DNA of 50,343 bases from a virus. The DNA lies in IMG/VR virus record IMGVR_UViG_3300035698_003909, positions 1-50,343 of that record. One strand, given 5' to 3'. Of the stretch, positions 1-50,343 are shown piece after piece (position 1 is the stretch's first letter; each line of letters opens with the position of its first letter). The notes beneath the pieces were generated by a model, which saw only the letters and a list, made by a program, of their open reading frames with translations, did not search any database and had not been told where the DNA came from. Made by a program: the position numbers and the translations under genes.

Positions 1-87
1 AGATAGGAATTGGATGGCTATGGCAAAAGAATTATGTGATGCACGTGATAAGTACTTTTTTGGTGATTTGGCACAATCCTTGCAATA
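1..87 (+). CDS. 3' end of Tat-signal-like zinc-ribbon protein (gene broken by contig end)
   Basis: This is the C-terminal tail of the gene seen whole at 50089-50304. It encodes the residues after the last cysteine pair and ends with TAA at 85-87. It should be merged with the full copy once the 127-base overlap is removed, and it is not a separate gene. Confidence 0.9.
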
Positions 88-127
88 ACCAACATGACAT
101 ACTTTGTTCCCCCTAACCCCAAACACT
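1..127. repeat. Contig-end overlap, left copy
   Basis: These bases are identical to the last 127 bases of the window (50217-50343). An exact overlap of this size at both ends is what a de Bruijn assembler leaves on a circular or circularly permuted molecule, so the unique genome is about 50,216 bp. The copy contains the 3' end of the zinc-ribbon gene at 50089-50304 plus about 40 bases of spacer. A physical terminal repeat of the packaged DNA cannot be excluded. Confidence 0.95.
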
Positions 128-154
128 TCTGGTCTCCGATTGCTGGCAGTGTTT
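121..154 (+). terminator. Weak hairpin before the zinc-ribbon gene
   Basis: AAACACT at 121-127 pairs perfectly with AGTGTTT at 148-154 across a 20-nt loop, followed by a short T-rich stretch. It lies between the end of the 48.7-50.3 kb operon (across the junction) and the gene starting at 177. A weak terminator or an attenuator is possible. The lack of a real T tract keeps confidence low. Confidence 0.35.
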
Positions 155-176
155 GCTATTTAACACAAGGATCATC

Positions 177-587
177 ATGACAACCTACGGAAACTGCAAA
201 AAGTGCAAGAAAGGCAAACTCGTTAAACGTGTATCCATCAATGGCACATTCCTTGCATGTGATCAATTTGGACGTACACACTGTGATCATACAGAAGCAT
301 TACCATTAGGCCACTGTCCTATGTGTGATGATGGATTCATAACGAAACTTACTGGAAGTAGAATGGCTGATGGCTGGCAATGCAAATCATGTAACTGGAA
401 AACGAACTATGAACCAATATTATCAACATGCCCTGAGTGTGAAGTCGGATGGCTCGAAAGAACCAAGAAAGGAATCCAATGTGGTATGTGCAGATCATCA
501 TATGATGAATCCATCATTAACGATTACCCCAATGAACGTGTTGATCGTGAGTTTATGGACAGAGAGATTGAGAAAGAAAGAGAGTGA
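177..587 (+). CDS. Zinc-ribbon protein with repeated CxxC pairs
   Basis: This is a 136-residue protein. ATG at 177 is chosen over the upstream in-frame TTG at 153 because AAGGA sits just upstream at a usable distance. The chain carries successive cysteine pairs (CKKC, then CPMC, CKSC, CPEC and CGMC), consistent with two or three treble-clef or zinc-ribbon knuckles, and it ends in a charged Glu/Arg tail. No enzymatic motif is visible. The stop codon lies five bases before the tRNA-Gln gene. Function is unknown, with nucleic-acid binding the natural guess from the fold. Several other small zinc-ribbon genes occur in this genome. Confidence 0.8.
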   Translation: MTTYGNCKKCKKGKLVKRVSINGTFLACDQFGRTHCDHTEALPLGHCPMCDDGFITKLTGSRMADGWQCKSCNWKTNYEPILSTCPECEVGWLERTKKGIQCGMCRSSYDESIINDYPNERVDREFMDREIEKERE

Positions 588-592
588 AACAC

Positions 593-665
593 AGGCACAT
601 GGCGAAACTGGTAACGCAACAGTTTTTGGGACTGTTTATTCAAGGTTCGAATCCTTGTGTGTCTG
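593..665 (+). tRNA. tRNA-Gln (anticodon UUG)
   Basis: A complete cloverleaf can be drawn. The acceptor stem AGGCACA/TGTGTCT has one G-T pair. The D stem is GCG/CGC with GG in the loop. The anticodon stem is ACAGT/ACTGT with loop TTTTGGG, so bases 34-36 are TTG. The variable loop has five bases, and the T stem is CAAGG/CCTTG with loop TTCGAAT. The discriminator base is G, as expected for glutamine. The 3' CCA is not encoded. It could read CAA (and CAG by wobble) in the Gln-rich portal, scaffold and ejection proteins. Confidence 0.9.
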
Positions 666-667
666 CT

Positions 668-740
668 GTGCATGTAGTTCAATTGGTAGAACACCAGACT
701 GTGGTTCTGGCGATTGTGGGTTCAAATCCCATCATGCACC
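668..740 (+). tRNA. tRNA-His (anticodon GUG)
   Basis: The acceptor stem GTGCATG/CATGCAC is perfect. The D arm contains AATTGGTA, the anticodon stem CCAGA/TCTGG holds loop CTGTGGT (bases 34-36 GTG), and the T stem GTGGG/CCCAT has loop TTCAAAT. The discriminator is C, typical of bacterial tRNA-His. The base in front of the acceptor is T (667), so the usual G at position -1 is not encoded, and CCA is also absent. Only two bases separate it from tRNA-Gln, so the two are presumably co-transcribed. Confidence 0.9.
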
Positions 741-745
741 TGATG

Positions 746-859
746 TTGGGTAATGCCCAAATGAACTGAGTGACCTGAAAATACAGGTGAAAGCAGATTT
801 CTCAGAGAGATTGACAAAATAATCTGCCCAATTTATACATAAATGGCTAATTTTAGCCA
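746..859 (+). ncRNA. Structured RNA candidate with possible pseudoknot, downstream of the tRNAs
   Basis: This stretch holds no ORF but is dense in complementary segments. TTGGG (746-750) pairs with CCCAA (756-760) or alternatively with the CCCAA near 827. CTGAG (766-770) pairs with CTCAG (801-805) around an inner hairpin ACCTG/CAGGT (773-788). GCAGATT (793-799) lies inside that closed loop yet pairs perfectly with AATCTGC (821-827) outside it, which makes an H-type pseudoknot. A further hairpin, TGGCTA/TAGCCA, sits at 844-859. It may be a processed RNA or a regulatory leader. The family is not recognised. Confidence 0.45.
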
Positions 860-922
860 CTTCACACAATCAACGTACACAATCCCTACAGCTCATGTGG
901 GGTATTTCTCCCCACTTTTACC

Positions 923-951
923 TTGACTTTCACACATTCCACTGTTATATT
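923..951 (+). promoter_or_regulatory. Sigma70-like promoter for the late (terminase) operon
   Basis: TTGACT (923-928) and TATATT (946-951) are separated by exactly 17 bases, with TG two bases upstream of the -10. The predicted start of transcription, six or seven bases after the -10, falls on or next to the ATG at 958. Confidence 0.65.
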
Positions 952-957
952 CCCCAC

Positions 958-1413
958 ATGAAACATAGCGACATATACGCAATTGCCTATTGGTATCTTC
1001 GTACACTTGACATGGATGCCGCAAAGCTCAAAGTCAGGGGTAAGACAGGCAGCAACGCCGCTATATTCCAATCAAAAGTATTCACCAAAGCATGTAAGTT
1101 CTGGGTAGAAAACTTCAAAGCAGGAGATTTAATGGATTTTGAACTTGATGATGTACCAGAACGTGCGAAGTTGATTATGGATGATCTCCAGAAGAAAATG
1201 ACCGCCAAGTACGTCAAGCCGGAAGAGTATGTGAAGTACTTTGCCATGTGGATGTCAACAATGAATACATTTGGTGGCAACTGGTCAGGACTTGAACGCA
1301 ATACACAACGTGAGATCGAGGACAATCAAATATTTCAGGGTGATCCAAAGTATCTTGTTGAAACAAACACAGAGGCTGCCGAATTTACGGAGGTAAGTGA
1401 TAATGGACATTAG
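958..1413 (+). CDS. Putative small terminase subunit or unknown protein upstream of terminase
   Basis: This 151-residue, Lys/Trp-rich alpha-helical-looking protein has no recognisable motif. ATG 958 is preferred because a sigma70-like promoter places the RNA start almost exactly there and no Shine-Dalgarno precedes it, implying a leaderless mRNA. An in-frame ATG at 895 would add 21 residues but lies upstream of that promoter and also lacks a ribosome site. Its place two genes ahead of the terminase ATPase fits a small terminase subunit, but this is positional inference only. The 3' end overlaps the next gene by 11 bases. Confidence 0.6.
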   Translation: MKHSDIYAIAYWYLRTLDMDAAKLKVRGKTGSNAAIFQSKVFTKACKFWVENFKAGDLMDFELDDVPERAKLIMDDLQKKMTAKYVKPEEYVKYFAMWMSTMNTFGGNWSGLERNTQREIEDNQIFQGDPKYLVETNTEAAEFTEVSDNGH

Positions 1414-1864
1414 TAATAAAGTATCAATCATTGATCGAAACCTTCCCATAACTGACATGATAATCCAGTACCAACATGGTGCTGAATGGATGATGGGACA
1501 AACACCACGAATTATCGAAACATATGATGACGAAGGAAGTTTGTGGGTAGTTGCACAAATGATTATATGTGGAGCACCACAATTGTATAGATTTCCCATA
1601 TGGGTATTTGACCTGTCTGAAGTACCAGACGAACCAGAACCAGAACCACAACTTGAAACACTTCCTGAGAGCAATCCTAAGCCACCACCACCACCAAAGA
1701 CGACCAAAACTATTACCAAATCAAAAAGATCGATTAGAAAGGCTCCTGAGAAGTCTGAGACACAATCACAGTGTAAAGCTACTACTAAATCAGGAAAACA
1801 GTGCAAAGGTAAGGTTGTGAATGATTCTAGGTACTGTATGAGTCATAAGAAGGTAGGTGAATAA
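1403..1864 (+). CDS. Proline-rich linker protein with C-terminal Cys/His zinc motif
   Basis: This protein has 153 residues. GGAGG at 1389-1393 gives nine-base spacing to ATG 1403, so that start is preferred over GTG 1397. The N-terminal half is a compact beta-like domain, followed by a long Glu-Pro/Pro/Thr/Lys linker. The last 30 residues carry the pattern CKATTKSGKQCKG, then YCMSH, resembling the short Cys-His zinc motif (DUF5763-like) seen in many phage and mobile-element proteins. It may be a DNA- or protein-binding accessory of packaging. The function is not known. Confidence 0.65.
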   Translation: MDISNKVSIIDRNLPITDMIIQYQHGAEWMMGQTPRIIETYDDEGSLWVVAQMIICGAPQLYRFPIWVFDLSEVPDEPEPEPQLETLPESNPKPPPPPKTTKTITKSKRSIRKAPEKSETQSQCKATTKSGKQCKGKVVNDSRYCMSHKKVGE

Positions 1865-1884
1865 TGGGATGTGATGAGTAATGG

Positions 1885-2898
1885 GTGGAGACAGTGATAA
1901 ATCTCAACCTTGAGCGAAAGTCTTTCACAAAGAAGGACTTCAGAGATAGATGTTTTAAAGACTTTGAGTTCTTTTGCAAGAAACTGTTTCCTGATGCATT
2001 CTTCGTTGAGTTCAGTGATGCACACAGGGAAATATTCAAGCTCATTCTCAGCAATGAGATATATGCAGGCGTAATAGCACCACGTAAGTTGGGCAAAACA
2101 CCAACAATCTGCTTTGCTTACCCATTACGCCAAATACTGTTCAGTTTAGAATCGTACATTGTCATAGTAAGTGCAACCATTGAGGAAGCTGAACGCCATG
2201 TGGATAAAATAACTACCGTCATTGAGCAGTCGACAGCTATACACTACTACTTCGGAGAGTTGGTTGTCAAGAAGAAGTTTGAGACACAGAAAAAGAGTGT
2301 CCAGTTTGCCAATCGCATATGGTTACGCGCAAAAGGTCTTGGTTCACAAATCAGGGGAACAGGTGGTGATTGGTCGCCACCATCACTCATCGTTGTCGAT
2401 GATCCACAATCGAACAAAGACGTTAAGACAGAAACAAACTTAACAAATGCCAGCAACTGGTTTGATGATGAAGTCATATATTCGAAAGCAATGAAGTGGA
2501 GGCATAAGCTTGGACAGATCAAGGAAGGTAAGATCAGATTCTTAGGCACATCACTTCATCCACAATGTCTGGCTGAGAAACTGTACAAAGATTCAAGATT
2601 CAAGTTTTTACGATATTCGATACTTCAGGACGAAGATGGAAATCCTGACACAGTGAACGGCAAGTCAATTTGGGAAGCAATGTTCCCAACCGCTCGCTTG
2701 TACAAAGAGATGCAAGAAGCTGAACGTAATGGTAAACTTGGCAACTGGCTTCAAGAGCGAATGAACATGCCTTACAAATACGGTGAACGCATGTTTAACA
2801 TTGATGATTTGCAATATTGGGATGTTGGTGGGAACAAGTTTGACATTTATCAGGGTATGCCAGTGTTTGTGCAAGAACAAGACATAGGACTAAACTAA
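1885..2898 (+). CDS. Terminase large subunit, ATPase part
   Basis: This 337-residue protein acts as the DNA-packaging motor ATPase at the portal. The terminase-type Walker A is seen as APRKLGKT near residue 66, and Walker B as LIVVDDPQ near residue 170. A motif-III-like segment, FLGTSLHP, follows. The chain stops where a normal large terminase would enter its RNase H-like nuclease domain. That domain is a separate gene at 3191-3820. The start is uncertain: GTG 1885 gives the longest form, and GTG 1894 lies behind a GGTGGAG. No ATG is in frame nearby. Confidence 0.85.
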   Translation: METVINLNLERKSFTKKDFRDRCFKDFEFFCKKLFPDAFFVEFSDAHREIFKLILSNEIYAGVIAPRKLGKTPTICFAYPLRQILFSLESYIVIVSATIEEAERHVDKITTVIEQSTAIHYYFGELVVKKKFETQKKSVQFANRIWLRAKGLGSQIRGTGGDWSPPSLIVVDDPQSNKDVKTETNLTNASNWFDDEVIYSKAMKWRHKLGQIKEGKIRFLGTSLHPQCLAEKLYKDSRFKFLRYSILQDEDGNPDTVNGKSIWEAMFPTARLYKEMQEAERNGKLGNWLQERMNMPYKYGERMFNIDDLQYWDVGGNKFDIYQGMPVFVQEQDIGLN

Positions 2899-3194
2899 TG
2901 ACAAGAACAATTGACATATTATGTGGATCGTGTGATTATCTGTGGGAAGACACCATAGTTGGTGATGATTACGGTAAGTGTCCAATTTGCAATTCAGGCA
3001 ACATCAATCGCGTATTCACTCCCAACACTGTCCAATTCATAGCAACAAAGGCATCATGTGTAGATCATGTAATGAAGCACAATGCCAAGATAAAAGCCGA
3101 ACAGTTTGAAGAAGATTCATCTCCTGGTAGTGCTGCGTTGAAAGAGTTGGAAGATGTTACAGAATATGGAACATCTGATGTGGCGCAGGATTGA
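2898..3194 (+). CDS. Zinc-ribbon protein wedged between the terminase halves
   Basis: This 98-residue protein has a CGSCDYLWED... knuckle and a CPICNSGN knuckle about 25 residues apart, which is the layout of FmdB-like zinc ribbons, followed by an acidic Ser/Glu-rich tail. Its ATG shares the last base of the upstream TAA (TAATG). Its TGA is overlapped by the TTG start of the nuclease gene. Position between the packaging ATPase and nuclease suggests a role in assembling them or in DNA recognition, but this is inferred from neighbourhood only. Confidence 0.75.
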   Translation: MTRTIDILCGSCDYLWEDTIVGDDYGKCPICNSGNINRVFTPNTVQFIATKASCVDHVMKHNAKIKAEQFEEDSSPGSAALKELEDVTEYGTSDVAQD

Positions 3195-3820
3195 AGTATC
3201 ACCTGTTACGCACATACACTGCGATGGATTTAGCCGAATCAGACAGTGAGAAAGCAGATGATACAGCAATAGGAACAATCGGAATTACAAAGTCATCTGA
3301 CTACATCATGTTGGACAAATGGTCGAGTCGTGGTAGTGATCCGGTAGAAGCGATGATTGAGATGTTTAGGCAAATGAGAGTGTTTCAGTGCCATCGTGGG
3401 TTCATTGAGAAGAACAGATCAGAATCACTGTTACGAACAGTACGGAAGGTTGCACTAACAGACTTGTATGGTAAATACGATATAATAAGGCCACTAATAT
3501 CAAAACTTGTTATGATTTCACATTACACCACGTCAAAAATGGATCGGTTTGAACAGAACATATCACCGATAACACAGAGTAAGCGACTGTGGATGAAAGA
3601 TAATTGGAGTGACGTTAAGTCATTTTTCACGTTATATCCGGCAGTAGAGCATGATGATATGGGAGATGTCATTGATATGATTCTGGAACATGGCACACCA
3701 CCATCAGGAGACTTCATATCAAGAGTTGATACAGTAAACCCACGTGAGTATCAAGACACTGATGTCAATGCTCATTTCGCACGTAAGAAATACAATCCTT
3801 ACACAGGAGCTACAAGATGA
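3191..3820 (+). CDS. Terminase large subunit, RNase H-like nuclease part
   Basis: This 209-residue protein starts YHLLRTYTAMDLAES, a beta strand ending in the first acidic residue of the terminase nuclease fold. It continues with a second DDTAIGTIGI strand, as in terminase C-terminal nuclease domains, and a late HDDMGDVIDM segment supplies further acidic residues. The start must lie at or near TTG 3191: the next ATG (3224) would remove the first catalytic strand. TTG overlaps the preceding TGA in TTGA, so translation is probably coupled. A programmed frameshift from the zinc-ribbon gene is the alternative. Confidence 0.8.
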   Translation: MKYHLLRTYTAMDLAESDSEKADDTAIGTIGITKSSDYIMLDKWSSRGSDPVEAMIEMFRQMRVFQCHRGFIEKNRSESLLRTVRKVALTDLYGKYDIIRPLISKLVMISHYTTSKMDRFEQNISPITQSKRLWMKDNWSDVKSFFTLYPAVEHDDMGDVIDMILEHGTPPSGDFISRVDTVNPREYQDTDVNAHFARKKYNPYTGATR

Positions 3821-3981
3821 AAGTCCAGACGTTGCTTGAATGGGAAGATGAATTTCGTGATTTAAGCAAGAATTATCATCCGTATGCCTTAGTTCATAGA
3901 TGGACATCACAAGTCACAGCACGTGAGTATGTTAGGCTGCTCAGAACAAGTAATCAATTGTCACGCGGAGGTTTACGGTAA
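3817..3981 (+). CDS. Small 54-residue protein before portal
   Basis: ATG 3817 has AGGAG seven bases upstream. Its first bases overlap the preceding stop (ATGA) and its own TAA overlaps the portal start (TAATG). The sequence begins MKVQTLLEWEDEFRDLSKNY and ends in a basic SRGGLR tail, and no family is recognised. Tight coupling on both sides argues that it is translated. Its place between terminase and portal suggests a packaging accessory, without direct evidence. Confidence 0.7.
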   Translation: MKVQTLLEWEDEFRDLSKNYHPYALVHRWTSQVTAREYVRLLRTSNQLSRGGLR

Positions 3982-6062
3982 TGGCAGACATTAAAATAGT
4001 ACAATCTCTTGAGGAAGACTGGAAAGAATGTGAAAGTATAGTCAATGATCCCAGTCGCCGTGATCGTATGCAGGAGATGAAGGAAGAGAATAAGTTCTAT
4101 TTCAATGCTCAGTGGGATGGGGATGAGGAAGAAGAATTGAGTGAGACAGGGCAAGTGGACATTACTCTCAATGCCATGAGACGTGCATTCCGTACATTAA
4201 TAGCCCAGATTGTAGGACCACAACCAACTGCAAAGTTCATGCCGCGTGATGCCATCCCAGGAGACGAGCAAGAGAAAGCAATGCAAGAGCAGGTTCATAG
4301 TTTGCTTACTTCCTTACAAGGGCTGTGGAATCATTGCTGGTATATAAGTGATGGTACAATACGATTACGTCGAAGTGTGCAGTCTCAGATAATAACAGGA
4401 TTAGGATGGATAGGGATTGAACTTGATCCCAAACAGGACTACTTTCGTGGTGAGTTGGTGTTTAAAGACAAGTTACCATGGGAGATGGTTGTTCCATTGA
4501 ATGCAAGTGAGATTGATTTCAGTGATGCTCACAAGATGTGGTATCGTACACTTGTACCACTGGCCTCAGCAGCAAGACGATTGAAAGGTGATGCTGATCT
4601 TGTTACCAAACTTAGGACTCATGCATATGTAACTGGCATGGAAGAAGATTATGATATTTACATGCTCGCACCTGATGGTCGTGAAGTTTATAACGAGAAG
4701 ATCAAGAAGGAAGGTGACTACTATGATGAGAAGTCTAATATTGTCGTAGAGTGGTTTGAGATGGATGAGAAGGTCGATGTTGATGCTAAACTATTTAAGG
4801 CTCAGGATGAGAATGGATTCGTTGAAACTCTGGTATACATATCTGATGAGCAGAAGAAAGAGTTTGATCCGGAGAAGTTACTTATCGAAAAAGGCTACAA
4901 ATCAGAGAATCTTGAAAGTATTGATATCACAGTTCCACGTATCAAGCGGACAAAGTATGTTGGACGAGACATTCAGATTGAAGAACCGGAAATACTTCCA
5001 ATCAGCAAGTACCCGAATAAGCCAATCATTGACGAAGACACTTATAACCCACTTCCATATGGTGAAGCACATTTTGTCAAACCTGCCCAGAAATTATTAA
5101 ACAAGACATTTAGTCTGGCAACACTTCATCTTCAGACATCAGGTTCAGGTGATCGTCTGGTAGGCTTCAAAGGTGCATTTGGCGACACACCAACCGCAGT
5201 CGAGAACTTCCAGAAACATTTTGCACATCCGGCATCTGCAACAGAATTGGGTGTTGAGTGGGCAGAAGGATTGGAAGTTGGCAAGATGTTCCAGCGTATG
5301 CAAGCGACTCCATTACAACCCGCAGCTGTGCAGATCATACAGCTCCTTACAGGCTGGATAGATCGTTTGACAGGTATAGACCCTATGGCGTTTGGAAACA
5401 CGTCTGGTGGTGCTCCAAGGACGTTAGGAGCCACATTGTCGATCAAGGAGTGGGGAGACGAGAATGCACGTATACCGATCATGCACATGAGCAGCACACT
5501 ACAGAATCTCGGTGAGACATGGTTGGAATGGGCATTGATTCATTACCGTCACACTAAGTCATTCAGTGTGCCGGATCACAATCAGAAGCTGAATCAGTAT
5601 ACAATTAATACAGCAGACAATCAGGGTTACATACAGAACAATTTCGAAGGCTTGCGGGCTAACATATTCGTAACATCGGGTGCAACACTTATGCTTAACC
5701 GTTTCTCTCAGCTTCAGATGTTCAAAGAGCTTATCCCATTGAGTCCAGTATTTGCCAAGTTATTCTTACAATACAGTGATTTGCCAGACAAGTTTGATTT
5801 AATAGATGAAATCGATTATACAAAGCAATTAGAGGAACAAGCACAACAAATGGCTCAACAGCTTGAACAACTTCAGGGTCTTGCAGAAGGTCTTACAAAG
5901 AAGGTTCAGGAAGGTGAGCAGAAGATCGAACTAACCAAATTCAAAGGCGCATTAGATTCACTTCTTACTAAAATCCGTGAGCGATTGAATGCCACATTGA
6001 AGCAGCAACAGAAAGCTACAAGTGACTTCGAACAAGCTCAACGAAAGCAGCAAGAAGGTTAA
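3981..6062 (+). CDS. Portal protein (P22-like type)
   Basis: This 693-residue protein forms the dodecameric portal ring through which DNA is packaged and ejected. The N-terminal region has the arrangement typical of P22-type portals: a helical segment, then FYFNAQWDGD, then VDITLNAMRRAFRTLIAQIVG. The last 80 residues are a Gln/Glu-rich coiled coil that could form the internal barrel. ATG 3981 has GGAGG nine bases upstream and overlaps the previous stop. The size and position between terminase and scaffold support the call. Confidence 0.88.
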   Translation: MADIKIVQSLEEDWKECESIVNDPSRRDRMQEMKEENKFYFNAQWDGDEEEELSETGQVDITLNAMRRAFRTLIAQIVGPQPTAKFMPRDAIPGDEQEKAMQEQVHSLLTSLQGLWNHCWYISDGTIRLRRSVQSQIITGLGWIGIELDPKQDYFRGELVFKDKLPWEMVVPLNASEIDFSDAHKMWYRTLVPLASAARRLKGDADLVTKLRTHAYVTGMEEDYDIYMLAPDGREVYNEKIKKEGDYYDEKSNIVVEWFEMDEKVDVDAKLFKAQDENGFVETLVYISDEQKKEFDPEKLLIEKGYKSENLESIDITVPRIKRTKYVGRDIQIEEPEILPISKYPNKPIIDEDTYNPLPYGEAHFVKPAQKLLNKTFSLATLHLQTSGSGDRLVGFKGAFGDTPTAVENFQKHFAHPASATELGVEWAEGLEVGKMFQRMQATPLQPAAVQIIQLLTGWIDRLTGIDPMAFGNTSGGAPRTLGATLSIKEWGDENARIPIMHMSSTLQNLGETWLEWALIHYRHTKSFSVPDHNQKLNQYTINTADNQGYIQNNFEGLRANIFVTSGATLMLNRFSQLQMFKELIPLSPVFAKLFLQYSDLPDKFDLIDEIDYTKQLEEQAQQMAQQLEQLQGLAEGLTKKVQEGEQKIELTKFKGALDSLLTKIRERLNATLKQQQKATSDFEQAQRKQQEG

Positions 6063-6081
6063 ATGGCCGGAAAGGCAACAA

Positions 6082-7311
6082 ATGAATGAACGTGATGGTA
6101 GTGAACTGACAAGTGCAATTAGTGGCAAATCAACACCAGAAGGAGTAGGGAATACAGCACGTGGTGGATCAGCAACAGACGAGTATTTTATGGATGTTGC
6201 GGTTGAAGAGGAACCAACACGACAGGATCATGATAGACAGCTTAGGGATGAGCAGAACAGGAAGTCACAGATTGCAAAACAGAATAAGGGACGAGGACCA
6301 ATTGAGCCAGAAGCTGAAATAGCAACACCAGCAGCCAAGAAGGAACAACAAGATGACTTGCAAGGACAAGAAGAAGAAGCGGGAGAAGAAGAAGAAGCCC
6401 AAGAGCAAGTAGTGACAGATGATCAATCTGACGAAGGTGAAGTCATTGAAGTTGAAGAGACTGAATATGACTATCTAATGGGACTTGATGATGAGTCTAA
6501 GATTGCCTACGGATTGAAGCATAAGAAACAGCAGAAGGGGACACAACGCCGTTTGAGTAAGGTTGAGAATGTGGTTGGTAAGAAATTCATTGACCTTGCA
6601 GTGGAAGACAAGATTCCAAAAGAAGTTGGCATTGTTATCAACAACTTGTCTGATCAGGCATTCCAGGATCACATAGCTGGCTTTTATGACACACATGAAT
6701 TACGAGATGGAAGTTATATAAAAACTAAACAGGATGTCCCAAGTGCTGATGTGCTTACAAAGTATTCAGATCTTGAAATGAAGAGGGCCACAGTAAATGT
6801 GACTTCATTCATGGAAGGTGAAGATGAGTTTGATGCAACTGAAGCATATAAGAATCCTTACTCAAAATCAGGTATTGCACTTTCAAAGTTTGAAACAGAG
6901 AAGGTCAATATCGAAAACGAACTTCGTCAGATAAGAGAAGTTGCTGTTCAAGCATCAGACAACAGTAAGCCACAGGATCAGTCTGTTGCACAGCAGCAAC
7001 AATTTGACGAACTAACAGGTACTTATCCAGAATTAAAGGATGAGACAGCTTTAGCTGAATTTAAAGAGTTTATTGAAACCAATAGGCCGAAAGCACTTGA
7101 AGTGTTCTATCGGGCATTCAAGGCTACTGGCACTGTTAAGAAGAAGACCAAGAAGCTCATACTGCGGGAAATACAGACCATTTCCGATAACAAAGGAAAG
7201 GTAGTCCAACCTGCAAAGGCAAAAGCGCAACAACTGACAAAACAGAAGTACGATGATCCTGGCGTACAATCTGATGCCGAGTTTTTCGGTGACTATGCTC
7301 CTAATGATTAA
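6082..7311 (+). CDS. Putative capsid scaffolding protein
   Basis: This protein has 409 residues. The start is taken at ATG 6082 behind AAAGG; the longer reading from 6022 overlaps the portal gene and lacks a ribosome site. It is extremely acidic in the first third (runs of Glu with Gln and Asp), then has mixed coiled-coil segments and a Lys-rich C-terminus (VKKKTKKLILRE), which is the usual composition of scaffolds that bind capsid protein by a basic helix. It lies directly between portal and capsid genes. No protease motif is seen. Confidence 0.7.
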   Translation: MNERDGSELTSAISGKSTPEGVGNTARGGSATDEYFMDVAVEEEPTRQDHDRQLRDEQNRKSQIAKQNKGRGPIEPEAEIATPAAKKEQQDDLQGQEEEAGEEEEAQEQVVTDDQSDEGEVIEVEETEYDYLMGLDDESKIAYGLKHKKQQKGTQRRLSKVENVVGKKFIDLAVEDKIPKEVGIVINNLSDQAFQDHIAGFYDTHELRDGSYIKTKQDVPSADVLTKYSDLEMKRATVNVTSFMEGEDEFDATEAYKNPYSKSGIALSKFETEKVNIENELRQIREVAVQASDNSKPQDQSVAQQQQFDELTGTYPELKDETALAEFKEFIETNRPKALEVFYRAFKATGTVKKKTKKLILREIQTISDNKGKVVQPAKAKAQQLTKQKYDDPGVQSDAEFFGDYAPND

Positions 7312-7359
7312 CAGTGCTGTACAGGAAACCGGATTATCCATTTAATTGGGTATATCTAC

Positions 7360-7390
7360 TTGCAAAACGACTCTTAGATGAGTTTATAAA
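7360..7390 (+). promoter_or_regulatory. Possible sigma70 promoter for the capsid genes
   Basis: TTGCAA (7360-7365) and TTATAA (7384-7389, 18-base spacer; TATAAA gives 19) lie in the 131-base gap ahead of the capsid gene. An extra promoter for the most abundant protein would make sense. The match is fair but the region is AT-rich, so chance is possible. Confidence 0.4.
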
Positions 7391-7442
7391 TGCCTATCCT
7401 GCTCAGTACACAACTACTAATGAGCCAAAAGGAGACTATACT

Positions 7443-8843
7443 ATGGCTGGTTCTAACAGAATAGGCATTCTTGGTGTATCAACTGGTGGAAGTGCTCCCC
7501 CATTACAAAGTCTGCGTAAGTATGATCGCTCAGATCGTATTATTATGCGTGCATTGTCTGATGCTCCAATTCTGCATATCATAATTACGCGTCAAATGAA
7601 ACGTGGTGTCAAATCAGTGAAGTATTATATGAGTGAAGATGACTATTTCATTCAGAATGGTACGCTGAAAGGTTCCACTTCGGCTGGTGCAGATGCTGCA
7701 TTAACGACATCCACAGTCTATATTTATGTGGCTGGTCCTTCTGATGAAGCTGCTAATACGTTTATGCGTGTTGGTGACAAGATCAATATCGGCGCATTTC
7801 AAACAAATCAAACAGCAACAAAGGGTACAGGCGATGGTTCAACTGATGGTATAGTTCAGTTGGCTGGTGAAGATATGATTGTACGTGAAATCATATCTGC
7901 AAATGTACTTCGTGTTGCTCGTAATGGTGGTGCTGGAACTGCAATAGGTGGTGTTACAGCAGGTTCTGGTAACACATTGAATTGGGATCACAAAGGAAAT
8001 ACTCTTGGTGATGCCTCTGCTTCTCCTTCCGCATTATCCGATGCGCTTGAAGAAGATTATAATTATCGTGAAGTCCAACGTCGTCCTTGGGATATTTCAG
8101 GTCGTAACCTGATGGAAGATTCTTATGGCATGGCGGACTTGCAACGTTTGGCTATCAAAAACCGTACCCAATTCCTTCGTGACATGGAAAAGAAATTCTG
8201 GACAAGTCATAGGTATTTGACCTATACTGCTCAGAATCTTGACGAATCTCACACAGGTGGTTGGATGGAATATGTGGCTGACACTTCCACAACCGGAACA
8301 CGTATCGCAGCTTATGATGCTTCCAAAGACCTCGTAATGGGTGATGGAACACAGCGTGTGTGGCTGGTCAACAAAAACTTCGGTCTCCACAATTGGAACT
8401 CATTCATGGAGAAATCTCTGAAATACGGTTCCAAGAATAAGCTCGGAGTTGGTGGTCGTGAATATCTTACCAATCTTGAAAACACACTTCGTCCTCATTA
8501 TGGTGGATTCGATTGGGAAGTTGATTCATTTGGATTTGGTATCATGATGGCACGTACATCGTTTGGTGAGATTCCAATTGCTGTTGAGCAGGAATGGTCA
8601 GATGGTGCTGCTGCACATAAATACAATTTTGGTGTTGTTGACATGGATTACGTGTGGTATACTTATGGAATGGGACCATGTGCTGTTAAAGGCTGTGGTA
8701 ACACAAATTCTGATCTTCATATCCATAAGGAAATCCAGGCAAACGATGAACTTCATCGTAAAGATGAGTTGTTTGCAGATTTCGGATTCGACCAACGATT
8801 CCGTAAAGCTCATTCCTGGTTGATTTGGGACGGAACTAATTAA
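7443..8843 (+). CDS. Major capsid protein (probable HK97 fold)
   Basis: This protein has 466 residues. ATG 7443 is preceded by AAAAGGAG at ideal spacing. The frame is open further upstream, but that stretch is promoter and leader. The length, position after a scaffold-like gene, the N-terminal LRKYDRSDRIIMRALSDAP segment, and Gly/Ala/Thr-rich beta segments separated by helices fit an HK97-fold coat protein, and the overall look recalls SU10-type coat proteins. I cannot confirm the subfamily without a structure or profile search. A strong AAGGAGG follows directly for the next gene. Confidence 0.8.
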   Translation: MAGSNRIGILGVSTGGSAPPLQSLRKYDRSDRIIMRALSDAPILHIIITRQMKRGVKSVKYYMSEDDYFIQNGTLKGSTSAGADAALTTSTVYIYVAGPSDEAANTFMRVGDKINIGAFQTNQTATKGTGDGSTDGIVQLAGEDMIVREIISANVLRVARNGGAGTAIGGVTAGSGNTLNWDHKGNTLGDASASPSALSDALEEDYNYREVQRRPWDISGRNLMEDSYGMADLQRLAIKNRTQFLRDMEKKFWTSHRYLTYTAQNLDESHTGGWMEYVADTSTTGTRIAAYDASKDLVMGDGTQRVWLVNKNFGLHNWNSFMEKSLKYGSKNKLGVGGREYLTNLENTLRPHYGGFDWEVDSFGFGIMMARTSFGEIPIAVEQEWSDGAAAHKYNFGVVDMDYVWYTYGMGPCAVKGCGNTNSDLHIHKEIQANDELHRKDELFADFGFDQRFRKAHSWLIWDGTN

Positions 8844-8856
8844 AAAGGAGGTTCCG

Positions 8857-9540
8857 ATGTCAGATCAAAAAACAAGAAGTAACTTACGCATGAATGACTA
8901 CAACTCGCATTTTTCACGCAAGAAAGTATTCATTCCTGCTGTGCCTCCTGGTATGCCAGCAAGTGTTCGTTCTGTTGGTCGTGCTGGGGCTGGTGATACA
9001 ACCACTACTGTATTCTTATTTGCTGTGGGTGATCAGGTTGTGGCAAATGCTGACATGAATAATACTCATGTTGTAATGCCACGCTTATCAACTTCTGGCG
9101 ATGAAGTATGTACATGGTGGCAAGCACCTGATGATTACTATTCAGGTGATGCAATTCATGCTTGGGTATTGTTTGCTAATGATGGTCCTACGACAACCAC
9201 AGTTCGTGTTCCTTACACAATGGTGTACAGCACGAAAAAGGTTGTCGATTATGCGGCGGGTTCACCAAATGTAACTGGTGAAGCAATAGCGGAAGCAGCA
9301 TCGGCGCTATCAACTGCTGTTAGCGAGACTGTTAAGATGGATGGTTTGGTTCAGTACGCAACATATCGTGGTGAACGTGGAACTATCAATCAGGCTATTA
9401 TTGATCGTGGTGATATTGTCACATTGAAAATTGAATGTGGAACCACAGTCAGTAGTGGTACAATGTCGATTGTCGGTGTTGAGATCGATTATGCAATGCG
9501 TATGCGGAATGAAACCGTAATTGAACTTTATGATGTTTAA
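8857..9540 (+). CDS. Capsid-associated (decoration-type) protein
   Basis: This 227-residue protein has a near-perfect AAGGAGG in front of its ATG. After a charged N-terminus, the chain is rich in Thr, Val and Gly with alternating beta patterns and a Pro-rich hinge (IPAVPPGMPASV). No enzyme motif is visible. Directly following the coat gene with a strong ribosome site, it is most likely an abundant virion protein such as a decoration or minor head protein. This is inferred from position and composition. Confidence 0.65.
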   Translation: MSDQKTRSNLRMNDYNSHFSRKKVFIPAVPPGMPASVRSVGRAGAGDTTTTVFLFAVGDQVVANADMNNTHVVMPRLSTSGDEVCTWWQAPDDYYSGDAIHAWVLFANDGPTTTTVRVPYTMVYSTKKVVDYAAGSPNVTGEAIAEAASALSTAVSETVKMDGLVQYATYRGERGTINQAIIDRGDIVTLKIECGTTVSSGTMSIVGVEIDYAMRMRNETVIELYDV

Positions 9541-9554
9541 CAAGGAGACTGCAA

Positions 9555-9944
9555 ATGGCTAAATCATTTTATGGCACGTCTCAAAAAGTAATCATGGATA
9601 GTATAGATCGTAGAAGCTCAAATGGAGCCGACGGTCTTATAGTTGAAACCGTAGAATGCCCAGCAACTGCTGGTAAAATCAGTCTGTTTAATAGTGAAGC
9701 AACTGCTTACACTAAGACTCCGACTGATGCCACTACTGGTGCTGCTATTCTTGGTGCGATCAAGCATATTCTTGGTGTTTCGATTATCGCGTCTGTGTCC
9801 ACTGTGAATGAAGGAACGACTACAGTGGCATACATGACTGCTTTGAGAAAGGTCAATGGTCCTACAACTGTTGCAGAGTTATTGGTACATAAAAACAATG
9901 ATGGTGTTCTGTACTCAGTAACAGTATTTGGGAAAGCATTCTAA
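9555..9944 (+). CDS. Small structural protein after capsid
   Basis: This 129-residue, beta-rich, Thr/Ala/Val-rich protein has AAGGAG close upstream. It is the last gene before an intrinsic terminator, closing the capsid transcription unit. The size and context suggest a second decoration or cement protein, but no family is recognised. Confidence 0.6.
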   Translation: MAKSFYGTSQKVIMDSIDRRSSNGADGLIVETVECPATAGKISLFNSEATAYTKTPTDATTGAAILGAIKHILGVSIIASVSTVNEGTTTVAYMTALRKVNGPTTVAELLVHKNNDGVLYSVTVFGKAF

Positions 9945-9951
9945 TTAACAG

Positions 9952-9980
9952 GGGGAGTCTTAATCGGCTCCCCTATTTTT
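9952..9980 (+). terminator. Intrinsic terminator after the capsid genes
   Basis: GGGGAG (9952-9957) pairs with CTCCCC (9968-9973) around a 10-nt loop, followed by TATTTTT. It separates the capsid genes from the glycan cassette, so the cassette would be expressed at a lower level or from its own promoter. Confidence 0.8.
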
Positions 9981-9998
9981 ACAATCAGGAGGACACTG

Positions 9999-10970
9999 AT
10001 GAAGTATTGTTTATATGCTGATCCTAATTGGCTTATTCAGAGCTACGGATTGGATCGTTCTTTGACAAAACCTATTCACCCGGATTTATTACCTGAAGTG
10101 ATGCACAGTGGGCTTACAAATTGGGCAAGAGCGTTAAATGGTGTGTTTGATGTACCAGCGACAATTGAAGAGTTTGAACAATATGATGTGATACATGTGA
10201 ATATGACAATGAAGAATGTTGGACTTATTAAACGCCTGAAACACAGAATGCAATGGGTTGAGAATCCACCACTGATTGTTTGTAATCCTGATTATGCACT
10301 TGAAATGTGGGACAACTTCCAACGCTTGGATTTGTTCATTCAGGATATGAAACTTGCAGACAGATTGTTTTGTGTGGAGAGCACAATGACTGATACGCTG
10401 TCGACATTGACTGATAAGAAAGTCTGGCACATACCACATCCTACAAACGTCACTCAGTTGCAAGAGTTGTATGGTGACAAGTTTGAAACTGATCCATTTC
10501 CAAAGCCAGTCGTAATTACTGTTGTTCATCATTATGATCAGAACTATCTACTCCCGACTTATGCGATCATGAAAGTGAAAGAAAAGCATGATTTTGAAGC
10601 AATCATGATTGGCAACCTCGATGGACATAAGCCATTTGTTCGGACAGTATACGATGAGCTGTATGATGCCGTTCCATTTGATACAATGATTAGCATGATG
10701 TCTCGTGCCACATGCGTGATTGATACTGCTGTAACACATTCATACGGTCGTGTTGGAGTTGAATGCAGAGCGGTTGGAACACCTTGTATTGGCAATCATG
10801 ACATAGAATCGATTACAAGCGTTCGTAACAGCATTGATATACTTAATGTGTCTAATATAGTAAGTTCAATAGAAGATTGCTTAGAAGGATCCTATGATCG
10901 CGTGATGGGTAGTTTTGATTACAGCTACATTTCATCTGCTAAGAAGTGGGAGGGCATGATCAATGGCTGA
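9999..10970 (+). CDS. Glycosyltransferase-like protein (GT4/GT-B type)
   Basis: This 323-residue protein has AGGAGG ahead of ATG 9999. The N-terminal half has Rossmann-like beta-alpha units (YDVIHVNMTMKN, NPPLIVCNPDY), as in GT-B enzymes. The C-terminal half contains VVITVVHHYDQNY and then SYGRVGVECRAVGTPCIGN, which corresponds to the acceptor/donor motif with conserved Glu in GT4-like enzymes. The sugar donor and acceptor are unknown. It is the first gene of a five-gene glycan cassette and overlaps the next gene by eight bases. Confidence 0.7.
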   Translation: MKYCLYADPNWLIQSYGLDRSLTKPIHPDLLPEVMHSGLTNWARALNGVFDVPATIEEFEQYDVIHVNMTMKNVGLIKRLKHRMQWVENPPLIVCNPDYALEMWDNFQRLDLFIQDMKLADRLFCVESTMTDTLSTLTDKKVWHIPHPTNVTQLQELYGDKFETDPFPKPVVITVVHHYDQNYLLPTYAIMKVKEKHDFEAIMIGNLDGHKPFVRTVYDELYDAVPFDTMISMMSRATCVIDTAVTHSYGRVGVECRAVGTPCIGNHDIESITSVRNSIDILNVSNIVSSIEDCLEGSYDRVMGSFDYSYISSAKKWEGMING

Positions 10971-11841
10971 CGTGATTGTAGTATCTGATGTTGAAGGCAA
11001 GACAGTTGGTGATTTTGTACAACGTGGGATTGAGAAAGCTGGTCATACTTGTAAATGTTATTATTCTCGTACAAATCCTACGGGGTTTCATAACCCAAAT
11101 GGCGTGTTTGGTCTTGACAATGTCCCAAGTTCAGACATGTTGATTATATTTGGAACACCAGCATTTGCAGAATTGATGAAGCATGGGATGCCGGGAACAG
11201 ACGATGTTCGAGTGGTGTTGACAGATTCTCATTATCGTGTTTCAGCAAAAGCTGTAAATCTGGCTTGTAAGGGATCGGGATTCCATGTATATGCGATGCC
11301 GGATTTGTTTATGTATCGTGAGCGGTATGCAACATTGCCTTACTACCATCCGATGGAAATAGGATTCACTGGACAAAAGGACAAGGGAATCACAGTCTGT
11401 CATTCACCTTCACGATTTGAAAAGATGGCATTGAAGGGAACTGAGCAAATATGCAAGAAAGTGAGAACATTTCCTGTTAGATTCCAACTTGTCCTGTATA
11501 AAATGTGGGAAGAATGTTTGCAGATCAAAGCAGGATCGCACATCTTTATTGATCAGTTGATTAATGACAAGGATCATTACATTGGCGGTGTCGGCAAATC
11601 CGGACTTGAAGCAATGGCATTACAATGCTTGACAATGACATCTGGTATACCATTTGAATCTGATTGTTTCCCGTCTCCACCTGTTGTGTGGTTGAAAGAT
11701 TATAATGATCTTGGAGAGAAGTTGAAATACTATCTTGATAATCCGGTAGAGCGTAAGAAAGCAACCAGCTTGCAACATCTGTGGGCAAAACAATACTTGA
11801 GTCTTGAGTTTGTTGGCAAACATCTGACACAGGAGTTGTAA
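10963..11841 (+). CDS. Glycosyltransferase-like protein (GT-B type)
   Basis: This 292-residue protein has GGGAGG nine bases before its ATG. It begins with a Rossmann-like strand (MADVIVVSDVEGKTVGDFV). It carries GGVGKSGLEAMALQCLTMTS, equivalent to the GT-B motif in which a Glu contacts the nucleotide sugar. The protein is shorter than classical GT4 enzymes. It lies second in the glycan cassette and its stop overlaps the methyltransferase start (TAATG). Confidence 0.68.
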   Translation: MADVIVVSDVEGKTVGDFVQRGIEKAGHTCKCYYSRTNPTGFHNPNGVFGLDNVPSSDMLIIFGTPAFAELMKHGMPGTDDVRVVLTDSHYRVSAKAVNLACKGSGFHVYAMPDLFMYRERYATLPYYHPMEIGFTGQKDKGITVCHSPSRFEKMALKGTEQICKKVRTFPVRFQLVLYKMWEECLQIKAGSHIFIDQLINDKDHYIGGVGKSGLEAMALQCLTMTSGIPFESDCFPSPPVVWLKDYNDLGEKLKYYLDNPVERKKATSLQHLWAKQYLSLEFVGKHLTQEL

Positions 11842-12401
11842 TGGGATATAACAACTCTGATTGGGATCATATACAAGAAGCTCAGGATTCATATGCCATA
11901 CGTAGGCAATTTGATATTGATCACGGTGCGTGTTTGTATGGCATCATGAAGTTATTTGTTGGTTGTCGTGGAGATGTTCTTGATGTTGGATGTGGGAAAA
12001 TTGATAATCATTACATTGATGGCAGCAATAATATTACTGGCATTGATCCACTTCATTCAACAATTGACAGGTTTACAGTGTTGCAGGGTCATGCAGAGTG
12101 TATGCCATTTGAAGACAACTCATTTGATGCAGTTGTTGCAGCATCATCATTGGATCATGTCAAAGATGTGAACAAGGCATTATCTGAGATTACAAGGGTT
12201 ATGAAACCTGATGCGCATTTCTATCTGTACAGTTCTGTGTGGAATACGCCAACAATTGACAAGCGTCATACGTATTCTTGGACATCAGACGAGCTATTTG
12301 AATTGCTTGGTGAGTATTTTATAGTAAATCGTTACATTTGGTATGTGAACACACTGACCATACCAGTACTTTTTTATGATGGAATCACGGAGGACACGTA
12401 A
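11841..12401 (+). CDS. Class I SAM-dependent methyltransferase
   Basis: This 186-residue protein has the SAM-binding motif I as GDVLDVGCGKID around residues 44-55. ITGIDPLHS then supplies the acidic ribose-binding residue, and MPFEDNSFDAVVAASSLDHV is motif III/IV of Methyltransf_11-type enzymes. The substrate is unknown. Within a sugar cassette it may methylate a glycan or a sugar intermediate. CAGGAG precedes the ATG, and the gene is stop-start coupled on both sides. Confidence 0.85.
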   Translation: MGYNNSDWDHIQEAQDSYAIRRQFDIDHGACLYGIMKLFVGCRGDVLDVGCGKIDNHYIDGSNNITGIDPLHSTIDRFTVLQGHAECMPFEDNSFDAVVAASSLDHVKDVNKALSEITRVMKPDAHFYLYSSVWNTPTIDKRHTYSWTSDELFELLGEYFIVNRYIWYVNTLTIPVLFYDGITEDT

Positions 12402-13270
12402 TGAACATATTAGTAACTGGCGGTGCTGGATTTATTGGCAGCAACATTGTCAATAGGTTATCGGTACTTGAAGAAAATAATGTTGTAATTGTAGATGATT
12501 TGTCAAGTGGTAACGTGGATAATTTATGCTCTGCTGCAAAGAAACAACTTAATGAGCATAGTATTCTTGATGACAATAAAATGAGAGAGTTGTTTAACAA
12601 TTATAAGTTTGATGCTGTGTTTCATCTCGCTGTGTGTAAAAAGCGAATTGGTGATCTTAATCCTGCCACAGACTTGTTGGTAAACAGTCTTGGAACATTG
12701 AAGCTTGCAATACTATGCAGAGAATTTGGTGTCAAGAAGTTCATTTACAGTTCAACAGGCAGCGTATATGGTAATCAGACACAAATAGATGTTTTGTCAC
12801 CACAGATTCCCGTCAGTTACTATGGTGTCAGTAAGTTGGCAGCAGAGAATTATTTGCGACTATTCACGCGGGAAATGACAGTTAATGCAATGCGATATTT
12901 TCATGTCTATGGTAAGAACCAGAATGATAGCGAATACGGCGGTGTTGTAGCACGGTTCATCAAGCTCGGCAAAGAAGGTAAAGACATCCCTGTTTATGGT
13001 GATGGTGATCAGATAAGATTATTCACCCACGTTGATGATGTCGTAGATCGTAATATTGAAATGCTGGACGTTAAGAAATCAACCATGACAAATATTTGTG
13101 CGATGAAACCATACTCAATTAATCAGCTTGCGGATTGGATTGCAGATAAGTTCAATGTGAAAGTTACTCATCATGACCCTATACCGGGGGATATTTACAA
13201 TTTCAATGTTGTTGATGGTTATGGGAGGTACAAGATTGACTTCTTCAAAGAGTTGGAGGAGTTGATATGA
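12401..13270 (+). CDS. NAD-dependent epimerase/dehydratase (extended SDR)
   Basis: This 289-residue protein begins with the dinucleotide-binding TGGAGFIGS at residues 6-14, then VDDLSSG. YSSTGSVYG follows, and the catalytic Tyr-Lys pair is in SYYGVSKLAAENY near residue 140. This is the UDP-glucose 4-epimerase or dTDP-glucose dehydratase family, so it would convert a nucleotide sugar for the neighbouring transferases. It is a little short compared with GalE (about 330). CGGAGG precedes ATG 12401. The exact substrate cannot be told from the sequence. Confidence 0.85.
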   Translation: MNILVTGGAGFIGSNIVNRLSVLEENNVVIVDDLSSGNVDNLCSAAKKQLNEHSILDDNKMRELFNNYKFDAVFHLAVCKKRIGDLNPATDLLVNSLGTLKLAILCREFGVKKFIYSSTGSVYGNQTQIDVLSPQIPVSYYGVSKLAAENYLRLFTREMTVNAMRYFHVYGKNQNDSEYGGVVARFIKLGKEGKDIPVYGDGDQIRLFTHVDDVVDRNIEMLDVKKSTMTNICAMKPYSINQLADWIADKFNVKVTHHDPIPGDIYNFNVVDGYGRYKIDFFKELEELI

Positions 13271-14193
13271 AAAAGAATGTTTTATTTGCAGTTGTGAATG
13301 ATTGGGCAAACAGTGGTTATAAGATGTGTGAAGCCATCAATCGTTACAGTAAGAAATATCATGTCGACTATTTTGCTGTTAATGAGCATTCGTTTGGTTA
13401 TTATCGTGGTGATAATGTTGTAACAACAGGTGGACAGCCTGTTATGGATAGATTGCAGGAATGCCACAAGAAAGCTGACATCATCCATTTTAAAGAGAAT
13501 GAAGGTGTACTGCTTAACATAAAAAAGGAACCAAATAAGGTTGTATTTGATCTTGACAAGCCGGTTGTGGTCACGTTCGGTGGTAGCGTATTTCGTAAGC
13601 ATCATGTTGAAATATGGGAAAATAATAAGCAATATGTAGATGCTGCAACCGTGACAACGCCTGACCTCCTGTTTGATGGTATTGATAGTACGTTGTTGCC
13701 GTTTGCATTTGATACGGATAAGTACAAACCGATTGAGAAGTCAAATGATATGATTATAATCGGGCATATGCCGAGTATCAGCACTAAGAAAGGAACCAGT
13801 GAGATAATGCCCGTAATAGATGCCATTAAAGGCACACACAACCACACAGACGCACTTTATGTTACACAGGGTTATCATTACACTATTATGGAATTAAAGC
13901 GTCTGTGCCACGTTTATATTGATGCTTTGTGCAATGTGTATGCTTACGGTAACAGTGCGGTTGAATCAATGGCATTAGGTAGTGCAGTATTGACCAATCA
14001 TAGTTATGGTGCAGATCAACCGATTGCGGCATCAACACCAGAAATATTGGAATATCAATTGAATAAGCTTGTGAGTGATCGTGAATACCTATATCAAATG
14101 CAACATGAGTCTCGTAAGTGGGCAGTCGATCATCACAGTTATAAAGTAATATCAAACAAGTTGGAAGCTATATATGATGGAGTATCAGCATGA
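13267..14193 (+). CDS. Glycosyltransferase-like protein
   Basis: This 308-residue protein has GGAGGAG before ATG 13267, overlapping the epimerase stop. The architecture is GT-B-like. An N-terminal domain has KKADIIHFKENEG and VVVTFGGS; a C-terminal domain has IIIGHMPSISTKKGTSEI (donor-binding start) and YAYGNSAVESMALGSAVLTN with the typical Glu. It is the third transferase-like gene in the cassette and overlaps the following connector gene by four bases (ATGA), so the cassette is translationally merged with virion assembly genes. Confidence 0.7.
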   Translation: MKKNVLFAVVNDWANSGYKMCEAINRYSKKYHVDYFAVNEHSFGYYRGDNVVTTGGQPVMDRLQECHKKADIIHFKENEGVLLNIKKEPNKVVFDLDKPVVVTFGGSVFRKHHVEIWENNKQYVDAATVTTPDLLFDGIDSTLLPFAFDTDKYKPIEKSNDMIIIGHMPSISTKKGTSEIMPVIDAIKGTHNHTDALYVTQGYHYTIMELKRLCHVYIDALCNVYAYGNSAVESMALGSAVLTNHSYGADQPIAASTPEILEYQLNKLVSDREYLYQMQHESRKWAVDHHSYKVISNKLEAIYDGVSA

Positions 14194-14810
14194 CAACTAA
14201 TCAAATGACAACACTGTTGGGCTATTTCCTTGATGATCCAAATGAAGGAACTTACACCGCAGCTATCAAACTTGCAGCGTTGAATGCAGCACAAAAGTAT
14301 ATCGCAGGAATTGTAGGAAGTGGATTGTTGGAAGATTTACAGACAGATACGACGTTCTCAGCAGAAGCAACTGGAAACTCTGTCCCAACGAACTACTTCC
14401 GATATACCAACAGTGTACTGTATTCATTGTCTCCACAGAAGTGGGTGACTAAGCTGGAAGTTGATGATCTTGATATGCACGACAATAATCAGTACTCACG
14501 TGGATCGCAGCTTGGTCCCGTGTGTTATTTGTGGGGTAATTCATATTACCTGATGACAGATAGTGCAGATTTCGGTGGTACGAATGCTAATGTAAGATTA
14601 TACTATTTGAAAACAACCACTGATATGACTGCTGGTGATACGTGTGAATTGAGTGAAATACTTCATGATCCATTTGTTGGATATACAGAAGCTCAATTGC
14701 GCATGACATATAAATTTGGTGATCCTCAAATTCTGGTGGCGAAGATGCAGGAATCGATTGCCAAGATCAGAGATATTGATGAAAAACATAAACAGGGGGA
14801 CATATTATGA
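14190..14810 (+). CDS. Probable head-tail connector/adaptor protein
   Basis: This 206-residue protein opens with LLGYFLDDPNEGTYTAAIKLAALNAAQKYIAG, the helical start often seen in phage adaptor proteins that bind the portal. A beta-rich middle and a C-terminal helix ending in a Lys/Asp segment follow. It starts inside the last codon of the glycosyltransferase gene. Position at the head of the tail genes supports the call. No specific family is confirmed. Confidence 0.6.
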   Translation: MTTNQMTTLLGYFLDDPNEGTYTAAIKLAALNAAQKYIAGIVGSGLLEDLQTDTTFSAEATGNSVPTNYFRYTNSVLYSLSPQKWVTKLEVDDLDMHDNNQYSRGSQLGPVCYLWGNSYYLMTDSADFGGTNANVRLYYLKTTTDMTAGDTCELSEILHDPFVGYTEAQLRMTYKFGDPQILVAKMQESIAKIRDIDEKHKQGDIL

Positions 14811-15004
14811 GTTTGTCTGCTTATCGAAATAAGACAGCGGCACAACTGGCAAATATTACAGATTATCAAACTGTGCTTAATGACAGTTACTTCACATCCA
14901 ATCCTGCTGATCAGATAAAAGAAATTATAGCTCGTGTTGATCAGGTAAGATTTACGACAGACTTCGATGATGTGCAGTCTGCCATTGATGATCTTTCAAC
15001 ATAG
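14807..15004 (+). CDS. Small 65-residue protein in the connector operon
   Basis: The ATG lies behind GGGGGA and overlaps the previous stop (ATGA). The protein is helical and acidic, with no motif recognised. Conserved tight spacing (stop then AGGAG for the tailspike) argues that it is real. It may be a head-closure accessory, inferred from location only. Confidence 0.6.
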   Translation: MSLSAYRNKTAAQLANITDYQTVLNDSYFTSNPADQIKEIIARVDQVRFTTDFDDVQSAIDDLST

Positions 15005-15012
15005 GAGTTGAT

Positions 15013-16836
15013 ATGAATCCGTTTAATTTCATAGTTTACAAATACCAAGATTATAATAGCATTGATGTGAATAGTGCTGAGAAGCCAAGATTGCACTGGA
15101 AGCACAGACGTGCATGTTGGAAATATCGTAAGCAAGTTGAAAACAGCCGTAAGCCTGGACGACAGGTAATTGATAACATTGATATAGGATTTCTTACTGA
15201 ATGGTTGAATCCTGTTCAGCTTGGTGTCAACATGCTGAATCCTGGCGGTGAAGTTTATTTGCCGACAGGAACCTATACTCAGACTGATAATACCGTTACA
15301 GGAGTTGATAACTTTACAATGCGTGGTAGTGGGTATGCAACAATAATGAAGATGGCATTAACTTCCAAAACCAACCAGAAACTTCTTCAGTTATCATCCA
15401 AAGATTATGCAGAAATTAGTCATCTGCGGTTTTGGGGAGACAGTGGTACAATCAACACAGCAACATTTTCATCTGAGTTTCAGCATGGTATAGATATTGT
15501 TAACTCGACAAATGTGTGGGTTCATAATTGTTGGATTGATGATATGTGCGGGGATGGTATCTACATCGGTGGAACTTCCAGTGACATCAATATTAGCAAC
15601 AATATCATTGTCAATACTCAACGAGATGCCGGTAATTCAATAGGTCGTAATTGTGTGGCATGTGTTGAAGGATCACGCATCAACATCAGTGACAATGAAA
15701 TGCGGTATGGTTTTCCTGCTACTATTGATCTTGAGACTAATACAGATGATGATTACACAATTGCAGACGTGGTCATCAGCAACAATATCATACGCGATAG
15801 TTTGACATATGGGATAAGTCTCAATCCGGTAACTGCAACAGGTGGCAAAACTGCATTATTGGAACGTGTGAATGTCACAGGGAATATCATACGGGACACT
15901 GTGAGTTGTGGTATCTATGTTTATGCAAATGAAACAACAGGAACAGCAACAGCAGAGAACATTACGATCAATGATAATATTCTGGAAGATTGTTCGGATG
16001 TTGGTGCTGCACGACCGGGATCAATTGAATTACGTGTTTGTGATGATGTTAAGGTTACAGACAACCTAATCAAAGGTAGTGGGAGCAATGGTATAATTAC
16101 ACAAGCATCACAGTCACATATTGAGATTGTTGGTAATCGTGTTGAGACATCATATTTGCATGGAATCTTTTGTAGCAATACGTCTGGTAATGAATCGAGC
16201 TATTTTAAGATTACTGATAATGTATGTAAGAACAATAGCACATCAGCAGCCAATACATATGATGGTATCGTGTGTCAATATCTTGATAAATCAGTTATCG
16301 ATACTAATTACTGTTATGATACAAATGGCACACCAAACCATAAATATGGTATTGAGATACAGAATTGTGATGATATGTTCTTCGGGACTGTGCATGGAAC
16401 GGGCTTTGGTACGGCACTGTTCAGACTTGCAACAGTTGATAATATAAGATTAAAGGATGCACGTCCACTTGCAACTTGGTGGTATGATGATGTTGCACAA
16501 GGACTATCAATTACAGGAATGAAGATTGGTAGTGATGAAGCGGGTGCAAGTAAGATTGAGATGCCGTTCGATTGCTATGTTGTTGCAGTAGCAGTGTTTG
16601 CCAATGATAGCATAACAGCAGGTACACTATCATGCAGAGTCAACGTTAACGGAACCGGCAAAAGTGGTACTGATGTCACATTGACAACGAGTAATCCTTT
16701 AAATAATTACAAAGTGATAGGTGATTCTCCTCAGATCGTGGCACAAGGTGAGTATCTTAATATGGACATATTTGCAGATGGCACAATGACACCGGATGGT
16801 ACTGTAGATGTTCGTGCAACCATATTTGTAATATAG
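15013..16836 (+). CDS. Tailspike-like protein with right-handed parallel beta-helix
   Basis: This protein has 607 residues. After a basic N-terminus (about 60 residues, possibly the virion anchor), EVYLPTGTYTQTD and NFTMRGSGYATIM mark entry into a pectate-lyase-like beta-helix. Many short turns of the pattern INISNNIIVN, VVISNNIIRD, ITINDNILED, VKVTDNLIKG and IEIVGNRVET follow over residues 130-450. The last 100 residues look like a beta-sandwich (jelly-roll) trimerisation or binding domain. Such proteins bind and often cleave host surface polysaccharide. No catalytic residues can be assigned. AGGAG precedes ATG 15013. Confidence 0.85.
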   Translation: MNPFNFIVYKYQDYNSIDVNSAEKPRLHWKHRRACWKYRKQVENSRKPGRQVIDNIDIGFLTEWLNPVQLGVNMLNPGGEVYLPTGTYTQTDNTVTGVDNFTMRGSGYATIMKMALTSKTNQKLLQLSSKDYAEISHLRFWGDSGTINTATFSSEFQHGIDIVNSTNVWVHNCWIDDMCGDGIYIGGTSSDINISNNIIVNTQRDAGNSIGRNCVACVEGSRINISDNEMRYGFPATIDLETNTDDDYTIADVVISNNIIRDSLTYGISLNPVTATGGKTALLERVNVTGNIIRDTVSCGIYVYANETTGTATAENITINDNILEDCSDVGAARPGSIELRVCDDVKVTDNLIKGSGSNGIITQASQSHIEIVGNRVETSYLHGIFCSNTSGNESSYFKITDNVCKNNSTSAANTYDGIVCQYLDKSVIDTNYCYDTNGTPNHKYGIEIQNCDDMFFGTVHGTGFGTALFRLATVDNIRLKDARPLATWWYDDVAQGLSITGMKIGSDEAGASKIEMPFDCYVVAVAVFANDSITAGTLSCRVNVNGTGKSGTDVTLTTSNPLNNYKVIGDSPQIVAQGEYLNMDIFADGTMTPDGTVDVRATIFVI

Positions 16837-16844
16837 GAGCTGTC

Positions 16845-17021
16845 ATGGCACAAACAACAACATATGCAAAACGTAAATTGAATCCAAGAGCGTCAACAAA
16901 GCGCCAGAGTGAATATGAGTTTCCATTTGCTGGCGAATACGTGGCAGGCGAGGAGTTCAATACTGGCAGCAATCAAAATGACCCTAAATGGAAGAAGTTT
17001 GTCCGGGAGGGTAAGAATTGA
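16845..17021 (+). CDS. Small 58-residue basic protein
   Basis: AGGAG lies just upstream of ATG 16845. The start is MAQTTTYAKRKLNPRASTKR, followed by aromatic-acidic EYEFPFAGEYVAGEEF and a KKFVREGKN end. Its TGA is overlapped by the TTG start of the next gene, and its own 3' end (GGGAGGG) provides that gene's ribosome site. The function is unknown. It is probably a minor virion or assembly peptide. Confidence 0.7.
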   Translation: MAQTTTYAKRKLNPRASTKRQSEYEFPFAGEYVAGEEFNTGSNQNDPKWKKFVREGKN

Positions 17022-17932
17022 ATTTAGATGAAGTTCGTGATCTCGTATTAAGTTATCTGACACATTATGGCGGTAATCGAACAGGACGTGTTCCACCGAC
17101 CATAGTTGATAACATGATAAACCTGGAAATGCAAACTCATTTCAAACAGGTGAAAACTCAGCACAGTTACTGGCACACACGTCTCAGTCAATACATGGAT
17201 GATTATTCACTTCCATCAAGTTTGTATTCACCCTATATGGTTAAGGTTTCTGATGAACGTTATTATCCTGCCACATATCCATTTGTAGAAGATGCAAAAT
17301 CTACATCAACGACACGTACTCGTACAACAGAAGATGGCACTACGGTCGTCTCTATTCGTGACAGGTGGTATTGGATTCTTGGTACAACTCTTACACTCTA
17401 TCCAGCACCGCAAGAAGATACTGGAACCGAGACATCAGGAGCTTGTACAATTTCAGGCAGTGTTGTAACGATAAGCAGTGGATCGTTGGGCAGTAACAAT
17501 GATTATAAAGGCTATCTGATTACACTCGGTACTGTTGATTATGTGATATTGAGTCACACATCAACTTTGATTACTGTGGATGGAACTCCTGATGATACTG
17601 TTATTGCGTACACGATTTACAAACTTGGATTGCAAATATATGGATTGGAAACTCCCGCATCATTAACAGTTGGCAGCACAGAAGACGTTCCAGGGACTGA
17701 TACTGATGCTCAATGTATTGCAATACGTGCTGCTATCAACATCTTTACAACTCAGGTAAATGTAAAAAAATCTGATATAATCAATATTAGTGGATTGGAG
17801 AAGTTGCACGGAAGATTGATTAAACAAACAATGAATGACAGTTTGAATCAGCATCCAGCACCAATTGGAATACAACCTTTCAATTTAAGAAGTTATCGTA
17901 CAGGATCGCAATCAAGAGGGTACAGATACTAA
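17018..17932 (+). CDS. Probable tail adaptor/head-completion protein
   Basis: This 304-residue protein is started by TTG 17018, because GGGAGGG lies at ideal distance and TTGA gives stop-start coupling. It begins MNLDEVRDLVLSYL, then VDNMINLEMQTHFKQVK, a helical layout common in gp4-like or adaptor proteins of P22-type phages. The inserted Thr/Ser-rich beta domain in the middle (about residues 140-210) is unusual for that group. It lies between tailspike and the large tail protein. Confidence 0.6.
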   Translation: MNLDEVRDLVLSYLTHYGGNRTGRVPPTIVDNMINLEMQTHFKQVKTQHSYWHTRLSQYMDDYSLPSSLYSPYMVKVSDERYYPATYPFVEDAKSTSTTRTRTTEDGTTVVSIRDRWYWILGTTLTLYPAPQEDTGTETSGACTISGSVVTISSGSLGSNNDYKGYLITLGTVDYVILSHTSTLITVDGTPDDTVIAYTIYKLGLQIYGLETPASLTVGSTEDVPGTDTDAQCIAIRAAINIFTTQVNVKKSDIINISGLEKLHGRLIKQTMNDSLNQHPAPIGIQPFNLRSYRTGSQSRGYRY

Positions 17933-20319
17933 TGCCAGAACTTGAAATTACAAACTTTCGTGGAGTGTTTCAGAAATCATCTACTTTTGATTTGCCAGAT
18001 GTATATGCGGAAACGTGTAAAGACCTGCTACCTACATATGAAGGCAAGCTTATCAAGCGTGATGGTTATGCTACTGCAACATTGAATAGTGTTGCATTCA
18101 GCACTGATACCACAACCACAGTCGCACTTGGAACCATACAGTCCATGTACGAGCTTGTAACGGGTCGTGACACGACTTCAGCCCCTAATGAAGCCCGTAT
18201 ATACCTTGCTCAGACAAGTGCTGGTAACGGGCGTCTGTGGCGTTGGAGAGAAGATCAGGGAACGTGGCATGATCTGTCTGGTGATGCAACTGATATGAGG
18301 GATGTTGATGGGACTGTGCAACCTGCTACGTTTTTGGATGACGATGGGATTATAAGGCTGCTTACTGGCGATCGAAGTGTCAACTTTCCGTTATGGTGGG
18401 GATATACAGGGGAACGATTCACTAATGCATATTCAAGTTACGATGGTACAAAGACTGCGGTTTCTGGCGCTTTTTTAACAGCAGCAGTTAATTCAACTAT
18501 TTCCAAGCCGGATGCCAATAGCTATCTAACGAAGTCTGAAATATCACAACCTGCGTTTGCTACTTGGGTGTCTTTGGTTGCAGAAGGAATAAAACCAGAA
18601 CTTAACTATCACTATTACAAGATTGCATTCCAATATGATAATAAACAATGGACATTACCAAGCAAGTCTACTGCTTATATAGAAATTCCAGGGTCATTAG
18701 ACAAACGTATCAGATTGGATATTGCTATACCAAATACAATAGATCAGCGAATTACAGGAATTGCAATATTTAAACGTATGACTCCAACTGCTGGACAGTG
18801 GGATTCATCTATCGGAGACTATTACCTGGTATTAAGCACATATTTTAATGCAGCTTTTGGTTCGTTTGCGTCTCCAAATTACAAAATATGGCCTTATGAT
18901 GGGGATTTTATTCCTGGGACATATGCTACCGCGACTACTGATTTTACAATAAGTTCGAGTATTACAGGGGATAATGCTCTTGGTACAGACCTGTACAACA
19001 ATTGTTTAATAATTGCAAGAAAGCAATCAGATTCAAGTATATCTTACAGGTTTATATCGGATACACAAGCAACAGCAGCTAACGCGCAAAAAATTGTAGT
19101 CTCTGATGGAACTGGTCTTACAGATGGTGCTGATTATGATCTTATCATTGTTGGTGGTTGGTGGCTAGCAAGTGGTAGTTATAAATACACAATTGTAGAT
19201 GATTTGTCAAAAGAAGCGCTTGAAAGTTTCATATCAATGACAACTTTTCTTGGAATAACAGACGAGACAATCACTGATGTTTATCCTAAATATGGTACGA
19301 TGGTTAATGGTCAAGCATTCTACGCAAGTGCATGGCACGCAGATGAAACCAAGTCATATATTGTACCTTACGGAATGATCACACCATCGGGTCTTGTTGC
19401 CAACGATGTGCATCCGATCTTAAATGCTTTCACTCCAGGATTTCCAATCAAAGGAATTAGTAGTGTTGGAGACAGGTTAATCATTTACGGCAATGATAAA
19501 ATCAGTCGTGGAATCCTTCCATCTACAAATGAAACATCATGGGATTTTGAGAAACTGTTTGATGAGTACGGATTGCTTGCAGAAGATTCACTGATTAATA
19601 TTTCTGGCAAGGATTACTTTCTTGCAACTGATTGGCAGATCAAAGTGTTTGATGGTTCCATACGACCACAGGCAATCAGTGACGGTATTTACACACAGCT
19701 ACATGCTGCCGGAGATGCATCTATTGCATATTTGCAAGCAGCCAAAGCAACATACATGCCAAAGCTCAATATGTACATGATCAAGTTCCAGACAGGAGCA
19801 TCAACATATGAATATTGGGCATTTGATGTCGCAGGTCAATTAGGATGGATTCAATTTGCCTGGCATGTAACAACCACATCAACTGATCAGAACTTCACAG
19901 GATTCTTTCGTGGGCAGAACGGGAATAGCTTTGCACATGCATCAATTGGTGTCTTCTTGCTCAACTCTGGCACTGATGATGGTGGTATTGACATTAGTCC
20001 TTCATATATTAGTCATCAGATTAGCAGTAATTCAAGTCTGGAACATCATCTACGACAACTATCTGTCACGTACCAAGCTGATACGCAGATTAAAGTGGAT
20101 ATATATTTGGATAATTCGGCATCGGCATTGACGCAGGTTGATGATAATTTCGCAGCACAGACGTCAATAGCATCTGATAACAAAGGAATGCCATTAGGAT
20201 CACGTTGCAGGAACTTCCGGTTTAAGGTCAGTCTTGAATCTACAGACATTGCAAGTAATACAGACTTGGAACTGGACAGATTATCAATGACTCATGATAT
20301 ATCAGGTGGTGCAGTTTAA
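17932..20319 (+). CDS. Large tail protein (tail hub/stopper candidate)
   Basis: This 795-residue protein starts MPELEITNFRGVFQKSS, then LPTYEGKLIKRDGYATATL, an opening common to large tail or DNA-stabilisation proteins of podoviruses that fold into beta-propeller-like bodies. It is beta-rich throughout, with repeated Gly/Asp/Tyr segments (TFLDDDGIIRLLTGDR, GMVNGQAFYASAW, FLATDWQIKVFDG). There is no signal peptide or enzyme motif. It is stop-start coupled with the genes on both sides. The exact role (nozzle, stopper or hub) is inferred from size and position. Confidence 0.6.
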   Translation: MPELEITNFRGVFQKSSTFDLPDVYAETCKDLLPTYEGKLIKRDGYATATLNSVAFSTDTTTTVALGTIQSMYELVTGRDTTSAPNEARIYLAQTSAGNGRLWRWREDQGTWHDLSGDATDMRDVDGTVQPATFLDDDGIIRLLTGDRSVNFPLWWGYTGERFTNAYSSYDGTKTAVSGAFLTAAVNSTISKPDANSYLTKSEISQPAFATWVSLVAEGIKPELNYHYYKIAFQYDNKQWTLPSKSTAYIEIPGSLDKRIRLDIAIPNTIDQRITGIAIFKRMTPTAGQWDSSIGDYYLVLSTYFNAAFGSFASPNYKIWPYDGDFIPGTYATATTDFTISSSITGDNALGTDLYNNCLIIARKQSDSSISYRFISDTQATAANAQKIVVSDGTGLTDGADYDLIIVGGWWLASGSYKYTIVDDLSKEALESFISMTTFLGITDETITDVYPKYGTMVNGQAFYASAWHADETKSYIVPYGMITPSGLVANDVHPILNAFTPGFPIKGISSVGDRLIIYGNDKISRGILPSTNETSWDFEKLFDEYGLLAEDSLINISGKDYFLATDWQIKVFDGSIRPQAISDGIYTQLHAAGDASIAYLQAAKATYMPKLNMYMIKFQTGASTYEYWAFDVAGQLGWIQFAWHVTTTSTDQNFTGFFRGQNGNSFAHASIGVFLLNSGTDDGGIDISPSYISHQISSNSSLEHHLRQLSVTYQADTQIKVDIYLDNSASALTQVDDNFAAQTSIASDNKGMPLGSRCRNFRFKVSLESTDIASNTDLELDRLSMTHDISGGAV

Positions 20320-21272
20320 TGGCATACAACATCCTAAAACGCTTTGAGAAGCAGACTGAGATTAATCCGGAAGGAATGAATGCTCTCATTGATGAAATTG
20401 GTAAGATTACTGGGGCATTGACACCTACTGATCGTGGGATACCTGCAAGTCTTGATCAAGTGTCTGGTGGGACAGGATTAACACCAGAAGATATAACAGT
20501 ATTACGTGATAATGCAGGATCAGTTGTATCAGGTTCCAGTGTTAGATTGACAGATGATGGGACTATCAATGTTGACAAATTAGCGAGTGATACGATTGCA
20601 TTGAGTGTTGATCAGACTACAATTGACCATGGCACGATAGGTGGATTGACAGATGATGACCACACACAATACATCTTAGTTGATGCATCACGGGCATTTA
20701 ATAATGGTGCTACAAATGATTGTGCAGTTGTTATTGAGGGTGGTGCTAATGCTGTGTTGGCTTTGGATGCTGATTACGATAGTGGTGGTTCGGCAAATGT
20801 AGCATCAACTGTAGTTTTTCGGGATAAAGGATCACAAATCGGGTATATATCCACAGCAAATGATATATTTGGTAATGTAATTATTATAGACGCCAATCAA
20901 GGGGCAGTTGCTGGTAAGGTAGTGTTGGCATATAGTGGTGGTGATACGGAAATAACAGGCAAGACAGTAACAAAAGAAGGAATGATTAATAACATAACAC
21001 GAATTACAAGTATAAAAAGTCCGTATACAATGCTTGTAACAGACCATGTGCTGTTTGTTGATACTGATGGTGGTGCTATCACAGTCAATCTGCTTGCTGG
21101 TGTTGAAGGCACTAATCTTAAGATTATCAATTGTGGATCATCTGGTAATGATCTGACAGTCGATCCAAATGGAACTGAGCAGTTGTATGGCAGTGGTGCA
21201 GGAGTAGCAAGTACATTATCAGATGGTGAAGTAATCAATATTCATTTCAATGAAATAGAAGGATGGTGGTAA
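20319..21272 (+). CDS. Tail fibre-like protein
   Basis: This 317-residue protein has a helical N-terminus of about 40 residues (probable virion attachment). It is followed by Gly/Thr/Asp-rich beta segments including DHGTIGGLTDDDHTQY, a motif common in trimeric phage fibres. The C-terminal half (HVLFVDTDGGAITVNLLAG, LTVDPNGTEQLYGSG) resembles the knob region of fibre tips. The ATG is coupled to the previous TAA (TAATG). Confidence 0.68.
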   Translation: MAYNILKRFEKQTEINPEGMNALIDEIGKITGALTPTDRGIPASLDQVSGGTGLTPEDITVLRDNAGSVVSGSSVRLTDDGTINVDKLASDTIALSVDQTTIDHGTIGGLTDDDHTQYILVDASRAFNNGATNDCAVVIEGGANAVLALDADYDSGGSANVASTVVFRDKGSQIGYISTANDIFGNVIIIDANQGAVAGKVVLAYSGGDTEITGKTVTKEGMINNITRITSIKSPYTMLVTDHVLFVDTDGGAITVNLLAGVEGTNLKIINCGSSGNDLTVDPNGTEQLYGSGAGVASTLSDGEVINIHFNEIEGWW

Positions 21273-21273
21273 G

Positions 21274-22056
21274 ATGAGTCTATGGAAATTACTCACAGCG
21301 GCCTACAACAGTTCTGGTGATCCTGCAAAAGTACGTATTGACGCAAGCACATCATCGTTACAAACTATGAATTACCCACACCATGAAATACACGGAGCAT
21401 CTCATTTTTATATTGAAGGGGCAACAACACTGGGGAATGGTGGGACACTGTTTGTAAAGTTGGTTACTGGAAATGTTCTTGCATGGCCTCATTTTATTTG
21501 GGAGTTGAATTCATCTGGTATATTAACTGCAACTCTTGACGAAGATGCAACTGGTGGTATGACTGGTGGTGCTGTTGGTACAATTCACGCTAATAATAGA
21601 AATAATGGCTGTTGGACAGGCAGACATGATGGTGGAAATGGTGAAGCAACAGTACTGACTGACTCAACAAAGGCGTGGACGGTTGATGCGTTGATTGGTT
21701 ATCAAGTATTCAACACATTAGATGGATCAAGTGGGGTTATAACTGACAACGATGCAACTACTGTTATGGTAGTGGCACTGGCTGGTGGGACGGATAATGA
21801 TTGGGATACTGGTGACGAATATGAAATTAATAAAAGTAGAACAGTAATAACACCTGGCGTTACGACTTGCACAGATTACATTCAACGAGTCAGCAATCAA
21901 GGATTTGGAAGTAAGGCAGGTGGTGGAAGTACTTCACGAGAAGATGAATTAATGCTGAAACAAAATACTGTATATTGTCGATCATTCACATCAGGAACAG
22001 CAAGCAATATTGTAGGATTCAAAGCGGGTTGGTACGAACATACAGATCACAATTAA
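21274..22056 (+). CDS. Putative fibre-associated or receptor-binding protein
   Basis: This 260-residue, beta-rich protein starts two bases after the fibre-like gene stop. It is rich in Gly, Thr and aromatic residues, with NNGCWTGRHDGGNGEATVLTDS in the middle and a Cys-containing C-terminus. No family is recognised. It follows a fibre gene with a similar composition, so it could form the distal part or a cap. It closes this block ahead of a 116-base gap. Confidence 0.55.
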   Translation: MSLWKLLTAAYNSSGDPAKVRIDASTSSLQTMNYPHHEIHGASHFYIEGATTLGNGGTLFVKLVTGNVLAWPHFIWELNSSGILTATLDEDATGGMTGGAVGTIHANNRNNGCWTGRHDGGNGEATVLTDSTKAWTVDALIGYQVFNTLDGSSGVITDNDATTVMVVALAGGTDNDWDTGDEYEINKSRTVITPGVTTCTDYIQRVSNQGFGSKAGGGSTSREDELMLKQNTVYCRSFTSGTASNIVGFKAGWYEHTDHN

Positions 22057-22172
22057 ACAATGGCTCATACAGTCATCTCAACAAACAGGTACACATTATC
22101 ATGCCTGATACAATAAAGTTGCTTAGAATCGATTTATGTGTGAAATAGAGCTATTTAAAGAAGGAGTCAATC
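22057..22172 (+). promoter_or_regulatory. Intergenic gap with TTGCTTAGAAT motif
   Basis: There is no credible ORF here. At 22119-22142 lies TTGCTTAGAATCGATTTATG and a few more bases, which closely match the 3' arms of two early-arm hairpins (34250-34272 and 40954-40977). Unlike those, no complementary 5' arm is present here. It may be a shared protein-binding site or promoter element. GAAGGAG for the next gene follows. Confidence 0.4.
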
Positions 22173-22793
22173 ATGCCAGTACAACAAGGTCGTGATATAA
22201 ACATATTTGGTAGAGTAAACCCTACATTAGATTTTACAGGAGCAAGACGCGGTGGATCATCATTTGTTGATCCTATTACATTGCCTACTGGATTTCAGAG
22301 TCTTGGTACAACCGATCCTGCTGGCGGGATTGATATGAGCAAATTTGGTGGGTTTGCATCCTTACTCGGTGGAGCAGGAGCAGCATTTGGTGCATTTAAT
22401 GCAATAACTCCTGATTTTGATCCATCATTGACATCAGGTAAAGCGCGTGAACTTATAGCAGGACAGGGACGTGTTGGTGCACAGAAGATACAGCGTGGAG
22501 TTAGCCAGGGTATTCAAGACACTGCAAGTCAATTCGCTGCACGTGGTCTTGGATCATCTGGTTCTGTAACTGGTGATATTGCTGGAATGCGTGGTGCTGG
22601 TGTACAAGCTCAATCACAACTAAGTGCAGATTTGGACGCTCAATTACTTCAATTGTTGCAGTACATAGATCAGAGAGATGCACAGTTCGCACGACAGGAA
22701 GCACAAGGGAAGTCACAGTTCTTGGGTGATCTTGCTGATCTTGGATTAACAGTTGGCGGATTAGCATTAGCTCCTGCAACAGGCGGGGCATAA
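22173..22793 (+). CDS. Ejection/internal virion protein candidate (Gly/Ala-rich)
   Basis: This 206-residue protein has GAAGGAG ahead of the ATG. The centre has a Gly/Ala hydrophobic stretch (FASLLGGAGAAFGAFNAI), then helical Gln-rich repeats (SQGIQDTASQFAARGLGSSG), and the C-terminus is hydrophobic (LGLTVGGLALAPATGG). This is the composition of podovirus proteins that are ejected and insert into the host envelope. Position, first of four such genes after the tail genes, agrees. No sequence family is recognised. Confidence 0.6.
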   Translation: MPVQQGRDINIFGRVNPTLDFTGARRGGSSFVDPITLPTGFQSLGTTDPAGGIDMSKFGGFASLLGGAGAAFGAFNAITPDFDPSLTSGKARELIAGQGRVGAQKIQRGVSQGIQDTASQFAARGLGSSGSVTGDIAGMRGAGVQAQSQLSADLDAQLLQLLQYIDQRDAQFARQEAQGKSQFLGDLADLGLTVGGLALAPATGGA

Positions 22794-22838
22794 GTACCTG
22801 CATCTCAACTTGCAAGACAGCTCATATAGGAGATAATC

Positions 22839-23804
22839 ATGGCATTTGAAACATTACGTGGAGCAGTAGGTGGAGCTTTGCAGCAGAAGCTGTTTGAGAA
22901 CTCTCAATTAGGACAGCAGCAGATCATTGGCAGTAAGTTGAAAAATAGGCTTGCGGCATTACAAGTTGAGGAACAGTTCCCAATTCAGATGGAGAAGCTG
23001 AAGAAGTCGATTGATTTCATCACGGCATCTACTGATGAGAAAGAAGAAGTTATTGAACGCACTACTGCTATTGAACAAATGAGAACAGGTCAAGCTATAG
23101 AACGAGGCAAAGCTACTGAGACATCACAATCAAACATACTTAAACAGAGTGGTGAGCAACAGGGTGTGTTGCAGGAGCAAGCTGGTGATATACAGGCAGG
23201 ATTGCAGCAAACAAAAATAGATGCTACTGAACGTATGCAGACGGAGGCATTGTCTCAGGATTTCAATAAGTTCCAACAATCACTTGAACAAGCTGATTTG
23301 CAACAGATACGTTCTATTGATGCCAATCTTACGATGCAGGAACGTGAAATTGAATCTCGCATAACCGAACTTGATAAACGAATTGAAGCCACTGACAAAC
23401 TATCAGATAAGCAATTGAAAGGGCAATTAGAAGGTCAATTGGATGTTCTGAAGCAGAAACAAGCTTATGCGATAGAGCAAATGGATAAGGGTGAAGAGTT
23501 CTGGAAGAAACGACAAGAGTCTGTTGACAAGGGGTGGAACAAGCAGTGGAATCGTCAGAAGCGTGTATCTATGTTCAATGAGAAATTATACAACAAGCGT
23601 ATAAATAAGCAAACTGAGATACAGACGAAGTTTAATAGTGTGAACCGGCAACAGGTCATTGAAGATTACAATCGACGACTCACTGACGAGCTAACTCTTA
23701 CTAATCAAAAGTTGGAAGTTGATTATATGAATCAATTAAATGAGCAGCGTTTCATGTTGGATATGATGTACGGTAATGACACCTTTGATCTTGGAGGGTT
23801 TTAA
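22839..23804 (+). CDS. Gln-rich coiled-coil ejection protein candidate
   Basis: This 321-residue protein is almost entirely alpha-helical, with very high Gln, Glu and Lys content and heptad patterns (KQSGEQQGVLQEQAGDIQAG, ESRITELDKRIEATDKL). AGGAG lies before ATG 22839, and the next gene starts three bases after its stop. Long helical proteins in this location form the internal core or trans-envelope channel in podoviruses. The heavy Gln usage fits the phage-encoded tRNA-Gln. Confidence 0.62.
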   Translation: MAFETLRGAVGGALQQKLFENSQLGQQQIIGSKLKNRLAALQVEEQFPIQMEKLKKSIDFITASTDEKEEVIERTTAIEQMRTGQAIERGKATETSQSNILKQSGEQQGVLQEQAGDIQAGLQQTKIDATERMQTEALSQDFNKFQQSLEQADLQQIRSIDANLTMQEREIESRITELDKRIEATDKLSDKQLKGQLEGQLDVLKQKQAYAIEQMDKGEEFWKKRQESVDKGWNKQWNRQKRVSMFNEKLYNKRINKQTEIQTKFNSVNRQQVIEDYNRRLTDELTLTNQKLEVDYMNQLNEQRFMLDMMYGNDTFDLGGF

Positions 23805-23806
23805 TT

Positions 23807-24382
23807 ATGCCAGATATGTTAGATATGATTGTCAAAGAAAAATTTGATATTAGAAAGCAGCAACGCAAGTCATCATTGGAGCTTACAAACATGAGGCACA
23901 TCGCAGCCGACACTATGATGTTGTTTCAATTGTTCAGTGAGATACCAGAACAGTTTCGTGGTCCTATTGAAGGGCGAACAACAGGTGCTGCTGCATCATT
24001 TATGAAGTCTGATCCAAAGCTTGTCGCATATCAAGACCTTCGTGGGTTGATTATGGCAAATATTGCACGACATCTTGGCGGGGAAAAAGGTGTGTTGACG
24101 GATAGAGATGTTAAACGTATTGAAGACTCTTTACCAAAACGTAGTGATACTGATGAGTCGGCATTTGAGAAGATATTTGGTGTGTTGCAATTTGTGGACA
24201 CGCGTGTGAGAAGTAAGCAGTTTGAGTCTGCACAGGAACCAACCGGGCTTGGTGTTGATCTACGTGAAATGTCTCAAGCATATGCGGAAGGTTATGCGGA
24301 AGATAAGCAAGTCACAGGTGGATCATCCCGTATGCAGCCACGTTCATCTGCAACTGATTATCTTAACCAATTAGGATTCTAA
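23807..24382 (+). CDS. Ejection-module protein of unknown fold
   Basis: This 191-residue, largely helical protein contains FRGPIEGRTTGAAASFMKSD and a following conserved-looking DLRGLIMANIARHLGGEKGVLTDRD segment, a pattern found in virion proteins of various phages. It starts three bases after the coiled-coil protein and ends one base before the next gene, so it is part of the same unit. No catalytic motif is seen. Confidence 0.6.
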   Translation: MPDMLDMIVKEKFDIRKQQRKSSLELTNMRHIAADTMMLFQLFSEIPEQFRGPIEGRTTGAAASFMKSDPKLVAYQDLRGLIMANIARHLGGEKGVLTDRDVKRIEDSLPKRSDTDESAFEKIFGVLQFVDTRVRSKQFESAQEPTGLGVDLREMSQAYAEGYAEDKQVTGGSSRMQPRSSATDYLNQLGF

Positions 24383-24383
24383 T

Positions 24384-26045
24384 ATGGGTAAATTTCTTAC
24401 AAGAAACGACCTGACTCAGATTGTCAATAATCGTCCTGAAGGTGTCGAACCTACTGATATATTGAATGATCTCGCATATCGTGGGTTTGAGATTGAAGGA
24501 TATAATGCAGAGTTTAGTGCTGGTGATATGATGCACAACTTATTCCCGTCTGCTGGTAGGTTCATCAAGGATATTGCATACGCTTTCAGGCATCTGGTTC
24601 AAACAGTAAAAGGTCTTGCAAGCATAGGTAAGGCATTTGGTGAGAAAGGATTGTCAGTAGTTGGGCGTGAAGTCAGTGATGATAGTCAACGCATTCTTGA
24701 ACAGCTTGGTGAGTTTGCAAGTGATCGTTATGGAACAGGAGAACGAATAGCCAATACAATTGAGAAAGACCCGATAGGTTTCATAGCAGACGTGTCGGCA
24801 CTTGTTACGGGAGTTGGTGGTGCTGTAAAAGGTACCGGATCATTATTAGGCAAGATTAGCAAATCATCCAGAGTTGCAGACATTAGCAGTGCAATGCAGA
24901 AAGCTGGTGGTGTTGGTATCAAAACTGGTAAAGTACTGGAACCATCTCTAATTGTAACTGATGCCATGACTCCTGCTACAAAATCAGTGATTAGAAGTGG
25001 CGCAAAAGCTTTCATGAAAACTGGTATTGGGGAAAAGATCGAAGACTATGCCAGAGTCACATTTGCCAAAGCCATCAATCTTAGCAAATCTGAGCAGAAT
25101 CCATTTACAGCCATATACCCACGTAAATCAGTTGTCGATAAAGCTGCTGAGTTTGGTTATAATGGTACATTGACGGAAATGAGAGATCAGGCATTGATAC
25201 ACGGTAATACATCAAAGACTCATGTCGATGATAGTTTGAGTAGAATAACAACAACTCATGTAGGCGATAAGACTGTACAAAAAGTGTTGGATGTTTTAGA
25301 TACAGAATTGGCAGCAGGTCGTATTAAAATTTCAAAAGACAAGTTTGTTACCAGTGAGAAAGCGATGGCGCTTGAGCAAAAGTGGCATGATATGAGCATT
25401 AAGAACTCAACTGAAGGTCTGACAGTTTCTGAGATGAATGAATTAGGCAGAGACTATAACAGCATCATAGACGCCTATCAGAACAAGGCAGAGATTGGAG
25501 GTATAGGAACAGTCACTGTTGAGGCTAACGTACCTAAGAAGCGAACTATGGGCGAAATACGGGATGAATTGAGAGACAGTATTGATGATAAAGCAAAAGC
25601 AGGTGGGTACAATGATTATCGTAGCCAGAACAAGGAAACAATGTTTGCCACCAGATACGCAAATATGATGCAAGAGATGATGAATGTGTTTGCAGACAAG
25701 TCTGATTTTACAGATTCATTAGTTCTTATGGGAGGGATTATGGGATCAGTGTTGTCGATGTCGGCTCGTATTCTTGCAACTGCTGCCAGTGTGACCGGGT
25801 TACGTGTATATATTAAATCACCAAAATTCGCCAGTGCGTTCTTGAATGACGTGTTGACATTACGTGGGACTGAATTTGCTGATATGGCATCTGCATTACA
25901 AGCCGGTAAGCATGTAGGAACATCATCAAGTACAACGAGAAAGATATTTAAAAAGTTGCAGCCTGTATTCCCAGAGATAAGAATTGCAAGTAAAGCAAGT
26001 CAACCGGAACAAGCTACTCAATTTCAAGAGGAGAATCAACAATGA
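24384..26045 (+). CDS. Large ejection/internal virion protein candidate
   Basis: This 553-residue, mostly helical protein has two weakly hydrophobic segments, one near residue 140 (IGFIADVSALVTGVGGAVKG) and one near 450 (LMGGIMGSVLSMSARILATA). Ends are polar, and the C-terminus is Gln-rich. It is the biggest member of the four-gene ejection set and probably enters the cell with the DNA. I see no lytic transglycosylase signature. The next gene's ATG lies inside its last codons. Confidence 0.58.
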   Translation: MGKFLTRNDLTQIVNNRPEGVEPTDILNDLAYRGFEIEGYNAEFSAGDMMHNLFPSAGRFIKDIAYAFRHLVQTVKGLASIGKAFGEKGLSVVGREVSDDSQRILEQLGEFASDRYGTGERIANTIEKDPIGFIADVSALVTGVGGAVKGTGSLLGKISKSSRVADISSAMQKAGGVGIKTGKVLEPSLIVTDAMTPATKSVIRSGAKAFMKTGIGEKIEDYARVTFAKAINLSKSEQNPFTAIYPRKSVVDKAAEFGYNGTLTEMRDQALIHGNTSKTHVDDSLSRITTTHVGDKTVQKVLDVLDTELAAGRIKISKDKFVTSEKAMALEQKWHDMSIKNSTEGLTVSEMNELGRDYNSIIDAYQNKAEIGGIGTVTVEANVPKKRTMGEIRDELRDSIDDKAKAGGYNDYRSQNKETMFATRYANMMQEMMNVFADKSDFTDSLVLMGGIMGSVLSMSARILATAASVTGLRVYIKSPKFASAFLNDVLTLRGTEFADMASALQAGKHVGTSSSTTRKIFKKLQPVFPEIRIASKASQPEQATQFQEENQQ

Positions 26046-26599
26046 AACAATTAACCTTATTTATCGGATTGATGTTGTTACTGTGTGTGCCGGTATCTGG
26101 ACAACAGAATACGGCTATTGAAACTTACACCTATGTCGATTTAGAATTATCAAACACTGGTAATGACACTGTCGATACTGTATATCTGTTATTTCCGAAT
26201 GAACGTGACACATGGTATATGAGTGAGACACTGCCTACATCTACAATTCGCAGGGACCATCGTGCATACTTTGCTGGCGGTTGCGGTATAATGGTTGAAT
26301 ATAATAGTTCAGCAGGAGCAGACGATAGCTTACGTATTGACATGCGACCACTTGTGTGGGATGAGAAAGATAATGAGTATGCAGTTATTGAAGCCGATGT
26401 TACTTATCTTGTCATGGGACAAGCTAATGTATATTCACAGTCAACCAGAGACTATTTTGATGTGACTGATGCTGTAGAAGAGCATATCTACCTTACAGGT
26501 CTTGTGTGGAATTATGAAGGCGTTGAATTTGAAGTTCATTGTGGGGATGAAGGAACGTTCTCTACAACTGTCACTTTACAACCACATATCGTACAATAG
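26042..26599 (+). CDS. Secreted beta-rich protein with signal peptide
   Basis: This 185-residue protein has a classical Sec signal: MKQLTLFIGLMLLLCVPVSGQ, with cleavage likely after the SG near residue 20. The mature part is beta-rich and acidic (VDLELSNTGNDTVDTVYLLF), like an extracellular beta-sandwich. GAGGAG lies before the ATG. A signal peptide on a phage late protein implies export from the infected cell rather than direct assembly into the virion. It is the first of five adjacent genes encoding exported or lipid-anchored proteins. Confidence 0.65.
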   Translation: MKQLTLFIGLMLLLCVPVSGQQNTAIETYTYVDLELSNTGNDTVDTVYLLFPNERDTWYMSETLPTSTIRRDHRAYFAGGCGIMVEYNSSAGADDSLRIDMRPLVWDEKDNEYAVIEADVTYLVMGQANVYSQSTRDYFDVTDAVEEHIYLTGLVWNYEGVEFEVHCGDEGTFSTTVTLQPHIVQ

Positions 26600-26607
26600 G
26601 AGGAATT

Positions 26608-27606
26608 ATGAAAAAGTTTATGTTAACAATTATACTACTGTTGATTCCTTGTATTGTATTCGGACAAGGATTGTTGTTTAAGAGTGCTGTATCAGGTGTG
26701 TCACTTGGAAATGGTCAATGGATTGGAACATCGCAAGCTGGTGGATGGACGTTTACGTCTGATCCATATATCTATACGACAAGTGCGAGTGTAGGAATCG
26801 GGACGACTTCGCCAGCGGCTTCGTTAGACATAAGAGAAGGAACTATAAATTATTCAGATGACCATGTCGATCATGGGATGACTGCCTTAACAGCGACGAA
26901 TACATATGCTCATTTCCAAGCATTAAGTGGTAGCAATGGTGGATGTTATGGCATTGGATTAACTGATGCTGACGGAACGTCACCGTTTTATTTTTATGGC
27001 GTTTTTGGTGTCACTAATCCAACGGCTACACTTCCTGCAGTTAAATTTGCAGCAAGCAAAAAGAATGGTATAGCTACGCAGGGACTAGAAAACACTGAAA
27101 CAGTTTTCCAAGTATTAAATCATACAACTGAAAAGATCACTTTATTGGGAAGTGGTAATTTGGGAATAGGAACGATTACACCAAACGCAGCCCTACATAT
27201 TCTTAATGCTACAGGGCCACAGTTCATAATCACTGATACAAACAAAGCAGATAGTACCACCTTTGAAGTTGGTGGGGACGGAGATTTGACTATCGTGCCG
27301 ACTGGTGGTGATGTGGTTATTGCAGGTACGATAAATACAGCTGATGATGGTGGATCAGACGATACATACGTTGCCACTGTTACAGGATTTGGTACTCCTG
27401 CTAAAGGTAAGCAACTTATACTGTTTGCTGCAACCATAAACACAGGTGCTTGTACAATCAATATAAATGCTGGTGGTGCTGTAAACATTAAAACAATATC
27501 TGGTGCTGATCCAGCCAACAGTGACATATTGGTTGATAAGCCAGCCATATTAATTCACAATGGTACAGATTATACACTTACCAATCCTGCAACCACGTGT
27601 GATTAG
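26608..27606 (+). CDS. Exported fibre-like protein with GIGT repeats
   Basis: This 332-residue protein opens with the Sec signal MKKFMLTIILLLIPCIVFGQ. The mature chain contains VGIGTTSPAASLDIREG and LGIGTITPNAALHILNAT, the repeat seen in trimeric fibre stalks and in surface proteins of several phyla, and ends in a beta-rich domain containing two Cys. GGAGG lies before the ATG. The combination of fibre repeats with a signal peptide is odd for a virion protein and suggests a protein placed on the outside of the infected cell. Confidence 0.65.
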   Translation: MKKFMLTIILLLIPCIVFGQGLLFKSAVSGVSLGNGQWIGTSQAGGWTFTSDPYIYTTSASVGIGTTSPAASLDIREGTINYSDDHVDHGMTALTATNTYAHFQALSGSNGGCYGIGLTDADGTSPFYFYGVFGVTNPTATLPAVKFAASKKNGIATQGLENTETVFQVLNHTTEKITLLGSGNLGIGTITPNAALHILNATGPQFIITDTNKADSTTFEVGGDGDLTIVPTGGDVVIAGTINTADDGGSDDTYVATVTGFGTPAKGKQLILFAATINTGACTININAGGAVNIKTISGADPANSDILVDKPAILIHNGTDYTLTNPATTCD

Positions 27607-27615
27607 GAGACAATT

Positions 27616-28149
27616 ATGAAAATTACACTTATTATACTACTTGTGTTGTGTACGAGTTGTTTTGCTCAGACACCGTACATCACAGACGTAACCAGTCGTG
27701 GTATTGAATATAGCTTATTTGACAACGATACAATACTCCTTGCCAAAAATATGCTTTATGTTCCATCTTCAACGTCTCTAACAAATGCTCAGATGAAAGC
27801 TGAACTCTTGGCCGAAGTTGATAGTGTCAAGAATCTTGATATTGCAGGATTAGATAGTGTTGTGATTGATATTGGTAATGGTTGGAATCTTGTAATCGAC
27901 AGTACATTGGTTGAGCAGAATACATTCAATATTCATTACCGTGTTCTTGATAATACCTATGTAGCTGCGCATGATTCAGTGGCAGCAATAGGTCAAGTCT
28001 TAGTTGATACGAAACCAATCGACAACACAGTAGAATTTGTAGTGGCAGCCCAGCGAATGGAGTTAATACAAGATGCACAAACATATAAAACAGCTGTTTT
28101 GTTTCGTCGTGATATGTCTCAGTTTATTGGTACTTACATCTTGCCTTAA
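27616..28149 (+). CDS. Secreted protein of unknown function
   Basis: This 177-residue protein has an N-terminal Sec signal: MKITLIILLVLCTSCFAQ, with cleavage probably after CFA; the Cys residues do not sit in a good lipobox. The mature part alternates polar and hydrophobic residues (IDIGNGWNLVIDSTLVEQ). AGGAG lies before the ATG. Its last 77 bases also encode, in another frame, the start of the lipoprotein gene at 28073. Confidence 0.6.
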   Translation: MKITLIILLVLCTSCFAQTPYITDVTSRGIEYSLFDNDTILLAKNMLYVPSSTSLTNAQMKAELLAEVDSVKNLDIAGLDSVVIDIGNGWNLVIDSTLVEQNTFNIHYRVLDNTYVAAHDSVAAIGQVLVDTKPIDNTVEFVVAAQRMELIQDAQTYKTAVLFRRDMSQFIGTYILP

Positions 28150-28423
28150 TGCAGCCAACAGCAAAGCACGACAAGGCTGGGACATGGTGCATATCACAGG
28201 TTCATGTGTTGGTACTGCGTATCTCAACCACTTAGGACTTGAGTGGTACGAGTCGGCTATTGTTATGTTGTCACTTGGTATCATATGGGAACTATGTGAT
28301 CAGGTTGCTTATGATGTACAATGGAAACAATCTTATTTTGATTACCATCGTGGTGGTGAGTGGAAGGACATCACACGTAATGTAGTAGGTATCTCACTGT
28401 CATTCCCAATCAGGAGAAAGTAA
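28073..28423 (+). CDS. Putative lipoprotein, YfiM/DUF2279-like
   Basis: This 116-residue protein has an N-terminal hydrophobic stretch ending in the lipobox LTSC, so it is probably lipidated at the outer membrane. The mature part reads WDMVHITGSCVGTAYL, then SLGIIWELCDQVAYDVQWKQ, and ends near ITRNVVGISLS. The spacing of charged residues within hydrophobic segments matches the YfiM/DUF2279 and VanZ-like pattern. A GGAG lies about ten bases before the ATG. The start is nested out of frame inside the previous gene by 77 bases, recalling overlapping spanin genes. Confidence 0.6.
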   Translation: MHKHIKQLFCFVVICLSLLVLTSCLNAANSKARQGWDMVHITGSCVGTAYLNHLGLEWYESAIVMLSLGIIWELCDQVAYDVQWKQSYFDYHRGGEWKDITRNVVGISLSFPIRRK

Positions 28424-28704
28424 TGACACACGAGTCATTGATACAGAATTGGCCTATATTAAGTTTTCTTGCTGTCCAGGTAATAGGTGCCTTGAAGATA
28501 CTTGCTAATATCAAAGTTGTTAAATTGGAAACAAGCACCAACATTGAATTGTTGCGTGTTGAGGTTACAACGGAATTGAAGTATCTTAATGAGAAGTTTG
28601 AAAAGCAGAATGGTCGTGTAAATCATCTGGAGGACAAATATGAAACACTTAATGTTAGCGTTGCTGCTCATCACGGCAATCAGCACAACAGCAAACAGCA
28701 CTGA
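28423..28704 (+). CDS. Small membrane protein with coiled coil (lysis-related candidate)
   Basis: This 93-residue protein has one hydrophobic span (WPILSFLAVQVIGALKILAN, residues 10-29), then a coiled coil (VEVTTELKYLNEKFEKQNGR, residues 45-75). The ATG is coupled to the lipoprotein stop (TAATG). An N-terminal anchor plus a periplasmic coiled coil is the layout of an inner-membrane spanin, and the lipoprotein next door could be its partner. A XhlA-like haemolysin subunit is an alternative. No direct evidence for either. Confidence 0.5.
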   Translation: MTHESLIQNWPILSFLAVQVIGALKILANIKVVKLETSTNIELLRVEVTTELKYLNEKFEKQNGRVNHLEDKYETLNVSVAAHHGNQHNSKQH

Positions 28705-28984
28705 TGTGACAGTCAAATGGCAAGCTAATAGTGAAGCTGATCTTGCTGGTTACAAATTGTATTGGGGAACAGCAACCCGTGATTATCAGGTTGTGATGGA
28801 TGTCGGTATGGACACCGTAAGAGTGTTGCATGACTTCCAGGATAGTACAATGTATTACTTCACTGTGACCGCATATGACACTGCTGGTAATGAGTCAGTA
28901 TATGGGAATGAAGATAGTGTTTACGTGGTTCATGACAAAGCACCATCACCACCAGTTGGATGCACAGCAAAGCAGACACGTTGA
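28640..28984 (+). CDS. Exported fibronectin type III domain protein
   Basis: This 114-residue protein has the Sec signal MKHLMLALLLITAISTTANS, followed by a single fibronectin type III domain: VTVKWQANSEADLAGYKLYW, YYFTVTAYDTAGNES, and the terminal VYV strand. GGAGG precedes the ATG. It overlaps the preceding membrane-protein gene by 65 bases. FN3 domains in phages usually bind carbohydrate on virion proteins; a free secreted domain is unusual. It is the last of the exported set. Confidence 0.7.
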   Translation: MKHLMLALLLITAISTTANSTDVTVKWQANSEADLAGYKLYWGTATRDYQVVMDVGMDTVRVLHDFQDSTMYYFTVTAYDTAGNESVYGNEDSVYVVHDKAPSPPVGCTAKQTR

Positions 28985-29021
28985 GAAGCACACAGGTAGA
29001 TTGTAAGCAAGTTTAATCAAT

Positions 29022-29043
29022 CAGGCATGATAATGTATGCCTG
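29022..29043 (+). terminator. Perfect 7-bp hairpin without T tract
   Basis: CAGGCAT (29022-29028) pairs with ATGCCTG (29037-29043) over an 8-nt loop, followed by an AT-rich stretch rather than T's. It separates the exported set from the anti-defence candidate and may be a weak terminator or an mRNA-processing site. Confidence 0.4.
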
Positions 29044-29072
29044 TATAATAAATAATCTCAGGAGGGCTTAAA

Positions 29073-29393
29073 ATGAAAGTAGGATTTGAATCAGAACATT
29101 GGAATGATGAAAGTGGTAATCCATCAGGTGGATGCACATCAGGAACTGGATTTACAGTTTCATGGCAAAACGGACCATTAGGTCGTGGTAATGATCGCAA
29201 GGAACCAAATGGTGCATTTGTTGAAGACGTTATTGATGCGTGTATTGATCGTTTGAATTATTACCAAGATTCACAATTTAATTGTCAGTCAAATGCTGAT
29301 GCAATAACAGCGCTAAAACTCGCACTTGATGCCCTTGACTCACGTACAAAAGATCGTGAAGCACGTGATGTTGAAGGAACTCATGTTGAATAG
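29073..29393 (+). CDS. Probable Tad1/Acb2-family signal sponge (anti-Thoeris/anti-CBASS)
   Basis: This is a 106-residue protein. The core pattern, VSWQNGPLGRG, NGAFVEDVIDACIDRLNYYQ, FNCQSNADAITALKLAL and RTKDREARDVEGTH, follows the family of small phage proteins that includes Thoeris anti-defence 1 as I recall it, whose C-terminal helical hairpin is shared with Acb2. Those proteins assemble into oligomers that sequester the cyclic nucleotide or cyclic ADP-ribose signals of host immune systems. A strong AGGAGG precedes the ATG. The gene sits alone between hairpins and just ahead of the holin, a usual accessory-gene spot. The match is from memory, not from a search. Confidence 0.6.
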   Translation: MKVGFESEHWNDESGNPSGGCTSGTGFTVSWQNGPLGRGNDRKEPNGAFVEDVIDACIDRLNYYQDSQFNCQSNADAITALKLALDALDSRTKDREARDVEGTHVE

Positions 29394-29402
29394 GAGGACA
29401 CA

Positions 29403-29606
29403 ATGAATGAAACAAAGAAGTGGTATCAAAGCAAGACAGTATGGGGTGGTATCATCTCAGGAATGGCACTGGCAGCAACAGCAGTGACAGGTTTCTTGGG
29501 TAATGATATAACACCTGTATTGCAGACTATTGTAGCAATCGCAGGACTGTTTGGTGTTCCTGTTGTGATATATGGTAGAGTGAAAGCAACGAAGGCATTG
29601 AAGTAG
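29403..29606 (+). CDS. Holin
   Basis: This is a 67-residue protein. A polar start (MNETKKWYQSKTVWGG) leads into two hydrophobic spans (IISGMALAATAVTGFLG and VLQTIVAIAGLFGVPVVIYG) with a short turn and a basic C-terminus (RVKATKALK). This is the classical class II holin layout, and WYQSKTVWGG is a common opening of phage holins. It forms inner-membrane lesions that time lysis. AGGAGG precedes the ATG. No endolysin is recognised nearby. Confidence 0.8.
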   Translation: MNETKKWYQSKTVWGGIISGMALAATAVTGFLGNDITPVLQTIVAIAGLFGVPVVIYGRVKATKALK

Positions 29607-29680
29607 CTCATGAACCATGTGTGCAAGGAGTAACGCTATCGTGTGAGCGATGGCAGGAGTGTCACGTGTCCTCGTGATGA
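29607..29680 (+). ncRNA. Hairpin-rich leader before the late terminator
   Basis: After the holin stop come two hairpins in a row: GCTATCG/CGATGGC (29635-29654, 6-nt loop) and TCACG/CGTGA (29662-29677, 6-nt loop), each next to an AGGAGT. With the terminator they give a compact structured 3' end of about 115 nt. It may be a stable small RNA released from the late transcript or a protective 3' end. There is no ORF longer than a few codons. Confidence 0.4.
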
Positions 29681-29684
29681 TGAG

Positions 29685-29727
29685 AGGGGCTGGACGGCTT
29701 AATTGCTGAACAGCCCCTTGTTTGTTT
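29685..29727 (+). terminator. Late-operon terminator (possibly bidirectional)
   Basis: AGGGGCTG (29685-29692) pairs with CAGCCCCT (29711-29718) across an 18-nt loop, followed by TGTTTGTTTACTT. It closes the + strand late arm exactly where the - strand arm ends, so both transcription units converge here. The - strand side lacks a good U tract. Confidence 0.8.
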
Positions 29728-29914
29728 ACTTCTCTGGTGTCAGTGGCACATCAGGATCGTCATACCGGGTTGAATCCGTATCAGTAGCTTCCGGGTCAGC
29801 CTTTGTCCCACGATGTTTATCCATCTTCTTAGTCTTAACATGCTTACCTTTGTGCTTACCGTTCCCCCCTTGTGGTGGATCAGGATCACTGTAAAAACTA
29901 TGACTGTATGCCAT
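29726..29914 (-). CDS. Small basic/polar 62-residue protein
   Basis: AGGAGG lies six bases before the ATG on the - strand. The protein is hydrophilic and probably disordered, with a His/Lys/Gly-rich centre (GNGKHKGKHVKTKKMDKHRG) and an acidic Asp/Pro-rich C-terminus (YDDPDVPLTPEK). It is the last gene of the early arm, ending at the convergent terminator. The function is unknown. Its charge pattern would suit nucleic-acid binding. Confidence 0.6.
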   Translation of the reverse strand: MAYSHSFYSDPDPPQGGNGKHKGKHVKTKKMDKHRGTKADPEATDTDSTRYDDPDVPLTPEK

Positions 29915-30122
29915 GATAGCCTCCTGTTAATTTACAGCATTGATCGAGTTTGCTATGTAGCCCAGTATAAGAATGATTGCAGCCCACATAACTACTATTG
30001 CTAATAGATAAAACTTCTTCATGATTGTCCTCTGTAAAATACATAATCAGTATTGATATGATTACAAGAATTGCTATTACAATTACCAGACATCCAAATA
30101 TTTGAATGGAGTTCTCTCTCAT
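29898..30122 (-). CDS. Single-span membrane protein, overlapping reading frame
   Basis: This protein has 74 residues, and AGGAG lies eight bases before its ATG. It has one strong membrane span (IFGCLVIVIAILVIISILIM), then a polar tail. The tail region also encodes, in a different frame, the whole 31-residue membrane peptide at 29927-30022, and its end overlaps the next gene. Either the tail is genuinely dual-coding or translation of one frame is minor. It belongs to a cluster of tiny membrane proteins. Confidence 0.5.
   Translation of the reverse strand: MRENSIQIFGCLVIVIAILVIISILIMYFTEDNHEEVLSISNSSYVGCNHSYTGLHSKLDQCCKLTGGYHGIQS
29927..30022 (-). CDS. Tiny membrane peptide (31 residues), nested
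   Basis: It starts MKKFYLLAIVVMWAAIILIL and is essentially one membrane span with a basic start. AGGAC lies just upstream of the ATG. It is nested in another frame inside the gene at 29898-30122. The clean hydrophobic span in this frame supports real translation. Confidence 0.5.
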   Translation of the reverse strand: MKKFYLLAIVVMWAAIILILGYIANSINAVN

Positions 30123-30223
30123 TAGAAAGCTCCTGGTAATACGTGACTCAAGAATACAATAAGTAAGAATACTGCTACAACGCCAAAGAAAAGATAACCT
30201 GCTATTCGTGCTAATTCATTCAT
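30122..30223 (-). CDS. Tiny membrane peptide (33 residues)
   Basis: The sequence is MNELARIAGYLFFGVVAVFL with the span continuing to residue 26 and a short polar end (LPGAF). A strong AGGAGGA sits directly upstream of the ATG. Its last base touches the start of the next gene. No family is recognised. Confidence 0.6.
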   Translation of the reverse strand: MNELARIAGYLFFGVVAVFLLIVFLSHVLPGAF

Positions 30224-30245
30224 GTGTCCTCCTGAATTTAAGTGT

Positions 30246-30356
30246 TTAATGTGTTAATAGGAACCAAATTGCTGAACCTATAATAATTATTGTAACGATT
30301 AGGTATCTCATAGCCCTCCTCCTGTCTTGTGCTGCATAAAAGTCACCCATGCTCAT
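30246..30356 (-). CDS. Tiny membrane peptide (36 residues)
   Basis: A basic N-terminus (MSMGDFYAAQDRRRAMRY) is followed by one span (LIVTIIIIGSAIWFLL) and a TH end. AAAGGAG precedes ATG 30356. A second in-frame ATG (30311) has its own AGGAGGAGGG, so a 21-residue short form could also be made. The arrangement of two ribosome sites in one short gene resembles dual-start phage membrane peptides such as holin/antiholin pairs. Confidence 0.55.
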   Translation of the reverse strand: MSMGDFYAAQDRRRAMRYLIVTIIIIGSAIWFLLTH

Positions 30357-30371
30357 ATTTATTATCTCCTT

Positions 30372-30491
30372 TCATTTCATGATGAAGAATACTGCAATTG
30401 CTATTAGAATTATAAATGTGACAACCTGCAACACATTCAGCTTACGATCATAGTCATCCTTGCCATCTTTGACTATCTTGTGTTTCTTCAC
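30372..30491 (-). CDS. Tiny membrane protein (39 residues)
   Basis: AAAGGAG five bases upstream favours the GTG start at 30491 over the ATG at 30506. The N-terminal half is basic (KKHKIVKDGKDDYDRKL) and the C-terminal half is one span (VLQVVTFIILIAIAVFFIM). Such a layout (positive-inside, single C-terminal span) suggests a tail-anchored inner-membrane peptide. It is the first member of the tiny membrane cluster downstream of DNA polymerase. Confidence 0.55.
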   Translation of the reverse strand: MKKHKIVKDGKDDYDRKLNVLQVVTFIILIAIAVFFIMK

Positions 30492-30512
30492 ACTAACTCC
30501 TTTCATAAGTTT

Positions 30513-30589
30513 GAAGCAGGATCAAGGTAAGTTTAAGGAATATTCACCCACATCACAATGATGAGTTCGTAGAGCTTGATTCCTGCTTC
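30513..30589 (-). promoter_or_regulatory. Long-stem intergenic hairpin 1
   Basis: GAAGCAGGATCAAG (30513-30526) pairs with CTTGATTCCTGCTTC (30575-30589) with a single bulged T, giving 14 bp around a 48-nt loop. It lies six bases after the polymerase stop and ahead of the tiny membrane genes. There is no U tract, so an RNase III-type processing site or mRNA stabiliser is more likely than a terminator. Three further early-arm hairpins share the loop length. Confidence 0.6.
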
Positions 30590-30594
30590 AGTGA

Positions 30595-31854
30595 TTACAA
30601 CTCTTCCATTTGTCCCCAATTAAGTCCTTGCTCTATATCACAAGGTATATCAACCTTCAGCTTCACCACGTTCTCCATCACCCCACGTATATCTTCAGCC
30701 ATCACACCCCACTCATGTTCATCCATCTCGAACAGCAACTCATCATGAATCTGCATCAATGTGTCACATACTAAACCTTCAGCTTTCCATTCAAGTGATC
30801 GGTCGTATGCTTGCTTAATTGCTATCTTCATGATCTGTGCTGCTGTTCCCTGGATAGGAGTGTTACCACCTTCTCTCACACCCTTCTCAACAATTCGCTT
30901 ATCTGCTGAGTGTACGTGTGGGATTGTACGCTGGTGATGATACATTGTCTTAACAATACCAGTACGTTTTATACTGTGTTGTACGGCTTCCATGTAACGT
31001 CCACAATCAGGCCATGTAGCAAACCAAGAGTTGATAAACATTTGACAATCATCCTCATCAAACATTGGTGTGCCATCATCATGTGTGAGTTTATTCTTAA
31101 TGAAGCCATCATATAGACCATGCTTAGTGATACCATACAGACATCCAAACTGCACATCTTTTGCTGGACGTCTGTGCTTCTTGGGTTCTACTTCATCAAG
31201 TTCAAGATTGAACATATCAGCAGCAAGCATTGCATGTAAGTCTTGACCATTGGCAAATGCATTGATCATCTTTTTATCATTAGCAAGATGTGCTACTACT
31301 CTCATTTCAATGCCTGAGTAATCGATGCTGACAAACACACACCCTGGCTTGGCAATGAACCCTTGTCTGATCATGCGTCCATTGGCTGTACGAGTGCTTA
31401 TATTCTGGAGGTTAGGATTCTTGCTTGCCAATCTCCCTGTTGCTGTACGTGTAATTAGGATGTCAGTATGCACACGATTATTCTCATCAGCCATCTTAGG
31501 CAGCTTGTTACAGAATTGACTGATCAGATGCTCATATTCCTTGACTTCAAACACCTTTTGTACGATTGGGTACTTACGGAACTTACTCAATGTCTCAGCA
31601 TCAGTACGTAGCTTCTTAGGGTAGATATTCATATCCATCAGCATCTTGCACAGCTTGCCATCTTCACCACCGGATCGTACATTGATACGTTGACCATATT
31701 CACTCTCGATCTCTGCCTGTACCTTATCAGCAGCGTCACGAAACTCTTGTGTGATAGTGTGAAAGTGATCCTGGTCAATCATTATGCCTGTCTCTTGCAT
31801 AGCAATAACTGCTGGTATGATGCTCATATCAATTGATAATGGATTTATTTGCAT
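30595..31854 (-). CDS. DNA polymerase, family A (polymerase domain only)
   Basis: This 419-residue protein starts at ATG 31854, behind GGAGAAA; a longer frame has no ribosome site. Family A motifs are clear. Motif A is VSIDYSGIEMRVVAHL. Motif B is RRPAKDVQFGCLYGITKHGL, giving the fingers Lys and Tyr. Motif C is MQIHDELLFE with the catalytic Asp. The TGRLASKNPNLQNI segment also fits. The 3'-5' exonuclease domain that normally precedes it is missing and is encoded separately at 32343-33794. It is the replicative polymerase candidate of the phage. Confidence 0.93.
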   Translation of the reverse strand: MQINPLSIDMSIIPAVIAMQETGIMIDQDHFHTITQEFRDAADKVQAEIESEYGQRINVRSGGEDGKLCKMLMDMNIYPKKLRTDAETLSKFRKYPIVQKVFEVKEYEHLISQFCNKLPKMADENNRVHTDILITRTATGRLASKNPNLQNISTRTANGRMIRQGFIAKPGCVFVSIDYSGIEMRVVAHLANDKKMINAFANGQDLHAMLAADMFNLELDEVEPKKHRRPAKDVQFGCLYGITKHGLYDGFIKNKLTHDDGTPMFDEDDCQMFINSWFATWPDCGRYMEAVQHSIKRTGIVKTMYHHQRTIPHVHSADKRIVEKGVREGGNTPIQGTAAQIMKIAIKQAYDRSLEWKAEGLVCDTLMQIHDELLFEMDEHEWGVMAEDIRGVMENVVKLKVDIPCDIEQGLNWGQMEEL

Positions 31855-32048
31855 AGTATTTCTCCGATGTATCTGAACAATTGCCTGCATCCAAATCCAA
31901 TTAGTATTGATAATATCCAGAAGTACATACCTGCAATCATATTCTTTTTTACCGATTTTGATCCCCATATGAATGAATAAGACACTACACTGAATGCGTA
32001 TGATAATAGTGCTCTTACTATTTGTTCTATCATATCAAGTGTTAACAT
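31845..32048 (-). CDS. Small two-span membrane protein inside the polymerase locus
   Basis: This is a 67-residue protein. ATG 32048 has AGGAG just upstream, and upstream TTG reading is not needed. Two hydrophobic spans (IVRALLSYAFSVVSYSFIWG and MIAGMYFWILSILIGFG) are separated by a basic turn (SKSVKKN). It overlaps the polymerase start by ten bases. No family is recognised. Its ribosome-binding region is itself formed from a decayed copy of the exonuclease gene end. Confidence 0.6.
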   Translation of the reverse strand: MLTLDMIEQIVRALLSYAFSVVSYSFIWGSKSVKKNMIAGMYFWILSILIGFGCRQLFRYIGEILCK

Positions 32049-32051
32049 ATA

Positions 32052-32097
32052 TCTCCTAACGGTTTGATCCAATCCGGCATAGGTATGCTCAGATAGA
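32052..32097 (-). repeat. Decayed duplicate of the exonuclease gene 3' end
   Basis: Read on the - strand, this spacer encodes SIPMPDWIKPLGDIC, matching SGIPYPDWIKPLEYI, the last residues of the protein at 32343-33794. Ten of thirteen aligned core residues are identical, while codons differ mostly at third positions. In both copies the segment ends in ATATG, whose ATG starts the next gene. The SemiSWEET gene lies exactly between the two copies, so this looks like a footprint of its insertion. Confidence 0.75.
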
Positions 32098-32346
32098 TTA
32101 CTTAAATTTTAACTTGGCAACTAACACAAACAGCGATAGTACCAACTCAAATGATGTTCCATATATTAGTGGATTGTTTCTTATTGCTATGCCATAGACT
32201 AACCACATTACCAGCCCAATATTAAATTGTACAATCCACCACTTTGATAAATCTGATGTTTGTGACGTTTTCCAACACTTTATCACCTGTGGTAGTAATG
32301 AAATATTTACTAATATAGTTGCTGTATACCCTAACAAGTCTGTCAT
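32098..32346 (-). CDS. SemiSWEET-family sugar transporter (PQ-loop)
   Basis: This is an 82-residue protein, the usual length for a bacterial SemiSWEET. It has three spans: LLGYTATILVNISLLPQVIK with the signature PQ, then WWIVQFNIGLVMWLVYGIAI, then SFELVLSLFVLVAKL. KTSQTSDLS links spans one and two as in the family. SemiSWEETs dimerise and pass sugars down a gradient across the inner membrane. The ATG overlaps the exonuclease stop (ATGA), so it is translated with replication genes. Finding one in a phage is unusual. Confidence 0.85.
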   Translation of the reverse strand: MTDLLGYTATILVNISLLPQVIKCWKTSQTSDLSKWWIVQFNIGLVMWLVYGIAIRNNPLIYGTSFELVLSLFVLVAKLKFK

Positions 32347-33794
32347 ATGTATTCTAATGGTTTAATCCAATCAGGATATGGAATCCCTGACTGAATGTAT
32401 AGTTTGTATAACTTATGAGCCACTTGTAATGTTGCATCTGCATCAGCACATGCATACTGCACGGCCTTATCAAGATCAATCATGCTGAGATCAGCACCCA
32501 ACCATTTACCTATTGCATTATCACACTGAATCAGTCTCTCATCAGCTTTCCACTTGTTGAGTGTCTTGACAGGATCACTACCACGCTTGAGAGCACCAGC
32601 CGCCATCTTGCCAATGTTCTGTGGTTGGCGCATGTAATCATGGCCATTTTCAGTGCCAGCCACAATCTTGTATCCATCAAACACTTTCTTGTCATAATAC
32701 CACTTACCATTCTTCTCATATGAACCTTTCTTGCGCTTGGTACATTCAGTCATATAATATGTGTACAAACGCTCTTTCTTAGGATCATTATTCCACGCAA
32801 GGAACGGTTCAGGATCAGGCCATTCCACATCTGCCATTGTCTCGAGGTACTCAATTGCCATCTTATCTTCCACATCCTTCACCACATCACGATATGATGT
32901 CTGCTCAATATCACATGACCGATATGATGCCACTTTCAATCCTTGTGCAATCTCAAGATGGTAGCTCATTATCATGCCATCAATCTCTAACACTGGAAAC
33001 ACACCACAATCTTCCAAACGTTTCTTATCAGCAAGAGCATTCCAATAAACAACAAGTGATGACTCCACACACTGTTTCCATTTGTGTATATCTTCAGGCC
33101 ATACTAAGAATGCTTTATGTGGTTCTGTACTTACTGTAAAACACCACGTAGAATCATCTACAAGCCACTCACAGTCAATTGCAATCACACCTGTGTTAAC
33201 TATTGGTTGATTAGTAAAGATGGCATACGAAGGCTCTGTGTGCTTCTTAGGATATATCTCACACTCACCCCACAACAACTCACCAAGCTGTTCAAAGTCA
33301 TACTTGATGTTTCTGATTCGTTCAGGCTGACGTAGCCCTGCTGCTGGATGGTAACATGGCATCACAATCACTTCTTGGTCACGGTCTTTATTCAATATGT
33401 GATTCCGTTCTAACCTGTGTGGGATGCCATGTGCCATCTCCATTGATTTATTTATGTCTAAACATCTGAGCGCAGTGACACCAAGTGCCACGATCACAAG
33501 TGATGACTCGCATTTGCTCAATCTATGTAAAGTATCAGCTTGTTGTTTGTCGAAGTTGGCAGCTAAGTATGTCTCTTTCATACGTGGATCGAGTGGTATC
33601 ATCCACTCAAAGACATTTTCAATACGACACATGTCACGAGTTATCTTAGCTGCTGGTAAGCAGTAGTGATCAAGTTCAGCACCAGATTTTCCTACGAATG
33701 GCTTACCATGTTTCAATTCTTCCACAGCTGGAGCTTCACCAAGCAGCACGATTGATGCATCAAGCGGTCCGTGTCCTCTGACGATTTTACTCAT
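32343..33794 (-). CDS. Uracil-DNA glycosylase domain fused to 3'-5' exonuclease domain
   Basis: This 483-residue protein has a family 4-type UDG over residues 1-170. VLLGEAPAVEELKHGKPFVG gives the first motif, IVALGVTAL the middle, and MPCYHPAAG the second motif with its His. Residues about 205-470 are a DnaQ-like exonuclease. VIAIDCEW is Exo I (Asp, Glu), NALADKKRL is Exo II, GMIMSYHLEIAQGLK matches the Pol I proofreading domain, and YACADADATLQV is Exo III. It would excise uracil and proofread for the separate polymerase gene. UDG-bearing Pol I relatives are known, but the split is uncommon. Confidence 0.85.
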   Translation of the reverse strand: MSKIVRGHGPLDASIVLLGEAPAVEELKHGKPFVGKSGAELDHYCLPAAKITRDMCRIENVFEWMIPLDPRMKETYLAANFDKQQADTLHRLSKCESSLVIVALGVTALRCLDINKSMEMAHGIPHRLERNHILNKDRDQEVIVMPCYHPAAGLRQPERIRNIKYDFEQLGELLWGECEIYPKKHTEPSYAIFTNQPIVNTGVIAIDCEWLVDDSTWCFTVSTEPHKAFLVWPEDIHKWKQCVESSLVVYWNALADKKRLEDCGVFPVLEIDGMIMSYHLEIAQGLKVASYRSCDIEQTSYRDVVKDVEDKMAIEYLETMADVEWPDPEPFLAWNNDPKKERLYTYYMTECTKRKKGSYEKNGKWYYDKKVFDGYKIVAGTENGHDYMRQPQNIGKMAAGALKRGSDPVKTLNKWKADERLIQCDNAIGKWLGADLSMIDLDKAVQYACADADATLQVAHKLYKLYIQSGIPYPDWIKPLEYI

Positions 33795-33987
33795 TCTCGC
33801 TGTCCTTAGTTTTTGGTGGTTTCTTTACCTGTTCGCTGATCTTATTCATTGTCTTACGACTTGTGATTTCTGCTTCTCTTATATACCTAAGTGCTGTTTC
33901 ATGTCGTGTCTCATTTTTATATTTATGGCTAACAGCAAGCAATAATTCAGTATATTTAACTAAATCATCTGCAACTTTCGTATTCAT
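33787..33987 (-). CDS. Small helical protein upstream of the UDG-exonuclease
   Basis: This is a 66-residue protein. ATG 33987 has GAGG seven bases upstream. The sequence is charged and helical (MNTKVADDLVKYTELLLAVS) with a Lys-rich C-terminus. It overlaps the UDG-exonuclease gene by eight bases and the upstream gene by four (ATGA). No family is recognised. The coupling suggests co-regulation with replication genes. Confidence 0.6.
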   Translation of the reverse strand: MNTKVADDLVKYTELLLAVSHKYKNETRHETALRYIREAEITSRKTMNKISEQVKKPPKTKDSENE

Positions 33988-34163
33988 TTTGTTTCCTCTT
34001 TCATACATTCGCATGGTTCAACAGATATTTGTAGATCGTAGTCATTATCATAATCTGTTGAATGATTGAGTTCACTACCACATTCCATACAGGTTAGTCT
34101 GTAGGGTTGTGAATCCATGTGGGATTTTATTATACTTTCAATGTCATTTAAGTTTATTGTCAT
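33984..34163 (-). CDS. Small protein with CxxC/CxC zinc-binding pattern
   Basis: This is a 59-residue protein. ATG 34163 follows AAAGGAG; an ATG six codons earlier lies before that site. Cysteines in CMECG and, 30 residues later, CECM could hold one zinc ion. It is the first gene after hairpin 2 and is coupled to the next gene by ATGA. The function is unknown. Confidence 0.6.
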   Translation of the reverse strand: MTINLNDIESIIKSHMDSQPYRLTCMECGSELNHSTDYDNDYDLQISVEPCECMKEETK

Positions 34164-34188
34164 TGTTTGTTCTCCTTTCATACTTACA

Positions 34189-34267
34189 CAGAGCGACCCT
34201 AAGACATCCTATCACTCACCCTAACCCAACTATCACATGATTATTATCATTGCTTAGGATGGCTCTG
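34189..34267 (-). promoter_or_regulatory. Long-stem intergenic hairpin 2
   Basis: CAGAGC/GCTCTG and CCTAAG/CTTAGG pair around a 3x3 internal loop (34189-34203 with 34253-34267), and the loop is 49 nt. It lies between the SMC-like gene stop and the next ribosome site. The right arm carries TTGCTTAGGAT, a motif also seen in hairpin 3 and at 22119. There is no U tract, so a processing or binding site is favoured over termination. Confidence 0.6.
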
Positions 34268-34281
34268 TGGTGTTGTGAATG

Positions 34282-35616
34282 TTACTTGTTGTGAATCTCA
34301 CCTTCTTCAATCACAATACCCATCTTGTCGGCAGTATCATAATCAGGAACAAGACAGTCTTTCTCATCATCCCAACGTTCACCAATGACGAGTTCGAATA
34401 TGGTCTGTACACCTGCTTTATCACACATATCACGTATCTTGGCACGAGTGTTGGTGTCAGCTTGGGAGCCATTCTCAACCATAAGCAACTTCAGTGAGTC
34501 GATCTCTGTGCCATCTTCCATAGTCACAGTCTGATTGGATAACTTGTTGATGAGTATCTGAGCACCAAGCAGCATACGTGCGCCTTCATTGATCTGTTGG
34601 ATAGGCACACTCTTGTATGTAAGCACACCATCATCATCAACATTCACATGTTCAACAGGACATTCATTGTCAGTAAACAAAGCACGTTTCTTGGCAGGGA
34701 TTGCTTTCACCTGGGCATCAAGATCAGCATGAGCCATTTTCTGATTCTTGGCATCCGCAACATACTCATCGTATCGGATATAGGCTTCAGCAGCAGAGTT
34801 TGTGTTAGCAGCATCTGATAGTTGTGCTACAAGTGTGTCAACAGTGTTAGCAGAATCTTCATACTCTTCATATTTGTTATAATGACCTTCTGCCTCGATC
34901 TCAAGCTGTCTGATCTCTTTCTTCATCTGTGCAATGAGTGCTTCTTTCTTACTGATGTTGTCTTGGCAGTAATTCCACTCACTGTAATGGTGATCATAGT
35001 TATGTTTGGCATCCTGAGCAATTTTCAGCTTATCATTGATCTCATCCACATTTACAGCTTCAACTTTCTCAGGACGTGTGACTGGAACTTGTGCAATAGC
35101 CTTGTCCTTATCCCGACCAGCATCTCGGCGTTCATCACGTAGCTTGCTATCAAGTCTGTCAAGCTCATTAAGCTGCGACTTGATGCCCATCATATCCAAC
35201 ACATCTGCCAACCATTCATCAACCTTACGACGTTTCAGTTCAGCCACATCCAGCTTAGTAGCTTGCGGCCATAGCATCTTGAGCAGCATTGCGTTTGTCA
35301 TACCTTCTGGTGGATCAGGTTCGATGCTGAGTGCATTGCGTCCATTAGCACGATACATACGGCTGATCTTGAGCACAGTTGTCTTGCCATCTATGGTAAA
35401 CTCATGCTCATACTCAGCAGTTGTAGCACCACGTTTGTTGTTGATGGGTTGTGGTATCTCACGTGAGTCAATCTTGTTGAATGTGTCGATGACTGTTTCC
35501 AATAGTGCAGTCTTGCCAGCTTCATTCTCACCAATAAGATTGTTGTGATCGACCCAATCAACAGTGATGTCTCCTAAACCTTTCCAGTCTCTTGCGGTTG
35601 TTCGTAGTATAAACAT
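34282..35616 (-). CDS. SMC/RecF/SbcC-like ATPase
   Basis: This 444-residue protein has AGGAGGACACACA before the ATG. The N-terminal ABC-type P-loop is LIGENEAGKTALLE near residues 27-40. The middle holds a coiled coil (KKEALIAQMKKEIRQLEIEA) interrupted at a short hinge, and the C-terminal lobe has LLGAQILINKL, then SLKLLMVENGSQADT in the Walker B region. It is much shorter than SbcC or SMC and lacks a matching SbcD-like nuclease gene in the window. It is likely a DNA-end or recombination ATPase of the replication module. Confidence 0.8.
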   Translation of the reverse strand: MFILRTTARDWKGLGDITVDWVDHNNLIGENEAGKTALLETVIDTFNKIDSREIPQPINNKRGATTAEYEHEFTIDGKTTVLKISRMYRANGRNALSIEPDPPEGMTNAMLLKMLWPQATKLDVAELKRRKVDEWLADVLDMMGIKSQLNELDRLDSKLRDERRDAGRDKDKAIAQVPVTRPEKVEAVNVDEINDKLKIAQDAKHNYDHHYSEWNYCQDNISKKEALIAQMKKEIRQLEIEAEGHYNKYEEYEDSANTVDTLVAQLSDAANTNSAAEAYIRYDEYVADAKNQKMAHADLDAQVKAIPAKKRALFTDNECPVEHVNVDDDGVLTYKSVPIQQINEGARMLLGAQILINKLSNQTVTMEDGTEIDSLKLLMVENGSQADTNTRAKIRDMCDKAGVQTIFELVIGERWDDEKDCLVPDYDTADKMGIVIEEGEIHNK

Positions 35617-35637
35617 TGTGTGTCCTCCTGATTAGTG

Positions 35638-35703
35638 TTAGTGTTTAATCCATCTTAGCATCTTGTGAAATATTAACACGACGACGATAATTACCACCTC
35701 CAT
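35638..35703 (-). CDS. Tiny membrane peptide (21 residues)
   Basis: It begins MEVVIIVVVLIF and ends in a basic tail HKMLRWIKH. GGAGG lies six bases before the ATG and is formed from the end of the preceding tiny gene. It is the shortest gene I am willing to list. The hydrophobic-then-basic pattern and the ribosome site are the only support. Confidence 0.4.
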   Translation of the reverse strand: MEVVIIVVVLIFHKMLRWIKH

Positions 35704-35705
35704 AC

Positions 35706-35831
35706 TCAACCTCCAAGATGTTGTGAGTCATTGTCATCATCATCATCACTGTCGCTGTTTGCCAGCAATATGTACACAGCATATGCCAACAGTGGCATCC
35801 ATATGTACCAATATGTGAATAAGTCTTTCAT
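35706..35831 (-). CDS. Small membrane protein with Asp-rich tail (41 residues)
   Basis: The sequence MKDLFTYWYIWMPLLAYAVY with the span extending to residue 24 is followed by NSDSDDDDDND and a polar end. GGAGG precedes the ATG. It lies immediately upstream of the 21-residue membrane peptide, forming a pair in the gap before the SMC-like gene. No family is recognised. Confidence 0.55.
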   Translation of the reverse strand: MKDLFTYWYIWMPLLAYAVYILLANSDSDDDDDNDSQHLGG

Positions 35832-35841
35832 GATATTCCTC

Positions 35842-36057
35842 CTATTCGTTTAACATATCTTGTTCAGTAATCTTGTGATTTAAGAAGTTTGGGTTATGGT
35901 TCCCACCTATGTGCACAACTTCTGCACATTCCCATTCCATATGAATCTTGTAACGTTCCCGGTAACCAATCTGGTCATAAGCTGCTAATTGATCCCACAT
36001 CCCAATTGATGTTGATGGTTGCTTCTTTTTGATTGATGCCTTCGATTGTTCGCCCAT
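35842..36057 (-). CDS. Small soluble protein (71 residues)
   Basis: AGGAGGA lies six bases before the ATG. A Lys/Ser-rich N-terminus (GEQSKASIKKKQPS) leads into an aromatic, charged region (IGYRERYKIHMEWECAEVVH). The first 83 bases overlap, in another frame, the end of the next gene upstream. The strong ribosome site favours this frame. The function is unknown. Confidence 0.6.
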   Translation of the reverse strand: MGEQSKASIKKKQPSTSIGMWDQLAAYDQIGYRERYKIHMEWECAEVVHIGGNHNPNFLNHKITEQDMLNE

Positions 36058-36208
36058 CTAACTCCTCCTTATCATTTGTGTATTTAAGAGACTGTTTGTA
36101 CATTTCACGATACGCATCACTATCAAGGCACATCGGCACATACCACTTGTCATCCTTTGCCAGCCATGCGTATTGATACACTTCACCACGTTTATCCTTC
36201 TTTTTCAT
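35975..36208 (-). CDS. Small protein (77 residues), overlapping neighbour
   Basis: It starts at ATG 36208 behind GGAGATGGG, 17 bases inside the end of the upstream gene. The N-terminal part (EVYQYAWLAKDDKWYVPMCL) looks like a genuine small domain. The last 27 residues lie over the start of the 35842-36057 gene in another frame. The unusual 83-base overlap lowers certainty about the C-terminus. Confidence 0.5.
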   Translation of the reverse strand: MKKKDKRGEVYQYAWLAKDDKWYVPMCLDSDAYREMYKQSLKYTNDKEELDGRTIEGINQKEATININWDVGSISSL

Positions 36209-36371
36209 CTACCCATCTCCAGTGTTTGCGAAACATCTCATCGTTCCATTTCATAGGTTCACGTGTTTCACAATCTTCAAGAGTATGCTCGGTAAATCGT
36301 GATCGATGTTCAGTCTGGATGTGATAACAGCGTTGTTTGGTGTGTTTGTTTTCAACTATCATGTGGTTCAT
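36192..36371 (-). CDS. Small charged protein (59 residues)
   Basis: ATG 36371 overlaps the stop of the ERCC4-type nuclease gene (ATGA), so translation is coupled. The protein is rich in His, Arg, Glu and Thr (RCYHIQTEHRSRFTEHTLED) and has Trp near the end. No motif is recognised. Its link to the nuclease gene suggests a DNA-metabolism accessory. Confidence 0.6.
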   Translation of the reverse strand: MNHMIVENKHTKQRCYHIQTEHRSRFTEHTLEDCETREPMKWNDEMFRKHWRWVDEKEG

Positions 36372-37054
36372 TGTTCATCCTCATGAATTGATTCAATGAT
36401 TGCTTGTGATTTCTTCTTTCCGATTCCTTCAACTTCCTGCCAACTCTCAGCTGGTGCATTGATCATACTATATATGCTGCTGAAGTGTTTGCTCACACGT
36501 CCTGCAATCTTATGCTCAATGCCTGGAAGTTGTGATGCCACTTTCATCAGTCGTGTGGACTTATACATCAGGCTGGTACGACCACTATATGTACCTGTAT
36601 GACTTGTATGTTTGTCCTGATGTGAGTACCAGTTGGCCAGAGCCTTGATGAATATTGCCGATTGTTTATCATTCCAGAATAATTGTGGTGCAAGGATGAT
36701 GTCACGGTTAACAGCGATGCTCACAAGATGATTCATGAACGACATATAATTCACATGTTCCTCACCACGACGATAGAATTTCATCAATCCATCATCACTG
36801 ATCTTATGATACCCATCTATCACAAGCCAGCGATGATCATACTCTTGTTCCATCTTACCAAGTTGGAATCCTGTGAAACGTTTATCACCTTGCATGGATG
36901 ACACCATTTCACTAATTGTCTTGCGTTCGATGGCAGCATATGTACCTGTGTTGGAGATGATCATGACATCACCAGAGTCAAGCTCTTCAAGAATTGCACC
37001 TGGGATGTGTTTGGCGAGGCACTTACTGCCCTGGCGTGGATCAATTATGATCAT
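36368..37054 (-). CDS. ERCC4/XPF-type nuclease
   Basis: This 228-residue protein starts MIIIDPRQGSKCLAKHI with the first catalytic acidic residue. It then carries AAIERKTISEMVSSM, the ERKxxxD-type signature with Glu in place of the final Asp. The C-terminal 60 residues hold helix-hairpin-helix elements (LPGIEHKIAGRV, VEGIGKKKSQAIIES). Such enzymes cut branched or flap DNA near junctions, fitting replication or recombination. Genes on both sides overlap by four bases. Confidence 0.85.
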   Translation of the reverse strand: MIIIDPRQGSKCLAKHIPGAILEELDSGDVMIISNTGTYAAIERKTISEMVSSMQGDKRFTGFQLGKMEQEYDHRWLVIDGYHKISDDGLMKFYRRGEEHVNYMSFMNHLVSIAVNRDIILAPQLFWNDKQSAIFIKALANWYSHQDKHTSHTGTYSGRTSLMYKSTRLMKVASQLPGIEHKIAGRVSKHFSSIYSMINAPAESWQEVEGIGKKKSQAIIESIHEDEQ

Positions 37055-37212
37055 ACCAACACTCCAATATCACTTGCATCAGCCAACACATAATCTTCAG
37101 TAACCATATCACCAACTGCCAACACATACATACGACCAAAATAGCCAATGATCATAGCTGTGCAGTGGAGTGGTGAGTAGTGAACGTAGTCAAATAGATT
37201 AACGTTTCTCAT
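37051..37212 (-). CDS. Small protein (53 residues) ahead of the ERCC4 nuclease
   Basis: ATG 37212 lies inside the end of the preceding gene, and its TGA overlaps the nuclease start (ATGA). The sequence MRNVNLFDYVHYSPLHCTAM continues into a beta-rich, acidic end. The longer upstream frame runs over the Cys-rich gene and is not credible. The function is unknown. Confidence 0.6.
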   Translation of the reverse strand: MRNVNLFDYVHYSPLHCTAMIIGYFGRMYVLAVGDMVTEDYVLADASDIGVLV

Positions 37213-37378
37213 CTTCGTCTCCAAAAACATCACGTAGTGTTTTATTCTTTGCCAGATCAAATAATGGACAATCTTGTTCTGAACATTCCATTTCTTCACG
37301 TTCACAATAATCACCAGCACCTACATGAGCACCTTGAACATGATACTGACAGTATTTTGTAAAGATGTTAAATTCCAT
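37199..37378 (-). CDS. Small Cys-rich protein (59 residues)
   Basis: It begins MEFNIFTKYCQYHVQGAHVG. Cysteines lie at positions about 10, 25, 32 and 37, a spacing compatible with one metal site, and the C-terminus is charged. The start is three bases before the Sak4-like gene stop region, and its 3' end overlaps the next gene by 14 bases. Function not recognised. Confidence 0.6.
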   Translation of the reverse strand: MEFNIFTKYCQYHVQGAHVGAGDYCEREEMECSEQDCPLFDLAKNKTLRDVFGDEDEKR

Positions 37379-37381
37379 AAC

Positions 37382-38155
37382 TTACTCCTCCAATGTGTGA
37401 TTATAGTCATCAGGATCACCTCCAAAGTGATCCGCCCATACCTGTGGCAACCCACCTTCCAGACACATCCCACCATCAAACTCATTCAGCATATATCCCG
37501 TCTTGAGTTTACCACGACCATCAAACACATACTGCATACGATACTCAACACTGGTGCTGACAAGTGATTCCTTCTCAACAACAGTCCATAGGAACAATTC
37601 CATCTCAACACGGTTTTCCATCTTGTTGTAGCTGTCCCGATAGAAGTCACCTGTGGGTTTGTTATCAGCAAATTCAGGTCGTACTTCATGGATGAATATC
37701 AGATTCTTATCAGAATTAAATGCTGCACGGATTAAGTCATCAAAATATGAATATGTATCTTTCCACTTGAATGCTGCTGTTGGTGGTATAGCGAGTGTGC
37801 CAAGATCAGCAATCTTTTTAGTTTTGATGAAATCTGTCATAGTGTCTATCACAATTGATTTGATACCATCAGTTTTGAGAAGTTCGTAATAATCATCCTT
37901 GAACTGATCTGATATTGTGATACAATCATCCTGGTTGTCCGTGTTAGTGTCTGATGATACATATTTACGTTTGTATATCTCAACCTGTGGAAACTTCTCA
38001 ATAACTCCACGATCACGTATGTTGAAGTCACAGTAAGCTATGGGTGGTGGTGCAGTCAAAGCTACTGATGTCTTACCAGCTTTACCAATACCTGATATGC
38101 TGATTATGAGATTGTCAGATGCCTTTGAGTCAGGTCTTGTGAATCCGTCTATCAT
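37382..38155 (-). CDS. Sak4-like RecA-fold ATPase (single-strand annealing/recombination)
   Basis: This 257-residue protein has Walker A GIGKAGKTS at residues 22-30 and Walker B SIVIDTMTDF near 100-110, with the compact size of phage Sak4/AAA_24 recombinases. These promote annealing of single-stranded DNA with a phage SSB. It is followed by the ERCC4 nuclease and SMC-like ATPase genes, which form a recombination set. The ATG lies two codons after the previous stop region. Confidence 0.8.
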   Translation of the reverse strand: MIDGFTRPDSKASDNLIISISGIGKAGKTSVALTAPPPIAYCDFNIRDRGVIEKFPQVEIYKRKYVSSDTNTDNQDDCITISDQFKDDYYELLKTDGIKSIVIDTMTDFIKTKKIADLGTLAIPPTAAFKWKDTYSYFDDLIRAAFNSDKNLIFIHEVRPEFADNKPTGDFYRDSYNKMENRVEMELFLWTVVEKESLVSTSVEYRMQYVFDGRGKLKTGYMLNEFDGGMCLEGGLPQVWADHFGGDPDDYNHTLEE

Positions 38156-38167
38156 ATGAGTCTCCGT

Positions 38168-38473
38168 TTAGTTAATTCGTGTGAGTGCCCATTGGCGTCC
38201 GTCTTGATCCTCAACCACACATTTAGCATTGGGTAATCCGAGTGGTGATGCTTTACCATCATCATCAATTGGGTGGTAGCTGCCTTTGTGGTTGATAGTC
38301 TCGATGGTCTTGTGACCTGCTGATCGCAAGTCCACACGGCGCAATGTGAACTCTTCACCTGTGGCAGTGTCTTCAATTGTCACCGGTCCCCACTTGATTG
38401 CTGTGATGTCTGTCATGGGTATCTTCAGATCACCTGCATTGCGTAGTATTTCTACTCGTTGGTGTTTTCGCAT
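38168..38473 (-). CDS. Unknown protein (101 residues) upstream of Sak4-like gene
   Basis: AGGAGGA sits just before the ATG. The sequence is beta-rich with ITAIKWGPVTIEDTATGEEF and a terminal CVVEDQDGRQWALTRIN. No catalytic motif is seen. Location before the Sak4-like ATPase suggests a DNA-metabolism partner. Confidence 0.6.
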   Translation of the reverse strand: MRKHQRVEILRNAGDLKIPMTDITAIKWGPVTIEDTATGEEFTLRRVDLRSAGHKTIETINHKGSYHPIDDDGKASPLGLPNAKCVVEDQDGRQWALTRIN

Positions 38474-38488
38474 TAGTCCTCCTATAAT

Positions 38489-39196
38489 TTAATCTAACAT
38501 CATCATCCGTTCAAATTCCATTATTTCTTCTTCTGATAATGTGTGAGTTGTTGGGTCAGATTCATTGTAATGATCTGCTTGTTCACAAAATGTTATGAGT
38601 TTATCACGATAGTCTTGTGTGCGTTCATCCCAATTTTTGAACAGTTTGATGGCCTCAACTGGTTTCAACCAGTAACCATATTTGTTGTAGTACTTCATAC
38701 ACCTGAACATGCTACTAATTGGGCAATGGATATTAGTGAGTACAAGATGCTTACGTTTCTCATGTTCAATGAAGTCTTTATGCACAAGACACTCAGTAGC
38801 ACTTATCACAGCAGCTTTGACAATAGTGAAGTCAAAGTTATCAAGTATCTCTTCAATACTACCATATGTGATAATCTTACCTTCACGTACAGGTTTGATA
38901 AGTTGAACAGGTAGTGGTGTGTTTGTGTGTTTCTCATATGTGATGGCTACGTCGTTTTGATCTTTTACTACTAATCCAGTAGATGTGAAGTAATCCAACA
39001 GATCATTGTAAGCAGTTTCATTATTGGGATACACATCAATATCCCCAGGCTTCTCAATCTTAGATCGTGGAGATGCGCAGTAACGTGCATAACCACCAAT
39101 TATGTTACCACCAAGTCCATCAATGGTTTTGAATAACTTTTCAAACTTTGCAGTGAATCCTCGTTGTAGTGGAACTTTTACATATTTATTTTCCAT
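38489..39196 (-). CDS. Nucleotidyltransferase-like protein (Pol beta fold)
   Basis: This 235-residue protein uses ATG 39196 behind GGGAG; the longer frame overlaps the HNH gene without a ribosome site. IIGGYARYC followed by GDIDVYPNN gives the GG and DxD signature of the Pol beta-type nucleotidyltransferase fold, as in tRNA nucleotidyltransferases and antitoxin-type enzymes. A helical C-terminal region (MFRCMKYYNKYGYWLKP) follows. The third Asp is not certain. Substrate unknown: tRNA, nucleotide or protein modification are possible. Confidence 0.68.
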   Translation of the reverse strand: MENKYVKVPLQRGFTAKFEKLFKTIDGLGGNIIGGYARYCASPRSKIEKPGDIDVYPNNETAYNDLLDYFTSTGLVVKDQNDVAITYEKHTNTPLPVQLIKPVREGKIITYGSIEEILDNFDFTIVKAAVISATECLVHKDFIEHEKRKHLVLTNIHCPISSMFRCMKYYNKYGYWLKPVEAIKLFKNWDERTQDYRDKLITFCEQADHYNESDPTTHTLSEEEIMEFERMMMLD

Positions 39197-39746
39197 AGAA
39201 TTTCTCCCATTCTTCAATTGATTTAAGATCAGGGTGTACCGTCTTGCCATCTGGCATTATCATATGCCAGTCGTTCCAATCCAAGTGATCAATGATGAAA
39301 TTATGGCGTGATTCCCACTCATCCAACAGGTCAGCATCTTCCAATATCTGACAACCACGATCAACAATCATATCATGAAACTCAAACGTGATTTCACCTT
39401 TTTGTGCTTTTTTTGCAAGTAATCCACTATGGATGAAACTATGACACTCATGACACAATGCCACGATACGAGTGAGTCGTACTTCACCGGTTTCATAATC
39501 GTACATATACTCCTCATGAGCTTCGAGATATGGTCGTATACTTGCTTTCATGTGCTGACCACAAGCGTAACAGTGATGATCCTTGAGTGAATACGCTTTC
39601 TTGCGCTCAACATCCCACCATTTCGTACCCATGTGTGTACGTGGGTTGACACCATGCAAGGACTTAGGTATGTTAGGATGACACAGTATGAGTGGTTCAC
39701 CTTTGATTGTGCTATGGCGTAGTTGTGAATCAGTTAGTAAGCCCAT
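39186..39746 (-). CDS. HNH endonuclease-like protein
   Basis: This 186-residue protein has an HNH core: CYACG (zinc), then LEAHEEYMYDYETGEVRLTR with the catalytic His, then LCHECHSFIHSG completing the zinc site and final His. The protein is a free-standing HNH with a long acidic C-terminal helix (DADLLDEWESRHNF). It may be a homing-type or replication-linked nuclease. It is coupled to genes on both sides (one-base and 11-base overlaps), so it looks resident rather than newly inserted. Confidence 0.8.
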   Translation of the reverse strand: MGLLTDSQLRHSTIKGEPLILCHPNIPKSLHGVNPRTHMGTKWWDVERKKAYSLKDHHCYACGQHMKASIRPYLEAHEEYMYDYETGEVRLTRIVALCHECHSFIHSGLLAKKAQKGEITFEFHDMIVDRGCQILEDADLLDEWESRHNFIIDHLDWNDWHMIMPDGKTVHPDLKSIEEWEKFYGK

Positions 39747-40078
39747 TAGTAACTCATTTTTATATACAAGAAATTACTATTATCATTGTCTGTGAAGTGA
39801 ATTGGATAAGCATTAAACTCTTCACATATTTTTTTTGTGAGATCAAACACAGCGAATGTCCAACCAGTATTCGCACTTGGTAATGGTATACGAATAATTC
39901 TATCAGCAACAACTTCAAGTGGGTGTGTGGTGTTTGGCATAGTTGGATCGCCTATTTTCGGGTACTTTGCAATAACTTTTTCCGCCCATGTCTGTTTTGT
40001 TAATTGTTTTGACATTTCAGCAGCGGTTTCATCAGATAACTCGATTTGTTTGCCGTTTAACATGATATAATTTTTCAT
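39746..40078 (-). CDS. Unknown protein (110 residues)
   Basis: The start MLNGKQIELSDETAAEMSKQ is an opening shared by various small phage proteins. The remainder is mixed alpha/beta with IIRIPLPSANTGWTFAVFD. It overlaps the upstream gene by four bases and the HNH gene by one. No function is recognised. Confidence 0.6.
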   Translation of the reverse strand: MKNYIMLNGKQIELSDETAAEMSKQLTKQTWAEKVIAKYPKIGDPTMPNTTHPLEVVADRIIRIPLPSANTGWTFAVFDLTKKICEEFNAYPIHFTDNDNSNFLYIKMSY

Positions 40079-40557
40079 TGTTTGTCCTCCATGATATTGT
40101 TAATTATTTCATTATGAGCATTCATGTCAATAGGTGTGACAATCCATGATGTTGCATTAGGATCAATATTACTTGTTGATGGTGTCGTTGCTGTGACAAT
40201 TTTACTTCGTGTGCCGAGATCAACTACAACTTGTTGTCCTGGTTTGATATCATGATATGTGAAGAATGCATATTGTTTATCGTTTGGCTTGAACTCACAC
40301 ATGACATTCATAAGTTTGCGTTCAGTGACAGGTGTGATTTCCATACCTTCCATGGATGATTTTGAGATATACCACATGTCCTGATGATTCTTGAAACTTC
40401 GCCCAATCATACCTTTGGCAAATTCATCCTTACTGAGTTCCATATCTGCTGCTGATATGCTCACATTCATTTCGAGTAACATTTGTTTCGTTTCCAGTGA
40501 ATCAATGTCTCGCATTTCAGCAATTGACTTGCGTTCGTATTGTTTGAATTTTTGCAT
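40075..40557 (-). CDS. Unknown protein (160 residues)
   Basis: AGGAGG lies just before ATG 40557. Two regions can be seen: an N-terminal helical part (YERKSIAEMRDIDSLETKQM) and a beta-rich C-terminal part with PGQQVVVDLGTRSKIVTATT. No motif is recognised. It is coupled to genes on both sides within the replication arm. Confidence 0.58.
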   Translation of the reverse strand: MQKFKQYERKSIAEMRDIDSLETKQMLLEMNVSISAADMELSKDEFAKGMIGRSFKNHQDMWYISKSSMEGMEITPVTERKLMNVMCEFKPNDKQYAFFTYHDIKPGQQVVVDLGTRSKIVTATTPSTSNIDPNATSWIVTPIDMNAHNEIINNIMEDKQ

Positions 40558-40868
40558 TATGCCTCCTGTTCTAATTTATACATTTTGATTAATTGTTTGC
40601 GTAATGTGTCAAAGTTCTCTGTCGATTCTTTACATGCACATATCCAAGACCAGTACCTGACTTGATCATTACTATTTAAATTCTTTTTATTCTGTTTATA
40701 AACATGATTATTTATATAGCAACCATTTAATTCTTCAATATTGCATGGTTCCATACTGTATACATGACACTCATCCCTCCATCTATCACACCATTCAAGA
40801 AACTCCTGTGGTGTGACTTTGCAGTTTTTCATAATAGCATCAAGCAGATGCTTGTTCAGTCTTAACAT
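40557..40868 (-). CDS. Unknown Cys-containing protein (103 residues)
   Basis: ATG 40868 has AGGAGG eight bases upstream, so the longer frame from 40931, which crosses hairpin 3, is rejected. The protein is helical with dispersed Cys (EFLEWCDRWRDECHVYSMEPC and SWICACKES), which could bind metal. It is the first gene downstream of hairpin 3. The function is unknown. Confidence 0.6.
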   Translation of the reverse strand: MLRLNKHLLDAIMKNCKVTPQEFLEWCDRWRDECHVYSMEPCNIEELNGCYINNHVYKQNKKNLNSNDQVRYWSWICACKESTENFDTLRKQLIKMYKLEQEA

Positions 40869-40897
40869 TTTGTGTCCTCCTAACATGTTAAATATTG

Positions 40898-40964
40898 ATT
40901 CTAAGCAATGATATATGTATATGTGACTCAATGTATGACTATGTGTATGAACGTTGCTTAGAAT
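40898..40964 (-). promoter_or_regulatory. Long-stem intergenic hairpin 3
   Basis: ATTCTAAGCAA (40898-40908) pairs perfectly over 11 bp with TTGCTTAGAAT (40954-40964) around a 45-nt loop. The right arm extends into TTGATCTGTGTGAG, shared with 22119-22142 and partly with hairpin 2. It lies 30 bases upstream of a gene start on the - strand. Confidence 0.62.
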
Positions 40965-40988
40965 TGATCTGTGTGAGTATGAGAATAT

Positions 40989-41022
40989 ATTGCAGAGTCA
41001 AGCATACACCCAACTCTGCAAT
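40989..41022 (-). terminator. Hairpin after the 235-residue gene (terminator candidate)
   Basis: ATTGCAGAGT (40989-40998) pairs perfectly with ACTCTGCAAT (41013-41022) around a 14-nt loop. On the - strand it is followed by an AT-rich stretch with a few T's, about a dozen bases past the stop of the gene at 41035. It probably reduces read-through from that gene into the rest of the arm. Confidence 0.55.
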
Positions 41023-41034
41023 AAGTGAATGTGT

Positions 41035-41742
41035 TTACAGATCGAGATATTGCTTGCCACGAACAATTGCAGCTTCATCCGATGTTAAACTCAATGGTGG
41101 ATCAAGTGCTTTGAGTGCTTTACGCACAGCAACAAATGATTCAGCACCAGCTTCAATGGCATCATTGACGGCATCATGTTTCTCTTTGGGAAGCTCGCCT
41201 TTACCAGCAGGTTCAGCTTTCTTGGCATTACCGGATGATTTCTTGGTTGATTTGGCATCTGCGAAACCGATAGCATCAGTGACCAACAACCAAGTACGTG
41301 GGTATTCTTTTCCGTCTTTACCTTCACGCATTGATGGTTTGTTGGTGCGTTTGTCAATAACCGGTTCTTCTTTCATCTTGACCTGCAACCCTTCGAACAT
41401 AGCGACAGATTCAGAATCATTAAGTTCGACACCAGCAACTTTGCAAGCATCAATAATACTATCAATAAATTCAGCAGCACGAGTGGAGTTTGCCAATGAT
41501 AGCAGATCGTCATCATTCTTGAGTATGGTTTTGTTGTCTTTGTCAAACTGCACATTTCCCGCACCATAAAGCACGTCATTCTTGTCCTCCGGCATTCCAT
41601 CCCATTGCATATCAACGCTTAATGCTGGACCTTCCCAACCCTTTGGCGTATCAAACAACAACGTTTTCAATGTTACAACTGCGTTACCGGGTGAATATTG
41701 ATTACCACCTTGTACGCGATCTTCGCGCTTCATTAGACCCAT
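41035..41742 (-). CDS. Unknown replication-arm protein (235 residues), possible DNA-binding
   Basis: AGGAGG precedes ATG 41742. The N-terminal 100 residues look like a beta-rich domain (NAVVTLKTLLFDTPKGWEGP, NVQFDKDNKTILKND). A helical segment and a Lys/Pro/Ala-rich linker (KSTKKSSGNAKKAEPAGKGE) follow, then a small helical C-terminal module. Its place between the DUF3987-like ATPase and the recombination genes, plus its own terminator-like hairpin, would suit an abundant single-strand-binding protein. That is inference, and no OB-fold signature is visible. Confidence 0.55.
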   Translation of the reverse strand: MGLMKREDRVQGGNQYSPGNAVVTLKTLLFDTPKGWEGPALSVDMQWDGMPEDKNDVLYGAGNVQFDKDNKTILKNDDDLLSLANSTRAAEFIDSIIDACKVAGVELNDSESVAMFEGLQVKMKEEPVIDKRTNKPSMREGKDGKEYPRTWLLVTDAIGFADAKSTKKSSGNAKKAEPAGKGELPKEKHDAVNDAIEAGAESFVAVRKALKALDPPLSLTSDEAAIVRGKQYLDL

Positions 41743-41797
41743 AGTATGGCCTCCTGTGTTAGTTAAAAGTTAAAGTGTATTATCATAGACTGTTAAT

Positions 41798-42064
41798 TTA
41801 CATATTGTCATATTCATTCCCTTCATCATAGCACCATATACATATACCAGTTTTCCAACAGATATTAGTCAACACATCAGTTTTAAGCTCATCAAATTTA
41901 CCAATATACACAGTTTCAGGATACCGTTCATATGTTGTAATCATATTATTAGGTAAGTATTCATACTCAAACTCATCCATTTCTTTTATAATTGCATTGA
42001 CTTTTGGTATATCAATAGCATCCTTCACATATATACGACCGTGTCCTTTTCGTGTAAATTTCAT
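41798..42064 (-). CDS. Unknown acidic protein (88 residues)
   Basis: ATG 42064 sits behind GGAGG. The in-frame extension to 42112 runs over the repeat cluster and is rejected. The sequence MKFTRKGHGRIYVKDAIDIP begins basic and then becomes acidic and aromatic (DEFEYEYLPNN), with three Cys near the C-terminus. It is the first gene downstream of the repeat cluster. The function is unknown. Confidence 0.6.
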   Translation of the reverse strand: MKFTRKGHGRIYVKDAIDIPKVNAIIKEMDEFEYEYLPNNMITTYERYPETVYIGKFDELKTDVLTNICWKTGICIWCYDEGNEYDNM

Positions 42065-42092
42065 TGTTCCTCCTTGTGAATGATTATTTGCT

Positions 42093-42293
42093 AAGTGCAT
42101 ACACATCTGCATACAACTTTTGTATACACATTATGACTCTCTGTCCGTTACGATTTAGTATGAAGTGCATACATTTCCTTTATATATACATATGTTATTT
42201 ATATCTATAGAGTGCCAGCAGGGGCAGAGCAAAAGCAATAGAAACAACACACTTACACTCTGAAAAGTGGGTGTATGCACTTATGTATGCAGT
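42093..42293. repeat. Iteron-like cluster of TGCATACA (origin or operator candidate)
   Basis: Five copies of the 8-mer TGCATACA occur in 200 bp. Direct copies lie in AAGTGCATACA at 42093, CTGCATACA at 42107 and AAGTGCATACA at 42163. Inverted copies lie in TGTATGCACTT at 42272 and TGTATGCAG at 42285. Between them is an AT-rich stretch of tandem TATATA-type steps, and an ATATAAGCTTATAT palindrome follows near 42330. The cluster abuts a helicase-like gene, so a replication origin or an autoregulatory operator is plausible. Confidence 0.6.
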
Positions 42294-42352
42294 TTCACAG
42301 GTAACAGTGATCACAATATCACATAAGTATATAAGCTTATATGGGCTTGTAC

Positions 42353-43483
42353 TCACTCAATAACACTCAATCGCTGAGTTCGACCATCTTCAACCTTCTC
42401 AAGCATTGAATGTCGCACCAGATTATCAATGGCCTTCCCGTATAACCCATAACCGTATTTCTGTACTCTGATGGCAACCTTAAGCTCTCTCTCAGTTGGT
42501 GTATAGATGGCACAATGTCGCATTATCTTTTGTTCCAATTCAGCAAGTTGATTATCTGCATCGTATGGAGCATATTGCTTACGGACTTTCAATTGCCAAT
42601 CACATATGCTTGCAACTCGTTCCACAATCTCATCATGAACTTCATCACGACCATCAGACAAAGCATGTAGTGCCATAAGTCGGAGCGCGTAACCATCTAA
42701 CCTATTTACATACTCACTATCTGGCAAATCATGATACCATTCATCATACAGTCGATCTGCCTTAATTGTCATTGTGATAACTTTACCATCTTTACATCTA
42801 TCATAAAGCTGAAGCAGTTTATCACGTATAGGGTTGATTTCATCATCTGGAATATTGCGTGGACGTGAAACCTTGTGATTACGTTCAGCAGGGACAATAA
42901 ACAATCTCGCAGGGAATCCGATAGCTTGAAATTCAGGAGTGAATATCTTCTCATATGTTTCCATTGTGCTTGCTGCCATCAATGAGAGATATGCATCATC
43001 GATATTGATACTCTCTTGTGACTTCTCAATCTGCTCACGGTTTGATTCATATAACGTATTGACAACCTGGAGCAACACACTCCCACTTATAGAAGCCTTC
43101 TTAATAAAATGTTGTAATTCATCTAACCAAAACAATACTCGTTTCTCACGTTTCAACACGTTAATTAATCCCTCGGCACTATTAGCCCCAGTACATACAG
43201 GAAACAAGTCACCGAATAGACTATGAAAGAACTTATACGTATACTCACCAGCCCAAGATTTATGGCTTAATCCTGATGAGCCCAACATTATCGTATATAA
43301 GCGTAATTGCGTTTTCAGTGCGCCGTCAAGAATTACCTTATCAGCAACAAGTGATGATAAGCATGTCATGAATGAGAAATACCAGAACAGCTTAGGGGAT
43401 TCGAAACGTTGTGCCATAATGTTTGCATAACGTAATGCAATACCACTCATTGAATGATCTGGGAATTGAATACCTGTTGTCAT
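42353..43483 (-). CDS. DUF3987-like replicative ATPase/helicase
   Basis: This 376-residue protein has LYTIMLGSSGLSHKSWAGEY, a P-loop of the GxSGxxxKS kind, near residues 65-75. RVLFWLDELQHFI near 115-127 is Walker B with Asp-Glu, and FPARLFIVPAE with an arginine follows. The C-terminal 80 residues look like a winged helix (YTPTERELKVAIRVQKYGYG). This fits the DUF3987 group that serves as helicase or primase-helicase in several phages. No primase domain is visible here or elsewhere in the window. Confidence 0.72.
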   Translation of the reverse strand: MTTGIQFPDHSMSGIALRYANIMAQRFESPKLFWYFSFMTCLSSLVADKVILDGALKTQLRLYTIMLGSSGLSHKSWAGEYTYKFFHSLFGDLFPVCTGANSAEGLINVLKREKRVLFWLDELQHFIKKASISGSVLLQVVNTLYESNREQIEKSQESINIDDAYLSLMAASTMETYEKIFTPEFQAIGFPARLFIVPAERNHKVSRPRNIPDDEINPIRDKLLQLYDRCKDGKVITMTIKADRLYDEWYHDLPDSEYVNRLDGYALRLMALHALSDGRDEVHDEIVERVASICDWQLKVRKQYAPYDADNQLAELEQKIMRHCAIYTPTERELKVAIRVQKYGYGLYGKAIDNLVRHSMLEKVEDGRTQRLSVIE

Positions 43484-43662
43484 TTAGATTCCTTCTTTGC
43501 TTGTATGTATACTTTACCTGCAATATGCATCATATCTTGTATGTAATGGGTGATTGTCATTTTGCATGAATGGCATACGTTTAATCCCTCACTGCCAATC
43601 ACATATATTGGTAGGTTTTCAGTAGCAGTTAAAGTTCTACATATAGTACAATTGGTTTTCAT
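43480..43662 (-). CDS. Small zinc-ribbon protein (60 residues)
   Basis: ATG 43662 is favoured over the longer frame. CTIC near the start and CHSC near residue 30 form a two-knuckle zinc site, followed by a helical tail (YIQDMMHIAGKVYIQAKKES). The stop is overlapped by the DUF3987-like gene start. It may be a loader or regulator for that ATPase, inferred from coupling only. Confidence 0.62.
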   Translation of the reverse strand: MKTNCTICRTLTATENLPIYVIGSEGLNVCHSCKMTITHYIQDMMHIAGKVYIQAKKESK

Positions 43663-43731
43663 AATGTATAAGCTCCAATTTGTTAGTATGGGGAATGTCG
43701 CCCATTTATGCAAATGATGTGCCAGTAAAAT

Positions 43732-43920
43732 TTAACGATTATTCCGTCTTGATAACTTGGCCCGTTTGTTTTTCTTCTTACGTGACTTTTGACGTTTTGT
43801 ATTGATTGTTGAACGTGTACCATTTTTGTTTTAATCTTGGTATATGTATGGAGTAGGTATATTAGTATTACCTATGATGTACAAGATTGGTGATTTTGTA
43901 AGTCCTATATGTTCATCCAT
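43732..43920 (-). pseudogene. Small ORF interrupted by an in-frame TAA
   Basis: AGGAGT precedes ATG 43920, giving a 29-residue ORF (MDEHIGLTKSPILYIIGNTN and a few more residues) that stops at TAA 43831-43833. The same frame then stays open for 32 codons to 43732, encoding a strongly basic segment with TKRQKSRKKKNKRAKLSRRN. The downstream part has no start of its own. This could be a gene broken by one nonsense change, stop read-through, or chance in a short stretch. Confidence 0.4.
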
Positions 43921-43932
43921 TGTTTACTCCTG

Positions 43933-44160
43933 TTACTTGATTGTAGATGCGTACAACTCTGCTTTTTTTATAAATTCATCTTTATTTTCTTGAAACTGTT
44001 CTTTGAGACTTCCCCAAGTATGCAAATGGATACTATTTCCGAGCGCTCCATTTTTCTCTTTTCTCAAAAAATCGTAGTAAGACTTTGAAATATCCAAAGC
44101 CGTCGTTGAGTCCACATTGTTTCTTGCTGATTCTGATGCCCTGTTACAAAAATGTGTCAT
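43933..44160 (-). CDS. Unknown small protein (75 residues)
   Basis: AGGAGT lies seven bases before the ATG. The protein is soluble and helical, with SESARNNVDSTTALDISKSY and a Lys/Glu-rich C-terminus. It belongs to the run of small early genes upstream of the replication genes, a usual place for host-takeover factors. No family is recognised. Confidence 0.6.
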   Translation of the reverse strand: MTHFCNRASESARNNVDSTTALDISKSYYDFLRKEKNGALGNSIHLHTWGSLKEQFQENKDEFIKKAELYASTIK

Positions 44161-44181
44161 AATATTACTCCTTGTTATGTT

Positions 44182-44463
44182 TTAATTAGTTTGGTATGGA
44201 TCAACACCGCGCTTGATACATTCCCGTTCATAATACCACTCCATGCGATCCAATGATACACCATTCGCCCGGTTCAAGACGTTGACATTGTTCCAATGAT
44301 GTTTGGTCATGTAACGTATGAAGTGAGACAGGTTTGTGAAATGTATGCGTATGATCATATGTGCATCACTTTCCACACCAGCGCAAACACAAATGCCGGC
44401 ATGATTGAATGGTATAGTATTTGTGTGATAAATGCGAATACTTTCATTATTCCCCCTGATCAA
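44182..44463 (-). CDS. Unknown small protein (93 residues), TTG start
   Basis: The start is TTG 44463 within TTGA, overlapping the stop of the previous gene, the same coupling seen at 3191 and 17018. A competing 30-residue hydrophobic ORF begins at an ATG close by behind GGGGGA, in another frame. The protein looks globular with CVCAGVESDAHMIIRIHFTN and an MEWYYERECIKRGVDPY end. The function is unknown. Confidence 0.5.
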   Translation of the reverse strand: MIRGNNESIRIYHTNTIPFNHAGICVCAGVESDAHMIIRIHFTNLSHFIRYMTKHHWNNVNVLNRANGVSLDRMEWYYERECIKRGVDPYQTN

Positions 44464-44753
44464 TTCAAATCAACAAGTTTATATTCACCACTATCAATCT
44501 TTCGTTGTGTATCCGCTTTGGTTTCATTTAAGAACTGATTACGATATTTGCCGGTTGTGCGTGAGTAATCCCAATCTTGAGAATCAAGGTATACTGTGCC
44601 ATTTGCTCTAAATGCCACATTACTGTTATAACTTTGAAACATTGTTCCCATAGACAAGCAAAATGTATTAGGTATTTCAATTGCTACGTCATCAATGATA
44701 AACTGATTAGGTACATCATTACCACGTGCTGATTTCATACTTTTAACTTTCAT
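44460..44753 (-). CDS. DUF8033-like conserved phage protein
   Basis: This 97-residue protein has GGAGG before the ATG. MKVKSMKSARGNDVPNQFII, then FQSYNSNVAFRANGTVYLDS and WDYSRTTGKYRNQFLNETK, followed by TQRKIDSGEYKLVDLN, is the layout of a small conserved family found in many phages (I recall it as DUF8033). The molecular function of the family is not known to me. It uses the leader GGTTATACAATGAA, close to that of two genes further upstream. Confidence 0.68.
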   Translation of the reverse strand: MKVKSMKSARGNDVPNQFIIDDVAIEIPNTFCLSMGTMFQSYNSNVAFRANGTVYLDSQDWDYSRTTGKYRNQFLNETKADTQRKIDSGEYKLVDLN

Positions 44754-44869
44754 TGTATAACCTCCAATTGATTGAATGATACATAATTGTATACTAACAT
44801 GCTTAACAACATGCTAACAACTGTTATTAGCTTATACAAGCTATATAAGCTATATAATCTTATATGATT
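44754..44869. other. AT-rich intergenic repeats
   Basis: The gap contains repeated AGCTATATA/AGCTTATA steps (44829-44860) and two ACATGCTAACAAC-like units, giving several overlapping short palindromes. The pattern resembles the AT-rich palindrome beside the TGCATACA cluster. No ORF of note. A role in promoter opening or replication start is possible. Confidence 0.35.
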
Positions 44870-45052
44870 TCATACATAATCGTAATGTCCGTATGCTTTG
44901 GGGCAACACTTCTCACACTTCATTACTGGGTAAATACGTGATTTTACTCTGTATGTTCGTGCCGTTACAAGAAAGTACAATTTGACTTTATACAGTTTCT
45001 TGCATTCCGGGCAGTAACATGTATATGTCATTTGCTGATCACGTTTATTCAT
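44870..45052 (-). CDS. Small zinc-ribbon protein (60 residues)
   Basis: ATG 45052 overlaps the stop of the preceding gene (ATGA). CYCPECKK near residue 13 and CEKCCPK near residue 46 are two zinc knuckles separated by a basic beta segment (YFLVTARTYRVKSRIYP). This is a compact rubredoxin-like or ribosomal-type ribbon. The function is unknown. Confidence 0.65.
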   Translation of the reverse strand: MNKRDQQMTYTCYCPECKKLYKVKLYFLVTARTYRVKSRIYPVMKCEKCCPKAYGHYDYV

Positions 45053-45213
45053 ATACGCACGTTTTTACTACGTGCCCAATTATACAAGCCTTCATCGTTA
45101 AGTATCCATAAACGACGTTCATCGTTGTTAAGTCTTGCATTTTCACCAACTGCGCATTTAATACAGTTATCAAGTTCTTGCTTGTTTTCTTTGATAAAGT
45201 TCCGCATAGTCAT
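45049..45213 (-). CDS. Small conserved phage protein (54 residues)
   Basis: AAGGGG precedes ATG 45213. The sequence MTMRNFIKENKQELDNCIKC continues to LNNDERRLWILNDEGLYNWA. This is a pattern I recognise from many small phage proteins of unknown function, in which the NDEGLYxWA end is best conserved. It is coupled by ATGA to the zinc-ribbon gene. Confidence 0.7.
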   Translation of the reverse strand: MTMRNFIKENKQELDNCIKCAVGENARLNNDERRLWILNDEGLYNWARSKNVRI

Positions 45214-45255
45214 TTTGTTTCCCCTTGTTATATATTTTAAGCTTCATACAAGCCA

Positions 45256-45317
45256 TGTAACGAACGATAATGATGTAGACATACAAACACTTGTCTAATG
45301 TGATAACATTCGTTACA
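45256..45317 (-). promoter_or_regulatory. Long-loop intergenic hairpin 4
   Basis: TGTAACGAA (45256-45264) pairs perfectly with TTCGTTACA (45309-45317), with a 44-nt loop that contains its own TAGACA/TGTCTA stem. It lies between the stop of the gene at 45335 and the ribosome site of the gene at 45213, the same kind of place as hairpins 1-3. Confidence 0.55.
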
Positions 45318-45334
45318 AGTGGGTTATGTGTGAA

Positions 45335-46111
45335 TTATACACATATTTCATTATTACAGCAAGGGCACAAATCAATATCACGTGTTATAAGTGGGTAATG
45401 CCCAACAATATCCTTGTACTTTTCCTGTTCACCTTTGCCAAAGTCATGCTCAGTTGTGTAAAACTCCTGGCAATCGTTACAATAGTGTTTGTTAGTAACA
45501 TTATCATATTGATTATCAGTAAGATTAATATACACTTCTAAACTTTCATACATTGAATAATCATCGATTCCTTCATTATCACAAATGAATTGAATGATAG
45601 ATGAAAACTGATGTTCGTTATTGTAGTTCAATTTAATATGAGTACTATTCATCCAGTCAATAATATTATTGGAATAATGCGACATAAATCCACTACAGCT
45701 TGTATATCTACTCTCAATATACTTACAAAAGTCAGCAATGTTAGCCTTAACATATTGCTTGATTGATTTGATGTTGTCAACTGTCAATTCATACTCACAA
45801 TTGATTGAATCATTTGTGAAGTTGTACTCACGTGGAGACGATACACTATCATACTTCAGACTTAATACAATACTTAATTGCTGTAACTCAAATTCAAGAT
45901 ACTTACAACACTGTTTAGCTACGTTTTTATTATATGCATCATAGTCAAATTGAACATCAGAATAGAAATCAATGTCACCTTGCAATCGCTTCTCTTGCCT
46001 AATTTCTGTAAATTTATCGATTTCATTACTTTCATTGTTATCTGATTGAAATATTGTACCATAGAAACCTGTGAATACTGGTAACCAACCGTTAAACTTA
46101 AATGATTTCAT
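45335..46111 (-). CDS. Unknown early protein (258 residues)
   Basis: It starts behind GAGGTTACACA. The opening MKSFKFNGWLPVFTGFYGTI resembles a widespread phage and plasmid protein type of unknown role. The body is acidic and rich in Asn/Tyr/Ile, with HYCNDCQEF and CPCCNNE near the C-terminus forming a likely zinc site. It lies in the early, host-takeover-like region. Confidence 0.6.
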   Translation of the reverse strand: MKSFKFNGWLPVFTGFYGTIFQSDNNESNEIDKFTEIRQEKRLQGDIDFYSDVQFDYDAYNKNVAKQCCKYLEFELQQLSIVLSLKYDSVSSPREYNFTNDSINCEYELTVDNIKSIKQYVKANIADFCKYIESRYTSCSGFMSHYSNNIIDWMNSTHIKLNYNNEHQFSSIIQFICDNEGIDDYSMYESLEVYINLTDNQYDNVTNKHYCNDCQEFYTTEHDFGKGEQEKYKDIVGHYPLITRDIDLCPCCNNEICV

Positions 46112-46136
46112 TGTGTAACCTCATTATGTTAGTTGT

Positions 46137-46502
46137 TTAATCAGAGAATTTATTAAATGTTTCTGGATAAAAGAAACCTGATTTGAATAATAATTGATCC
46201 CTGTTACCTTGCGGCAGTTGTTCCCACTTTTCAACATATATGGCATAATTACTTAAATTATAATAGTAATGAAACCACTTGACATAATGCCGATGTAGTT
46301 CGTCGCTGAATTGCTCAAACATGCCATGAAAGTAATTCCTATTCCTTGTTGTTAACTTTAGCCAACTGTTACAATTGAATATTTTGTTCCTTTCATCAAT
46401 CAATATTAGATGTGAATATTGATATGTTATGCAACGCGAAAACATATCTTTAAATTTGGATTTAATGTTAAGATAATGATTGAACTGTGTACTTGATTTC
46501 AT
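46137..46502 (-). CDS. Unknown early protein (121 residues)
   Basis: It has the same leader (GAGGTTACACAATGAAATC) as the gene starting at 46111. The protein is basic and aromatic (FHYYYNLSNYAIYVEKWEQL) with no catalytic motif. The shared leader suggests common translational control or a duplication of the start region. Confidence 0.55.
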   Translation of the reverse strand: MKSSTQFNHYLNIKSKFKDMFSRCITYQYSHLILIDERNKIFNCNSWLKLTTRNRNYFHGMFEQFSDELHRHYVKWFHYYYNLSNYAIYVEKWEQLPQGNRDQLLFKSGFFYPETFNKFSD

Positions 46503-46518
46503 TGTGTAACCTCATAAG

Positions 46519-46599
46519 CTAAGGAATGATATACATGCTCGCAATAACGAAATATGCAAGCGTTATCAGTGTGATTATGATTGATGTGAAGTGTTTCAT
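46519..46599 (-). CDS. Tiny membrane peptide (26 residues)
   Basis: The sequence MKHFTSIIITLITLAYFVIA forms a single membrane span with a short polar end. Its ATG overlaps the preceding TGA (ATGA), so it could be translated by re-initiation. It is the early-region counterpart of the tiny membrane peptides near 30 kb. Confidence 0.5.
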   Translation of the reverse strand: MKHFTSIIITLITLAYFVIASMYIIP

Positions 46600-47228
46600 A
46601 GTGTGTACGCTGTTAATTCATGCATACGTGTTACAAGTGGTACGTGGTTGCGGATAAATGTCTTGATTGCTTCTTGTTTACTTTTGCGTATATTTTCAAT
46701 ATAACAATCAATTGCGTTGTGTGAATATTCACACAAACCATTATTAGCAAAATCATTCCCGTAGAATCCTCCGCATGCATCAAAATAACTACCAATATCA
46801 ATTTTGTAGTAATATACACTCCCGGTCAAATAATCGTTATATGTTTGTATCTCACATTTGAGTAAGTCAATAACTTTATTACGGATCGACTTTGTAACAC
46901 GTTTACAAGAATATTCATTTCTAATATCTTGCTTGCTTGCATACACTACGCCAACTTGGCCGGAATCCCACGGGCATATAAAACCGTTTGTGTTGATAGT
47001 GATTCCTGAATGGTCATACATGTAAACAGGCAGACAAATATAGTCATTGCTTGATTGAATCTCTTTTGCTTCATCGATGTCAATACTTTCATCATTAGGC
47101 AAGTTATACCTATTATGAAACATCGATAGTTTACCAAAGTTATCCCATTCATTACGGGGATCCTGTGCAAGTTCATCTTGATACACTTCAATGTCAAAAC
47201 CTTTATACTGTAATGTTTCTACTAACAT
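46596..47228 (-). CDS. Conserved phage protein of unknown function (210 residues)
   Basis: ATG 47228 lies behind GAGGT, so the four-codon longer form is not preferred. The pattern NEWDNFGKLSMFHNRYNL, then VYMYDHSGITINTNGFICPW, then SGQVGVVYASKQDIRNEY is that of a family common in phages and mobile elements, with conserved His-Ser-Gly and Trp-Asp-Ser-Gly segments. No activity is known to me. An early host-directed role is the usual guess. Confidence 0.65.
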   Translation of the reverse strand: MLVETLQYKGFDIEVYQDELAQDPRNEWDNFGKLSMFHNRYNLPNDESIDIDEAKEIQSSNDYICLPVYMYDHSGITINTNGFICPWDSGQVGVVYASKQDIRNEYSCKRVTKSIRNKVIDLLKCEIQTYNDYLTGSVYYYKIDIGSYFDACGGFYGNDFANNGLCEYSHNAIDCYIENIRKSKQEAIKTFIRNHVPLVTRMHELTAYTL

Positions 47229-47244
47229 GTCGCACCTCACAAGG

Positions 47245-47451
47245 TTAGTTATTCAATGATTCAATTAATTCAATGGTTTGTTGACGTCTTAGCTTGATAA
47301 CTGGCTTAACAACTGTCATATTGAACGTGTGTTCGCAAGTGTTACGTGCCTGTTGTGTGCGTAGCTTGATTACATCCTTATCACGTTTGCCCTGGTTGAC
47401 ATTGACAAGGCTGATGTGTTGGCGTTGTGTTTCACTCAAATGTAATTTCAT
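47245..47451 (-). CDS. Small basic protein (68 residues)
   Basis: ATG 47451 is taken, behind GAGGG. The protein is strongly basic with Gln/Arg repeats (LSETQRQHISL, VIKLRTQQARNT, VIKLRRQQTIELI): the VIKLRxQQ unit occurs twice, suggesting an internal duplication. Nucleic-acid binding is likely from the charge. It may be an early regulator. Confidence 0.58.
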   Translation of the reverse strand: MKLHLSETQRQHISLVNVNQGKRDKDVIKLRTQQARNTCEHTFNMTVVKPVIKLRRQQTIELIESLNN

Positions 47452-47484
47452 GATGTGTGCCCTCAATTAAATGTGATGTGTGCC

Positions 47485-47673
47485 CTATTTTGTTTGTCTA
47501 CGAATGTTTATCCTTTCAACAAATGTGTCACGTGACATTATACCATTTTCATCTTCATAATCAACAAAATCTTGCCTTGTGTCACAATATTCATGGTAGT
47601 GCATATCATGAAAAAACTCCTGCACAAACACAGAAAAGCGTTGATACTGTTCTTTTGTTAGAAAGTTATACAT
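47485..47673 (-). CDS. First early gene: small acidic protein (62 residues)
   Basis: GAGGTG precedes ATG 47673. The sequence (FLTKEQYQRFSVFVQEFFHD, then YCDTRQDFVDYEDENG) is helical and acidic with aromatic residues. It is the most upstream gene of the leftward arm, next to the long non-coding region, so it is probably the first expressed. No family is recognised. Confidence 0.6.
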   Translation of the reverse strand: MYNFLTKEQYQRFSVFVQEFFHDMHYHEYCDTRQDFVDYEDENGIMSRDTFVERINIRRQTK

Positions 47674-47696
47674 TGTGACACCTCATTGACTATGTA

Positions 47697-47715
47697 ATTA
47701 TTACACACTAATAAT
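47697..47715. promoter_or_regulatory. Dyad upstream of the first early gene
   Basis: ATTATTA-CACAC-TAATAAT is a perfect 7-bp inverted repeat centred about 33 bases before the first leftward ATG. It could be an operator or a leader hairpin. Confidence 0.4.
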
Positions 47716-48176
47716 AGCGTGTTCCGATTTACATATGATTGATCAACAACAACTATGCCAAAATAACAAGCACTTACACCGAACATCATCTAATCACCTT
47801 GTTTCTCATACACTTACAACCCACAATATCCCATTATCCCCTGCATATGTTACCACACTGTAACACGCAATACTGTCGGGATTCTTTACACTTGTGTTCA
47901 TGTGCAATATACATGCCAAGAGTAACACCCAATGATAACACACACTTAGAGTGTACAGTGTGACAACATACTGTAATAGCGTGTGTTACACATCATTATA
48001 TAGCACACATTACCCGGGCATACATGTGTACACTCACAGACACGTAGACACACATACACACATACACATGCTATGATATACCTGTGTGTGATAACATCGC
48101 TTATAACGGCTATATGCACGTTTAATGGCATGTTTATCAGGTGAATGCCGGGATATACTGTGGCCGGGTGAAAAAA

Positions 48177-48291
48177 GGATTGTTAATATCACGGGAGCGC
48201 AGACCCACGAAGGCCCTTTCGACCGGGTGGGTTGATGAGATAGTAGTATAAGTGATGACGCCCTCTATAAAAAAAAATAATATAACAATCC
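48177..48291 (+). ncRNA. Stem-closed structured RNA candidate (115 nt)
   Basis: GGATTGTTA (48177-48185) pairs perfectly over 9 bp with TAACAATCC (48283-48291). Inside, ACCCAC/GTGGGT (48203-48232) closes a second stem with CGAA/TTCG, and this interior is clearly GC-richer than the flanks. An A-run of nine sits just before the closing strand. There is no ORF. The closing stem could fold on either strand. No known RNA family is recognised. Confidence 0.5.
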
Positions 48292-48350
48292 ACTCTGTCA
48301 ACGTTTGTTTCACTTACACCGATTCCGCAATATAAATTTTATAATTTTCT

Positions 48351-48365
48351 TGGCATGGTATCTGC
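48351..48365 (+). promoter_or_regulatory. Sigma54-like element, copy 1
   Basis: TTGGCATGGTATCTGCA matches 15 of 17 positions of the sigma54 -24/-12 consensus as I know it, with GG and GC separated by exactly ten bases. A transcript begun about 12 bases downstream would end at the intrinsic terminator at 48400-48430, giving an RNA of about 50 nt. The 15-mer recurs with four changes at 48434. Confidence 0.4.
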
Positions 48366-48399
48366 ATACAAGTGATGGTATAGGTCGACCACAGTTAGA

Positions 48400-48430
48400 G
48401 CGTTCAGTGCATATGGACGCTTTTTCTGTT
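48400..48430 (+). terminator. Intrinsic terminator in the divergence region
   Basis: GCGTTCA (48400-48406) pairs with TGGACGC (48414-48420, one G-T pair) around a 7-nt loop, followed by TTTTTCTGTT. It has the shape of a rho-independent terminator although no gene precedes it, so it should end a small RNA. Confidence 0.7.
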
Positions 48431-48433
48431 TAA

Positions 48434-48448
48434 TGGCACAATATCTGC
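48434..48448 (+). promoter_or_regulatory. Sigma54-like element, copy 2
   Basis: TGGCACAATATCTGC repeats the element at 48351 (shared TGGCA and TATCTGC) and again has GG-N10-GC. A start 12 bases downstream would fall inside the 5' strand of the RNA stem at 48453, so either the start is earlier than usual or the repeated 15-mer is a binding site rather than a promoter. Confidence 0.35.
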
Positions 48449-48452
48449 TAAC

Positions 48453-48524
48453 ACTCACATGCCAGCAATCTGAGATCATGCTCAGTAGGAAGGTAGGGTT
48501 CGATTCCCTAACAGCGATGTGAGT
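48453..48524 (+). ncRNA. Three-way-junction RNA with a tRNA-like T-arm
   Basis: ACTCACAT (48453-48460) pairs perfectly with ATGTGAGT (48517-48524). Inside are CTGAG/CTCAG (6-nt loop ATCATG) and TAGGG/CCCTA with loop TTCGATT, which is a canonical tRNA T-loop. The D arm is missing, six extra bases separate the T-arm from the closing stem, and the other loop has six rather than seven bases, so it is not a standard tRNA. It may be a tRNA-derived regulatory RNA or a decayed tRNA. Confidence 0.5.
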
Positions 48525-48661
48525 AATCATGAAAAGGCTTGCGGGACTGACAGTGGTATCTTTCGTGCTGGCACATTATACACACACACATTGACGCTCT
48601 CATTCCTCAACTCACTTGCGTTCGCATCGGAATAATCACTAACACACATTAGGAGGACATA

Positions 48662-48883
48662 ATGAAATATTGGTTTGATCGTAAACATCATGAGTTTAAG
48701 CCATTCACTGTAACAATTGAAATTGAAACATTGGAAGATGCAAATGATTTGTGTCATGCGTTAGATACAGATAAGTCATATAAGTATGATCTTATGACAT
48801 TAGCTAAGATTCGTGATTTACGCAATTACATACATTGCACAGCTAATAATCTAAATGGCGATTGGTTCAATGTTAACAAATGA
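48662..48883 (+). CDS. Small protein (73 residues), first gene of the rightward operon
   Basis: AGGAGGA precedes ATG 48662. The sequence FKPFTVTIEIETLEDANDLC is beta then helical, with a Cys/His pair later (YIHCTANNL). No family is recognised. It is followed by the large tRNA-like element. Confidence 0.65.
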   Translation: MKYWFDRKHHEFKPFTVTIEIETLEDANDLCHALDTDKSYKYDLMTLAKIRDLRNYIHCTANNLNGDWFNVNK

Positions 48884-48901
48884 TTTGGCATACAATTAAA
48901 T

Positions 48902-49090
48902 GGGGCAATGGCGGAATAGGTAACGCAATGCGAGTAGAGTGGATATTAAAGCACATAGGTTGAACTGCAACAGGAATCCGTGTTGACACTTTAATATCAT
49001 GCAGGGTGACTATACGAGTTATGTGTCGCATCGGGCGATGGAGAAATTCTGGTACTGGAATCCACATCTTGTCAAATCCCTGCTTGCCCC
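48902..49090 (+). ncRNA. Oversized tRNA-like element (189 nt)
   Basis: GGGGCAA (48902-48908) pairs perfectly with TTGCCCC (49083-49089), followed by A at the discriminator position. Directly after the 5' strand comes a canonical D-arm: TG, GCG/CGC, with AGGTAA in the loop. GCAGGG (49001-49006) pairs with CCCTGC next to the 3' acceptor strand, and TCAAAT precedes CCCTGC as in a T-loop. The T-loop carries an insertion of about 64 nt, and the anticodon/variable region is about 75 nt with a 10-bp stem GATATTAAAG/CTTTAATATC. No anticodon can be assigned. Confidence 0.5.
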
Positions 49091-49118
49091 ACTAACACAT
49101 TCACAAGGAGGACACATA

Positions 49119-49427
49119 ATGGATGGAAATAATTGTAAAAGTGAAACGTACACAACATCGGGTTACTCACAGGTTAAGTCACAACATGAAACAAAATACT
49201 TAGATTGCTATTTTGCAATATGTGAGTTGGATGGTACAAGAAATAGATTACAAAAATTGATGGATAGGATTCAATCATCAGTACAACCATCTTCTGATAA
49301 ACCACCATCAACTGTTGAGGAAGAACCATCATTGCTGAAATTCCTGAATGAAACACCGGAAAAAGTGCAAAAGTTGAATGCTGATATAAGAAGTATGATT
49401 AGTAATATTGAGGAAATGTTATTCTGA
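49119..49427 (+). CDS. Small coiled-coil protein (102 residues)
   Basis: ATG 49119 lies behind AAGGAGG. The frame is open further upstream, but that part is the tRNA-like element. The protein is polar with a Ser/Pro/Glu linker (SSDKPPSTVEEEPS) and a helical C-terminus (VQKLNADIRSMISNIEEMLF). The function is unknown. The next tiny gene starts inside its last codon. Confidence 0.65.
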   Translation: MDGNNCKSETYTTSGYSQVKSQHETKYLDCYFAICELDGTRNRLQKLMDRIQSSVQPSSDKPPSTVEEEPSLLKFLNETPEKVQKLNADIRSMISNIEEMLF

Positions 49428-49522
49428 TGACTGATCGTACAAAACTCGCAATCACACTTCTTATCATCAGTATATTAGGATTTGCAGTGATGATATGGGA
49501 ATTTGTGACATTGGCACAGTGA
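49427..49522 (+). CDS. Tiny membrane peptide (31 residues)
   Basis: The ATG overlaps the preceding TGA. MTDRTKLAITLLIISILGFA and a further eleven residues form one membrane span with a basic N-terminus and a short polar end. It is one of several such peptides in the genome. Confidence 0.55.
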   Translation: MTDRTKLAITLLIISILGFAVMIWEFVTLAQ

Positions 49523-49560
49523 TTGCACACTTATCACTAATTCTCAGGAGTGGGAAGCTG

Positions 49561-49602
49561 CCCCGTAGCTGAATGTTGGTTTGTCACTGCGGGGTTTAAT
49601 TA
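49561..49602 (+). terminator. Hairpin terminator or attenuator in the rightward operon
   Basis: CCCCGTAG (49561-49568) pairs with CTGCGGGG (49587-49594, one G-T pair) around an 18-nt loop and is followed by TTTAATTATG. It lies 17 bases before the next ribosome site, so it may attenuate rather than end transcription of the last two genes. Confidence 0.6.
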
Positions 49603-49618
49603 TGTTAGGAGGACACAA

Positions 49619-50092
49619 ATGGACACAAATAAAGAATATATTGAGATGTGTAAGCAAGCGAGTGAGATACAGGAGATATGGGAACAACCAAAATGGCATG
49701 ATTTTGTAGTTGATGACAAAGGATACACTGTTAATATTATGCTTGATAGTAGGGATCACAAAGAGCTTGTCTGGCTTCCCCGCCAGGATCAGTTGCAGGA
49801 GATGCTAAAAACATCAGATTCATGGATTAATGAATTAGGTTCGTATAAATATAAGCTTGAATGTTTTTGCGATTGGTTTAATAGTTTTTGTGATACAACA
49901 CATCATTTTGTTGGTAAAAGTCAGATATGTAACTCAATGCACTATGTCTCTATGGAACAACTCTGGCTTGCATTCGTCATGAAAGAGAAGTTTAACAAGA
50001 CATGGAACGGAACGGAATGGGTGAAAGAACCTGATTTGAGAGATAGTGGCTTGTCTGATGATGCTTGTGGGACTGATAGGATAACAAGATGA
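49619..50092 (+). CDS. Conserved phage protein of unknown function (157 residues)
   Basis: ATG 49619 has AGGAGG upstream; the longer frame crosses the terminator hairpin. The middle contains VWLPRQDQLQEMLKTSDSWI, and later MEQLWLAFVMKEKFNKTWNG. This pair of motifs is typical of a small conserved phage family whose function is not known to me. The stop overlaps the next start (ATGA). Confidence 0.7.
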   Translation: MDTNKEYIEMCKQASEIQEIWEQPKWHDFVVDDKGYTVNIMLDSRDHKELVWLPRQDQLQEMLKTSDSWINELGSYKYKLECFCDWFNSFCDTTHHFVGKSQICNSMHYVSMEQLWLAFVMKEKFNKTWNGTEWVKEPDLRDSGLSDDACGTDRITR

Positions 50093-50304
50093 ACAGACGC
50101 TCATTCATGAAATCACTTGGCATAGGGTTTATTGCAAGTCAGGTTCCAGTGCCATCATGTGTCGATTGTGGTTGTCATAGGCCATTATATAAAGGAATTT
50201 GCATGAAGTGTAGTTCAGATAGGAATTGGATGGCTATGGCAAAAGAATTATGTGATGCACGTGATAAGTACTTTTTTGGTGATTTGGCACAATCCTTGCA
50301 ATAA
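50089..50304 (+). CDS. Twin-arginine-signal-like zinc-ribbon protein (71 residues)
   Basis: It begins MNRRSFMKSLGIGFIASQVP: NRRSFMK matches the Tat consensus (RR, Phe at +2, Lys), followed by a weakly hydrophobic stretch and a Pro/Ser region. The rest carries CVDCGC and CMKC, which together could bind one metal ion, and a short helical tail. A folded metal-bound protein is exactly what Tat would export, but the signal could be accidental in so short a protein. Its C-terminus is repeated at 1-87. Confidence 0.65.
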   Translation: MNRRSFMKSLGIGFIASQVPVPSCVDCGCHRPLYKGICMKCSSDRNWMAMAKELCDARDKYFFGDLAQSLQ

Positions 50305-50343
50305 CCAACATGACATACTTTGTTCCCCCTAACCCCAAACACT
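50217..50343. repeat. Contig-end overlap, right copy
   Basis: These bases are identical to 1-127. Removing one copy joins the end of the 48.7-50.3 kb operon to the gene at 177 and makes the genome circular. Confidence 0.95.

Follow-up and report, generated by a model that had tools for sequence, protein, structure and literature searches.

A duplicated exonuclease gene tail around a SemiSWEET-like gene as a probable footprint of gene gain at an overlap in a virus genome

In a virus record of 50,343 bases, analyzed over its full length and called the window here, a small gene encoding a SemiSWEET-like protein lies between two diverged copies of the 3' end of a UDG-exonuclease gene. This arrangement is probably the product of gene gain at a translationally overlapped junction by short-homology or illegitimate recombination, after which both copies of the overlap were kept. 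What is observed is two copies of the tail, a codon-position bias in the differences between them, overlapping gene starts and, in a distant clade, the site both with and without cargo.

The four genes of the locus all lie on the - strand, in the order UDG-exonuclease, SemiSWEET-like gene, DUF7220-like gene and PolA polymerase (Table 1). The match that gives the third gene its name reached 18.7 bits against a Pfam gathering cut-off of 28 and is below threshold. GC content is 32-33% in the two small genes vs 42% in their neighbors. This AT-richness suggests that both are perhaps late arrivals; alternatively, the codons of membrane proteins may be the source of the bias.

Table 1. Features of the exonuclease-polymerase locus and of a possible recombination helper in the window.
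Feature	Position	Strand	Basis or remark
UDG-exonuclease gene, 483 aa	32343..33794	-	Pfam UDG 5.6e-15, weak DNA_pol_A_exo1; PHROG 17 DNA polymerase 8.9e-8
Tail copy 1, codons IQSGIPYPDWIKPLEYI	32346..32396	-	Exonuclease 3' end; overlaps SemiSWEET start (ATATGA)
Predicted 12-bp hairpin in copy 1	32365..32396	-	Folding; -13.2 kcal/mol for 32 nt
SemiSWEET-like gene, 82 aa, GC 33%	32098..32346	-	Pfam PQ-loop 1e-8, MtN3_slv 3.5e-6; PDB SemiSWEET 4qnc 1.6e-12
Tail copy 2, codons IYLSIPMPDWIKPLGDI	32048..32098	-	Directly after SemiSWEET; outside any present exonuclease gene
Predicted hairpin in copy 2	32067..32098	-	Folding; -10.1 kcal/mol
AGGAG within copy 2, likely Shine-Dalgarno of DUF7220-like gene	32053..32057	-	Sequence
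DUF7220-like small hydrophobic protein, 67 aa, GC 32%	31845..32048	-	Pfam DUF7220 E=0.0022, sub-cut-off
PolA polymerase domain gene	30595..31854	-	Pfam DNA_pol_A 5.4e-97; fused to UDG-exonuclease in many relatives
Sak4-like ssDNA-annealing ATPase	37382..38155	-	PHROG 124 E=3.9e-4 (weak); Pfam AAA_24 9.5e-6

The exonuclease tail was found to be duplicated around the SemiSWEET-like gene where the original prediction had placed it, and each copy leads into the start of the next gene, as had also been claimed. Copy 1 is the 17-codon end of the UDG-exonuclease gene, whose stop codon (TGA, 32345-32343) overlaps the ATG of the SemiSWEET-like gene (32346). Copy 2 continues with TGT TAA and overlaps the ATG (32048) of the DUF7220-like gene, into whose start it runs as ATATGTTAA. 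Local alignment of the copies extends over 42 nt with a score of 42, compared with 19.9±2.8 (maximum 36) for shuffled sequences (n=2000), and the tail peptides align with a score of 57, compared with a shuffle maximum of 32. When up to three mismatches were allowed, the core pattern GATTGGATYAAACCRTTAG matched the window twice, at the two tail copies, where 0.06 matches are expected. The UDG-exonuclease gene also had the strongest downstream repeat of its own tail among the window genes tested (z=8.1; the next reached 4.6), and the duplication is unique in the window.

The two copies are about 63% identical over 51 nt. Their 19 differences are distributed 5/3/11 over the codon positions, and the third-position excess (Fisher p=0.005) indicates that the tails diverged largely while coding. 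This is the pattern given by the tails of two genes that diverged as coding sequence, and not by a spare copy decaying after an insertion. Copy 2 has AGGAG 4 nt ahead of the ATG of the DUF7220-like gene, where the equivalent in copy 1 is AGAAT, so that copy 2 resembles debris less than it does an initiation region for the next gene. The description of the second copy as decayed is therefore doubtful.

Gene gain at the overlap would have begun from an ancestor in which the 3' end of the exonuclease gene, besides encoding the C-terminus, carried the signals for initiating the next gene, a ribosome-binding site and a start codon. Recombination between diverged but related phages, probably by a short-homology or illegitimate route, would then have set the SemiSWEET-like gene between the two. 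Its product would be an exonuclease with tail 1, followed by the SemiSWEET-like gene joined to a diverged tail 2, the DUF7220-like gene and the polymerase. The Sak4-like protein, itself a weak match, is a possible helper of short-homology recombination. Entry into an overlap would be free of damage only if the shared segment ended up on both sides of the new gene. Tail 1 would now end the exonuclease and start the SemiSWEET-like gene, and tail 2 would initiate the DUF7220-like gene; with a separate gene depending on each, neither copy would be lost. Either the SemiSWEET-like gene or the DUF7220-like block may have arrived last. We infer three parts of this account: how the recombination took place, in which order the genes arrived, and that copy 2 is used in translation.

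Filled and empty sites are found in a distant clade of the split type, in which the exonucleases are 81-100% identical to one another and ~25% identical to that of the window. In L105 and L106, which are identical in the region and perhaps one phage, a gene for a 114-aa HTH protein lies between two copies of the overlap of exonuclease tail and next-gene start, flanked by ATGACTGGAAC. The exonuclease ends in ..GAGTATGACTGGAACGCGCGGTAG, and the frame of the HTH gene opens at an ATG within that tail. After the HTH gene comes ..CAATGACTGGAACAACCGATGACATAG, with which the gene that also follows in relatives without the cargo begins. These cargo-free relatives (L109/L164, L110, L112/L168, L117, L118/L163, L120, L165 and L166) have a single copy or a variant of it, and their next gene (MTGTTD.. 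or related sequence) begins within the exonuclease tail but in a different frame. The exonuclease ends in GAGTATGACTGGAACAACCGATGA or a close variant in L164, L120, L165, L163 and L168 (..CGATAG in L168); the arrangement is the same in L110, L117 and L166, with slightly different last codons. The 11-base ATGACTGGAAC has two occurrences in the whole 65.9-kb cargo genome and one in a cargo-free genome; a second cargo-free genome lacks it and spells the tail as GACTGGAAT. A second clean case is a DUF7694 cargo gene that lies between copies of the leader AAGGAGAACCAATCA in L120, where L164 has a single copy. In the window and in relatives (the L105/L106 and L120 cases), a shared short sequence thus brackets the cargo gene.

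A further candidate in this clade, junction B, where a 70-aa gene has GGTTAGTGACTAACATGG on either side, was set aside because its repeat contains a 13-bp palindrome that is dispersed through the clade genomes (24-36 per genome). This palindrome, GTTAGTSACTAAC, was counted 36, 24 and 26 times in L106, L112 and L113 (G001-G003), with 0 for a reversed-pattern control. Its sites occur inside genes and at junctions and look like a dispersed operator or stoperator-type site. Among 13 indels compared in the clade, 7 or 8 are without a long flanking repeat: 7 have a flanking repeat of at most 6 bases, and 1 (L168) shares 11 bases of the palindrome. For this reason, the flanking-repeat pattern is recurrent but not universal.

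The locus is variable across more distant relatives. UDG, exonuclease and PolA form one ORF in many of them and are split in others; the window polymerase takes no firm place in the polymerase tree, and the split may have arisen once or several times. Between the split exonuclease and polymerase genes, relatives carry 0-3 kb of other genes, which makes this stretch a frequent site of insertion. In other split loci, repeats of the tail within the gap scored no higher than the largest shuffles. Some split exonucleases end in a similar short motif (VPQERW, VPVEDW or VREYDW vs IPYPDW in the window). Near relatives of the window phage were found neither by blastn in phages, nor by scans of viral contigs with the exonuclease, polymerase and SemiSWEET peptides, nor with the polymerase motif pattern K.VQFG.LYG. 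The tail pattern PDWIKPL gave two matches that were judged to be chance, and a scan of genome contigs matched bacterial and archaeal contigs only over the UDG part at the N-terminus of the query. Because these searches yielded no near relative without the SemiSWEET-like gene, the uninterrupted ancestral site has not been seen for the window phage itself.

Several claims of the original prediction can be weighed against these comparisons. The proposed check for other cargo flanked by copies of an exonuclease tail led to the HTH gene of L105/L106. The comparison of relatives with and without cargo succeeded in this distant clade and found no near relative. Insertion of the transporter is supported as far as the footprint at the exonuclease 3' end is concerned; as the newcomer, the SemiSWEET-like gene has a rival candidate in the block of tail 2 and the DUF7220-like gene. 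A replacement tail brought in with the cargo gains support from the same distant clade, where the left copy in L105/L106 has a changed end (GCGCGGTAG for AACCGATGA). The old tail had been regarded as a leader left behind by an insertion that protected the enzyme. The AGGAG and ATG in copy 2 agree with the leader; protection of the exonuclease is not the sole likely reason, since the older tail was probably also kept for its role in starting the next gene. It is conceivable, and is put forward only tentatively, that the overlap of exonuclease end and next-gene start is a recurrent plug-in slot, in which cargo such as a sugar transporter brings a replacement tail and leaves the enzyme and the downstream start intact.

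A different origin for the repeat would be a conserved RNA element, a hairpin with a leader that controls downstream translation and was copied to a second gene, with the likeness of the peptides as a by-product. The original prediction had named such an element as one case against insertion, and the alternative, although unlikely, stays alive because both copies form a predicted hairpin. The hairpins lie 19-50 nt before the next ATG and share their outer five pairs. In a post hoc test on two sequences, 99.6% of synonymous recodings, and 99.5% of variants with random substitutions in the same left-arm positions, folded less stably than copy 2 itself (p about 0.005), a stability that recombination alone does not predict. 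The hairpin of copy 1 was unremarkable given its peptide (p=0.12). Against the element, a covariance model run on the window and on 43 related loci found no third copy, so a dispersed RNA element was rejected. The repeat had no Rfam family match at gathering score, and the window yielded two tRNAs only. Pair-by-pair counts showed covariation no greater than in shuffles, and the third-position bias speaks for coding constraint. A translational operator is possible and could coexist with the insertion. The two tRNA genes lie at 593-740, near the left end of the window.

Mobile elements offer an improbable account of the same junction. A homing endonuclease or mobile element, now absent, would have cut it, and repair with the DNA of another phage would have left two tails by co-conversion. 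The locus does carry mobile elements in relatives: HNH endonuclease genes lie in the exonuclease-polymerase gap of L129 (HNH_3 2.1e-11) and L108 (6.3e-5), another HNH endonuclease ORF lies inside the UDG region of a fused polymerase gene (L020, 2371-2814), and the polymerase of L049 has intein splicing and LAGLIDADG domains within a single UDG-exonuclease-polymerase frame of 1405 aa (2615-6829). However, no endonuclease or transposase gene was found in this interval of the window or in the L106 cargo, an HTH protein whose matches were all sub-threshold. The SemiSWEET-like gene alone lies between the window copies, with no transposase, recombinase or endonuclease.

The locus could also be read as two units in tandem, each a tail with a small hydrophobic gene, that arose by duplication within one genome before the small genes diverged. 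This is very unlikely, since the SemiSWEET-like and DUF7220-like proteins have no similarity when compared and were ruled out as paralogues, and since the codon-position bias indicates that the copies diverged mainly while coding and not after one became spare. Chance similarity, for which the modest identity of the copies could be cited, is hardly credible given an alignment score above all 2000 shuffles and the best among the window genes tested.

Other features were observed elsewhere in the window. At 1885-3820 (+ strand), the match to the terminase large subunit is limited to the first gene (1885-2898); this gene is followed by two ORFs, one of 98 aa that has paired cysteines (CGSC, CPIC) and then one of 209 aa, neither of them matched in Pfam. 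Because the match is confined to the first gene and two unmatched ORFs follow, the terminase is perhaps split by an inserted gene. Furthermore, two genes have in common a 24-nt start leader, AGGAGGACACAMAATGTT.. (35606-35629 and 40858-40881; 88% identical).

Stop and start codons of neighboring phage genes commonly overlap, and gene gain at an overlap bears on how a tightly packed operon can take up a new gene with neither of the two neighbors being broken. The window and the L106 clade suggest a readable scar: two copies of the overlap, with its two jobs shared out one to each copy. Such scars can be searched for systematically, which would allow gene gains to be counted and dated. A limited literature search found no description of overlap duplication as a scar of gene gain. 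The analysis also marks the SemiSWEET-like transporter as likely phage cargo; the protein had no tblastn match among 50,697 phage records.

Several known systems resemble parts of this arrangement. The SemiSWEET-like protein (82 aa) is similar over its full length to SemiSWEET sugar transporters of solved structure (PDB 4qnc, 5uhs, 4rng, 4x5m) and has the PQ motif; unlike those, its gene lies in a phage replication operon and encodes GT (LIYGTSF) where 4qnc has AN (IILANVV). Phage polymerase loci also host free-standing homing endonucleases and inteins, and in relatives this same locus is a recurrent insertion target, whereas the cargo here is SemiSWEET-like and nuclease-free. In cluster K mycobacteriophages, start-associated sequences are repeated leaders before many genes (PMC3203893). 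They too have a Shine-Dalgarno-like core and lie immediately ahead of start codons, but here there are only two copies, derived from a gene tail. Models of phage mosaicism invoke either recombination at short conserved boundary sequences or illegitimate recombination followed by selection (PMC3233612). As in boundary-sequence mosaicism, a short shared sequence flanks the gained gene, and empty and filled relatives exist in the distant clade; in contrast, the window copies are diverged and not identical. The present case fits the boundary-sequence model with a twist, in that the boundary is an overlap that both codes and initiates.
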